Assembly (NCBI RefSeq): GCF_009856865.1
Contig: NZ_WVUD01000034.1
Location: forward strand, 1 to 42,520
Direction of reading: 5' to 3'
DNA: 42,520 nucleotides
DNA from: Solidesulfovibrio aerotolerans
GTDB lineage: Bacteria > Desulfobacterota > Desulfovibrionia > Desulfovibrionales > Desulfovibrionaceae
How positions within the stretch are numbered: position 1 is the stretch's first letter; each line of letters starts with the position of its first letter. The translations under genes were made by a program, and so were the position numbers. Positions 1-42,520 of this stretch are shown here, piece by piece. The notes under the pieces are model-generated. The model was not told where the DNA came from. It made no database searches and was given only the letters and a program-made list of their open reading frames with translations.

Positions 1-13
1 TGAACTTGATGTC

Positions 14-36
14 ATGGCAATTTATGCCATTTTTTC
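14..36 (+). terminator. Weak terminator-like hairpin
   Basis: The arms ATGGCA (14-19) and TGCCAT (25-30) are inverted around a 5-nt loop and are followed by a T run (30-35). It could end a plus-strand gene lying before the window. The stem is only six base pairs, so the call is weak. Confidence 0.3.
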
Positions 37-48
37 AAAATTGATCGC

Positions 49-112
49 CTAAGTGGAAAGGCATCATGAGCTTGCACCAGTTGTCGCTTTCAGGCGTCAA
101 GCCTTTTCTTAG
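49..112 (+). other. Possible structured leader
   Basis: Two consecutive helices can be drawn: CTAAG (49-53) with CTTAG (108-112), and AAAGGC (57-62) with GCCTTT (101-106). They are separated only by a small internal loop. The element lies about 70 nt upstream of a ribosome binding site and a tiny ORF, so it could be a 5' leader. It matches no riboswitch class that I recognise, and pairings of this size can arise by chance. Confidence 0.22.
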
Positions 113-183
113 CCGGACAGTAATGACTCTGCAATACTAAAAACGCGAAAAACAACAAAATAAAAGGAGGTTATATATATAGG

Positions 184-255
184 ATGGTTATCGCTGTGGT
201 CGTCGGTTTGTCTTTTTCTGGTGTTTCTTTTTTTGTAAATAGTCTGGGCAGATAG
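184..255 (+). CDS. Putative 23-aa hydrophobic peptide
   Basis: This short reading frame begins MVIAVVVGLSF and ends NSLGR. It is almost entirely hydrophobic, so if translated it would be one short membrane segment. A strong Shine-Dalgarno sequence AAGGAGG (164-170) lies 13 nt before the ATG, which is longer than ideal. It is followed after 11 nt by a second small ORF, and both point toward the terminator at 441-480. I do not recognise a family. The support is the ribosome binding site, the membrane-like composition and the gene-end terminator. No comparative evidence is available here. Confidence 0.3.
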   Translation: MVIAVVVGLSFSGVSFFVNSLGR

Positions 256-266
256 ATGAGGCCGTT

Positions 267-374
267 ATGGAAAAATTTCTGCGGTCTATTGGGGAGATCG
301 ATAGACCTCCTCCGGGCCCTGGTCCAGATGTTATACGTTCCCCGGTACCGAAGCCAGATGTCAAGATAAAATAA
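267..374 (+). CDS. Putative 35-aa proline-rich small protein
   Basis: The frame starts MEKFLRSIGEIDR, continues into a proline-rich stretch (RPPPGPGPDV) and ends in KPDVKIK. GAGG (258-261) sits 5 nt before the ATG. It follows the hydrophobic 23-aa ORF by 11 nt, so the two could form a small operon of a membrane peptide plus a short cytosolic or tail peptide. The product is unknown to me. It is followed after about 65 nt by a strong bidirectional terminator shared with rpsI, which suggests that something is transcribed rightward here. Confidence 0.3.
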   Translation: MEKFLRSIGEIDRPPPGPGPDVIRSPVPKPDVKIK

Positions 375-440
375 TCCTACATCATGCGGCCCAAGGGAGT
401 CACATGAGTCGGTTAATGGATCTTTGCTGTATTTTGCAAA

Positions 441-480
441 CAACAAAAGACAGGGCCGTAATGGTCCTGTCTTTTGTTGT
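441..480 (-). terminator. Bidirectional terminator after rpsI
   Basis: AACAAAAGACAGGGCC (from 442) is inverted against GGTCCTGTCTTTTGTT around a 5-nt loop, with one G-T type mismatch. It has A-rich and T-rich flanks on opposite sides, so it works as an intrinsic terminator on either strand. It ends the rplM-rpsI operon and any rightward transcript from 184-374. Confidence 0.8.
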
Positions 481-497
481 AAATGGGCTTGATTTGA

Positions 498-890
498 TTA
501 ACGCTTCGAGTACTGGAACCGGGCGCGGGCGCCGCGCTGGCCGTACTTTTTGCGCTCTTTCTCGCGGGAGTCGCGGGTGAGCAGGCCGGCTTTCTTCAGC
601 ACGCCGCGCAGCTCGGGATCGAGCGAAAGCAGGGCGCGGGAAATGCCGTGGCGCACGGCCTCGGCCTGGCCGGTCATGCCGCCGCCGGCGACATTGACTT
701 TCACGTCCACCCGGCCTTCCAGCTTGGTCAGGGCCAGGGCCTGCCGGACAATGGCCAGCAGGGTGGGACGGGGGAAGTATTCTTCGTAGGGCCGATCATT
801 GATAAGGATGCGGCCATTGCCTTTGTACAGGCGGGTGCGGGCCGTGGCGCGTTTGCGTCGGCCGGTGGCGTAGTAAAATTCGTCGCTCAT
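498..890 (-). CDS. rpsI: 30S ribosomal protein S9
   Basis: A 130-aa protein of normal S9 length. It carries the family landmarks: [14 protein letters not shown] near the N-terminus, the [19 protein letters not shown] core, [14 protein letters not shown], and the C-terminal basic tail ending in SKR that reaches toward the P-site tRNA in the small ribosomal subunit. The start is ATG with CGGAGA six bases upstream. It lies 21 bp downstream of rplM, the classical L13-S9 operon, and is closed by the terminator at 441-480. No oddities were seen. Confidence 0.97.
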
Positions 891-911
891 GTGGATTCTC
901 CGCAGGCCGGG

Positions 912-1340
912 TTAGACGTCCAGGGTTTCGGGCTTTTGAGCCTCGTGGGGATGGGCTTCGCCGGCGTAGATTTTCAGTTTCTTCAGCATGGCCCGGCCAA
1001 GGCGATTTTTCGGCAGCATGCCCCGAACGGCCTTGCGGATGACTTCTTCCGGCTTTTTGGCCAGCATGTCGCGCAGGGAAGTTTCTTTGAGGCCACCGAT
1101 CCACCCGGAGTGGCGATAGTATTTTTTCTGGTCCAGCTTGCGACCGGTGGTGTGCACCTTGGCGGCGTTGACCACGATGATGAAGTCGCCGGTGTCCATG
1201 TGGGGGGCGAATTCGACCTTGTGCTTGCCGCGCAGGCGAACGGCCACGGCAGTGGCCAGGCGGCCGAGGATCTTGTCCGAGGCGTCGACCACGAACCAGT
1301 TGTGGGAAATATCTTTGGGCGTCGGGCTAAACGTTTTCAT
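912..1340 (-). CDS. rplM: 50S ribosomal protein L13
   Basis: A 142-aa protein of typical L13 length. It shows [16 protein letters not shown], the [12 protein letters not shown] strand, the [12 protein letters not shown] segment and the [12 protein letters not shown] motif. L13 is an early-assembly protein of the large ribosomal subunit. The start is ATG with a strong AGAGGAG ribosome binding site six bases upstream. It is the first gene of the rplM-rpsI operon and is transcribed from the promoter at 1373-1401. The HD-domain gene at 1502 is divergent. Confidence 0.97.
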
Positions 1341-1372
1341 GGCGGCTCCTCTGAGTTGCTCGAAAGACGAAT

Positions 1373-1401
1373 CCTGTATTCCCGCAGGGCCAGGTTGTCA
1401 A
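1373..1401 (-). promoter_or_regulatory. Sigma-70-type promoter of rplM-rpsI
   Basis: On the minus strand a perfect -35 TTGACA (plus-strand TGTCAA, 1396-1401) is followed after 17 bp by TACAGG (1373-1378) as a partial -10. It lies just upstream of the rplM ribosome binding site. The perfect -35 and ideal spacing support it; the -10 is weak. Confidence 0.55.
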
Positions 1402-1501
1402 TACCAAATTTTTTAAGACCCGCTCGACTACGGTCGGCGGTTGCCCTTTGCGGCCGGGGAAGCTAGGTATGCCGGAGTCGGTAAAAATGCAAGGAGAACG
1501 C

Positions 1502-2761
1502 ATGGTCAGTGTGCGCAAAAGCCTTTTGCAATTCCTGTTTGCCGGTTCCTTCATGAAACGTTGGAACGACAAGCACCGCAGCATGGATTTGGTGGAAGTG
1601 GACAAGCAGGCCCATAAAATGATGGTGGCCTGGATGCTCTACGAACTCAACTCCCGCCATCTGCCGGAGCCTGAGCGTCTGGCCCTTGGCCTTGAAATCG
1701 TCGAGGGCGGGTTGTTTGAATATCTTTACCGGCTGGTCATAACAGATATCAAGCCCCCGGTTTTTTACAAGATCAAAGCCAATCCGGCCCACTACTGCCA
1801 GTTGACCGACTGGGTGTTTGCCCAACTCGAACCCCGGGTGCGCGAACTGGGCCAAGGCTTTTGGGACCGGCTGCGGGCCTATCTGGCCGTGCCGGAAAGC
1901 GACGCGCCGGCCCGGCGCATTCTCGACGCGGCCCATCTCTACGCCAGTGGCTGGGAATATTCGCTTATAAAACGCGACAACCCCTGGGATGATGAACTGC
2001 TTGAGATCGAATCCTCGTTTACCGGCGGGCTGGCCCGGTTTGCCGATCTGCGCGGGGTGACCGATCTGGCTGACGGGTTGTTTGCCGGCAAGAAAAACGC
2101 CCTGGGGCATTTTGCCCGGTTGCTGGGCCAGTTGCGTTTTCAGACCCGCTGGTCCCAGACCCCGCGCATTCCCGAAACCTCGGTGCTGGGGCATATGTTT
2201 CTGGTGGCCGCCTACGGTTATTTTTTCAGTCTGGCCGTGGACGCCTGCCCGGCCCGGCGGCTCAATAATTTTTTTTCCGGCCTGGTCCACGACGTGCCGG
2301 AACTGCTGACCCGCGACATCATTTCGCCGGTCAAGCAGTCGGTCGCGCCCATTGGGGACATGATCAAGGAATATGAAAACAAGGAATTGGAGCGCCGGAT
2401 TTTTTCGGTCTTAACTGGCGGCGGCTATGGCGAGCTGGCCGACCGGCTGGCTTATTTTCTCGGCATCGAGGTGGGGTCGGAATTTTACGAATCCATCCGG
2501 GACGAGCATGGCACAGCCTTGCGGGTGACGCCTGAGGATCTGGCCAGCCGCTGCAATCTGGACAGCTTTGATCCCAAGGACGGGCAGCTTCTCAAGGTCT
2601 GCGATTCGTTGGCGGCGTTTATTGAGGCCTATACGGCTCTTCGCAACGGCATCACCTCGGATCAGTTGCAACAGGCTGTGTGGCGTCTGCGCACCCGCTA
2701 TTCGCCGGTGGTGCTCTTTGGCAAGGTCCATGTCGGGGCGCTTCTGGCGGATTTCGACTGA
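1502..2761 (+). CDS. HD-domain (YfbR-like) protein
   Basis: A 419-aa soluble protein. The ATG at 1502 is chosen because AAGGAGAACGC precedes it directly; an in-frame start at 1448 lacks such a site. The second half carries an HD metal-dependent phosphohydrolase signature: a histidine in LGHMFLVA (around residue 243), then GLVHDVPELLTRDIISPVK, the form seen in YfbR-like HD proteins. It ends with a helical VCDSLAAFIEAY segment where these enzymes often have the last metal ligand (D). The N-terminal 200 residues have no motif I recognise. Activity on nucleotides or other phosphate esters is inferred. It is divergent from rplM. A possible promoter (TTGCCC at 1441, 17 bp spacer, TAGGTA at 1464) lies upstream. 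Confidence 0.75.
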   Translation: MVSVRKSLLQFLFAGSFMKRWNDKHRSMDLVEVDKQAHKMMVAWMLYELNSRHLPEPERLALGLEIVEGGLFEYLYRLVITDIKPPVFYKIKANPAHYCQLTDWVFAQLEPRVRELGQGFWDRLRAYLAVPESDAPARRILDAAHLYASGWEYSLIKRDNPWDDELLEIESSFTGGLARFADLRGVTDLADGLFAGKKNALGHFARLLGQLRFQTRWSQTPRIPETSVLGHMFLVAAYGYFFSLAVDACPARRLNNFFSGLVHDVPELLTRDIISPVKQSVAPIGDMIKEYENKELERRIFSVLTGGGYGELADRLAYFLGIEVGSEFYESIRDEHGTALRVTPEDLASRCNLDSFDPKDGQLLKVCDSLAAFIEAYTALRNGITSDQLQQAVWRLRTRYSPVVLFGKVHVGALLADFD

Positions 2762-2829
2762 ACCGGCCCTTCCCAAGGCCGGGCAAACAGCGTTATACTG
2801 CCGGTGCACCACGCTCTCGGAGAAAATAC

Positions 2830-3306
2830 ATGCTTCGCAAACGCGCCTTTGACGCCTTGCGCACCGACGTGCTTGTCGTCGATGCCGGGGAATCCCTGGA
2901 TACTGTCGCCGCCAAGCTCCAGAAACATCTGGAGAAAAGCCCGGATCTTGACGCCGTTGTGGTCATGCGCCAGGGCCGGTTCTTAGGCGTTGTGAGCCTT
3001 CGCACCCTGCTTGGCGATTTAAACGATTGCGCCCTCGACGCCAGCCTGCGCACCAGTCTTGGCGACGACGATTTTGAAGAAACCTACCGCACCGCCTGCC
3101 AGCACTGCATGGCCCGCAAGGCGTCTGATGCCGCCCGGCGCGATGTCCCCAAAGTTGCCGCGTCCGATTCGCTGCACCTTGTGCTTGATGCCATGATCAA
3201 AGTGGACAGCCGCTTTGCCGTGGTGCTGGAAGGCGACCGGCTGCTGGGGCTGGTGCCCTTGGGCGAAATATTCCGCGAGATACGGCGGGGGTGCGGCGGG
3301 CGCTAG
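2830..3306 (+). CDS. CBS-domain pair protein
   Basis: A 158-aa protein made essentially of two CBS motifs. The first (about residues 10-62) has DVLVVDAGESLDTVA and GRFLGVVSLRTLL. The second (about 97-152) has KVAASDSLHLVLDAM and GDRLLGLVPLGEIF. CBS pairs usually bind adenine nucleotides and regulate a partner. No catalytic domain is attached here, so the partner is unknown. The ATG at 2830 has GGAGA at -11. It begins 68 bp after the HD-domain gene on the same strand, so the two may be co-transcribed. An upstream in-frame start at 2680 would overlap the HD gene and is rejected. Confidence 0.75.
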   Translation: MLRKRAFDALRTDVLVVDAGESLDTVAAKLQKHLEKSPDLDAVVVMRQGRFLGVVSLRTLLGDLNDCALDASLRTSLGDDDFEETYRTACQHCMARKASDAARRDVPKVAASDSLHLVLDAMIKVDSRFAVVLEGDRLLGLVPLGEIFREIRRGCGGR

Positions 3307-3327
3307 CCCGGGCCTGACCACGTTGCA

Positions 3328-3341
3328 CGCAACCGGTTGCG
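3328..3341. repeat. 14-bp perfect palindrome
   Basis: CGCAACCGGTTGCG lies 22 bp after the stop of the CBS-domain gene, in the 259-bp gap before the convergent HD-GYP gene. There is no T run, so it is not a canonical terminator. The rest of the gap (3342-3565) shows nothing that I can name. Confidence 0.35.
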
Positions 3342-3565
3342 GCGGTCTTGGACAGGGTGGTCTGTGGGGCAGGGATAGCCGCAGCCTGCTTGTCGGCCCA
3401 GGACGCGGGCTGGTGGCAGACAGGTGATGATCTCGGAACAGGCGCTCCGGTTGCACCCCCTGCCTGTACGGCCCAGGAGGCGGGTGGTCGGCCCAAACGC
3501 ATCCTGGGCACCGCCCGCCCTGAGGAACCCGGGGCTGCGGTCTGTGCGAAAGTGGGAAGCCGTCC

Positions 3566-4579
3566 CTATTTTTGGTTGGCCAGCAAGGCGATGAGGCGCT
3601 TGACGATGTCGGCGGGGTAGCGCCGGCTGTCGTCGAAGAGCTTTTTGGCGGCGGCCAGCGGGTCCATGGCCGGGGCGTAGGTCCGTTTGGTGATCATGGC
3701 GCAAAACGAATCCACAACGCCGGTGATCAGTCCCAATTCCGAAATGCCGCCCACGGTCAGCTTCTGCGGATAGCCGGACCCGTCGATGCGCTCGTGGTGC
3801 TCCGACACGCAGCGTTCCATCTCCGTGAATTTGATGTCGATGCGCGAAAGCATCTCGTAACCGGCCATGGTGTGGTTGCGGATCTTTTGCATTTCATCGG
3901 GGAGCAGGGCCTTGGTCTTGTCGCGGATCATGGATGGCACCCGGGTCATGCCGAGGTCGTGCAGAAACAGGCCGAGCAGGGAACGATCCAAAATATTGCG
4001 GGCGTTTTTGGTATCGCGAAACGTCTCGGACTGGCAGGCCAGAAACAGGTGCAGGCCAAAAAGACCGCAGTTGACGGCGTGGTTGGCCAGACTGTGGGTG
4101 GCGTGCAGCCGCTTGGCCAGCGCTTTGGCCCGGTTGAAATCGTCCCAGACGTATTCGGTCAGCACCAGCACGTCTTCGCGCACTTTGTCGAACACCAGCC
4201 GCACCGGCTGATCGAAAAATGACTCCATACGCCGGGTCAGCGCGATCTGAAAGATGTCGGCGATCTCTGATTCGGTCAGGTGCTTGTCCAGCAGCACCAG
4301 ATCAAGCTGGTAGCTGATGTGCTTGACATAGACCGAATGATCGGCCCGGGACACGAAAATGACGCCCTGGGACACCAGCTCGGCCAATTCCTGGGACTGT
4401 TCCTTGGAAAGCCGGTCGCCAACCTTATAATAGGACGCAATACGCGAAACCGGTTCCAGAAAACGGTAGATGTTAAGCGGCGGCCGGAGTTTGTTGAAAC
4501 TCTGGAGAATCTCCGGGTTGATCTGGTAATATTCTTCTTCAAGCCCGGCCGGAATTTCCACTATCGCCCTCTCGCGCAT
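3566..4579 (-). CDS. HD-GYP domain protein, probable c-di-GMP phosphodiesterase
   Basis: A 337-aa protein from the ATG at 4579, chosen over an upstream GTG at 4621 because GGAAGGG lies just before the ATG. The N-terminal 130 residues are a variable sensory or scaffold region without membrane segments. The C-terminal half is an HD-GYP domain with the metal and substrate motifs present: histidines in HATHSLANHAVN, the HD pair in LFLHDLGMTRVP, the later histidines NHTMAGYEML and SEHHERIDGSGYP, and the GYP tripeptide itself. HD-GYP proteins hydrolyse c-di-GMP to pGpG or GMP. All key residues look intact, so activity is plausible. It is transcribed away from the dcw cluster and converges on the CBS gene. 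Confidence 0.88.
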   Translation of the reverse strand: MRERAIVEIPAGLEEEYYQINPEILQSFNKLRPPLNIYRFLEPVSRIASYYKVGDRLSKEQSQELAELVSQGVIFVSRADHSVYVKHISYQLDLVLLDKHLTESEIADIFQIALTRRMESFFDQPVRLVFDKVREDVLVLTEYVWDDFNRAKALAKRLHATHSLANHAVNCGLFGLHLFLACQSETFRDTKNARNILDRSLLGLFLHDLGMTRVPSMIRDKTKALLPDEMQKIRNHTMAGYEMLSRIDIKFTEMERCVSEHHERIDGSGYPQKLTVGGISELGLITGVVDSFCAMITKRTYAPAMDPLAAAKKLFDDSRRYPADIVKRLIALLANQK

Positions 4580-4757
4580 GCTGCCCTTCCGTGGGTCGTT
4601 TGCCGTCGCGTCTTTCCCCACCCGGGTTCGGAAGGGGACGATTGTTCACCATCGCCTGCGTTCCTTAACGGTTTCCAGGACATTCTGGCAAGGCTTGCGT
4701 GTTCTGTATCCTGTTTCCTCCTTTTTGCCGCTTCTTTTCAGGCGGTTATCGCACCCT

Positions 4758-4766
4758 TGGTATAAT
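4758..4766 (+). promoter_or_regulatory. Extended -10 promoter, candidate for the dcw cluster
   Basis: TGGTATAAT contains a perfect -10 hexamer preceded by the TGn extension. No good -35 is visible, which an extended -10 can tolerate. It faces mraZ, about 190 bp downstream. A second candidate, TTGACA at 4882-4887 with GAGAAT 19 bp later, lies immediately beside the MraZ-box repeats. Confidence 0.5.
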
Positions 4767-4901
4767 ACTTCGAGATACCACCCGGTTAGCTGAAACACGC
4801 TGATATCCTGGGTTTTTTCCCACTTGGCCCCCCAAACCCGGGGCCGGGTGTGGCATTTCCTTGTCAAGCGGTGGATTGCCCTTGACACCAAGAGGGAGTT
4901 G

Positions 4902-4936
4902 GTGGAGAGAATGTGGGAAATGGTGGTAAGAAGTGG
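4902..4936 (+). promoter_or_regulatory. MraZ operator: four direct GTGG repeats
   Basis: GTGG occurs at 4902, 4913, 4923 and 4933, that is with spacings of 11, 10 and 10 bp, or one helical turn each. MraZ is known to bind tandem TGGG-type or GTG-type direct repeats of this period upstream of its own gene and so to autoregulate the dcw cluster. The array ends 22 bp before the mraZ start and overlaps the downstream side of a TTGACA element (4882-4887). Confidence 0.7.
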
Positions 4937-4958
4937 TGAGCCATCAGCGTGAGGGGCC

Positions 4959-5417
4959 GTGTTCCGAGGACATTCCAATCGCAGCCTCGATCCCAAGGGT
5001 CGTTTGATGCTCCCTCCCGAGTTTCGGGAGGAGATTTTTCGGCTCGTCCCGGACGGCAGGATCATGCTCACCAACAATTTCGACGGGGCCATAAGCGGCT
5101 ACCCCATGCCCGAGTGGGAAGAGGTGGAGGCCAGCTTTCGGTCCGGCAACACGCTGGTTCCGGGCTTTCGGGACATTGAGCGTTTTTTTATCGCCGGAGC
5201 CATGGAAGTGACCCTGGACAAGCAGGGGCGCATCCTCATTCCGCCGTATCTGCGCACCTACGCCGCCCTGGATAAGGATCTGGTTTTGGCCGGGGTGGGG
5301 ACGAAGTTTGAAATCTGGGACCAGAGCCGTTTCGAGGAGCGCCTGCGCCTGACCGCTGCCAACTTTAACGCGCACATGGAAGCCATGGCCGCTTCCGGCG
5401 TTGCGCTGCGGTTCTAG
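4959..5417 (+). CDS. mraZ: Transcriptional regulator MraZ
   Basis: A 152-aa protein with two SpoVT/AbrB-like half-domains, marked by LDPKGRLMLPPEFRE (about residues 9-23) and LDKQGRILIPPYLR (about 87-100). MraZ forms ring oligomers that bind tandem DNA repeats and regulate the dcw cluster. The start is GTG with GAGGGG a few bases upstream. It is the first gene of the cluster and sits immediately behind the four GTGG boxes, consistent with autoregulation. rsmH follows after 9 bp, also the normal arrangement. The length is at the upper end for the family. Confidence 0.95.
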   Translation: MFRGHSNRSLDPKGRLMLPPEFREEIFRLVPDGRIMLTNNFDGAISGYPMPEWEEVEASFRSGNTLVPGFRDIERFFIAGAMEVTLDKQGRILIPPYLRTYAALDKDLVLAGVGTKFEIWDQSRFEERLRLTAANFNAHMEAMAASGVALRF

Positions 5418-5426
5418 GGGACGGGC

Positions 5427-6404
5427 ATGGACGAGGAACAGCAGATCCACATACCGGTCCTGTTGCGGGAAGTGATCGAATACCTTGGCATAAAGCCGGG
5501 GATGAAAATTTTGGACGCCACAGTCGGGCTTGGCGGGCATTCTAGGGGGATGCTCGATGCGGCCGGGGGAGAGGGGCAGGTGCTCGGTTTGGACAGGGAC
5601 AGGGAGGCCCTGTCCGAAGCCGGGCGACGACTTGCCCCCTACGGTGAACGGGTGCGGCTGGTACGGTCGCGCTTAAGCCGGTTCCCGGCCATCCTGGCTG
5701 AGACGGGGTGGGAGAAGGTCGATGCGGCACTCTTGGACGCAGGGATGTCCTCGTTGCAGCTCGACGACCCGGAGCGGGGCTTCGGGTTTCTAAACGACGG
5801 CCCCCTGGACATGCGCATGGGGGCCGAAGACGGCGGGGAGAGCGCCGAGGGGTTGATCAATCTGGCCCCTTTTGCCCGGTTGGCCGAGATCATCCGGGAA
5901 TACGGCGAAGATCCGCAAGCCGGACGCATTGCCCGGGCCATTGTGGCCGCCAGGGAACAGGCCCCCATCACCACCACGGCCCGGTTGGCCGAGATCGTGT
6001 GGCAGGCCTATCCCGCCAAATGGCGCGCCACGGCCCGGCAGCATCCGGCCACCAGGACCTTCCAGGCCCTGCGCATGGCCGTTAACGAGGAGTTGGCGGA
6101 ACTGAGTGCCTTTTTGGAGGCCATCCCCGAGCATCTCGCCCCGGGGGGGCGGGTGGCCGTCATCTCGTTTCATTCCCTGGAAGACCGGCTGGTCAAGCGG
6201 GCCTTTCGGCACGAGGCCACGGATTGCCTGTGCCCCAGGGAACAGATGCTGTGTGTGTGCGGGCACAAGGCCAGGTTTCGCATCCTGACCAAAAAGCCCG
6301 TCATGGCCGGAGAAGAGGAAGTGCGCGACAACTCGCGGGCACGCAGCGCCAAGCTGCGGGTGGCCGAGCGGTTGCCGGATGCCGGGGACGATAGCGCAGG
6401 CTGA
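5427..6404 (+). CDS. rsmH: 16S rRNA (cytosine(1402)-N4)-methyltransferase RsmH
   Basis: A 325-aa S-adenosylmethionine-dependent methyltransferase that modifies C1402 in the decoding centre of 16S rRNA. The sequence shows HIPVLLREVIEYL, the SAM-binding loop DATVGLGGHSRGML, DAGMSSLQLDDPERGFGF (usually DLGVSS), ATRTFQALRMAVNEEL and SFHSLEDRLVKRAFR. Near residues 270-285 is a four-cysteine cluster, CLCPREQMLCVCG (CxC-x6-CxC), which could bind a metal. The C-terminus is family-like (ARSAKLRVAERL). It lies 9 bp after mraZ and 10 bp before ftsL. The alanine in DAG is a minor deviation. Confidence 0.96.
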   Translation: MDEEQQIHIPVLLREVIEYLGIKPGMKILDATVGLGGHSRGMLDAAGGEGQVLGLDRDREALSEAGRRLAPYGERVRLVRSRLSRFPAILAETGWEKVDAALLDAGMSSLQLDDPERGFGFLNDGPLDMRMGAEDGGESAEGLINLAPFARLAEIIREYGEDPQAGRIARAIVAAREQAPITTTARLAEIVWQAYPAKWRATARQHPATRTFQALRMAVNEELAELSAFLEAIPEHLAPGGRVAVISFHSLEDRLVKRAFRHEATDCLCPREQMLCVCGHKARFRILTKKPVMAGEEEVRDNSRARSAKLRVAERLPDAGDDSAG

Positions 6405-6414
6405 GGGAGAGGCT

Positions 6415-6945
6415 ATGGGCACCTTGTCGAAAGAATGGGCTATTTCCATGGCCTTTAGCATCGCCTTGTTGCTGGTCTTTGGCCTGGGCCTGGTCTGGCT
6501 CAACATTGAGCGGGTGGATATGGCCTATGAACTCAATAAGATCCAGCGCCAGATCGACGAGATGGAAACCTTGTCAGCCAAGCTCGAAGTGGAACGCAAC
6601 ACCTTGATCACGCCCTCGCGGCTGCGCGAACTGGCCAAGGACTGCGGCCTGGGCTCGGCCAAACCCGGGCAGATTCGCCGGGTGGCCGCCACCGGCGAGG
6701 TTGAGGCTTCGCCGCTGGTGAGTCTGGCGGCCGAGCCGGGCAAGGGTGCGGGCAAGGTTGCGGGCGACACGGCCGTGGCCAAAAATCCGGGCAAGAGCGC
6801 AGGCAGGGCCACGGGGAAAGGCGCTGCCAAGGTGGCCGCCGACGCCGGGGAAGTGAAGGGGGGCGAGAGCAACGCCGTCAACGCCGCCATTGCCAGGGCC
6901 GCCACGCCCAAACCCCTTAAAACCACTGCGGCGGAGCAGCAATGA
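6415..6945 (+). CDS. ftsL: FtsL-like cell division protein with long Ala/Gly/Lys tail
   Basis: A 176-aa protein from the ATG at 6415 (ribosome binding site GGGAGAGG). It has a short cytoplasmic N-terminus, one membrane segment (about residues 10-29), a coiled coil (about 33-62) and the FtsL/FtsB-type motif PSRLRELAKDCGL (67-79). FtsL joins FtsB and FtsQ in the periplasm to activate FtsWI. The position between rsmH and ftsI is exactly that of ftsL. From residue 91 on the protein is a low-complexity tail rich in Ala, Gly and Lys (for example PGKGAGKVAGD). Usual FtsL proteins stop at 90-120 residues, so the tail is extra. It could be disordered and could contact peptidoglycan or other divisome parts; this is inference. 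Confidence 0.82.
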   Translation: MGTLSKEWAISMAFSIALLLVFGLGLVWLNIERVDMAYELNKIQRQIDEMETLSAKLEVERNTLITPSRLRELAKDCGLGSAKPGQIRRVAATGEVEASPLVSLAAEPGKGAGKVAGDTAVAKNPGKSAGRATGKGAAKVAADAGEVKGGESNAVNAAIARAATPKPLKTTAAEQQ

Positions 6946-7052
6946 CCCCTTGGTGCTCGTTGTATTCTTTTATTCATTCACTGAACGTCACTCCCGGCGA
7001 TGCGCGCAGGCGGATCACGGGGGTGCGGTCGTAGTTGGCTACGGGGCCGGGC

Positions 7053-9068
7053 ATGCGTAAACCTTCCAAAGAAAGCCAACAAAAGAGCGTGCGGGATTGG
7101 AGCCGGGTCAAGCTCACCTGCGTCGGGATCTTTTTGGGCTTGGCCTGGGTCGCCTTGTGGTCACGGGCCGGCTATCTCCAGATTGTGGCCGGGCCGCAAT
7201 TGGCCATACAGGCCGAGCGGCAGCATGTCGCCTCCGAGATCGACAAAGGGTCGCGGGGCGAAATTTATGACCGCACCGGCCGGTTGCTGGCCAAAAGTGT
7301 CGAGATTGAGGGCCTTTTTGTGCGGCCCAAAGAAATCGTCGATGTCGACAAGACCGCCGCCTACCTGGCCAAGGTGCTCCATATGAAGGAGCAGCGGGTC
7401 AAGCAGAAGCTGCAGAGTTCGTCGAACATGGTCTACCTTTCCTGGCGGGTGGGCGACCGCACGGCCGCCAAGATTCGGGAAGCGGCCTTGCCGGGGGTTC
7501 ATTTCACCAAGGAATTCGGCCGGTTTTATCCCAACGGCCATCTGGCCAGCCAGCTTATGGGCTTTGTGGGCGTGGGCGATGTGGGCCTGGAAGGGCTGGA
7601 AAAATCCTTTGATGTCCGCTTAACCGGACGCCAGGCCAAGTTCGTGGTCCAGCGCGATGCCTCGGGGCGGCGCTACTTTTTCGATTCCCAGGGCCGGGAG
7701 CTGGCCGACATCAACGGCCACGACGTGCGCCTGACCATCGATGCCCAGATTCAGTTTTTTGCCGAAGAGGAGTTGGAAAAGGCCGTTACCACCAACAACG
7801 CCAAAGCCGGCACCTGCCTGGTGGTCCATGTGCCGACCGGCGAGATCCTGGCCATGGCCAACTATCCCTTTTTCAATCCCAACGTGGGTCGGGGGATCAG
7901 CCCCCGGGTGGCCCGCAACCACGCCGCCCTGGACGTGTTCGAGCCCGGCTCCACCATGAAGCCCCTGCTGGTGGCCGCTGCCCTCCAGGAACGCACGGTC
8001 CGGCCGGATTCGACCTTTAACTGTGAGAACGGCAAGTTCGGCCTGGCCGGGAAGGTCATCAAGGACACCCATTCCTACGGCGTGTTGCCGGTCAACCAGA
8101 TCGTTCGCGTCTCCAGCAACATCGGCGCGGCCAAGATCGGTATGCAGCTCGGTTCGGCCCGACTGCACGGCTATTTCGAGAAGCTTGGCTTTGGCCGGCC
8201 CACGGGCCTGCCCATCTCCGGCGAAGGCAAGGGCCTGTTGCGGCCCGTCAAAGCCTGGTCCGTCCTGGATCTGGCCACGGCCTCCTTTGGCCAGGGCGTG
8301 GCCATGACCCCGGTCCAGATGGCCCAGGCCTTTTTGATCCTGGCCAACGACGGTGTGTACAAGCCCTTAAAGCTCGTGGCCGATCCCGACGGGCCAGCCC
8401 CGCCGCGCCAGCCCTTCCGGGTTTTTGACGCCGATGTGGCCCGCACGGTCCAGCGTATCATGCGCGAGGTGGTCCACGAGGAGCACGGCACCGGACGCGT
8501 CGCCCAGATCCCGGGCCTGGAAACCGGCGGCAAGACCGGAACAGCCCAGAAAGCCGGGGCCGGCGGCGGCTATGGCAACAAATATCTCGGCTCCTACGTG
8601 TCCTTCGTGCCGGCCATCGGACCGGAGTACATCGTCATGGTTATGGTTGACGAACCCGAACCAAGCCACTACGGCGGCGTGGTCGCGGCCCCGGCCGTGC
8701 GCGATGTGACGCTGCGCATGCTCTCTTACCTTGGGCGCATGCCCGAGACGGTGCAGTTGGCCAAATCGCCGGCCGCTTCTGCCGCCGAGATGCCGGCGGC
8801 TTCGGTGGGACCGACCAAGGCCGATAAAGACATTTTGGCCATTGCCGCGTCCAAGTCGGTCACGACCCGGGCCATCGAGGTCCATTCCGTTCCAGATTTT
8901 TCCGGCATGCCGTTGCGCCGGGTGGTGGAAATACTGGCCGGCAAGGGCATCGTGCCGCGCCTGGAAGGGCAGGGGCTGGTGGTTTCCAAGCAAAGTCCGG
9001 CACCGGGCGCTCCCTGGCCCGGCGAGAAACAATCTGAATTCGTGCTCTGGCTGGCCAGGCCGTCCTGA
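7053..9068 (+). CDS. ftsI: Peptidoglycan transpeptidase FtsI (PBP3) with C-terminal PASTA domain
   Basis: A 671-aa class B penicillin-binding protein from the ATG at 7053. It has a short basic cytoplasmic tail, one membrane anchor (about residues 22-40), a pedestal/dimerisation domain (SRGEIYDRTGRLLA onward), and a transpeptidase domain with catalytic Ser300 in EPGSTMKP, SSN at 354-356 and KTGT from Lys494. The last 60 residues form one PASTA-like domain (VPDFSGMPLRRVVEILAGKG). FtsI cross-links septal peptidoglycan together with FtsW. A PASTA domain is common on division PBPs of Gram-positives and deltaproteobacteria but absent from E. coli FtsI. It lies 107 bp after ftsL, the largest gap in the first part of the cluster, so an internal promoter is possible but none is clear. 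Confidence 0.95.
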   Translation: MRKPSKESQQKSVRDWSRVKLTCVGIFLGLAWVALWSRAGYLQIVAGPQLAIQAERQHVASEIDKGSRGEIYDRTGRLLAKSVEIEGLFVRPKEIVDVDKTAAYLAKVLHMKEQRVKQKLQSSSNMVYLSWRVGDRTAAKIREAALPGVHFTKEFGRFYPNGHLASQLMGFVGVGDVGLEGLEKSFDVRLTGRQAKFVVQRDASGRRYFFDSQGRELADINGHDVRLTIDAQIQFFAEEELEKAVTTNNAKAGTCLVVHVPTGEILAMANYPFFNPNVGRGISPRVARNHAALDVFEPGSTMKPLLVAAALQERTVRPDSTFNCENGKFGLAGKVIKDTHSYGVLPVNQIVRVSSNIGAAKIGMQLGSARLHGYFEKLGFGRPTGLPISGEGKGLLRPVKAWSVLDLATASFGQGVAMTPVQMAQAFLILANDGVYKPLKLVADPDGPAPPRQPFRVFDADVARTVQRIMREVVHEEHGTGRVAQIPGLETGGKTGTAQKAGAGGGYGNKYLGSYVSFVPAIGPEYIVMVMVDEPEPSHYGGVVAAPAVRDVTLRMLSYLGRMPETVQLAKSPAASAAEMPAASVGPTKADKDILAIAASKSVTTRAIEVHSVPDFSGMPLRRVVEILAGKGIVPRLEGQGLVVSKQSPAPGAPWPGEKQSEFVLWLARPS

Positions 9069-9076
9069 GTGGCGAG

Positions 9077-10546
9077 ATGACGCCTATGACACCAAACGCC
9101 GCACCCGATTTGCCCGCCCTCCTTGCCACCGTGCGCCAGGGAGGCGTGGACGTGGCCGCCCATTCCGGCAAGGTTTCGCCGGGGGGCGTGTTTGTGGCTT
9201 TGCCCGGTTCCAAAGACGATGGCAGCCGGTTTGTCGCCGACGCCCTGACCCGGGGCGCGGCCTTTGTCGTGGCCGAGCCCGGGACGGTGCTGCCGGCCGG
9301 GAGTTCGGCCCGGCTGGTCGTGGCGGGCGACGCCAAGGCCGCCTTGGGCGCATTGGCCGGGGCGCGCTACGGCACCGAGTCCATGACCATGCCCGTGGTC
9401 GCCGTCACCGGCACCAACGGCAAGACCACGGTGGCCTATTTGATTGAGCGTCTGGGCACGGCTGCCGGGCGCAAGGTTGGCCTGCTTGGCACGGTGGCCT
9501 ACCGCTGGCCCGGGGTGTCCCGCGATGCAACGCTCACCACCCCCGACTGCCTGACCATCCACGAGAGCCTGGGAGCCATGGCCGCTGCCGGCTGCGATCT
9601 GGCCGTCATGGAAGCCTCATCCCACGCCCTGGACCAGGATCGACTGGCCGGCCTGACCTTTGCCGCTGCCGTTTTTACCAACCTGACCCAGGACCATTTG
9701 GACTACCACAAGGACATGGCCTCGTATTTTGAGGCCAAGGCCAAGCTGTTTCGCCGCTCTCTGTCCCGGCCCGAACACGCGGTGCTCAATTTCGATGATC
9801 CCTTCGGCCTGCGCCTTTTGCACGAATTTCCCACAGCTATCGGCTACGGCCTGACCGTGCCGCCCACCGGCTTTGCCCGTCTGCTCATCGGCGGCATCGA
9901 CCACGCCGGCCGCGACGGCCTGACCCTTGGCGCAACCTTTGGTGAGGATTCCTACGCCATCGCCTCGCCCATGCCTGGCCGCCACAACGCCCAAAACATC
10001 CTGGCGGCCTTCGGGGCGGCGCTGGTCCTCGGTCTGCCGACGCACACCCTGACCGCCCTGGCCGATTGCCACGGCGCGCCGGGGCGGCTGGAGCGCATTC
10101 CCAATCCGGCCGGCCGCACCGTGCTCGTGGACTACGCCCACACCCCTGACGCCCTGGAAAATGTGCTGTCGGCCGCCCGCGAATTCACTGCCGGCCGCTT
10201 GTTCGTGGTCTTTGGCTGCGGCGGCGACCGCGACCGCACCAAACGGCCGCTGATGGGGGCTGCTGTGGCCCGGCACGCCGACGTGGCGGTCCTCACTTCG
10301 GATAATCCCCGCCACGAAGACCCGCTGGCTATTATGGACGACGCCAAGCCGGGACTGAAAAAGGCTCGCCGGACCATCCTTGAACCGGATCGGCGGCGGG
10401 CCATCGAACTGGCGTTGTCGGAAATGCGACCCGAGGACGTGCTGGTTATCGCCGGCAAGGGACACGAAACCTATCAGCAGATCGGCGACGTGAAGCACCC
10501 GTTTTCCGACGCCGCCGTGGTCAGGGAGCTTACCGGATGCGCATGA
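9077..10546 (+). CDS. murE: UDP-MurNAc-L-Ala-D-Glu:meso-diaminopimelate ligase MurE
   Basis: A 489-aa Mur ligase that adds the third residue to the UDP-MurNAc peptide in the cytoplasm. Visible are the ATP loop TGTNGKTT (about residues 110-117), the HALDQDRL and LTQDHLDYHKDM segments of the central domain, the family loop VFGCGGDRDRTKRPLMG, and DNPRHEDP near residue 408. DNPR is the signature that selects meso-diaminopimelate over lysine, so the wall is of the usual Gram-negative type. It starts 8 bp after ftsI and overlaps murF by 10 bp. Confidence 0.97.
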   Translation: MTPMTPNAAPDLPALLATVRQGGVDVAAHSGKVSPGGVFVALPGSKDDGSRFVADALTRGAAFVVAEPGTVLPAGSSARLVVAGDAKAALGALAGARYGTESMTMPVVAVTGTNGKTTVAYLIERLGTAAGRKVGLLGTVAYRWPGVSRDATLTTPDCLTIHESLGAMAAAGCDLAVMEASSHALDQDRLAGLTFAAAVFTNLTQDHLDYHKDMASYFEAKAKLFRRSLSRPEHAVLNFDDPFGLRLLHEFPTAIGYGLTVPPTGFARLLIGGIDHAGRDGLTLGATFGEDSYAIASPMPGRHNAQNILAAFGAALVLGLPTHTLTALADCHGAPGRLERIPNPAGRTVLVDYAHTPDALENVLSAAREFTAGRLFVVFGCGGDRDRTKRPLMGAAVARHADVAVLTSDNPRHEDPLAIMDDAKPGLKKARRTILEPDRRRAIELALSEMRPEDVLVIAGKGHETYQQIGDVKHPFSDAAVVRELTGCA

Positions 10547-11937
10547 CCCTGTCTGAAATCCTGGTGGCCACCGGCGCTGTGGGCGATGTGGGCGAGCGGG
10601 GCAATCCTGTCATTGAGTCCGTGCGTATCGACAGCCGGTCGGTGGCGGCCGGGAGCCTGTTCGTCTGCATCCCGGGCACGCGCCTGGACGGCCATAATTT
10701 CGCTGCCGAGGCCATGGCCAAGGGCGCGGCCGCCATTCTGGCCGATCGGCCCCTGGCCGGCCTGCCCGCAGGCACGCCGGTTCTTTTGGTGCGCGACACC
10801 GTGGCGGCCCTTGGCAAACTGGCCCGGTCCTGGCGCGAACGGGTGGGAGCCAAACTCGTGGCCGTGTCCGGTTCGGCCGGCAAGACCACGGTCAAGGAAC
10901 TGACCGCCTCCATCCTGGGCAAGGTCGGTCCGACAGCGAAGAACTATAAAAATTTCAATAATAAGATCGGTCTGCCCCTGTCCATGCTGGAAGCCGGCGA
11001 AGCTGACCTGACCTGGGTCATGGAGCTTGGCATCTCGGCCCCGGGCGAGATGGACCCCTTGGCCGCCATTGCCGAACCCGACGTGGCCGTTATCCACAAT
11101 GTCGGGCCGGCCCACCTGGAGGCTTTGGGGGATGTGGCTGGCGTTGCCGTGGAAAAGACCAAGCTCTTTAAGGCCCTGCGCCCCGGTGGCACGGCCCTGG
11201 CCTCCATGGACTATCCCGAACTGTGGGCTGCGGCCAAGGCCGTGTGCCCCGGGGTGCTGGGCCTGTCCACCAAGGGCGGGTCGGCTCCGTACCGGGCCAA
11301 GTATCTGGGGGCTATTTCCGAAGGACGCGGCCGGTTTTTCTTAAAGCTGCGCGACCTGGAAATGGAAGTCACAACGCCCCTTACCGGCGGCCACTTCGCT
11401 GAAAACATCCTGGCTGCCGCTGCTGCCGCCCAAATCCTTGGCGCGACTGAAGAGCACATCAGCTCCGGGCTGGCCACGGCCGTTATGCCCGAACAGCGCT
11501 TTTTCTGTCGCCGCCACGGCAATTATACGCTTATTGACGATACCTATAACGCCAATCCCCTGTCCATGCGCCGGGCCATCGCCGCTGCCGCCGAATCCGC
11601 CCAGGGCAAGCCCCTGGTGCTGGTTTTGGGCGAAATGCGCGAGATGGGCAGCCACGCCGAGGCCGAGCACGCCAAGCTCGGCGGGGAAGCTGCAGCCAGC
11701 GGGGCCAAGGCGGTCTTTTACCATGGTGCCCATGCCGATGTCGTCGCCGCGGGCCTTTCGCGCCAGGGCTACGCCGGTGTGTTTGCCGTGGTGGACACCC
11801 CGGATGCCTTTCTTGAAACCCTGGCCACAACGGGCCTGAGCAGTGGCGTTTTCCTTTTCAAAGGTTCCCGCTCCATGCACATGGAGGAATATCTCGCGGC
11901 ACTGACGCAAAGCATTCAAAAGGACGTCAAGGCATGA
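10537..11937 (+). CDS. murF: UDP-MurNAc-tripeptide:D-Ala-D-Ala ligase MurF
   Basis: A 466-aa Mur ligase that adds D-Ala-D-Ala to complete the UDP-MurNAc-pentapeptide. It shows [16 protein letters not shown] in the N-terminal substrate domain, the ATP loop [12 protein letters not shown] (about residue 112), [12 protein letters not shown], the [12 protein letters not shown] motif typical of MurF, and LGEMREMG. It begins inside the end of murE (10-bp overlap) and ends in an ATGA overlap with mraY, so the three genes are probably translationally coupled. Confidence 0.97.
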
Positions 11938-13010
11938 TCTATTACTTGCTGGTGCCGCTTGTGGCGCATTTCAGCGCCGCCAATGTCTTCCGCTACATTA
12001 CGTTTCGGTCTATTGCGGCACTGTTGACTGCCTTGGTCCTGTCCATCGTTTTTGGACCCAAGTTCATTCAGGCCCTGACCCGGCTCAAGTTCGGGCAATA
12101 TATCAATAAGGATGTGGAAGCCCACCAGCAAAAGGCCGGAACCCCCACCATGGGCGGACTCTTGCTTGGCTTTTGCATCATAGTGAGCGTCCTTTTATGG
12201 GGCGATCTGGCCAACGAATACGTCTGGATGACTATTTTTGTTTTCCTGGGCTTTGGCGCGTTGGGCTTTGTCGATGACTACGCCAAGGTGGTTAAAAAGC
12301 AGAACAAGGGCTTATCCGCCAAGCAGAAGCTGCTGGGGCAGGTGCTTGTGGCCGGCGTGGCTGCGGCGGTCTTATTGACCGATCCCGAATATTCCACCCG
12401 GCTGGCTGTGCCGTTTTTAAAGCACATCACCCCGGATTTGGGCCTGTGGTATCTGCCCTTTGCCATGATCGTCATGATCGGGGCCTCCAACGCCGTCAAC
12501 CTGACCGACGGCCTTGACGGCTTGGCCATTGGCCCCATGATCGTCAATGCCGCCATGTTCGGCCTTTTCGTCTACGTGGCCGGCCATGCCCAGATGGCCC
12601 GCTATCTGCAAGTCATGCCCGTTTCCGGGGTCGGCGAGGTCACGGTCTTTTGCGGGGCGCTGGTCGGGGCGGGGCTGGGCTTTCTGTGGTTTAACGCCTA
12701 TCCGGCCCAGATTTTTATGGGCGACGTCGGGTCGCTGTCCCTTGGCGGGGTGCTGGGCTTTCTGGCTGTTCTTTGCAAGCAGGAACTGCTGCTTATCGTG
12801 GTCGGCGGCCTGTACGTGGCCGAGACCGTCTCGGTGATCCTGCAAGTCGGCTATTTCAAGATGTCCGGCGGCAAACGCATCTTTCGCATGGCCCCGCTGC
12901 ACCATCATTTTGAACTGATGGGCGTGCCGGAATCCAAAATCATCATCCGGTTCTGGATTCTCTCCATTTTACTGGCCCTGGTCGGGCTTTCCACCCTCAA
13001 ACTGCGGTAG
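11934..13010 (+). CDS. mraY: Phospho-MurNAc-pentapeptide transferase MraY
   Basis: A 358-aa polytopic membrane protein with about ten hydrophobic segments. It transfers phospho-MurNAc-pentapeptide to undecaprenyl phosphate, making lipid I. Catalytic landmarks are present: the aspartate pair in GFVDDYAKV (about residue 113), [10 protein letters not shown] (about 190), [12 protein letters not shown], and the histidine cluster PLHHHFE (about 322). The ATG overlaps the murF stop (ATGA), and murD follows after 8 bp. Length and topology are normal. Confidence 0.97.
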
Positions 13011-13018
13011 GCTGCCCC

Positions 13019-14347
13019 ATGCGCGATATGCTCCATACCGATCAGCTGCGCGGCCACACGGCCGTGGTCGTGGGCGCTGGCAGTTCCGGGCGCTCGGCCG
13101 CCCGGCTTTTGGCGCGCCTTGGCGCATCGGTGCGCTTTCTGGAGAAAAACGCCGCCGCCATTGCCGAGGATTTTCGAGCCGAGGCCCAGGCTGCCGGCTA
13201 CGACCTGCGCACCGGCGAACACGGGCCGGCCGATTTCGCCGGCGCGGACATGGTGGTCCTGTCTCCGGGTATCCGGGCCGCCAGCCTCGCCCCGGCCCTG
13301 GCCGGCTGTCCCGGCGTCCAGGTGGTTTCCGAACTGGAATTGGCCTCCTGGTTCACCCCCGAGCCCATCATCGCAGTGACCGGCTCCAACGGCAAAACCA
13401 CCACCGTCATGCTCATAAGCCACCTCCTGGAGGCGGCCGGCCGCTCGGTCTTTACCGGTGGCAATATAGGCACGCCGCTCTCCGAGCACGTCCTGTCCGG
13501 CGAGCCGGCCGATGTGGTGGTGCTGGAAGTTTCCAGTTTTCAGCTCCAACTCGTCAAAAGCTTTCGCCCCCGGGTGGCCGTGCTGCTCAATTTCGCCGCC
13601 AACCACCTGGACTGGCATGCCGACATGGACGAGTACCTCTCCGCCAAGCTCAATATTTTCGCGGCCCAGCGTCCCGAGGACACGGCCATCGTGGCCGAGG
13701 AACTGCGCCCGCTGCTCACCGGCCGGCCCTTCACCCGGGCTGCCGTCACCTGGTACGGCGTGGCGTCCAATTTCCTGTGCCCGCGTCTGGCCGGCGTGCA
13801 CAACCAGTCCAACATGGAGGCGGCCTATCTGGCCTGCCGTCCCTACGGTGTTACCGAGGAACTGGCCCGCGAGGCTTTTGCCGATTTCATCCCGGCTCCC
13901 CATCGCCTGCAAATCATTGGCGAGAAGGGCGGGGTGCTCTTTGTCGATGACTCCAAGGCCACGACGATAACGGCCATGGAAGCGGCGATTAAAAGCTTTG
14001 ACCGACCGGTGCGGCTGTTGTGCGGCGGTGTGTACAAGGGCGGCGATTTGACCGCGCTTGTTGCGCTGCTCAAGGACAAAGTCGCGGCCGTGGGGCTTTT
14101 CGGAGCCAGCCGGGAAGTCTTTGAGGCGGCCTTTGCCGGGGCAGTGCCGCTTTTCTACGAACCGACACTCAAGGCTGCCATGACGCGCCTGTATGCCGAG
14201 GCCGTGCCCGGTGACGCCGTGCTGCTTTCGCCCGGCACGTCGAGCTTTGATCTCTATCCCAACTACAAGGCCCGGGGGCGGGATTTCCAGGAAATCTTCG
14301 CCGGGCTGCCGGCTCGTACCGCCGACGAGGCAGGGCAGGGCGCATGA
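13019..14347 (+). CDS. murD: UDP-MurNAc-L-alanine:D-glutamate ligase MurD
   Basis: A 442-aa Mur ligase adding D-glutamate. The N-terminal Rossmann-type domain has [16 protein letters not shown]. The ATP loop GSNGKTTT is near residue 121, followed by [18 protein letters not shown], and the C-terminal domain with VDDSKATT and [12 protein letters not shown]. Two close ATG codons (13019 and 13028) could serve as start. ftsW follows with an ATGA overlap. Confidence 0.96.
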
Positions 14348-15471
14348 GCAGGATCAGCGTACAGACCGCCGAGTCCCAAAAAACCGGCACCTTTGACCTC
14401 TGGCTCCTGGGCGCGGCCCTGGTGCTGGCGGGGTTGGGACTGGTGATGGTCTTTTCCTCAAGCGGTGTCATGGCCGAGCGGTTAAACGGCAACCGCTACT
14501 ATTTTTTCCATCGCCAAGGCATTTTTGCCCTGGTCAGCCTCACCCTCATGACCATTTGCGCCTGGATGCCGCGCAAGGTGCTGCATGGTCCGGTCTATTT
14601 GTGGCTGTTTGCCATTATTGGCCTGCTTGTGCTCACCATGGTGCCGCCTTTTTCCGTCAAGGCCGGCGGGGCGCGGCGCTGGATGCATCTTGGCCCCATA
14701 TCCTTGCAGCCCATGGAACTGGCCAAGGTCGTTCTGGTCATGTATCTGGCCTACTTTTTCAGCCAGAAGCAAAAGCTTGTCCGGTCGTTTTCCGTGGGTT
14801 TTCTGCCGCCGGTGGTGGTCACGGGCTTTTTGGGCCTGATCCTTTTGTTGCAGCCCGATTTCGGCGGCGCGGTCTTTTTGGGCATGCTCTTTTTCCTCAT
14901 GAGTCTGGTCGGCGGCACGCGGCTCACCTATCTGGCCGTGTCCATGGTCTTTGGCGTCGGGGCCATGGGCCTTTTGATTGCCTCCTCGCCGTATCGGTTC
15001 AAACGCTGGTTTGCCTTTCTCGATCCCTTCAAAGACCCGCAAAACGTGGGCTATCAGTTGGTCCAGTCCTTTTACGCCTTTGGTTCCGGCGGCGTGACCG
15101 GGGCCGGATTCGGGGCCGGCAAGCAAAAGCTCTTTTATCTGCCCGAAGCCCACAACGACTTTATCATGGCAGTCCTGGGTGAAGAGCTGGGCTTTATCGG
15201 CGTCTCCATTGTCTTTGTGTGCATCGGCATCCTCTTGTGGCGGGCCTTTCGGGTGGCCCTGGCCCAGGACGATCTGCGCGACCGGTTTACGGCTTATGGC
15301 ATGGGGCTGGTGCTGGGGCTGGGGTTTCTCCTCAATCTGGCCGTGGTGCTGGGCTGCGTGCCGCCCAAGGGCGTGGCCATGCCGTTTTTAAGCTACGGCG
15401 GCTCCAATCTGCTGTCCTGCTTCCTGTGCGTCGGTATTCTCTTAAATCTTTCCCGGAGTGCCCGGACATGA
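14344..15471 (+). CDS. ftsW: Septal peptidoglycan glycosyltransferase FtsW
   Basis: A 375-aa SEDS-family membrane protein with about ten membrane segments. SEDS proteins polymerise lipid II together with a cognate class B PBP, here FtsI in the same cluster. Landmarks include [45 protein letters not shown] (containing the SEDS aspartate), the [16 protein letters not shown] loop, and [11 protein letters not shown] near the end. It overlaps murD and murG by 4 bp each (ATGA), consistent with coupled translation. Confidence 0.96.
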
Positions 15472-16589
15472 CGCGCGTCATCCTCACCACCGGCGGCACG
15501 GGCGGCCATATTTTCCCGGCGTTGGCCGTGGCCGAGGCCTTGCGCCGTCTGGAGCCTGCCGTCCAACTGCTGTTTATCGGCGGTGCCGGACCCGAAGGCG
15601 AGCTGGCCACCAAAGCCGGTTTGTCCTTTGTGGGGTTGCCGGCCAAGGGCGTTTTCGGCCGGGGGCTTCGCGCCCTGGCCGCGCCGTTCTGGATGGCCCG
15701 GGCCTTTGGTCTGGCTGCTGCCCGCATCCGGGAATTTGCCCCGGACGTGGTGGCCGGGTTTGGCGGCTACGCCGGCTTTATTCCTGTGGCTGCGGCCCGG
15801 CTCATGGGCGTGCCCACGGCCATCCACGAGCAAAACAGCGTTCCCGGCGTCACCAACAAGGTGCTCGGCCGGTTCGTGGACCGCGTGTATGTGACCTATC
15901 CCGACGATGGCGGGGCGTTCCCGTCCAAGCGCACCGTGCGTCTGGGCAATCCCATCCGGGCTGGTATCGCGGCCCTGGGCGAGCCCCATCCCGGCACCAA
16001 ACATCTGCTGGTCCTGGGCGGCAGCCAGGGAGCGCGAGCCATCAACGACGCGGTCATGGCCATCCTGCCCGAGCTCTTAAACGCCGGGGTCAAGGTGCGC
16101 TTGCAGGCCGGGCGGGCCGACTTCGCCCGCATCGGGGCCCTTGCTGCCGACATCCTGGCCGGTCGCCCTCCTATCGGGGACGGGGGCGGGGACGGTGACG
16201 GGCCGGACGTGGTCATTGAAAATTTCATCGACGACATGGCCGGAGCGTATGCCTGGGCCGATCTGGTCCTGGCCCGGGCCGGGGCCACCACCCTGGCCGA
16301 GGTCACGGCTGCGGGCAAACCGTCGATGCTCATTCCGTTCCCCTTTGCCACCCACGACCACCAGTCCGTCAACGCCGCCTTTTTGGCCCGCTCAGGCGCG
16401 GCCGCCGTGGTGGCCCAAAAGGATCTGCCGGGTTTTGATCTGGCCGGGACGCTGACGGCGCTTTTGGGCGACCCCGAACGTCTGGCCGCCATGGGCCGGG
16501 CAGCCACTGCCCAGGCCCTGCCCGACGCCGCTGACCGCATTGCCGCCGCCCTTTTGGGGCAGGCCGGTTCCAAGGGAGATCGCTCATGA
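15468..16589 (+). CDS. murG: Lipid I GlcNAc transferase MurG
   Basis: A 373-aa peripheral membrane glycosyltransferase (GT-B fold) that adds GlcNAc to lipid I to give lipid II. The start is the ATG overlapping the ftsW stop. Visible are the N-terminal glycine loop [44 protein letters not shown], the second G-loop [13 protein letters not shown], and the donor-site segment [16 protein letters not shown] with [12 protein letters not shown] short Gly/Asp-rich insertion ([12 protein letters not shown], about residue 240) precedes the IENFIDDM segment and is not usual. murC follows with a 4-bp overlap. Confidence 0.97.
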
Positions 16590-17998
16590 TGACGCCGACA
16601 GTCGGTACCGGGGCACCGGTGGCCATGCGCACCAAGGTTCGCAAAATCCATATGATCGGCATTGGCGGGTCGGGCATGAGCGGCATCGCCGAAGTGCTCT
16701 TAAATCTCGGCTACGAAGTCTCCGGCTCCGATCTGGCCATGAGCCAGACCGTACGTCGCCTGGGCGGCCTGGGCGCGGCCATCGCCATTGGCCATGGCCG
16801 GGAAAATCTCGGCAACGCCGACGTGGTGGTCAAGTCCACGGCCGTGACCAGCGACAACCCCGAGGTCATCGTGGCCCGGGAGCGCGGCATCCCGGTCATC
16901 CCCCGGGCCGAGATGCTGGCGGAACTCATGCGCCTGCGCACCGGCATCGCCGTGGCCGGCACCCACGGCAAGACCACCACCACCTCGCTTCTGGCCACCA
17001 TTTTTACCGAAGCCGGCTACGATCCGACCGTCATCATCGGCGGCCGCTTAAACGCCTACGGGGCCGGGGCGCGCCTGGGCCAGGGCGAGTATCTCATCGC
17101 CGAGGCCGATGAATCCGACGGCTCGTTTTTGTGTCTGGCCCCCATTGCCTCGGTGGTCACCAACGTCGATGCCGACCATCTGGACCACTACGCCGGCATT
17201 GAGGCCATCGACGAAGCCTTTGTCACTTTTTTAAATGGTATTCCCTTTTACGGCATTAACGTGGTATGTCTGGATGATCCGGGTGTGGCGAGGCTTTTGC
17301 CGCGCATCAACCGGCCGTTTCTGACTTACGGCTTTTCCGAAAAGGCGCGGCTTCGCGGCCGTATCATCGAGACCGGGGCCATGAGTTGCTTTGAGGTCTT
17401 TCTCGATGGCAAGCGCCTGGGTGAGATGCGGCTCAACCATCCGGGCCGCCACAACGTGCTCAACGCCCTGGGGGCCATCGGCGTTTCCCTGGAAGCCGGC
17501 ATCGATCTGTCCGTCATTGCCGAGGCCCTGGCCAAATTCGGCGGCGTGGGCCGGCGTTTCGAGCGCAAGGGCGAGGCGGGCGACGTGGTGGTGGTGGACG
17601 ACTACGGCCACCATCCGGCCGAGATCAAGGCCACCCTGGCAACAGCCAGGGCCGTTTATCCCGACCGCCGGCTGGTTGTGGCTTTCCAGCCCCACCGGTT
17701 CTCGCGCACCAAGGCCCTTTTTGGCGATTTCTGCACCTGTTTCGAGGCGGCCGACCAACTGCTGCTGACGGAAATTTATCCGGCCTCGGAAGCGCCCATC
17801 CCCGGGGTCAGCGGCGAGAGTCTGGCCCAGGGGATTCGCCAGGTCAGCAAGACCAAGGTGGCCTATTACCCGGATTTCGCCGCCATGGAAGCGGCCCTGC
17901 CCGGTATTTTGCAGCCCGGCGATCTCTTTATGACCCTTGGGGCCGGCAGCATCTGGCAGGTGGGCGCGCGCTACCTGGAGGCAGGGCGTGACGCTTGA
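16586..17998 (+). CDS. murC: UDP-MurNAc:L-alanine ligase MurC
   Basis: A 470-aa Mur ligase that starts the peptide stem. It has the N-terminal [17 protein letters not shown] nucleotide-type fold, the ATP loop [10 protein letters not shown] (about residue 125), [10 protein letters not shown], the [15 protein letters not shown] motif characteristic of MurC, and [12 protein letters not shown]. Two consecutive ATG codons at 16586 open the gene in an overlap with murG. The end overlaps the GTG of murB by 11 bp. Confidence 0.97.
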
Positions 17999-18875
17999 GG
18001 TATTGCCGGGGCCGCTTCTGGCTTCGCGCACCACGCTCAAACTCGGCGGGCCGGCCCTGGCCGAGGTGGTGCTGACCGAGCCGCAGGACGCGGCCGGGCT
18101 TGGCGGGATACTTGAAAATTTGGGCGGAACGCCGCTGGTCCTGGGCGGAGGCAGCAATCTGCTGGCCCGCGACGGCGAACTGCCGCTGGTGCTGGTGCGC
18201 CCGCGCATCGTCGGCGAGCCGGTCATCCTGCGGGAGCGGCCGGAAGGGAAAATCCGGGTGCGGGTCGGGGCCGGGGTCAAGCTGCAACGTTTTGTGGCCT
18301 GGCTGGCCACCCAGGGCCTTGCCGCCCTGGCCGGGCTGGTCGGCGTGCCCGGAACCGTGGGCGGGGCTGTGGCCGGCAATGCCGGCTCCTACGGCGACGA
18401 GACCGCAGCCAGGCTGGCCCGGGTCCACCTCTGGACGCCGGGAGGCGGTCTTGTCTGGCTTGGTCGCGAGGCACTGGATTTTGGTTACCGGCACTTTGCT
18501 CCCCAAGGGCAGCCCGGACAGTTTTTGATCCTGGAAGCGGAATTTGACTGCGATGTGTGCGAACCCATTGCCATTCGACAGACAATGATCGCCCACTTGA
18601 AAAAGAAACGGGCCAGCCAGCCCATCACCGCAGCCACGGCCGGCTGCGTGTTTAAAAACCCGCCCGGGGGGGCGGCGTGGCGATTGCTGGCGCAAGTGGG
18701 GTTTGCCGGCAAGCGTCTGGGCAACATGGCTTTTTCAGCGCTGCACGCCAATTTTTTAGTCAATCTGGGCGGCGGCACAAGCGGGGAGGCGCTCGAGCTC
18801 ATAGCGCTCGCGCAGGGGGCGGTCCGGGAGCGACTGGGAAGCGAACTCGAAATGGAAGTGAGGGTCGTGCCATGA
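17988..18875 (+). CDS. murB: UDP-N-acetylenolpyruvoylglucosamine reductase MurB
   Basis: A 295-aa FAD enzyme that reduces UDP-GlcNAc-enolpyruvate to UDP-MurNAc. The start is GTG at 17988 inside the murC 3' end, chosen because GGAGG precedes it by six bases. It shows NTTLKLGG-like RTTLKLGG, the FAD motif [26 protein letters not shown] and [12 protein letters not shown]. The length and FKNP form fit the shorter type II MurB. At the general-acid position of GCVFKNP a cysteine stands where serine is common; cysteine is also known in the family. The C-terminal [13 protein letters not shown] segment is typical. ftsQ follows with an ATGA overlap. Confidence 0.95.
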
Positions 18876-19804
18876 ATGTCAGGGCAGGAACAATGTCGGG
18901 ATTCGGAGCCATGGCGGCCAGAAAAAAAAATAACGGCTACAGCGGGCCTCGCATCACGGTCAAAAGCCGCATCGTCAAATCGCGCGGCAATAAAAACCGC
19001 AATGCCCGGGGCGGCGGATCGGGCATCGGTTTGCCAAGTGTCAGCATCGGCGGCGTGGGGAAATTATTTACCCGGGCCGTGTCCATGGCCTTTATGGGGG
19101 CCTTGGTGCTGGCGGTCAGCGTGGGCCTTTTGGCCGGGTACCGCTGGCTGACCACGGTCAATTATTTTGCCCTGCAAAACGCCGAAATTGTGGGGTGCTC
19201 GCGCCTGGGCTCGGACCATATCCGTGAAGTGGCGGGGCTGACCTCCGGGGTCAACGTCCTGTCGCTGTCCATGGACCGCATGCGGGCGGATCTGTCCCGC
19301 GAGCCGTGGGTGGAATCGGTGTCGGTGCGCCGGGTGCTGCCCGGGACCATCCACATCGAAGTGAAGGAAAAAGCGCCTTCTTATCTTGTGCAGTACCAGG
19401 GAACACTTTATTACGCCGACGAGGTTGGACGCATCATCGACAAAGTCGAGTCCGGGCAGTTCGTTTCCCTGCCCCAGATCGAGGTCGAGGCGGGCATGGA
19501 AAAACACCTGCCCTTGCTGGCTGATCTGCGACGGGCCGTATCCGAGCATCAGGTTCCCTTCGATTTCGGTCAAATCGCCTGGTTGCGCCTGAGTTGGGGG
19601 CGTGGGCTGGAAATTCGGCTCATGGAGCCCGGTATTGTCTTGTGCCTGGGGTCACAAAACTGGCATAGGAATCTGTCGCGCATGAACTTGGTCTGGTCGG
19701 ACTTGCGTCGGCGCGGCGAGCTTGACAAAGTGGGTCTCATCACCGCCGAAGGTGACAAGGTCTGGGTGGAGAAGCGGGGCGCGGCGGACGCGCCGCAAAG
19801 CTAG
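18872..19804 (+). CDS. ftsQ: Cell division protein FtsQ
   Basis: A 310-aa bitopic membrane protein. A long basic cytoplasmic region (about residues 1-65, rich in Lys, Arg, Asn and Gly) is followed by one membrane segment (about 68-92). Then comes a POTRA-type domain (NAEIVGCSRLGSDHIREVAG to VRRVLPGTIHIEVKEKAPS) and the FtsQ beta domain (YYADEVGRIID onward). FtsQ links FtsL/FtsB to the divisome. The cytoplasmic tail is longer and more basic than in E. coli. It overlaps murB by 4 bp and is the last gene before the terminator at 19816. Confidence 0.92.
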   Translation: MNVRAGTMSGFGAMAARKKNNGYSGPRITVKSRIVKSRGNKNRNARGGGSGIGLPSVSIGGVGKLFTRAVSMAFMGALVLAVSVGLLAGYRWLTTVNYFALQNAEIVGCSRLGSDHIREVAGLTSGVNVLSLSMDRMRADLSREPWVESVSVRRVLPGTIHIEVKEKAPSYLVQYQGTLYYADEVGRIIDKVESGQFVSLPQIEVEAGMEKHLPLLADLRRAVSEHQVPFDFGQIAWLRLSWGRGLEIRLMEPGIVLCLGSQNWHRNLSRMNLVWSDLRRRGELDKVGLITAEGDKVWVEKRGAADAPQS

Positions 19805-19815
19805 CGTGATGGTCT

Positions 19816-19853
19816 GAAAAAGACAAACAATTCAAAGCGTTGTCTTTTTTATT
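19816..19853 (+). terminator. Intrinsic terminator between ftsQ and ftsA
   Basis: The A-rich arm AAAAAGACAA (19817-19826) pairs with TTGTCTTTTT (19840-19849) across a 13-nt loop and runs into a T tract. It lies 12 bp after the ftsQ stop. It should end at least part of the mra-to-ftsQ transcript, leaving ftsA-ftsZ to a separate promoter. No convincing promoter hexamers were found in 19854-20035. Confidence 0.75.
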
Positions 19854-20035
19854 GTAAAGGGAAGGATTTGCGGGCCGCGACGCGGGGTCCGGGGCAACGG
19901 GGGCCGTTTCCAGACGGCAGGCCGAAAACCCAGGGGACTCGGCATTTTATCGATGAAATTCGCGCGGGTTTAACGTAGAACCGCGCGTGGGCGCGGCCAA
20001 TGCCACGAGAGGAAACGTTCAGGGAGCGGATTTGT

Positions 20036-21262
20036 ATGGCCAGGTCGGAACTTATCGTCGGACTCGATATCGGCACCACCAAAATTTGTGTGGTCGTCGG
20101 CGAAATCTCGCCCGAAGGCGTGGATGTGGTGGGCATTGGCACCAGCCCCTCCACGGGCCTGCGCAAGGGCGTGGTGGTCAATATCGAGCAGACCGTCCAG
20201 TCGATCAAGAAGGCCCTCGAAGAGGCCGAACTCATGGCCGGTTGCGAAATTCGCTCGGTCTATGCCGGCATTGCCGGCAGCCACATCAAAGGCTTTAACA
20301 GCCACGGGGTCATCGCCGTCAAAGGCGGCGAGGTCGGCCCCCGGGACATCGAGCGGGTGATCGACGCGGCCAAGGCCGTGGCCATCCCGCTGGACCGGGA
20401 GGTCATCCACATCCTGCCCCAGGAATTTATCGTCGATGACCAACGCGGCATCGCCGATCCCCTCGGCATGGCCGGGGTGCGCCTGGAAGTGCGCGTGCAC
20501 ATCGTCACCGGAGCCGTCACCAGCGCCCAGAACATCATCCGCTCCTGCCACCGGGCCGGGCTGGACGTCTCCGACATCGTGCTGGAATCGCTGGCCTCGT
20601 CCAAGGCCGTGCTGACCGGAGAGGAACGCGAAATCGGCGTGGCCCTGGTGGACCTCGGGGGAGGGACCACCGATCTCGCCATTTTCGCCAACGACTCCAT
20701 CAAGCACACCGCAGTGCTGGCCCTTGGCGGCACCAACCTGACCAACGACATCGCCTTTGGCTTGCGCACGCCCATGGCCTCGGCCGAAAAGATCAAGATC
20801 AAGTATGGCTGCGCCCTGGCCGAGATGGTGCCCAAAGACGACGTCATTGAGGTCATGAGCGTGGGCGGACGCGAGCCCCGCCGGCTTTCGCGCCAGGTGC
20901 TGGCCGAAATCTGCGAACCGCGCGTGGAGGAGATGCTGGCCCTGGTCGATCAGGAGCTCATCCGCTCCGGCATGAAAAACCAGATCGGCGCAGGCGTGGT
21001 ACTCACCGGAGGCACCGCCCTTATTGAGGGCATTCAGGAACTTGGCGAACAGATTTTCAACCTGCCCACGCGCATCGGCTATCCCGACAAGGTCGGGGGG
21101 CTTAAAGACGTGGTCAACAGCCCCATGTACGCAACAGCGGTGGGGCTTCTCATGTACGGTGCGGAAAAAGAAGGCGTGGAACAGCGCTTCCGCATCCGGG
21201 ATGAGAACGTGTTCAACCGCATTCTGGGGAGGATGCGGAAATGGTTCGTGGACGTGAAATAG
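20036..21262 (+). CDS. ftsA: Cell division protein FtsA
   Basis: A 408-aa actin-like ATPase that tethers FtsZ filaments to the membrane. The first phosphate loop is [15 protein letters not shown]. The 1C/SHS2 region follows, then the second nucleotide motif [13 protein letters not shown] (about residue 206) and the adenosine loop [13 protein letters not shown]. The C-terminus [14 protein letters not shown] is the expected amphipathic membrane-targeting helix. The start is the ATG at 20036 (GGGAG upstream) rather than an upstream in-frame ATG at 20000. ftsZ starts 55 bp downstream. Confidence 0.97.
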
Positions 21263-21317
21263 TCCGCGAGAGGCTTTTTTGGGGGATAACAGGGAGTCTA
21301 TGCTAGGGGGAGATCAG

Positions 21318-22649
21318 ATGGACTATTTGGAACTGGATCAGGGCTCCAACGCCCGTATCAAAGTCGTCGGCTGCGGCGGCGGCGGCGGCAACGCCGTTGA
21401 GAACATGATCACATCGGCTATGTCCGGCGTCACTTTTATTACTGCCAACACCGATATTCAGGCCTTGCAGCGTTCCCAGGCCGAATATCGCATCCAGCTT
21501 GGCGACAAGCTGACCAAGGGCCTGGGTGCCGGTGCCAATCCCGATGTCGGCCGCGACGCCGCCCTGGAGAGCATCGACACCATCCGTGCCGCCATCGGCG
21601 ATTGCGACATGGTCTTTGTCACCGCCGGCATGGGCGGCGGCACCGGCACCGGTGCTGCCCCGGTCATCGCCCAGGTGGCCAAGGAAGCCGGCGCGCTCAC
21701 CGTGGCCGTGGTGACCAAGCCCTTCTATTTTGAGGGCAAAAAACGCCTGCTTTCGGCGGAAAAGGGCGTGCAGGCCTTGCGGGACGTGGTGGACTCCATC
21801 ATCACCATCCCCAACGACCGGCTCCTGTCGCTGGCTTCGAAAAAGGCCACCTTCATCGAGATGCTCAAAAAGGCCGATGAAGTCCTGTATTACGCCGTCA
21901 AAGGCATTTCCGACCTCATCATGGTCCCGGGCCTGATCAACCTCGACTTTGCCGACGTCAAGGCCGTCATGAGCGAGATGGGACTGGCCATGATGGGCTT
22001 TGGAACGGCGCGCGGCGAATCCCGCGCCCGCGAAGCGGCCCTGAAGGCCATCACCAGCCCGCTGCTGGAAGACGTCACCATCGATGGAGCCAAGGGCGTT
22101 CTCATGAACATCACCTGCGGCCCGGATCTGACCATCGAGGAAGTCGATGAGGCCGCCTCCACCGTCACCGAGGCCGTCCACGAAGATGCCAAGGTCTTTT
22201 TCGGCACGGTCTTCGACCCCGACGCCACCGACGAAATGCGCATCACCGTCATCGCCACCGGCATTGAGTCGGCCATGCAGCGCGGTATGCCCGTGCAGCA
22301 AAAGCGCGAAGAGCAAAAGCCCATCGAGGTGCTCACCTCCATGCTGCCGCGCCAGAAAGCGCCCATGCAGTCTGCCCCGATGCAGCATCAGCACCAGCCC
22401 CAGCAGCACCACCACCAGCAGGGCGGCGGCACCGGCGGCGTGCAAAGCCCGCGCAGCGTGCGCGTCTTAAACGGCCAGGGCAACGACTACAACATCCCGG
22501 CCTATCTGCGCAAAGGCACCAAAAAAGGCGGACCTGAAGCGGCGCTTTCCCAGCCGATAATAAAGTCCCAGCCGGTTGGCGAGGAAGAATTCATCTTCGA
22601 TGAGGAGGAATTCGAAATTCCCTCCTTCATCCGCATGCAGGCGGACTAG
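21318..22649 (+). CDS. ftsZ: Cell division protein FtsZ
   Basis: A 443-aa tubulin-like GTPase that forms the division ring. It starts [20 protein letters not shown] (ATG 21318 with GGGGGAG upstream; an in-frame ATG at 21300 is an alternative). The tubulin signature [13 protein letters not shown] is near residue 105, and [11 protein letters not shown] is the T7 loop region. A long linker contains a His/Gln-rich run (about residues 355-375). The C-terminal peptide [12 protein letters not shown] (432-443) is the FtsA-binding motif. A second, similar motif NIPAYLRKG occurs at 392-400, so the tail carries two C-terminal-peptide-like elements. Confidence 0.97.
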
Positions 22650-22686
22650 CTGCGCCGCACCCGCTGTTGTTTCCCCGATCTCCCCG

Positions 22687-22713
22687 CCGGGGGGAGCGCA
22701 AAACTCCCCCCGG
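22687..22713 (+). other. GC-rich 10-bp hairpin after ftsZ
   Basis: CCGGGGGGAG (22687-22696) and CTCCCCCCGG (22704-22713) are perfect inverted arms around a 7-nt loop. It lies 37 bp after the ftsZ stop. There is no T run, so it may stabilise the ftsZ mRNA 3' end or slow transcription rather than act as a classical terminator. Confidence 0.5.
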
Positions 22714-22740
22714 TCCCCCAAACGGGGGCAGGGATATGAT

Positions 22741-24408
22741 TTGAGTCAGACTCCTGGGACCACGGTCTATTTTGGCCTGGACAGACCGGCTGCACCCGAA
22801 TGGGGCGGCCGTTTGCCCGTTGCGTTGACCGTGCCCGGCGACGCCGCCATGGCCCTTTCCGCCCTGGGCTGGCAGGCCGTGTGGCGGCTTTTGGCCGATG
22901 ATCCCGCCCTGGCCGTGGAGCGGGTCTACACCCGCAGCGCCAACCCGCCTGCGGCCGAGGATTCCGGCCATCTGCTGGCCGCATTTCCGCTTATTGCCTT
23001 CTCGCTGTGCTACGAGGAAGAATACCGCGACGCCGCGGCCGCACTGCTGGCCGCCGGTATTCCCCTGGCTCGCGCCGACCGGCCGGATTTTCCCATCGTC
23101 ATGGCCGGGGGGCCGCTGGCCTTTTTAAATCCCGCCCCCTTCCTGCCGGCGCTGGATCTGCTCTTTGTCGGCGAGGCCGAAGCCGGGCTGGCCGCAGTCG
23201 TGGCCGCCATCGGCCGCGTGGCCCTGGCCGGCGGCGACAAGGCCGCCTGCCTTGACGCTGTGACGCATCTGCCCGGTGTCCTTCTGCCCGGCCGCACCAC
23301 CGGCCCCGTGGTCCGGGCCACGGCCCTGGCCGACGGTTCCTCCACGCTGCTGGCCGTGCCGGCCCATTCCTGCTTTGTTTCGGGGCACGCCGAATTTCGC
23401 GATATGTTTCTGGTCGAGATCAACCGGGGCTGCCCGTATGGCTGCCGTTTCTGCGCCGCCGGCTATGTCTACCGGCCGCCGCGCCAGTCGCGGCTGGCTG
23501 ATGTGCAGGCGCTGATTGAACGCTTCTCGCCGCGCAAAATCGGACTCGTCGGCACGGCGCTGACCGATTGGCCCGATCTGCTCCCGTTTCTGCACTGGCT
23601 GCGTGAGCGCGGCACCAAATTTTCCCTGTCCTCGGTGCGCGCCGACGGCATCACCCCGGAGCTGCTGACAATCCTGCGCACCGCTGGCCTTCGCACCCTG
23701 ACCCTGGCCCTGGAAGCACCCAGCCATCGCCTGCGCACCGCCGCCAACAAGCACCTGTCCGTGGAAGCGCTCCTGCGCGCGGTCACCCTGGCCGGCGAAC
23801 ATGGGGTCAACCATCTGAAATTCTATTTGATCATCGGCTGGCCCGGCGAGACGCCCGAAGACTACGACGAGTTGCGCCCCTTGCTGGAACAGATCGCCAC
23901 AGCCGCGTCCATCGGCGTTGGCAAGCGCGGCGTGGCCCACGCCACCCTGTCCGTCAACCCGCTGGTGCCCAAGCCCTTTACCCCCATGCAGTGGGCACCC
24001 ATGGCCTCCGAGGCCGCCATCGAAGCCGGCTACGCCCGCATCAAGCAGGCCGCCAAGGGACTCAAAGGCTTTCGCGTCGAAACCGAAACCGCCTCCATGG
24101 CCCGCCTGCAAGGCCTGCTCGCCCGGGGCGACGAACGCCTGTTTCCGCTGATTGGCGCTGCCGTCACGGCCGGCAGTTTCCGCCGGGCCCTTAAAACCTG
24201 GGACGGCGACCCGGCTGACTACCTCGACCGGCAGCGCCCCAAAGACGAACATCTGCCCTGGGACATAATCGATAACGGCATTGCTCGCGACTATCTCTGG
24301 CAGGAATGGGAGCGTTACCAGACCGGGATCGGCACAGCCAAATGCCCGCCGGCCGGCTGCGCCATGTGCAAACGTTGTGGTATTTACGAGGCCAGCCAAG
24401 GGGCGTAG
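22741..24408 (+). CDS. Radical SAM protein of unknown substrate
   Basis: About 555 aa if it starts at the TTG at 22741 (GCAGGGA upstream). The frame is open further up, but that would read through the hairpin at 22687-22713 and the end of ftsZ. An N-terminal domain of about 220 residues resembles a B12-binding-like Rossmann fold (FPIVMAGGPLAFLNP, DLLFVGEAEAGL) without an obvious cobalamin motif. The radical SAM core has CPYGCRFC (Cys 231, 235, 238), which binds the 4Fe-4S cluster. The C-terminus has a further cysteine set, CPPAGCAMCKRCG, perhaps a second cluster or zinc site. The architecture resembles the TIGR03960-type uncharacterised radical SAM family. The substrate cannot be told from sequence. 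Confidence 0.82.
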   Translation: MSQTPGTTVYFGLDRPAAPEWGGRLPVALTVPGDAAMALSALGWQAVWRLLADDPALAVERVYTRSANPPAAEDSGHLLAAFPLIAFSLCYEEEYRDAAAALLAAGIPLARADRPDFPIVMAGGPLAFLNPAPFLPALDLLFVGEAEAGLAAVVAAIGRVALAGGDKAACLDAVTHLPGVLLPGRTTGPVVRATALADGSSTLLAVPAHSCFVSGHAEFRDMFLVEINRGCPYGCRFCAAGYVYRPPRQSRLADVQALIERFSPRKIGLVGTALTDWPDLLPFLHWLRERGTKFSLSSVRADGITPELLTILRTAGLRTLTLALEAPSHRLRTAANKHLSVEALLRAVTLAGEHGVNHLKFYLIIGWPGETPEDYDELRPLLEQIATAASIGVGKRGVAHATLSVNPLVPKPFTPMQWAPMASEAAIEAGYARIKQAAKGLKGFRVETETASMARLQGLLARGDERLFPLIGAAVTAGSFRRALKTWDGDPADYLDRQRPKDEHLPWDIIDNGIARDYLWQEWERYQTGIGTAKCPPAGCAMCKRCGIYEASQGA

Positions 24409-24431
24409 AACACCCGGCAAAGGAGTCCGCC

Positions 24432-25043
24432 ATGACCTTGCCGCTTTATCTCGCCTTTATCGCCGCCGCTGTCTTTCTCCTGCTCATTCCCGGCCCCACC
24501 GTGCTTATGGTGGTGGGCTACGGGCTGGCCGAAGGCCGCAGGAACAATTGGCCGCTGGTCATCGGCGTGGCCCTGGGCGACGCCGTGGCGCTGATCTGCT
24601 CCGTGGCCGGCCTTGGCGCGGTCCTGGCCGCCTCGGCCTCGGCCTTTACGATCCTTAAATATATCGGGGCCGTCTACCTCGTTTATCTCGGCATCGGTAT
24701 GATCCGCTCCGGTGCTGCCGCCGCGCCCAAACTGAGCGCCGCAAGCCCGCGCAAGAAATTCGCCCACGCCTTTGCCGTCACCGCCGTCAATCCCAAGTGC
24801 ATCCTCTTTTTCGTCGCCTTCCTGCCCCAGTTCATCAGCCACGACGCCCCGGCCGCACCGCAACTGCTGCTGCTCGGCGTCACCTTCGTCATCCTCTCCG
24901 CCTTAAACGCCGCCACCTTCAGCTTCCTCTCCGGCACGGCCGGCAGCCGCATTCAAGATCCGCGCTTCATGCGCAAATTAAAAGGGGCAGGGGGGAGCGT
25001 GATGATCGGGGCCGGCCTGCTGACGGCGGCGGCCCGGCAATGA
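24432..25043 (+). CDS. LysE/RhtB family amino acid exporter
   Basis: A 203-aa polytopic membrane protein with about six hydrophobic segments, the normal size for LysE/RhtB exporters. The family start motif is seen in LLLIPGPTVLMVVGYGLAEGRRNN, with GVALGDAV, LKYIGAVYLVYLGIGMIRSG, and NPKCILFFVAFLPQF after the central loop. Such proteins export amino acids or derivatives; the substrate is not predictable. The ATG at 24432 has AGGAG nine bases upstream. It follows the radical SAM gene by 23 bp on the same strand and may be co-transcribed. Confidence 0.88.
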   Translation: MTLPLYLAFIAAAVFLLLIPGPTVLMVVGYGLAEGRRNNWPLVIGVALGDAVALICSVAGLGAVLAASASAFTILKYIGAVYLVYLGIGMIRSGAAAAPKLSAASPRKKFAHAFAVTAVNPKCILFFVAFLPQFISHDAPAAPQLLLLGVTFVILSALNAATFSFLSGTAGSRIQDPRFMRKLKGAGGSVMIGAGLLTAAARQ

Positions 25044-25361
25044 CCTGAGGGGGCAGGCTGTTCTGGGTTGGGGCTTGCCTTCTGGCCGATTTGGCCTTAC
25101 CTGATGACGTGGTCGGGTTGTCGAAAAAACGAATGGGAAAATGCGCCAGGCACAGGCGTCGCAGGACGACGTCACTTCTTACGTCCCGGCTGGCACTGCG
25201 CCCCGGGGCGTTCCCTTGTTTGGGTCCACAACTTGCCCACCCCGTCATCCCCCGCAACCCCGTCTCCGTCGTGCCTTTCTTCGTCCGCGATCCAGACGCC
25301 GGTCTGGGCGCAGGACGTTCGGCGCTTCGGACGACGCGACACAAGGCGGCACAGACCTTTT
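25044..25361. other. Intergenic region without identified gene
   Basis: These 318 bp separate the LysE-type gene from the membrane protein at 25362. I see no RNA gene, terminator with a T run, or convincing promoter. A loose TTGTCG element lies near 25118 but lacks a matching -10. A frame open through this region has no ribosome binding site. Confidence 0.4.
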
Positions 25362-26132
25362 ATGGATAACCCGCAGGACAATACGACCACCGACGCCAAA
25401 AAAGGGAGCGGCTCCCTTGGCAGTCTGGGCCTGTCGCTTTCCGACAGGGAAAAAAAGAATCTCATGACGTTTCTTTCCATCGGGATCATCCTGGTGGAAT
25501 TTGCCGTCACGGTTGCTGCCGTGTGTTACGGCATCATCAAATCCCAAAAGCTCCCCGACGGCACCATCGAGTTCCAGTTCCCCTGGATTCCCTACTCCGT
25601 GGCCCTGATCCTGGCCCCGGTGGCCATCATGCTGGTGGTCAACATCATCGGCATGGGCTTTGGCCGCTTTTTCAAAGGCGAGCCGGCCATGGACGAAGAG
25701 CAGATGCGCTATATGCCCGAGCGCCTGCGGCGGCTCATCGCCCTGTCCCGGGGCCTGCCGTCGATCATTTTGCTGGGCGGCATGGTGCTGGTCGGGGGGG
25801 CGCTGTACTACATCGACGCCGTCATCCAGGCGATCCTTCGCATCGGCGATCATGTGGAAGTCATCGCGCCCTGGGTCATGGCCGGGCTGGTGGCGGCCTG
25901 GTGCTTAAGCTACCTCGTGCGCATGTGGTTTTTGTACAAGACCCGGCGCATGCATGAGGAATTCGCCTTTCGCCGCGAAGTCCTGGAGCGCACGGGTATC
26001 GTCATCGTAGACAATCACAAGCATATCGCCGCCGATGGCCGCACCATCGGCGAACACGGCAATGTGCTGCCCGGGCGCATCATTGATGTCCTGCCGCCCG
26101 GGGAGTCCGACGCCGACAAGGACGCGTCATGA
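25362..26132 (+). CDS. Four-TM membrane protein of unknown function
   Basis: A 256-aa protein. A polar N-terminus of about 35 residues is followed by four predicted membrane segments (about 36-60, 75-100, 131-155 and 168-192) and a soluble C-terminal tail of about 60 residues (RRMHEEFAFRREVLERTGI onward). I recognise no family motif. The tail contains an NHKHIAADGRT segment with two histidines. The ATG at 25362 lacks a strong ribosome binding site, but the frame uses the high-GC codon pattern of its neighbours and the stop overlaps the next gene by 4 bp. Membrane topology is the only firm inference. Confidence 0.7.
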   Translation: MDNPQDNTTTDAKKGSGSLGSLGLSLSDREKKNLMTFLSIGIILVEFAVTVAAVCYGIIKSQKLPDGTIEFQFPWIPYSVALILAPVAIMLVVNIIGMGFGRFFKGEPAMDEEQMRYMPERLRRLIALSRGLPSIILLGGMVLVGGALYYIDAVIQAILRIGDHVEVIAPWVMAGLVAAWCLSYLVRMWFLYKTRRMHEEFAFRREVLERTGIVIVDNHKHIAADGRTIGEHGNVLPGRIIDVLPPGESDADKDAS

Positions 26133-26629
26133 CCGATCCGGTAGCCGATTTGGGCCACAAAGCCCGCACCATCCTTTTGGCCCGCATCGCCCGCACCGAC
26201 GACGCCGGCCGGGCCGAGGCCTTAACCGCCTTCGTGGGCCTGTCGCGGCCGGACCTTGGCCCGGACGCCGCCGCCATTGTGGCCGAGACAGCCCCGCGCT
26301 TGCTCCCGCAACTCACCGAGAAGTGGGTGGGGCTGTTCGTTGCCCGGCTGCTGGAAACCGTGCCCCATATCCAGATTGCGGAACTGTGCGACGGCAGCGC
26401 CGAAAACGAGGCCGCCCTGGCTCTGGCCTATGTCATGTTTCTGGAATCGGCCCGCATGGAAAAGCAGATGGCCGAGGATCTGGCCGCCTGCGCTCCGTCA
26501 GAGGGCGCGGACGCTGCCGACGCGGCCGCCGAGGTCTGCCGCCGGCTGGCTGTGGCCGAAGAGCATCGCCGTCAGGCGAGCCTGGAGAAGGCCGCCGCCT
26601 ATCGGCGTAGCCAGGGTCGCGACAATTAA
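26129..26629 (+). CDS. Hypothetical protein, helical
   Basis: A 166-aa soluble, Ala- and Glu-rich protein that starts in an ATGA overlap with the four-TM membrane protein, so the two are probably made together. It looks entirely helical, with a C-terminal coiled-coil-like stretch (RLAVAEEHRRQASLEKAAAY). No motif or family is recognised. The overlap and codon usage support it as a real gene. A role as cytoplasmic partner of the upstream membrane protein is inference. Confidence 0.65.
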   Translation: MTDPVADLGHKARTILLARIARTDDAGRAEALTAFVGLSRPDLGPDAAAIVAETAPRLLPQLTEKWVGLFVARLLETVPHIQIAELCDGSAENEAALALAYVMFLESARMEKQMAEDLAACAPSEGADAADAAAEVCRRLAVAEEHRRQASLEKAAAYRRSQGRDN

Positions 26630-26728
26630 TTGAGAGCAACCCGGCCCCGGGCCTTTACAGCACGCGGGAACCGGACTACCTTCCCAATACCCCTTCGCCG
26701 AGCGACGACCTGTCGCCCGGCCTTTGGT

Positions 26729-26747
26729 GTTGGCGAAATGCGCCAAC
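26729..26747. repeat. 7-bp inverted repeat upstream of the pilin gene
   Basis: GTTGGCG (26729-26735) and CGCCAAC (26741-26747) flank a 5-nt loop, 35 bp before the Flp pilin start. It could be an operator or a leader hairpin. The spacing does not fit a sigma-54 promoter. Confidence 0.35.
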
Positions 26748-26782
26748 AGGCCCCGCGCGCAATCCACTAAGCGAGGTGCGCC

Positions 26783-26956
26783 ATGCTTGAGCTGCTTTTA
26801 CAATTCCTGCGCCGCGACGACGGGGCCACCTCCGTTGAATACGCCATCATGGCCGGCCTTATCGCCTGCGTCATAGCCGCCGCCGTCACCCAGTTCGGCC
26901 TGGGGGTGAGCGGCCTACTGCAAAAAACCGCTGACGTCATCACCAGCGCTAGTTAG
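26783..26956 (+). CDS. Flp/Fap type IVb pilin
   Basis: A 57-aa prepilin. A short leader MLELLLQFLRRDDG is followed by ATSVEYAIMAGLIACVI and a hydrophobic helix. This fits the Flp prepilin rule: glycine at -1 (Gly14), Glu at +5 and Tyr at +6 of the mature form, then a membrane-like helix. Flp pilins are exported and assembled by a Tad secretion system and mediate adhesion. No tad genes lie within this window, so the gene is an orphan locally. GAGG lies seven bases before the ATG. The length (mature about 43 residues) is normal for Flp. Confidence 0.88.
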   Translation: MLELLLQFLRRDDGATSVEYAIMAGLIACVIAAAVTQFGLGVSGLLQKTADVITSAS

Positions 26957-26959
26957 CTC

Positions 26960-27125
26960 AGAATGCCTCCGGCGGCCAAAGGGCTGAGTCCTTTGGAATC
27001 CCACCTGGAAGGCAAGGGGTTTATGGGGAACAACGCCTGGCGCTACAACACAGGCTCCCCTTTAAACCTTTTCCCATCAAGGGGGTTCGGGGGGGATTAT
27101 CCCCCCCGGCCGCCGGAGGCACTCT
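26960..27125. repeat. Long-range inverted, multi-hairpin intergenic element
   Basis: A 13-bp arm GCCTCCGGCGGCC (26965-26977) is exactly inverted at 27108-27120. Inside are a hairpin CCAAAGG/CCTTTGG (26976-26996) and a hairpin of seven G and seven C around ATTAT (27089-27107). It fills the gap between the convergent pilin and HDOD genes. The arrangement looks like a REP-like or terminator-associated repeat family; only one copy is in this window. Confidence 0.6.
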
Positions 27126-27136
27126 TCTGCCTTCCT

Positions 27137-28366
27137 CTAGGCAAACATGGCGCAGATGACCTCGAAATGGGCTTCGGCCGTTTCCACCAGTTCCGGCAGA
27201 TCGGCCGGGGCCATTCCCACGGCGTTCCAGGCTGCTGGGTCGTGGCGGGGGACCAGCCGCTCGCCGCTGGAACCGGGCAGCACCGCTCCGGCGATCATGT
27301 CGGCCACGCAGATGATTGCCGGTTCAAGCGGCACTTCCCCGGTGGTTGGGGCATGGTGCCGCCACACGGCCTGCTCCAGGCTTTCGGGGAACCGCCACTT
27401 GTGCAGCAGCATGCCGCCGAGTTCGGCGTGGTTAAAGCCGAACAACTCTTGCTCCACCTCGACCAGATGCCGCCCTGTGGCGGCTGCTTCGGCCATGGAG
27501 GCCCCGGCGGCGGCCGGAACCTGTTTGTAGAGCACCAGCCGGCCGATGTCGTGCAAAAGCCCGGCCACGAAAAACCGCTCCGGGCTTGGGTCGTGCATGC
27601 GCACGGCCATGAGTTTGGCGATGAGGCCAACCCCTATCGAATGCCGCCAGAACTGGCGCAGATCGATGCATCCGGCCGGGATGTCCTTGAAAAGCGGCAG
27701 CACGGACACGCCCATGGCCAGGGTGGAGAGCTGATTGAGGCCAAGCAGCATGACCGCCCGGGACAGCGTGTCCACCGGGCCGGGAGGCAGGCCGCCGGAA
27801 ACGCGCAGGGTGCGGGCGTAAAACGCGCTGTTGACGAGTTTTAGCAGCTTGGCCGTGAGGCTTGGGTCTTTGCCGATGACGGCCGAGGCTTCTTCCACGG
27901 TGGAATTGGGGTCGCTTAAAACCTCGCGGATGCGCATGAAGACTTCGGGCAGCGACACCAGGACCGGATCGCTGGCCAGGATGGCTTCCGGGGTCGGCAC
28001 GTCGGCCAGTTTCTGCCGGCCGGCGGCCGGGGGGCGGGCCGGGCGCACGGCGGCAAGGGTCTCGGCGCGGGCCAGGGCCAGTTCGGTCAGGGTGATTACG
28101 ATGGGTTCTTCGGGTGCCAGGGGGGCAAAGCGTTGCCGTATGGTTTCCTCGGGGGTGGCCGCCGGCTCGGACGCGGCCACATCCTGGGGCTGGGCGGTGG
28201 ATTCCGGGGTGGCCTCGATTTCGCGGATGTGCCAGCCGCGCAGCCATTTCAGGTGGCTCTCGGCCAGCACTGTGCCGGCCGGCAACCGATAGCGGCCGTC
28301 GGGGCTTTCTATTTCGGCGGCGAGCACCATGCCCGCCCGGATCTGGGAAAAGGGGATCGTTGGCAT
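27137..28366 (-). CDS. HDOD domain signalling protein
   Basis: A 409-aa soluble protein. The N-terminal 55 residues (FSQIRAGMVLAAEIESPDGRYRLPAGTVL) form a small beta-rich domain often found ahead of HD-type output domains. A linker rich in Ala and Pro follows. The HDOD domain spans about residues 135-345, with SLPEVFMRIREVLSDPNSTVEEASAVIGKDPSLTAKLLKLVNSAFY at its start and LLHDIGRLVL at the HD position. HDOD proteins are usually non-enzymatic signalling scaffolds linked to c-di-GMP or two-component control, although here the HD pair itself is present. The gene is divergent from the LOG-like gene at 28598. Confidence 0.88.
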   Translation of the reverse strand: MPTIPFSQIRAGMVLAAEIESPDGRYRLPAGTVLAESHLKWLRGWHIREIEATPESTAQPQDVAASEPAATPEETIRQRFAPLAPEEPIVITLTELALARAETLAAVRPARPPAAGRQKLADVPTPEAILASDPVLVSLPEVFMRIREVLSDPNSTVEEASAVIGKDPSLTAKLLKLVNSAFYARTLRVSGGLPPGPVDTLSRAVMLLGLNQLSTLAMGVSVLPLFKDIPAGCIDLRQFWRHSIGVGLIAKLMAVRMHDPSPERFFVAGLLHDIGRLVLYKQVPAAAGASMAEAAATGRHLVEVEQELFGFNHAELGGMLLHKWRFPESLEQAVWRHHAPTTGEVPLEPAIICVADMIAGAVLPGSSGERLVPRHDPAAWNAVGMAPADLPELVETAEAHFEVICAMFA

Positions 28367-28597
28367 AGGCCGTCACTTTGCCGGGTTGGCCTCCGGCGGC
28401 GGAAGATGGGTTTCGGGCCGATCCCGGGTAAGCCAGCTTGGTTTCGGAATTTAGCAGCGCCGTGCCGGTCCGGCAAGGCCCCAGCCGCGCCCTGTGTCGC
28501 GCCCTGCCACGCCAGGGGTTCCCCCCCGCGGGCGCTTGCCGTATAAAGGCCGTCCGGTTCACGGCGGGGACGAAACCGCTGGCCGCGCGGAGGCATT

Positions 28598-30865
28598 ATG
28601 AGCGCATCACCCCTGATTACCGGCGATGGACAACTCGTCGATATCGGCGACGTCCATTACAACGACGAGCTGGCCGCGCCCCAGACCTACGGCGTCATGC
28701 GCTTTGCCCATACCAGCGATGCGCTGCGGGGGCTGGTGCGCGATCTACGCGACCGCGCCGCCCGGGAAGCCCGGCCGCTGACCGATTTCATGGACATTAG
28801 CGGACGCAGCGGCCATTCGCGCATCGGCCTGGACATCCATCTGACCGGCGAGGCGCCTATGGTCTCGGACGCGACCCGCACCGTGGAACTGCCGGTGGCG
28901 GTTACGGCCTTAAACGCCGTTTTGGCCGAGTCCTTAGCCGATCTGCGCAGTCTGTGCGGCGACGGCGGCGTGGATTTCGGGCGACTTTTTATCCCGCGCG
29001 GGCCGGCTGTGGGGCGGGCCGAAATCGCCGAGGCCATAGAGCGAGGGTGGCTTTTGCTGCCCAGCCGCCACAGCGTGGCCGAGGACGGGGTGGTTGAGAT
29101 CGTGCTGGAGAATCTGCGCTATGTACTTTCCGCGCGGCTTCTGGGCGTTGGGCGCAATTTCGCCGAGATGGTGGTCAAGGGCAAGCACGGCCTGGGCATC
29201 TTCCAGAGTCTGGCCCCCACAGGCCTGCCGGCCCGGCTGCCGGCCAAGGATTTCATGGTCGGGGCGGTGCACATCGCCCTTGGGCCGTTTACCGCCTTTC
29301 TCAACCGGCCGACCAACCGCGACGGGGTCTTTCATCTGGCCTCGCGCCTGCTCGACGGCATCCGCACCTCCGGTATCAGCACGCCGCGCCAGGTGGAGCT
29401 GTACAACAGCGGTGACGCCCCGGCCCCCACCGACGGCTTGGCCGTGCGCTTAAAGCTCTATCCGCCGGATGGGCAGGTGGCCCGGCTGGCCGAACGGGTG
29501 CTCCTCCCGGGACGCAGCCGGGAGGTGCTGGCGGCCGGGGTCGATTTCGCCGATCTGACCGACATTTTTTCCCCAACCGGCAGCCGGGCGCTTTTCGACG
29601 AAGTCGCCGCCGACCCGTCCGATGGCGGCATCTACGGCCGGGTGCTCATGCCCGGCAAGATGATCACCATTCCCTGGGAACAGGAAGAGGGTGTGTGGCT
29701 GCAGGAATTCCAGTGGCGGCTTATCTATGAATACGCCCGGGGCAACGTGCCCGAAGGGGTGCTGGAGGGCGAGGAGATTCCCAAACGGATGCGGCCGTTT
29801 CTTGACGATCTGAAGTACGTCGGCGGCGAGCAGAAACTGTCCAAGGTCTTTGTGGCCGACGCCTTGCCGCCGGCCGACACGCTTCGCGTGCTCAAGCGCA
29901 ACGGCATCGGCGTTGTCGCGGCCCGGGGCATGGGCTGTCATCCGGGCAAGGCCTGCCGGCCGCCGTTTTTCCGCATGGACCAGACCCTTTACGAAGAGTT
30001 GGTGCGACTGGAAGGCGAGGGCATGCGGTTTTATCTGCTGCTCGAATACAACGGCCATGCCCAGGTGCGGGAGTTTTTCCGGGGGCTGTGGGTGACGCGC
30101 GAGGGCAAGGAGCATTTGCCGCGCATCCATACCACCATGGCCATGTTCGGCTCGGCCTGCGACGTGCTGGGACCGGTGCTCGAGGAACCCATCGCGGCCT
30201 TTTTGCAAAAAATGCGCGACCATCCGCGTCTGGGCGAGGGGTTTGCCGTGGCCCACGGCTCGGGGCCGGGGGTCATGCGCATCGTGGACGACGCGGCAGC
30301 GGCGCTCGGCATCTTCCGTCTGGGGGTCGGCATTGACGCCGAGGAGATCGGCCAGATCCCCAATTTCGAGCCCGAGGCCGTGGCCCAGTTCACCAATCTG
30401 GCCATGAACACCCGCCAAGACATCCTGGACCGCCGCTCGCTCTTTAAAATCTTTAATCTCGGTGGTTTCGGCACCAGCTACGAGGTGAACATGGCGCTCA
30501 CCTTTTTAAAGATCGGCCAGTGCCTGCCCGCGCCCTACATTTTCATCGATCCGGTGGGCTTTGGTCCCAATGGCGAGCCGTTCTGGCGCCAGACCCTGGA
30601 GCAGTTTGCGACCCTGAGCAGCGATCTGGCCGGCGGCGGGCATGTCCTTGGGCCGCTTGGGCCGCGCTGGGTGGTCAACTGCTGCCACGAGGTGCGCACC
30701 TATGAGGAGGGCTACGCCGTCATGGCCGCCTTTGTGGACGATCCGGCCGCCTACTGGCGCGAGCGCGGCATCGCCTTTAGCCGGGTGCGCTTTGCCCGGG
30801 ACAATCTCAAAAAAGCCGGCGTGCCCATCGCCCCCTACATCGAGGAAGCGTTGGAAGGGGAATGA
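28598..30865 (+). CDS. Large protein with LOG-like C-terminal domain
   Basis: A 755-aa soluble protein. The C-terminal part (about residues 510-690) follows the LOG/lysine-decarboxylase-like Rossmann order: MAMFGSACDVLG (514), VAHGSGPGVM (551; family GGGPGIM), RQDILDRRSLF, and LGGFGTSYEV (621; family PGGxGTxxE). The catalytic-type Arg and Glu therefore appear kept, but the two glycine loops are altered. LOG enzymes release a nucleobase from nucleoside monophosphates. The N-terminal 500 residues match no family I know, so substrate and reaction are open. PpnN also fuses a LOG core to extra domains but looks different. GGAGG precedes the ATG by four bases. A TATAAA box (28542-28547) lies upstream. 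Confidence 0.72.
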   Translation: MSASPLITGDGQLVDIGDVHYNDELAAPQTYGVMRFAHTSDALRGLVRDLRDRAAREARPLTDFMDISGRSGHSRIGLDIHLTGEAPMVSDATRTVELPVAVTALNAVLAESLADLRSLCGDGGVDFGRLFIPRGPAVGRAEIAEAIERGWLLLPSRHSVAEDGVVEIVLENLRYVLSARLLGVGRNFAEMVVKGKHGLGIFQSLAPTGLPARLPAKDFMVGAVHIALGPFTAFLNRPTNRDGVFHLASRLLDGIRTSGISTPRQVELYNSGDAPAPTDGLAVRLKLYPPDGQVARLAERVLLPGRSREVLAAGVDFADLTDIFSPTGSRALFDEVAADPSDGGIYGRVLMPGKMITIPWEQEEGVWLQEFQWRLIYEYARGNVPEGVLEGEEIPKRMRPFLDDLKYVGGEQKLSKVFVADALPPADTLRVLKRNGIGVVAARGMGCHPGKACRPPFFRMDQTLYEELVRLEGEGMRFYLLLEYNGHAQVREFFRGLWVTREGKEHLPRIHTTMAMFGSACDVLGPVLEEPIAAFLQKMRDHPRLGEGFAVAHGSGPGVMRIVDDAAAALGIFRLGVGIDAEEIGQIPNFEPEAVAQFTNLAMNTRQDILDRRSLFKIFNLGGFGTSYEVNMALTFLKIGQCLPAPYIFIDPVGFGPNGEPFWRQTLEQFATLSSDLAGGGHVLGPLGPRWVVNCCHEVRTYEEGYAVMAAFVDDPAAYWRERGIAFSRVRFARDNLKKAGVPIAPYIEEALEGE

Positions 30866-30985
30866 TTGCCCAAGAGACTCTTTTTTCGAGAGCGGCGTGG
30901 CCCCGGCAGCGCCCAGCCCTCTGCTGCTGGCGAGCTGTTCCCCGGCCGGCGGCGCTGTTTGCTCCAGCAACCGGCGGCCGGCAAT

Positions 30986-31006
30986 GCTGCGGCCTTGGGC
31001 CGCAGC
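30986..31006 (+). other. 9-bp triloop hairpin upstream of lrgA
   Basis: GCTGCGGCC and GGCCGCAGC are perfect arms around TTG. It lies 112 bp before the LrgA start, in the 252-bp gap after the LOG-like gene. It lacks a T run. It may be a leader structure or the remains of a terminator. Confidence 0.4.
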
Positions 31007-31117
31007 GCTGACATTGTGCCGCCAGCCCGCACAGGACTTGTCTCCAAGAGGCGGCCGGCGTATGGAGCCGTGCGCCGGGCGCCTTTGCACCCCGGGCGGC
31101 GAAGCAAGGCGGGAACC

Positions 31118-31474
31118 ATGCGTATTCTGAAGTATCTGGGCCAGCTGGGCATCCTGTGGGGCGTGTATCTTGCCGGCCGGTGGCTCACCGAGGCTCTGGC
31201 CCTGCCTGTGCCGGCCAATGTCGTCGGCGTGGTGTTGCTGTTCACCCTGCTGTGTCTGGGCCTGGTCAAGCTTGCCTCTGTGGCCGAAACAGCGGATTTC
31301 CTGCTGCGCCATCTGGTTTTTTTCTTCATTCCCATTGCCGTGGGCCTCATGGACTGGGGCGGGGTCTTTTACCAGTATGGGCTGGTATTGCTGGCTGCCG
31401 TGGTGGTCAGTTCGGTGCTGCCGTTTTTTGCGGTGGGATTTTTGACCTTGTTTTTGCACCGCAGGGGAGCCTGA
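31118..31474 (+). CDS. lrgA: LrgA/CidA family holin-like protein
   Basis: A 118-aa membrane protein with four hydrophobic segments, the standard LrgA/CidA size. It shows the family pattern LPVPANVVGVVLLFTLLCLG, FFFIPIAVGLMDW, and a C-terminal strongly hydrophobic helix. LrgA and LrgB form a membrane module linked to murein hydrolase control and to transport of glycolate or pyruvate in different organisms. The start at 31118 is chosen because the family homology begins there; the upstream open stretch is not protein-like. lrgB follows after 1 bp. Confidence 0.85.
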   Translation: MRILKYLGQLGILWGVYLAGRWLTEALALPVPANVVGVVLLFTLLCLGLVKLASVAETADFLLRHLVFFFIPIAVGLMDWGGVFYQYGLVLLAAVVVSSVLPFFAVGFLTLFLHRRGA

Positions 31475-31475
31475 G

Positions 31476-32171
31476 ATGGACAACCCGCTCCTGCTGGCAA
31501 GCTTTATTGCCCTGACCGTGGCCACGTATCTGGCCTGCCGGCGGCTTTATCTGACGGTCAACCACCCCTTGCTCAATGTCGTGGCCTTAAGCGCCGGCAT
31601 CATCATTGCGGTGTTGGCCGCCTGCGATCTGCCCTACACCGTTTACGCCCCGGCCCGCGATGTCATGACCACGCTGCTCGGTCCGGCGACGGTTGGCCTG
31701 GCCGTGCCGCTCTATCGCCACCGTGCGCTCCTGCGCAGCCACGGGCTGGCCATCCTGGCCAGCGTGGGGCTCGGGGCCTTTCTGGCCATGCTGTCGGCCG
31801 GGTTGATCGCCAGCCTGGGGGGACTGCCCCGGGAGGTGGTGGTCTCCATCCTGCCCAAGGGCGTCTCCATTCCCTTTGCCGTGGAAATCTCGCGGATTTA
31901 TGAGGGGATACCGGCGCTGAGCGCCGCCTTTGTGGTGGCAACCGGCACGTTGGGGTCGCTTTTGGGCGGTTGGTTATTGAGCCGCGTCGGCATCGGCCAC
32001 CCCGTGGCCCGGGGGTTGGCCCTGGGGACGGTGTCCCATGCCCAGGGCACGGCCACAGCACTCATGGAAGGCGAACAGCAAGGGGCCATGGCCGGGCTGG
32101 CCATGATTTTGGCCGGCATTTTTACGGCCGGCTTTGCGCCGCTGGTGGTGCGCCTGCTTGGTTTGCTCTGA
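31476..32171 (+). CDS. lrgB: LrgB/CidB family membrane protein
   Basis: A 231-aa polytopic membrane protein of usual LrgB length. Typical motifs are LLGPATVGLAVPLYRHR, LPKGVSIPFAVEIS (family KSVTTPIA position), ATGTLGSLLGGWLL and SHAQGTATALMEGEQQGAMAGLAM, the conserved C-terminal block. It forms the LrgAB pair with the gene directly upstream (ATG almost touching the lrgA stop, GGGGAG ribosome binding site). A transport role is inferred from the family. Confidence 0.88.
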   Translation: MDNPLLLASFIALTVATYLACRRLYLTVNHPLLNVVALSAGIIIAVLAACDLPYTVYAPARDVMTTLLGPATVGLAVPLYRHRALLRSHGLAILASVGLGAFLAMLSAGLIASLGGLPREVVVSILPKGVSIPFAVEISRIYEGIPALSAAFVVATGTLGSLLGGWLLSRVGIGHPVARGLALGTVSHAQGTATALMEGEQQGAMAGLAMILAGIFTAGFAPLVVRLLGLL

Positions 32172-32597
32172 GCAATTCGTGCCGGCGCTCTGGTCTGCCG
32201 ACAGCTCGTAAAGCAGGCTTTTCGCGGAATAATTGCTGCTCCCTGGGCTGGAAGCGGGGCAGATCGAGGCCAGTTTTTTTAGCCGTAAGAGCCGCGTTGG
32301 GCAAATGCGGCCAAGCCGCCCGGCCGCGTCGCGTTGGCCGGAGAGCCTCCCGTTCGTCTGACGCAGCGCCGTCTGCATGGTGGCTGTTGTCCCGTTCGTG
32401 CAGTTCCTTTTCCGTCAGGATGCGTTGCGGCAGCGCTACACTCGCCGGGTGTGGCGCGCATTCCTTCTTGGGTCGGCCCCGACCGGACGCACCGCTTGGC
32501 AGTGAACCAGCCCGGTGATGGCGTCGCCGCAGGTTTGGAACTGCCAGGCTCGTGCGGGTATTTCTTCTTGGTGGTTTTTGTGATATAAGTGGTAGTT
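32172..32597. other. Intergenic region between lrgB and the hybrid kinase
   Basis: About 426 bp without a supportable gene. AGCAATT (32171-32177) and AATTGCT (32231-32237) are inverted 7-bp arms after lrgB. TATAAG at 32584-32589 with a TG extension and TTTCTT 17 bp upstream resembles a promoter for the kinase, but it would leave almost no 5' leader before the ATG at 32598. Confidence 0.4.
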
Positions 32598-35489
32598 ATG
32601 AAGTTCACCATGAAGCGATTGGTGCCATGCCTGCCGGGTTTTCTTCTGCTGCTTTTCTTTCTGCTTGTTGCAGGTGTGGACGCTTTTGCGCACCGACTGC
32701 TGCAATCTGGCAGCGAGTTGGACTATCCCCCGTTTGCCCTGGTTACGCCGACCGGCGAGGCTGAAGGGTTTTCCGTTGAGTTGCTCAAGGCCGTGGTACA
32801 GTCCGTTGACATGGACGTTAATTTTCACACCGGACCCTGGCAGCGCATCAAGCAGGAACTGATTGACGGAAAAATCGATGTTCTGCCGTTTGTTTCTGAC
32901 ACGAAAGAGCGGGCGCAGTATTTCGATTTCACCATACCGTATGTTAAGATGCATGGCACAATTTTTGTCCGCAAAGGGGACAAACGCATCCGTGGCGAGA
33001 ATGATTTAAAGGACAAAGAAGTTGTCGTCATGCAAGGCGATGTCTCCCACGAGTATGCTTTGCGTCGAAATTTGTCGAACCATTTGGTGCTGACAAAGGA
33101 TTTTGCCGAGGCGTTCCGTCTGCTTGCCAGCGGTAGGCATGACGCCGTCATTGCGCAGCAGATCGTCGGCTGGCAGCTTGTCAGGCAGCTTGGCCTGTCC
33201 AATCTGGTCGATGTCAGCGTCCTCCATGACCAAAGCCTCAGGCCGTTCGGCAAGCCGCTGGCGGATTTCGAGCAAAAATTCTGCATTGCCGTCAGGAAGG
33301 GGGACTCCGAACTGCTGGCCCTGCTCAATGAAGGGTTGGCCACGGTCATTGCCAACGGGACCTACGACGCCTTGTACGCCAAGTGGTTCGGGCCGATTCT
33401 GCCTGCCCGGGCTGTCGATCCCACGGCCCTGGCGCGCGCCCTCGCCTTCACGCTGGTCCCGTGCCTTTTGCTTCTGTCCCTGGCCGGCCTGTGGTATTTG
33501 CGGCGGGAGGTGCGGCGCAAGACATTGAGTCTGCGCCAGGAAATCGAAGAGCGCAAACGGGTCGAAGCCGAGCTGCGCATCATTGCCGACAGCATCTATG
33601 ATTGGGAATACTGGCGGGCGCCGGACGGAGGCTACCTCTGGGTGTCGCCCTCCTGCCAGACCATGACCGGGTATACGGCGCAGCAATTCACCGGCGAATC
33701 TGCCCAAAAAATCCTCCACATGGTTCACCCCGAAGATAAACCCATCTGGGAGCGTCATCTGCTGGAGGTGGACAGCCGGCACCCGGAACACCGGGAGCTT
33801 GATCTGCGCATCGTAACGGCCGCCGGCGAGGTCGTCTGGATCAGCCATACCTGCAAACCCATTTTTGACGCCGACGGGACATACCGGGGACGCCGGGGGT
33901 GCAACCGCGACATCACCAGACGCAAATGGGCCGAGGCGGCCCTGGCCCAAAGCGAAGAACGTTACCGGCTGCTGTTTGCCAATGCCGGGGACGCCATCTA
34001 TCTCTCCGATGCCGACGGCCGGCTGGTCGACGTCAACGAGGAGGCGTCCCGCCAGACGGGCTTTTCCCGCGAGGAATTGACGCGCATGGCAGTGTACGAC
34101 GTCGACGCCAATGAGACGGCGCAGAGTTTTGCCACCTTTACCCGGGAGTTGGCCACGCACAACTCCTGGGCCTTTGAGGCGCAGCATCGCCAAAAGGGGG
34201 GAGACGTCTTTCCCGTCGAAATCAAGGGCGTGCGGTTGGATACGAAGGCCGGCCCGCTGGTCATGGGCATCGTTCGAAACATTTCCGAGCGAAAATTGGC
34301 CGAGACAAAGCTCCTGGCGATGAAGGAGCGTGCCGAAGCAGCCAGCAAGTCGAAATCCGAGTTCCTGGCCAACATGAGCCACGAGATCCGCACACCCCTC
34401 AACGGCGTGCTGGGGATGCTCCAACTGCTGCAGTTAACCGAGCCCACGGCGGAGCAGCAGGAATACCTGCTCGGTGCCGTCAAATCGGCCAAACGCCTGA
34501 CCCGCCTGCTGGCCGATATCCTCGACCTTTCGCGTATCGAGGCCGGGAAGATGCGGATCGACCAGGTGCCGTGGACCATGGACAGCCTCAGGGAATCCAT
34601 CCTGGAACTGTTTTGGCCTGCGGCCCGGGAAAAGGGTCTGGCCTTGGATTTCACCATTGATCCGGGTATTGCGCCACGTCTGCTTGGCGACGAGGCCAGG
34701 GTGCGCCAGATTTTATTTAATTTGGTGGGCAATGCGCTCAAGTTCACGGATCAGGGGAGCGTCACGGTCACGGCGACGCCCCTGTCCGGCACAGGCCGCG
34801 CCGATGCGCGGATTCTTTTCAGGGTGCGCGATACCGGCATCGGCATCTCCGACGCGGAGCTTTCCAGCATCTTCGATCCGTTCGTCCAGGCCGAAGACTC
34901 CTATACCCGTCCTTTCCAGGGAGCCGGCCTTGGCCTTTCCATTGTGCGCAAGCTGGTGCGGCTCATGCACGGCGCACTTGCCGTCGACAACACCCCGGGG
35001 GAAGGAACGACGATCTATTTGGTCCTGCCCTTCGGGCTGCCGCGTGCCGCGGCGGACCTTTCGGCCGATGCGGCGTCATCGGGTCCGCCCCGGGACACTA
35101 TGCCGTTGCGCATCCTGATCGCCGAGGATGACGATACAAGTCGTGTCGCCGGCCGGCGTATGCTTGAAAAGCGCGGCCACGCCGTGACCACGGCCGTTGA
35201 CGGGCAGGATGCACTCAACATCCTTGAAAAACAGGATTTTGATCTGATTCTTATGGACATCCAGATGCCGGTCCTGGACGGCGTGGCCGCTGTCAGGGCG
35301 ATCCGGGGGTCCGGGACGTTCGACGACAAGGCCGGTATCCCGATTATCGCCATGACCTCGTATGCCATGGCCGGCGACAGGGAAAAATTTCTGGCCGCCG
35401 GCCTGGATGATTATATTGCAAAACCAGTTGACGCCGCAGAACTCAATAACGTCGTAGCGCGCGTCATGGCCCTTAAACGGCAGGTTTGA
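32598..35489 (+). CDS. Hybrid sensor histidine kinase with periplasmic solute-binding sensor
   Basis: A 963-aa multidomain kinase. It has a signal peptide or first membrane anchor (about residues 1-28), then a periplasmic SBP_bac_3-like domain (about 35-265; SELDYPPFALVTPTGEAEGF, IDVLPFVSDTKERAQYFDFT). One membrane segment (about 275-300), two PAS domains (about 330-440 and 455-570) and a HisKA domain with His595 in [11 protein letters not shown] follow. Next are the HATPase domain (N box NLVGNALKF about 710, then DTGIGIS and GAGLGLSIV) and a C-terminal receiver with Asp887 in LMDIQMPVLDG. It should sense a small amino-acid-like ligand and phosphorylate its own receiver. It is not next to a separate response regulator. 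An in-frame ATG at 32610 is an alternative start. Confidence 0.93.
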   Translation: MKFTMKRLVPCLPGFLLLLFFLLVAGVDAFAHRLLQSGSELDYPPFALVTPTGEAEGFSVELLKAVVQSVDMDVNFHTGPWQRIKQELIDGKIDVLPFVSDTKERAQYFDFTIPYVKMHGTIFVRKGDKRIRGENDLKDKEVVVMQGDVSHEYALRRNLSNHLVLTKDFAEAFRLLASGRHDAVIAQQIVGWQLVRQLGLSNLVDVSVLHDQSLRPFGKPLADFEQKFCIAVRKGDSELLALLNEGLATVIANGTYDALYAKWFGPILPARAVDPTALARALAFTLVPCLLLLSLAGLWYLRREVRRKTLSLRQEIEERKRVEAELRIIADSIYDWEYWRAPDGGYLWVSPSCQTMTGYTAQQFTGESAQKILHMVHPEDKPIWERHLLEVDSRHPEHRELDLRIVTAAGEVVWISHTCKPIFDADGTYRGRRGCNRDITRRKWAEAALAQSEERYRLLFANAGDAIYLSDADGRLVDVNEEASRQTGFSREELTRMAVYDVDANETAQSFATFTRELATHNSWAFEAQHRQKGGDVFPVEIKGVRLDTKAGPLVMGIVRNISERKLAETKLLAMKERAEAASKSKSEFLANMSHEIRTPLNGVLGMLQLLQLTEPTAEQQEYLLGAVKSAKRLTRLLADILDLSRIEAGKMRIDQVPWTMDSLRESILELFWPAAREKGLALDFTIDPGIAPRLLGDEARVRQILFNLVGNALKFTDQGSVTVTATPLSGTGRADARILFRVRDTGIGISDAELSSIFDPFVQAEDSYTRPFQGAGLGLSIVRKLVRLMHGALAVDNTPGEGTTIYLVLPFGLPRAAADLSADAASSGPPRDTMPLRILIAEDDDTSRVAGRRMLEKRGHAVTTAVDGQDALNILEKQDFDLILMDIQMPVLDGVAAVRAIRGSGTFDDKAGIPIIAMTSYAMAGDREKFLAAGLDDYIAKPVDAAELNNVVARVMALKRQV

Positions 35490-35497
35490 CTGTTATA

Positions 35498-35605
35498 GGA
35501 GAAAAAGCTGGCAGCCGGGCAGCTCGATTGTATCGGAAAACAGGTTCGGCAGAGGAACGCCACAACCGCGCTGCGCAGGGCATGGCCCACAAGCGGCAGG
35601 CTTGA
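35498..35605 (+). pseudogene. Decayed tandem copy of the hybrid-kinase 3' end
   Basis: This stretch aligns with the last 100 bp of the kinase gene just upstream. A frame here reads EKKLAAGQLDCIGKQV, matching EKFLAAGLDDYIAKPV of the intact receiver. The last 24 bp (35582-35605) match 35466-35489 at 20 of 24 positions, including the stop (MAHKRQA against MALKRQV). Small indels break the frame. It is a relic of a tandem duplication or of a second, related receiver gene. It does not encode a functional product. Confidence 0.6.
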
Positions 35606-35889
35606 TCTTTGCTCATAAAGAAGCAATGATAACAAAATCATAAATGGGATGGCGGCAAGCGTTATGGGCGAGCCCGGGAGGCGAAACGGGACAGCATTTA
35701 TATTGCAGTCTAATTCCCACATAGCTGTATTATTCGCTTGTATTGCCTGACAAACTTCGATTGCTTAAAAAGATTTTTTGATGCTGATGCAGGGAAGACC
35801 AAGGACGCGACTGTTGCGGACCGGAGTTGTATTGCCGGGAAAAGAGCTGCGAGCCATCCGCCCCATCGGAAAAAAAATGGAAAACCCAG

Positions 35890-36170
35890 CTGATCTATCG
35901 CTGCGGCGCGAATTGTTTTCCAACTAAATAACTACAGCCGGACTGCTGCTCCTGTTGCTCCTTGTGCTGGCCAGCTAAGGCGTGGTGGTTGCCCTTCTGC
36001 TGCGTCAGTACGGACGCAGTACCATTGCCAGGCCCTCTACAAGGCGGAAGCAACGCTGCGCGACAGCCGGAATTGCAGGCCGTCACCCTGGGCAGCATTG
36101 GCGACGCGGTGATCGCCGTCGATGTCCGGGGTCGGGTGACGCTTTTTCATGCGGCGGCCGAGGTTTCCCA
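35890..36170 (+). pseudogene. Broken TM-PAS sensor kinase fragment
   Basis: Pieces of one protein are spread over all three frames: a membrane helix (TTAGLLLLLLLVLAS, stop, GVVVALLLRQYG), a coiled-coil linker (QALYKAEATLRDSR) and the start of a PAS domain (LQAVTLGSIGDAVIAVD, then RGRVTLFHAAAEV). At least one in-frame stop and two frameshifts separate them. The homology stops near 36170, where the AT-rich region begins, so the rest of the kinase is missing. This looks like a gene truncated by the insertion or deletion that created the island edge. Confidence 0.6.
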
Positions 36171-36423
36171 CTCAAGCCCCTTTTTTGAGTATCCAGTGCT
36201 CCCAAACGTGGGTTGAGACTTTTTCATTTACCACCATCGGTCAATTCCTAGCTCTTATGTGCCATTCCATCGCCACTTTGGTTTTAAATGACACGCAGCT
36301 ATTTCATCTGGAAACCGTATGGAATTCGTGCGATTCAAATCGAATAACTATTGTCTAACATCATGTTTTTACAGTAGATTTTTTCACATGGCAGGTGATG
36401 CCCCGTTCTGGTAAAACGACGGC
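36171..36423. other. Left edge of AT-rich region
   Basis: Base composition drops sharply here compared with the dcw region. No gene, tRNA or recognisable insertion-sequence end was found. CTCAA and TTGAG are inverted at about 36172-36190, next to the point where the kinase fragment ends. Confidence 0.4.
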
Positions 36424-36597
36424 ATGGAATGGTTCATAGGATCAGCTCCGGTCATGGGCATAATCGTCGTACTCGGGCTGTTTCTTGGCAAAAAGAAAGA
36501 CCATAAGAAACGCTCTGTCCTTGATTTATCCAGCTTTGACCAATACAAAGAGCGAGAACTTTCAAAGCGTGGTGTCTTCGATAAGACGAAATGGTAA
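36424..36597 (+). CDS. Putative 57-aa single-TM small protein
   Basis: The frame begins MEWFIGSAPVMGIIVVLGLF. One membrane segment (about residues 10-22) is followed by a very basic stop-transfer stretch (GKKKDHKKR) and a polar tail ending DKTKW. This is a classic small N-out/C-in membrane protein pattern. No good ribosome binding site is visible. A start at the internal ATG (36454) would leave 47 residues. It lies in the AT-rich region and converges on the DUF6573-like gene. The function is unknown. Confidence 0.4.
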   Translation: MEWFIGSAPVMGIIVVLGLFLGKKKDHKKRSVLDLSSFDQYKERELSKRGVFDKTKW

Positions 36598-36612
36598 GTT
36601 TGGTAACTTTGT

Positions 36613-37002
36613 TCAGTCATCCTCGGGCAGCATAATCGTCAGCACTGGCTCAGCGTTGTCACCAGGGCCGATGTGGGCGATGATATCAACGGTTTCAGAT
36701 CGTCCTGGCCCCATCAGGAACGAGACTTTGAAGTACACCCTATCTGTCCCTTTGCTGGACCGGGCGGCGAACATCGCCAGTGTCAGCAGATCATGGAGTC
36801 GGCCAGCCCGGGATTGCCCATAACTCCCGTCCAATCCGGTAGGAACTTCAACATATTGGTGGTAGAGGTTATCGGTAACGACGGTGTGGACTTTGAACCC
36901 GTGGGCTTGGGCATCGGTGGAGATGTCAATGAGGACGCCATCTTCGATAGCTTGTGCCCTAGTGTAGCTGTAGATGACGTTCCAGTCTTTATCGGTGGTC
37001 AT
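36613..37002 (-). CDS. DUF6573-like hypothetical protein
   Basis: A 129-aa soluble protein. Its start, VIYSYTRAQAIEDGVLIDIS, closely fits the DUF6573 pattern known from phage, plasmid and island genes (SYTRAQAIxDGVLxDV). The C-terminal half (TDRVYFKVSFLMGPG, VLTIMLPEDD) is beta-rich as in that family. No biochemical role is established for the family, to my knowledge. GGAGATACC lies before the ATG. It overlaps the upstream small gene by 14 bp, so both are one operon. Its presence supports a mobile origin of this region. Confidence 0.7.
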   Translation of the reverse strand: MTTDKDWNVIYSYTRAQAIEDGVLIDISTDAQAHGFKVHTVVTDNLYHQYVEVPTGLDGSYGQSRAGRLHDLLTLAMFAARSSKGTDRVYFKVSFLMGPGRSETVDIIAHIGPGDNAEPVLTIMLPEDD

Positions 37003-37216
37003 TTTCGGTATCTCCAGTTTCGGCAGTTAAAATAGCATCGAGTTTTTGACGGAAACTTTGACACAGTGTAATTCCAACATCGGCGTATGAGCGCGTTAGT
37101 TGACCGTATATTTCAACAGAACTGGTATCCATTATTTTGAAAAGCTGTTCAATCGGACGAAACGCATTGAATATTTCGTCCTTAGTTTGAAGAAGATCAT
37201 GATCTTTCTGGACCAT
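36989..37216 (-). CDS. Hypothetical 75-aa protein
   Basis: A small helical protein starting MVQKDHDLLQTKDEIFNAF, with no recognised family. A strong ribosome binding site AAAGGAG lies five or six bases before the ATG, and its 3' end overlaps the DUF6573-like gene by 14 bp. The two are therefore likely co-expressed. The amphipathic sequence suggests a helical bundle or a protein-binding role; this is inference only. Confidence 0.55.
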   Translation of the reverse strand: MVQKDHDLLQTKDEIFNAFRPIEQLFKIMDTSSVEIYGQLTRSYADVGITLCQSFRQKLDAILTAETGDTENDHR

Positions 37217-37300
37217 ATGGGCTCCTTTGCTTTTTAAGCAGAAGGATAGCCTGGACCAGTGGGGCGGTCACGGGAGTTTGGGATAGGTTGGCAATTGGAC

Positions 37301-37800
37301 TGGAGAAAGCCCTATGGAAATCGGACGTTGGTTGTAGGATGCGATTTCCTGGGATTTTGGCCCGGGGGGAACCCCAAGGCCCCGGCCATTGGAAAAGGCC
37401 AAGGAACGGGGCCGGTAGAGGGCAGGGGAGGGGTGTACGGGGAAAAGACCAACCCCCAAATTTTCCCAAAGGGACGCTTCGACTAGTTCCCTGAAGAAAG
37501 TTTCGCTATTTTAGGTGGTTGATCAGTGCAGGAAGCTGCTTTTTAGATTTTCAGCTGATTGGGCAGTGAAATCGGTCTATTTCGAGCTGGATCGGCGACA
37601 ACGTCGGTGGATGAGAATTTGGACCAAAAACGCTGGTGTCGGATCGCAGGATCCTGCGAATTTTAAGTCCCGTGATGGTGCTACAATCATTGAAACGGCC
37701 CTGTCCTTGGTCCAGGAGCGTTGGGTAGGGCTAAAAGTACTGTTAAGCATCAGTAATGGCACATTTTTATAAAAACGAAATTTCTTTCGTTTTTAGCAGT
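37301..37800. repeat. Copy 1 of ~490-bp diverged direct repeat
   Basis: It aligns with 39908-40381 in the same orientation (offset about 2.6 kb). A 32-bp stretch is identical (37334-37365 and 39941-39972), as is CCGGCCATTGGAAAAGGCC. Further shared blocks are TTTAGATTTTCAGCTGAT, CTTGGTCC and CAGTAATGGCACA. The first 170 bp are GC-rich inside an AT-rich region. A 16-bp perfect palindrome TCGCAGGATCCTGCGA lies at 37644-37659, and a terminator-like hairpin at 37771-37794. No conserved protein is evident. It precedes the receiver gene. Confidence 0.8.
37771..37794 (+). terminator. Terminator-like hairpin at end of repeat copy 1
   Basis: AAAAACGAAA (37771-37780) and TTTCGTTTTT (37785-37794) are perfect 10-bp arms around TTTC. 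The A and T runs allow termination on either strand. The same element, less perfect, closes repeat copy 2 at 40357-40380. Confidence 0.6.
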
Positions 37801-37894
37801 CGCAGTTCCAGTGAATCTGGACAACGTCCTATGAAAATGGGATATTGTAATGATACTGCGGTCCACTGTTTTCTTGGCCCAGGAGGAGGCGCAA

Positions 37895-38308
37895 GTGAAG
37901 GTGTTGGTGGTCGATGATGATGTCGCAAGCCAAATTATTATGAAGAGCATTTTGAATAGTTATTGCCACGTAGATGTAGCGTCTGGTGGTTCAGAAGCAG
38001 TTCAGTTCTTCATTCAATCGTTAAAGGACAAAAGACCCTATGATCTGATTTTTTTGGATATCATAATGCCTGGAATGGATGGACAAGAAGCGCTTAAAAA
38101 TATTCGCAGCATAGAAAAAGAAAACAATATCGACAAGCTGAAAGAGACTGCCGTTGTAATGCTTACAGTTCTCGATGATCCAAAGAGTGTAGTCGAAGCT
38201 TACCAGTCTGGTGACGCAACGTTTTATCTGACAAAACCAGCCATAAAACAAGTCATTATGAAAATGATTAAAGATTTTGGCGGAGTCACGAAGATTGAGT
38301 CAGTGTAG
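37895..38308 (+). CDS. Stand-alone response regulator receiver (CheY-like)
   Basis: A 137-aa single receiver domain. The GTG start at 37895 is chosen because AGGAGGAGG precedes it by five bases. An ATG at 37850 in the same frame would add 15 residues that do not belong to the fold. It has the acidic pair in VLVVDDDVAS, the phospho-acceptor Asp in LIFLDIIMPGMDG (about residue 54), the conserved Thr in VVMLTVLDD, and Lys in YLTKPA. No output domain is attached. It is followed by a diguanylate cyclase gene after 37 bp, so it probably passes a signal to, or is paired with, that enzyme. The AT-rich codon use differs from the dcw genes. Confidence 0.88.
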   Translation: MKVLVVDDDVASQIIMKSILNSYCHVDVASGGSEAVQFFIQSLKDKRPYDLIFLDIIMPGMDGQEALKNIRSIEKENNIDKLKETAVVMLTVLDDPKSVVEAYQSGDATFYLTKPAIKQVIMKMIKDFGGVTKIESV

Positions 38309-38345
38309 TGAAAAAGTAGGATTAAAATTGAAAAGGATGGTTCTG

Positions 38346-39416
38346 ATGGCAGAATCTTGCCCTGTTGTTAAGTGCAAAATACAGAATGTCTGTTCCGAAA
38401 TCCATAAAATTGGATATGGGGATGATCCTTCCTGGCTGGCGATTGTCTTAATCGTAAGAAATCTATTGGCAAAATTTTCCTGTTTTACGGAATCCCAGAA
38501 GACTCTTTTGAAAAGCTGGGTATTTTATGAATTAAAAAAGAAAGATAACTCAGAGGAACATTTGGGTGTAGTGATACAGCGACTGGAACAGTTTTTTGGA
38601 GACAACAAGAAGTCAAAGGATTTAAAGAACCAATATGTTCGTCAGAATGAAATCATGGGTGCCATGACAGGTGCTATTGATGATTTTTTGCGGGAGTTGT
38701 TTTTTTCAGAGTCTTTTCGGAGTAATCTAGTTGCAAAATATGGCAACGAGTCACTTGAAGTGCTAAACAAAGATGAAGACCCAGCATTGATTGTAAAGAA
38801 AATGAAAGTCGTGGTTACAGAAATGCTGACTGCGTACAGGCACGAAGCTGAAGAGTGGCAACAGAAAGCAAAAAGTTTAGAGCAGATGGTCAACGTAGAT
38901 TCGTTACTTGCTCCGTTACATAATCGAGGAGCCCTTGAAAATCATTTACGCACTGAAATTTCAAATTGTCAGTCAACTGGCTGTAAACTATCTGTATTGA
39001 TGATGGACATTGATGATTTTAAAGAAATTAATGACGGATATGGTCATCAGGTCGGCGACGATATCCTTAGGGCTTTGGCAAAGATAGTTCATAGTCATGC
39101 TTCAATGTATGGATGGTATGCGGCTCGTTACGGGGGAGATGAGCTTGTCATCGTTTGTAAATCGTCAGCAGATGAGGTTCTACTCCATGCAGATGCAATT
39201 AGAATCGCTGTGCAAAATTATGATTTTTATCCGAGAAAAGATGGGAAAGTTCAGGGGAGTGGCGTTAAGTTTACGGTCTCCATTGGTGTTGGTGAATATA
39301 TTCAGGGAATGACTTCTGATGATCTGGTTGATGTTGCTGACAGGGCTATGTATAAAGTTAAAGTGGCTGGGAAAAATGATGTTGCTGTATTCGAACCAGC
39401 TGAAAATATTTCGTAA
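38346..39416 (+). CDS. Diguanylate cyclase (GGDEF family)
   Basis: A 356-aa soluble protein. The N-terminal 190 residues are helical and hold no named sensor domain. A short coiled coil (QQKAKSLEQMVNVDSL) leads into the GGDEF domain with LLAPLHNRGALENHL, MMDIDDFKEINDGYGHQVGDDIL, the active-site loop RYGGDELVIV (about residue 262) and VSIGVGEY. GGDEL is a functional variant of GGDEF. No RxxD inhibitory site is visible upstream of the loop, so product inhibition may be absent. It makes c-di-GMP from two GTP. The ATG at 38346 has AAGG nine bases upstream. It forms a two-gene operon with the receiver, bracketed by the long repeats. Confidence 0.9.
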   Translation: MAESCPVVKCKIQNVCSEIHKIGYGDDPSWLAIVLIVRNLLAKFSCFTESQKTLLKSWVFYELKKKDNSEEHLGVVIQRLEQFFGDNKKSKDLKNQYVRQNEIMGAMTGAIDDFLRELFFSESFRSNLVAKYGNESLEVLNKDEDPALIVKKMKVVVTEMLTAYRHEAEEWQQKAKSLEQMVNVDSLLAPLHNRGALENHLRTEISNCQSTGCKLSVLMMDIDDFKEINDGYGHQVGDDILRALAKIVHSHASMYGWYAARYGGDELVIVCKSSADEVLLHADAIRIAVQNYDFYPRKDGKVQGSGVKFTVSIGVGEYIQGMTSDDLVDVADRAMYKVKVAGKNDVAVFEPAENIS

Positions 39417-39486
39417 AATCTTTGCTGTGCATTCAATTTTCGAAAGTAGAACTGTGTGTTTGCTGTATTCCAGTGAAGATCGTCTG

Positions 39487-39762
39487 TTAGGCTGCAAAGT
39501 TTCTCTTTGTCTTGTTGGCGAGATGGGTTGCATGGTGTTGCGAGTTTGGGTTTGAAAAATTTGCATAGCTTATGATGCATTGATTTTTAAGCCTCAGTTG
39601 TAGTTGCGTATTGTATTGCTTGGCTACTGATTGCGCTGTCATGATGCTTTCCAAACCGTTCCCTGGTCCAAACCGAAGACAAACATTTTGAAAGTTATCT
39701 AGGTATACTTGGCAGTTACATTGTTCTCGGAGATGTTTCAGGGGGTCGAAATGGTCTTTCAT
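39487..39762 (-). CDS. Hypothetical 91-aa protein
   Basis: The ATG at 39762 follows a near-consensus ribosome binding site AAGGAGGT by eight bases, the main reason to accept the gene. The protein begins MKDHFDPLKHLREQCNCQVY and contains NVCLRFGPGNGLESIMTAQ, then a polar tail with several Asn, His and Gln residues. No family is recognised. It converges on the diguanylate cyclase gene. A minus-strand TATAAT (plus-strand 39859-39864) and an inverted repeat at 39870-39889 lie upstream as a possible promoter and operator. Confidence 0.5.
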   Translation of the reverse strand: MKDHFDPLKHLREQCNCQVYLDNFQNVCLRFGPGNGLESIMTAQSVAKQYNTQLQLRLKNQCIISYANFSNPNSQHHATHLANKTKRNFAA

Positions 39763-39858
39763 CAAAGGGACCTCCTTGGGATTGGCTTTTCTCTTTACAC
39801 GACTGAGCCCGTTGTGCCAAGGTTTACTTGGATAAATTTTACTCTGATCGAAAATGTA

Positions 39859-39889
39859 ATTATAGTTGGCTAATCTAGATTTCGATTAG
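39859..39889 (-). promoter_or_regulatory. Candidate promoter/operator of the 91-aa gene
   Basis: On the minus strand a perfect TATAAT (39859-39864) sits about 95 bp before the start codon. The region just upstream of it holds the inverted arms CTAATC (39870-39875) and GATTAG (39884-39889), placed where a repressor could block the -35. No good -35 hexamer is present. Confidence 0.4.
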
Positions 39890-39907
39890 AACGAACTGGC
39901 GTGGCGT

Positions 39908-40381
39908 TGGACAAAGCCCTATGGAAATCGGAAGTTGCGTGTAGGATGCGATTTCCTGGGATTTTGGCCCGGAGGGAACCCCCAAGTCCCCGGCCATTGG
40001 AAAAGGCCCAGGAATGGGCCGGTAGAGAGCAGGAGATGGGTGTCCAAGGGAAACGCAAGCCCAAATTTATCCCCGGGGAAGGGCTTCAGCTGTTTGCTCA
40101 GAGAAAAACTGTGACATCGCCGACTTTTGAAAAGTCCAGTTTACTGGAACTTTAGATTTTCAGCTGATGGGTAGAAAGTTCTCTAATTGGGTCTGTTTGT
40201 CATTTCGAACCAAAAGCGATGGTTTCCGATGGCATAATTCTGCCATTTTCAGGCCCTGGTAACGACCAACGACACTGAAAATGGCCTTTTCTTGGTCCTT
40301 GAGCATTAGGTCGGGTGAGTCGTGGCATTAATGCCCAGTAATGGCACACTTTTTTCAAATACGAAATTTCCTTCGTTTTTG
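39908..40381. repeat. Copy 2 of ~480-bp diverged direct repeat
   Basis: It is the same orientation and order of blocks as copy 1 at 37301-37800. At the position of the copy 1 palindrome it has a different inverted repeat, ATGGCA/TGCCAT around TAATTC (40229-40246). A further palindrome GGCATTAATGCC lies at 40324-40335 and the terminator-like hairpin at 40357-40380. It follows the receiver/GGDEF operon and the 91-aa gene and precedes the small regulator gene. Confidence 0.8.
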
Positions 40382-40429
40382 ACTGGACGAAATTTGAAGT
40401 TTTAATAGTAAAGCCGACCTTTGGTCGGG

Positions 40430-40490
40430 GCCGGAAGTATTTGACCACCCTGGGAGAAACCGTGCCGGAGGTATTTAACCCCACCTGGAT
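40430..40490 (+). repeat. Two ~26-bp direct repeats upstream of the small regulator
   Basis: GCCGGAAGTATTTGACC and GCCGGAGGTATTTAACC begin 34 bp apart and continue with similar C-rich ends (ACCCTGG, CCACCTGG). A partial third copy (GAAAGTATTTATCTCGGA) lies near 40567. Such tandem sites may bind a regulator, possibly the HTH/AbrB-like product of 40682. Confidence 0.5.
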
Positions 40491-40509
40491 TGTCCAGGTG
40501 GGATTAAAT
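40473..40509 (+). other. 16-bp near-perfect hairpin
   Basis: ATTTAA and CCCACCTGGA (40473-40489, one unpaired C) pair with TCCAGGTGGG and TTAAAT (40493-40509) around a TTG loop. There is no T run. It overlaps the second direct repeat, about 170 bp upstream of the small regulator gene. Confidence 0.6.
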
Positions 40510-40607
40510 GACCCGTTCCTGACGACGCAGGTGATGCCCAAACCGCAAGTCATGATTATACCCGAAGAAAGTATTTATCTCGGAAGGACTCATTGCGCCG
40601 TTAATCC

Positions 40608-40636
40608 TTGACAGAGTTGACATCTTGACGTTTTAA
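40608..40636 (+). promoter_or_regulatory. Candidate promoter of the small regulator gene
   Basis: TTGAC is repeated three times (40608, 40617, 40625). The first full TTGACA is followed after 18 bp by TTTAAG. The tandem TTGAC units, 8-9 bp apart, may instead be part of a binding site. Confidence 0.4.
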
Positions 40637-40681
40637 GCTACTTTCTGGAAATCAAATTGGCTATTTAAGGAGTTGTACCCC

Positions 40682-41002
40682 ATGCCTGGAAAAGAATCGA
40701 AATTCGAAGCAGTGAAACTTCGTACCATGATCACCGAAGGGAAGACCGCGCAGCAAATCATGGATGCTTTCGGGATAAAAAAAACAAACCTGAAAGCTCA
40801 TCTCCTGAAGTTAATGCAGATGGATGAAAAGTTCTATCGAATCGAAGGGATGGAAGATAGAGCAGCTTCAGGAAATGTAAAGTTCTCAAAGAATGGATTG
40901 CGGTTGTCTCCAACCCTTATGGGAAATTACGGATTTGAGTTTGGAGACGAATTCAAAGTATCGAGTCTTGAAGACAGGAAGATTGTGCTGGAACAGAAGT
41001 AG
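40682..41002 (+). CDS. Small HTH plus AbrB-like regulator
   Basis: A 106-aa protein with AAGGAG nine bases before the ATG. Residues about 15-50 (MITEGKTAQQIMDAFGIKKTNLKAHLLKLM) look like a helix-turn-helix. The C-terminal 35 residues (LRLSPTLMGNYGFEFGDEFKVSSLEDRKIVLEQK region) look like a SpoVT/AbrB-type swapped-hairpin fold. A DNA-binding regulator is the likely role. It is preceded by direct repeats and a long hairpin, possible targets, and closed by a strong terminator at 41026-41064, so it is a single-gene unit. The exact family is not recognised. Confidence 0.6.
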   Translation: MPGKESKFEAVKLRTMITEGKTAQQIMDAFGIKKTNLKAHLLKLMQMDEKFYRIEGMEDRAASGNVKFSKNGLRLSPTLMGNYGFEFGDEFKVSSLEDRKIVLEQK

Positions 41003-41025
41003 TTTGCTTCGGTAGAGAAAATTGA

Positions 41026-41064
41026 AAGCCCACGTTTGCCCTTTTAAGTGGTGGACGTGGGCTT
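41026..41064 (+). terminator. Terminator after the small regulator
   Basis: AAGCCCACGT (41026-41035) and ACGTGGGCTT (41055-41064) are perfect 10-bp arms followed by GTTT. It sits 23 bp after the stop codon and also faces the convergent hybrid kinase. Confidence 0.75.
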
Positions 41065-41094
41065 GTTTAGATTGCTTGTGGTTATTGTGAAATA

Positions 41095-42303
41095 TTAAAA
41101 ACTTTTTTTCTGTTGAAATATTTGTTCTATTTCATTCTTTAAGTCTTCAAGAACGATTGGCTTGGATAGGTAGCCATTCATGCCATGAGCCAGAAAGTTT
41201 TCTTTGTCTCCAGCCATGGCGTGAGCTGTCAGAGCTATGATAGGTATTTTTGAGAATTTTTCGTTCGAATTCCTTATAGCGAGAGTTGTTTCTACACCAT
41301 CCAAGTTGGGCATTTGTATATCCATCAGAATTAAATCGAAATTTTCAGCTTTAAGCTGCTTTATAGCTTCAGTTCCATCATTTACGAATTTTGAATTGTG
41401 ACCAATTTTTTTGACGAAACTAGATATCGTTAATTGGTTGACTTTGTCGTCTTCAGCAATAAGTAACTTTAGGCTTGTGATTATTTGGGGTTCAGTGTTG
41501 AGGAATTGAGTCATGTCTTCTACCATAGAGGGTTCTGCCGTTGTTAACGGTATTGCAATGCAAGTGGTAGTTCCTCCTCCATCAATGTTGTCGACCGTAA
41601 TGCTGCCTCCCATGATCAGCAGTAGTTTTTTAACGATGGAGAGTCCAAGTCCGACTCCTCCATATTTACGGGTCAATGAACCATCGACCTGTGTGAAAGG
41701 AACAAAAATTTCATCGAGCTTATCTTCAGGAATTCCAATGCCTGTATCAGATATTTCTATGAAGACGTGTATTATTTTTCCTGCCGTGAGTGAATCAATC
41801 GAGATAGATACGCGCCCCTGTGGCGTAAACTTGATCGAATTTCCGAAGATATTGAAAATAATTTGCCTGAGCCGACCTGAGTCGCCATAGACAATCTCTG
41901 GGATATTATTTTCAACGTGCGTATGTAATTCTATTTTTTTTGAAGTTAACTCGGTGATGAAAGTGTTAATAACGTCTTCGATAAGGTGGCTAATGTTAAA
42001 TCCATGGTTTTCTAAGGTAATATCACCTTGTTCTATTCTAGATAAATCTAAAATATCAGAAATCAATTTTGTTAAATTTCTGCCGGAACTCAAAGCAATG
42101 TCAATATATTCTCTTTGTTCATGGTCCGTCTTCGTTGATTCGAGCAATTGAAGCATACCCATGATACCGTTTAGTGGTGTCCGGATTTCATGACTCATGT
42201 TTGCTAGAAATTCAGATTTTGACTTATTAGCAGACTCCGCTCTTTTTTTTGCGTTTTCAAGTTCGATCTCTCCCAGTTTGCGAGTTGTAACATCGAGAAA
42301 CAT
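41095..42303 (-). CDS. Hybrid histidine kinase, N-terminus cut by an insertion
   Basis: The frame encodes 402 aa from an internal Met: HisKA with [19 protein letters not shown], a HATPase domain ([39 protein letters not shown]) and a C-terminal receiver ([29 protein letters not shown]). The frame stays open upstream through [20 protein letters not shown], which looks like the end of a PAS domain, until it meets a stop at 42397-42399 inside an IS21-like end. The original gene was therefore longer and its sensor part is lost or displaced. The remaining kinase core keeps its motifs. Whether it is still expressed is unknown. Confidence 0.85.
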
Positions 42304-42394
42304 GACGGCTATCTGATCAGTGCAAATTCGGAAACAAAGAACTTCGTAAGTTCCTGATATGCTGGAGTCTTCATATCCCTGTTGCTCGGTATAC

Positions 42395-42520
42395 TGTCAA
42401 ACAGCACCGAAAAGTGACCCCCAATCAGCGTCCAAAATTGACCCCCTCGATGTTGATGTCCGCCCTCCATCTAATCGGGGGGGGGGGGCGCCTCATTGGC
42501 TTCTGTGCTTGAGCCTCCAG
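42395..42520. mobile_element. End of an IS21-family-like insertion sequence (partial)
   Basis: The junction starts TGTCAAACAGCACC and contains two tandem units, GAAAAGTGACCCCC (42409-42422) and CAAAATTGACCCCC (42433-42446), 24 bp apart. Terminal TG plus repeated AAAAnTGACCCCC units are the hallmark of IS21-family ends, where the transposase binds. It interrupts the hybrid kinase frame. The transposase genes would lie beyond the window. A run of 12 G lies at 42477-42488. Confidence 0.6.

Follow-up and report, generated by a model that had tools for sequence, protein, structure and literature searches.

A structured repeat of about 500 bp at the joints between signalling-gene cassettes in integrative elements of Solidesulfovibrio

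Integrative elements of the genus Solidesulfovibrio carry copies of a repeat of about 500 bp, here called R. R occurs at many of the joints that link interchangeable blocks of sensory and chemotaxis genes, and so has the appearance of a boundary for swapping such blocks. From comparison of sequences, we consider it modestly probable that R is a conserved module-boundary spacer of these elements, where cassettes would be exchanged by homologous recombination. The boundary repeat is found in one genus only among the genomes searched and is undescribed in the literature searched. Two full-length copies lie in the window, i.e., the whole 42,520-nt stretch of Solidesulfovibrio aerotolerans DNA that was analysed.

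The repeat pair and its genes

The original prediction, made from the letters of the window, described two diverged direct repeats in the same orientation that enclose a stand-alone receiver, a diguanylate cyclase, and one small gene. All of these features are real (Table 1). The repeats, R1 and R2, are about 490 bp long and align on the same strand with 70% identity (BLAST, E = 6.1e-48). Repeat finding within the window pairs 37301-37455 with 39908-40062 at 79% and adds shorter in-register blocks, and the longest stretch identical between the two copies is 33 bp by direct reading of the letters (32 bp had been claimed). The base composition is also as described, with an AT-rich interior between the repeats (36-42% GC, versus 58-66% in most 250-bp windows of 32-35 kb) and a GC-rich first third of each repeat (55-58%).

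Table 1. Features of the window at and around the two copies of R
Feature	Coordinates	Strand	Evidence and remarks
DUF6573 protein, element backbone	36613..37002	-	Pfam PF20213, 4e-26
s3, 75-aa gene, left edge of cargo zone	36989..37216	-	R next in 15/16 called s3 genes
R copy 1 (R1), full length, between s3 and receiver	37295..37798	+	Profile match 480 bits, model 1-505
Internal hairpin of R1	37644..37659	+	C-G/G-C swap among copies
3'-terminal hairpin and T run of R1	37771..37794	+	Repeat finding; both partners of stem pairs vary among copies
Degenerate third occurrence of the R 5' start, abuts receiver gene	37817..37895	+	Profile, E 2e-4; weak
Stand-alone receiver	37850..38308	+	Pfam PF00072 Response_reg, 6e-19
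Diguanylate cyclase, GGDEF domain	38346..39416	+	Pfam PF00990, 3e-34; signature reads GGDEL
Small gene, 92 aa	39487..39765	-	No Pfam match; after GGDEF in 4/4 occurrences
R copy 2 (R2), full length, between small gene and HTH gene	39903..40385	+	Profile match 499 bits, model 2-506
Internal hairpin of R2	40135..40148	+	Comparison of copies; terminator scan
3'-terminal hairpin and T run of R2	40357..40380	+	Repeat finding; both partners of stem pairs vary among copies
HTH0, small protein right of R2	40682..41002	+	Weak sub-threshold Pfam HTH matches; ORF cluster of 27
Histidine kinase with receiver, adjoins HTH gene	41095..42303	-	Pfam

R1 starts 84 bp from s3. The tally of s3 genes followed by R (15/16) has one spurious ORF removed and stands at 14/16 before its removal. 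The receiver gene likely starts at a GTG codon near 37895, as judged from the sequence. A promoter-like match at 37818-37846 lies inside the degenerate third R start; it is weak, since the promoter scan gave four matches as against 6.5 in shuffles, nothing beyond chance. By reading of its ORFs, the locus is located downstream of a cell-division gene region.

Copy number and distribution of R

A profile search of the fetched stretches yields 75 R matches above 35 bits in 11 Solidesulfovibrio genomes, of which 28 are near full length (model start <=60 and end >=480). The near-full copies measure 449-531 nt. As a family, R is characterized by sharp ends, a lack of coding function, and a hairpin plus T run at the 3' end, and this abundance of dispersed copies with common ends bears out the suggestion that R1 and R2 are two copies of an undescribed non-coding element. 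A single genome holds up to 18 matches, partial ones counted, and many truncated copies persist. In the genome of the window (4.6 Mb, 161 contigs), BLAST locates additional copies on three contigs (C52, C103, and C114); elsewhere, no match falls below E 0.5.

The distribution of R is narrow. A DNA search finds copies in 10 of 198 genomes, the window's own among them, all belonging to one genus. A covariance model of 97 positions, which covers part of R only, matches 11 of 288 family genomes, all Solidesulfovibrio (11 of the 14 genus genomes covered), and none of the 274 family genomes outside the genus; among 297 genomes drawn from the class it matches 10, again all from the same genus. These family and class runs used stricter filters, by which weak matches can be lost. 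Genus members include Solidesulfovibrio alcoholivorans DSM 5433 and Desulfovibrio sp. DV.

Phage and plasmid sequences, searched with a single R copy, give no match; five pattern matches in viral contigs were rejected, as they reach 5-8 bits against the R profile and appear to be chance matches. The best Rfam match over R1 is ylbH at 17.3 bits (cut-off 50), and none occurs at E<=1 across 11 R loci. The literature searched, on Desulfovibrio and Solidesulfovibrio islands and repeats, boundary linkers, and cassette elements, yielded no description of R.

Coding capacity and structure

A coding function for R was rejected on the basis of gap lengths, which are mostly not multiples of three: in 21 near-full copies, internal gap runs with lengths of 1, 2, and 0 modulo 3 number 219, 95, and 37, respectively. 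The longest open frames are nonetheless somewhat longer than in shuffles, with averages of 103 versus 79 codons. No frame is conserved, in agreement with the earlier claim that the repeats contain no conserved protein.

The same 21 copies yield a consensus fold with z = -5.5 against 30 column shuffles and a bias toward the + strand (-115.0 vs -102.5). In the named structure, paired cells amount to 86.2% (84.6 when shuffled, 0/500), and pair changes on both sides number 45 versus 25.4 in shuffles (0/500), counts that are inflated by relatedness and recombination of the R sequences. Two of the five covariation measures do not clearly beat shuffles, namely pairs with both-sided changes (15/500) and pair types (61/500). 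When partners are slid by one column, both-sided changes remain at 43 (vs 45), while paired cells drop to 52% (vs 86%). RNAalifold, applied to the gapped alignment, gives -17.5 kcal/mol (covariation term -0.27) and keeps mainly local helices.

Support is strongest for the terminal hairpin and two internal hairpins. Pairing is also good in the long-range helices, but there the variation mostly affects a single side. Internal hairpins of R were picked up by the terminator scan. The terminal hairpins of R1 and R2 are absent from that scan, which asks for three G-C pairs, and these stems have few. The hairpins are likely functional and may also work as RNA. Kinship and recombination inflate the pair-change counts, so function of the hairpins is graded as likely and no higher, and an RNA spanning the whole length as hypothetical.

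The integrative elements that carry R

Within the integrative elements, R lies in the cargo zone; several of these elements are inserted at the tRNA-Val gene before thrS. The backbone common to the mapped elements comprises two tyrosine recombinases, an HTH gene, and a Prim-Pol protein, then DUF6573 and s3; in four of them a sigma-54-type ATPase (cluster of 4) is found between Prim-Pol and DUF6573. The cargo zone past s3 is variable and contains MCPs, CheW/CheV, kinases, receivers, GGDEF and HDOD-EAL proteins, and flagellins, with R at many joints. The element ends are marked by a repeat of about 170-257 bp that holds the 5' half of the tRNA-Val(GAC) gene, and an intact copy of that gene precedes thrS. 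tRNA-Val(GAC) is called in 3 of 10 scanned stretches, the three that hold the thrS-side end. Genome G005 (3 contigs) has three such elements in tandem at positions 1060061-1171451 and further R copies at two other places.

Thus, the elements of relatives possess an integrase, a tRNA target, and direct end repeats, as tRNA-site integrative elements do. The window copy does not: it lies off the tRNA-Val site, the tRNA scan finds no tRNA in the window, and neither the integrase nor the primase clusters of the element have a member there. R itself was rejected as an att site, with no similarity between the two. The prediction of a composite mobile unit therefore survives in part. The enclosed genes do behave like a cassette that can be exchanged, but the repeats have no coding content and show no single recombination site; the mobile unit is a larger element with integrases and a primase that the window lacks.

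Spacing and exchange of neighbours

R keeps a regular distance from its neighbours. The gap from s3 to the first R is 70-91 bp in 14 of 15 cases, while three later s3-R gaps differ (about 18, 100, and 425 bp), and the order s3-R-HTH recurs in five mapped joints, one with a partial R. The gap from R to the MPYKD gene is 14-17 bp in 8 of 9 cases. On its right, MPYKD is followed by an MCP in 9/9 with no R between; on its left, all across R, it has five different neighbours in eight cases. Similarly, ten different genes come next on the right side of s3 in 15 cases across R.

In the cargo families, genes retain the same neighbour less often across R (38 of 263 pairs) than without R (231 of 517, or 135 of 332 when only families that ever border R are considered); these counts refer to gene occurrences on different contig pieces, with the backbone HTH gene and spurious ORFs dropped. 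Neighbours also vary away from R. The HTH gene has 11 different right neighbours in 16 cases without R, and the right side of the small gene lacks R in two of five.

The receiver-GGDEF-small gene unit behaves as a cassette. It recurs in genome G001, flanked by CheW and HDOD-EAL; in G005 an R sets the receiver and GGDEF genes apart, and on C52 the GGDEF-small gene pair follows HDOD-EAL with R in between. Contig C103 of the window's own genome reproduces the surroundings of the window (DUF6573, s3, R, HTH, kinase) with a single R and no receiver/GGDEF unit, the arrangement that the original prediction had proposed looking for in relatives.

R keeps one direction along the element regardless of gene strand, and its arrays consist of interchangeable units parted by one oriented repeat. 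In the contig set, where single-match pieces count trivially, orientation is uniform bar one match; according to the gene maps, this match and four weaker ones are partial, lie on the opposite strand, and belong to the other arm of the elements. The notion that R strictly tracks its left or right gene was discarded, since R copies with one neighbour in common resemble each other only slightly more than other copies do.

Breakpoints and similarity tracts

Among nine pairs picked for similar flanks, identity changes inside R in seven and shows no clear break in two. The change points, read from windows, fall about 30, 30-75, 137, 150, or 380 nt into R or in its last 30-40 nt. In one such comparison, C52_20647 and an S. 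alcoholivorans copy have right flanks 99.3% identical over 599 bp and R copies at 70%, close to the background of 71.9%. Of the 16 pairs with homology in both flanks, only 7 have an R that is less similar than either flank. The R bodies are block mosaics.

Ends of similarity tracts are enriched about twofold within R (51 of 383, or 13%, vs 26.0 expected; 0/1000 shifts). At 94% identity, the corresponding values are 27 of 177 vs 12.2 (0/1000) for 150 bp and 17 of 122 vs 8.2 (13/1000) for 300 bp; at 96% identity they are 11 of 81 vs 6.0, which is reached in 61 of 1000 shifts. Since the change points differ and tract ends are enriched, homologous recombination along R fits better than one fixed site. 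The other 332 of the 383 tract ends lie outside R. With only 13% of the ends, an exclusive boundary role of R is not supported.

Relation to known systems

Integron gene-cassette arrays resemble R arrays in that exchangeable genes form a direct array with one structured, uniformly oriented repeat (attC) between them. However, attC sites span 57-141 nt, as opposed to 449-531 nt for near-full R, and the units parted by R comprise one to several genes on both strands. Breaks are spread along R in 7 of 9 pairs, at variance with the fixed crossover of an integron site. For the C52 pair, scores against the integron integrase model TIGR02249 (cut-off 265) are 76.9 bits for INT-L, whose best PDB match is IntI4 (2.5e-14), and 21.6 bits for INT-S. 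Insertion sequences or composite transposons would have a transposase in the bracketing repeats; R contains no conserved frame and is not an insertion sequence.

Lambdoid phages carry boundary linkers at module joints, which are short and varied. Like R, these conserved sequences supply homology for exchange, whereas R is one structured family of about 500 bp; a literature search on such linkers returned nothing on them. The elements of relatives are akin to tRNA-site islands with tyrosine integrases in tandem, given the tRNA-Val(GAC) gene before thrS, the direct end repeats, and the integrases, and differ from them by the repeated R spacers inside the cargo and by a window copy off that site. 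Large structured bacterial ncRNAs (OLE, GOLLD, ROOL, HEARO) are hundreds of nucleotides long and often reside on mobile DNA, as does R, but R matches no Rfam model and is a putative RNA.

Alternative explanations

R could primarily be a functional structured RNA, a leader or terminator needed by each unit and duplicated along with the genes, with shuffling as a by-product or the result of other causes. We regard this as rather unlikely, even though it would account for the 3' hairpin with its T run, the compensatory hairpins, the strand-biased fold that beats shuffles, and the uniform orientation. Often the gene beside R lies on the reverse strand with its 3' end toward the repeat (MPYKD, 8 copies), so R is not simply the leader of the next gene; moreover, the persistence of many truncated copies, the lack of an Rfam match, and a promoter scan at chance level all speak against a primary RNA role.

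Two readings give R a more direct part in mobility. Under one, R is an integron-like site with a fixed crossover, e.g., at GGGGTGTCC near model position 137, acted on by the tyrosine recombinases of the element. Two such enzymes are indeed encoded there, and many truncated copies begin or stop at model positions of about 131-153. A single crossover at GGGGTGTCC, hinted at by these copies, was nevertheless rejected because breaks also occur at other points of R; the breakpoints of close pairs are spread along the repeat, INT-L falls short of the integron cut-off, and R bears no similarity to the att site, making this reading very unlikely. The least probable explanation is that R is itself a small transposable element that has entered intergenic sites many times. 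Its dispersed copies and sharp ends would be expected of such an element; however, the mapped copies occupy the same kinds of joints, nearly all within one element family and in one orientation, the flanking genes are exchanged, and R has no coding capacity.

Proposed exchange of cassettes and its significance

Homologous recombination at a structured spacer is the likely mechanism, as far as sequence can tell. Tandem and co-resident elements would supply many R copies, between which recombination could proceed by crossover or conversion anywhere along the roughly 500 bp. Such events would add, delete, or swap whole signalling-gene cassettes and leave the genes unbroken. Recombination of R1 with R2, for instance, would remove the receiver-GGDEF-small gene unit and generate the single-R layout seen on contig C103. 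R would also be transcribed, its hairpins and 3' end separating the units; such a separation, if R is transcribed, would account for the conservation of R as a structured block of 500 bp.

A more far-reaching proposal, which we advance only tentatively, is that R arrays are a counterpart of the integron driven by homology. In such a system, one structured, transcribed repeat of about 500 nt would act both as terminator or insulator of each unit and as recombination ground, and sensory and c-di-GMP modules would be reshuffled between tandem copies at one tRNA site.

If exchange at R spacers is correct, it would explain the assembly and renewal of the large chemotaxis and c-di-GMP gene sets in these sulfate reducers, and it would represent cassette shuffling via long conserved spacers without a dedicated integron-type recombinase. 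The R copies would then offer both a marker and a substrate for testing such shuffling.

R repeats in the element arms

Partial pieces resembling R, the non-coding repeat family at the cargo joints, are also found in the elements' other arm, where they run on the opposite strand; one scores 48 bits and four score 18-26 bits. R may thus point outward on both arms. A related element, with a Prim-Pol 50% identical, occurs in a second genus as well as in a single genome of the R-bearing one; there R is present only as a fragment (model 18-111, 31 bits) that adjoins a flagellin gene.

Flagellin-like genes of 503-726 aa are part of the element cargo (L032:15875-17386 and the G001, G005E, and G007c maps), with shorter ones in G008, and some lie near DUF6573. 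The backbone encodes a 606-aa sigma-54 activator-type ATPase (L031:6321-8141) and a protein matching a phage queuine tRNA-ribosyltransferase (L031:3817-4707; phrog_887, 1e-17), which adjoins an unassigned protein.

Coordinates of R-like pieces and of window and element ends
Feature	Location	Remark
Partial R-like pieces	C103 reverse-complement 25771-26002 and 20392-20568	opposite strand
Partial R-like piece	G008 map 3515-3704	opposite strand
Partial R-like piece	G001 map 21871-22047	opposite strand
Partial R-like piece	G007c map 552-626	opposite strand
Related element	G022:C52:25001-55000 and G001:C8:160001-189004	
Window-end shared stretches	window 1-126 and 42395-42520	exact identity with C52, C103 contig ends
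Element end	L033:1401-1740	tRNA-Val(GAC) 5′ half and upstream region
Element ends	G005:C2:1060061, 1091656, 1122796, 1171451	tRNA-Val(GAC) 5′ half and upstream region

Window and element ends

Stretches of 124-126 bp at the two ends of the window are identical to ends of C52 and C103, two other contigs of the same genome; these stretches are probably assembly overlaps at a repeated sequence.

At locus L033 and in G005, a genome with three tandem elements, the element ends carry the 5′ half of tRNA-Val(GAC) together with its upstream region, and the intact tRNA lies on the thrS side. This tRNA therefore seems to receive its promoter region and its 5′ half from the element.
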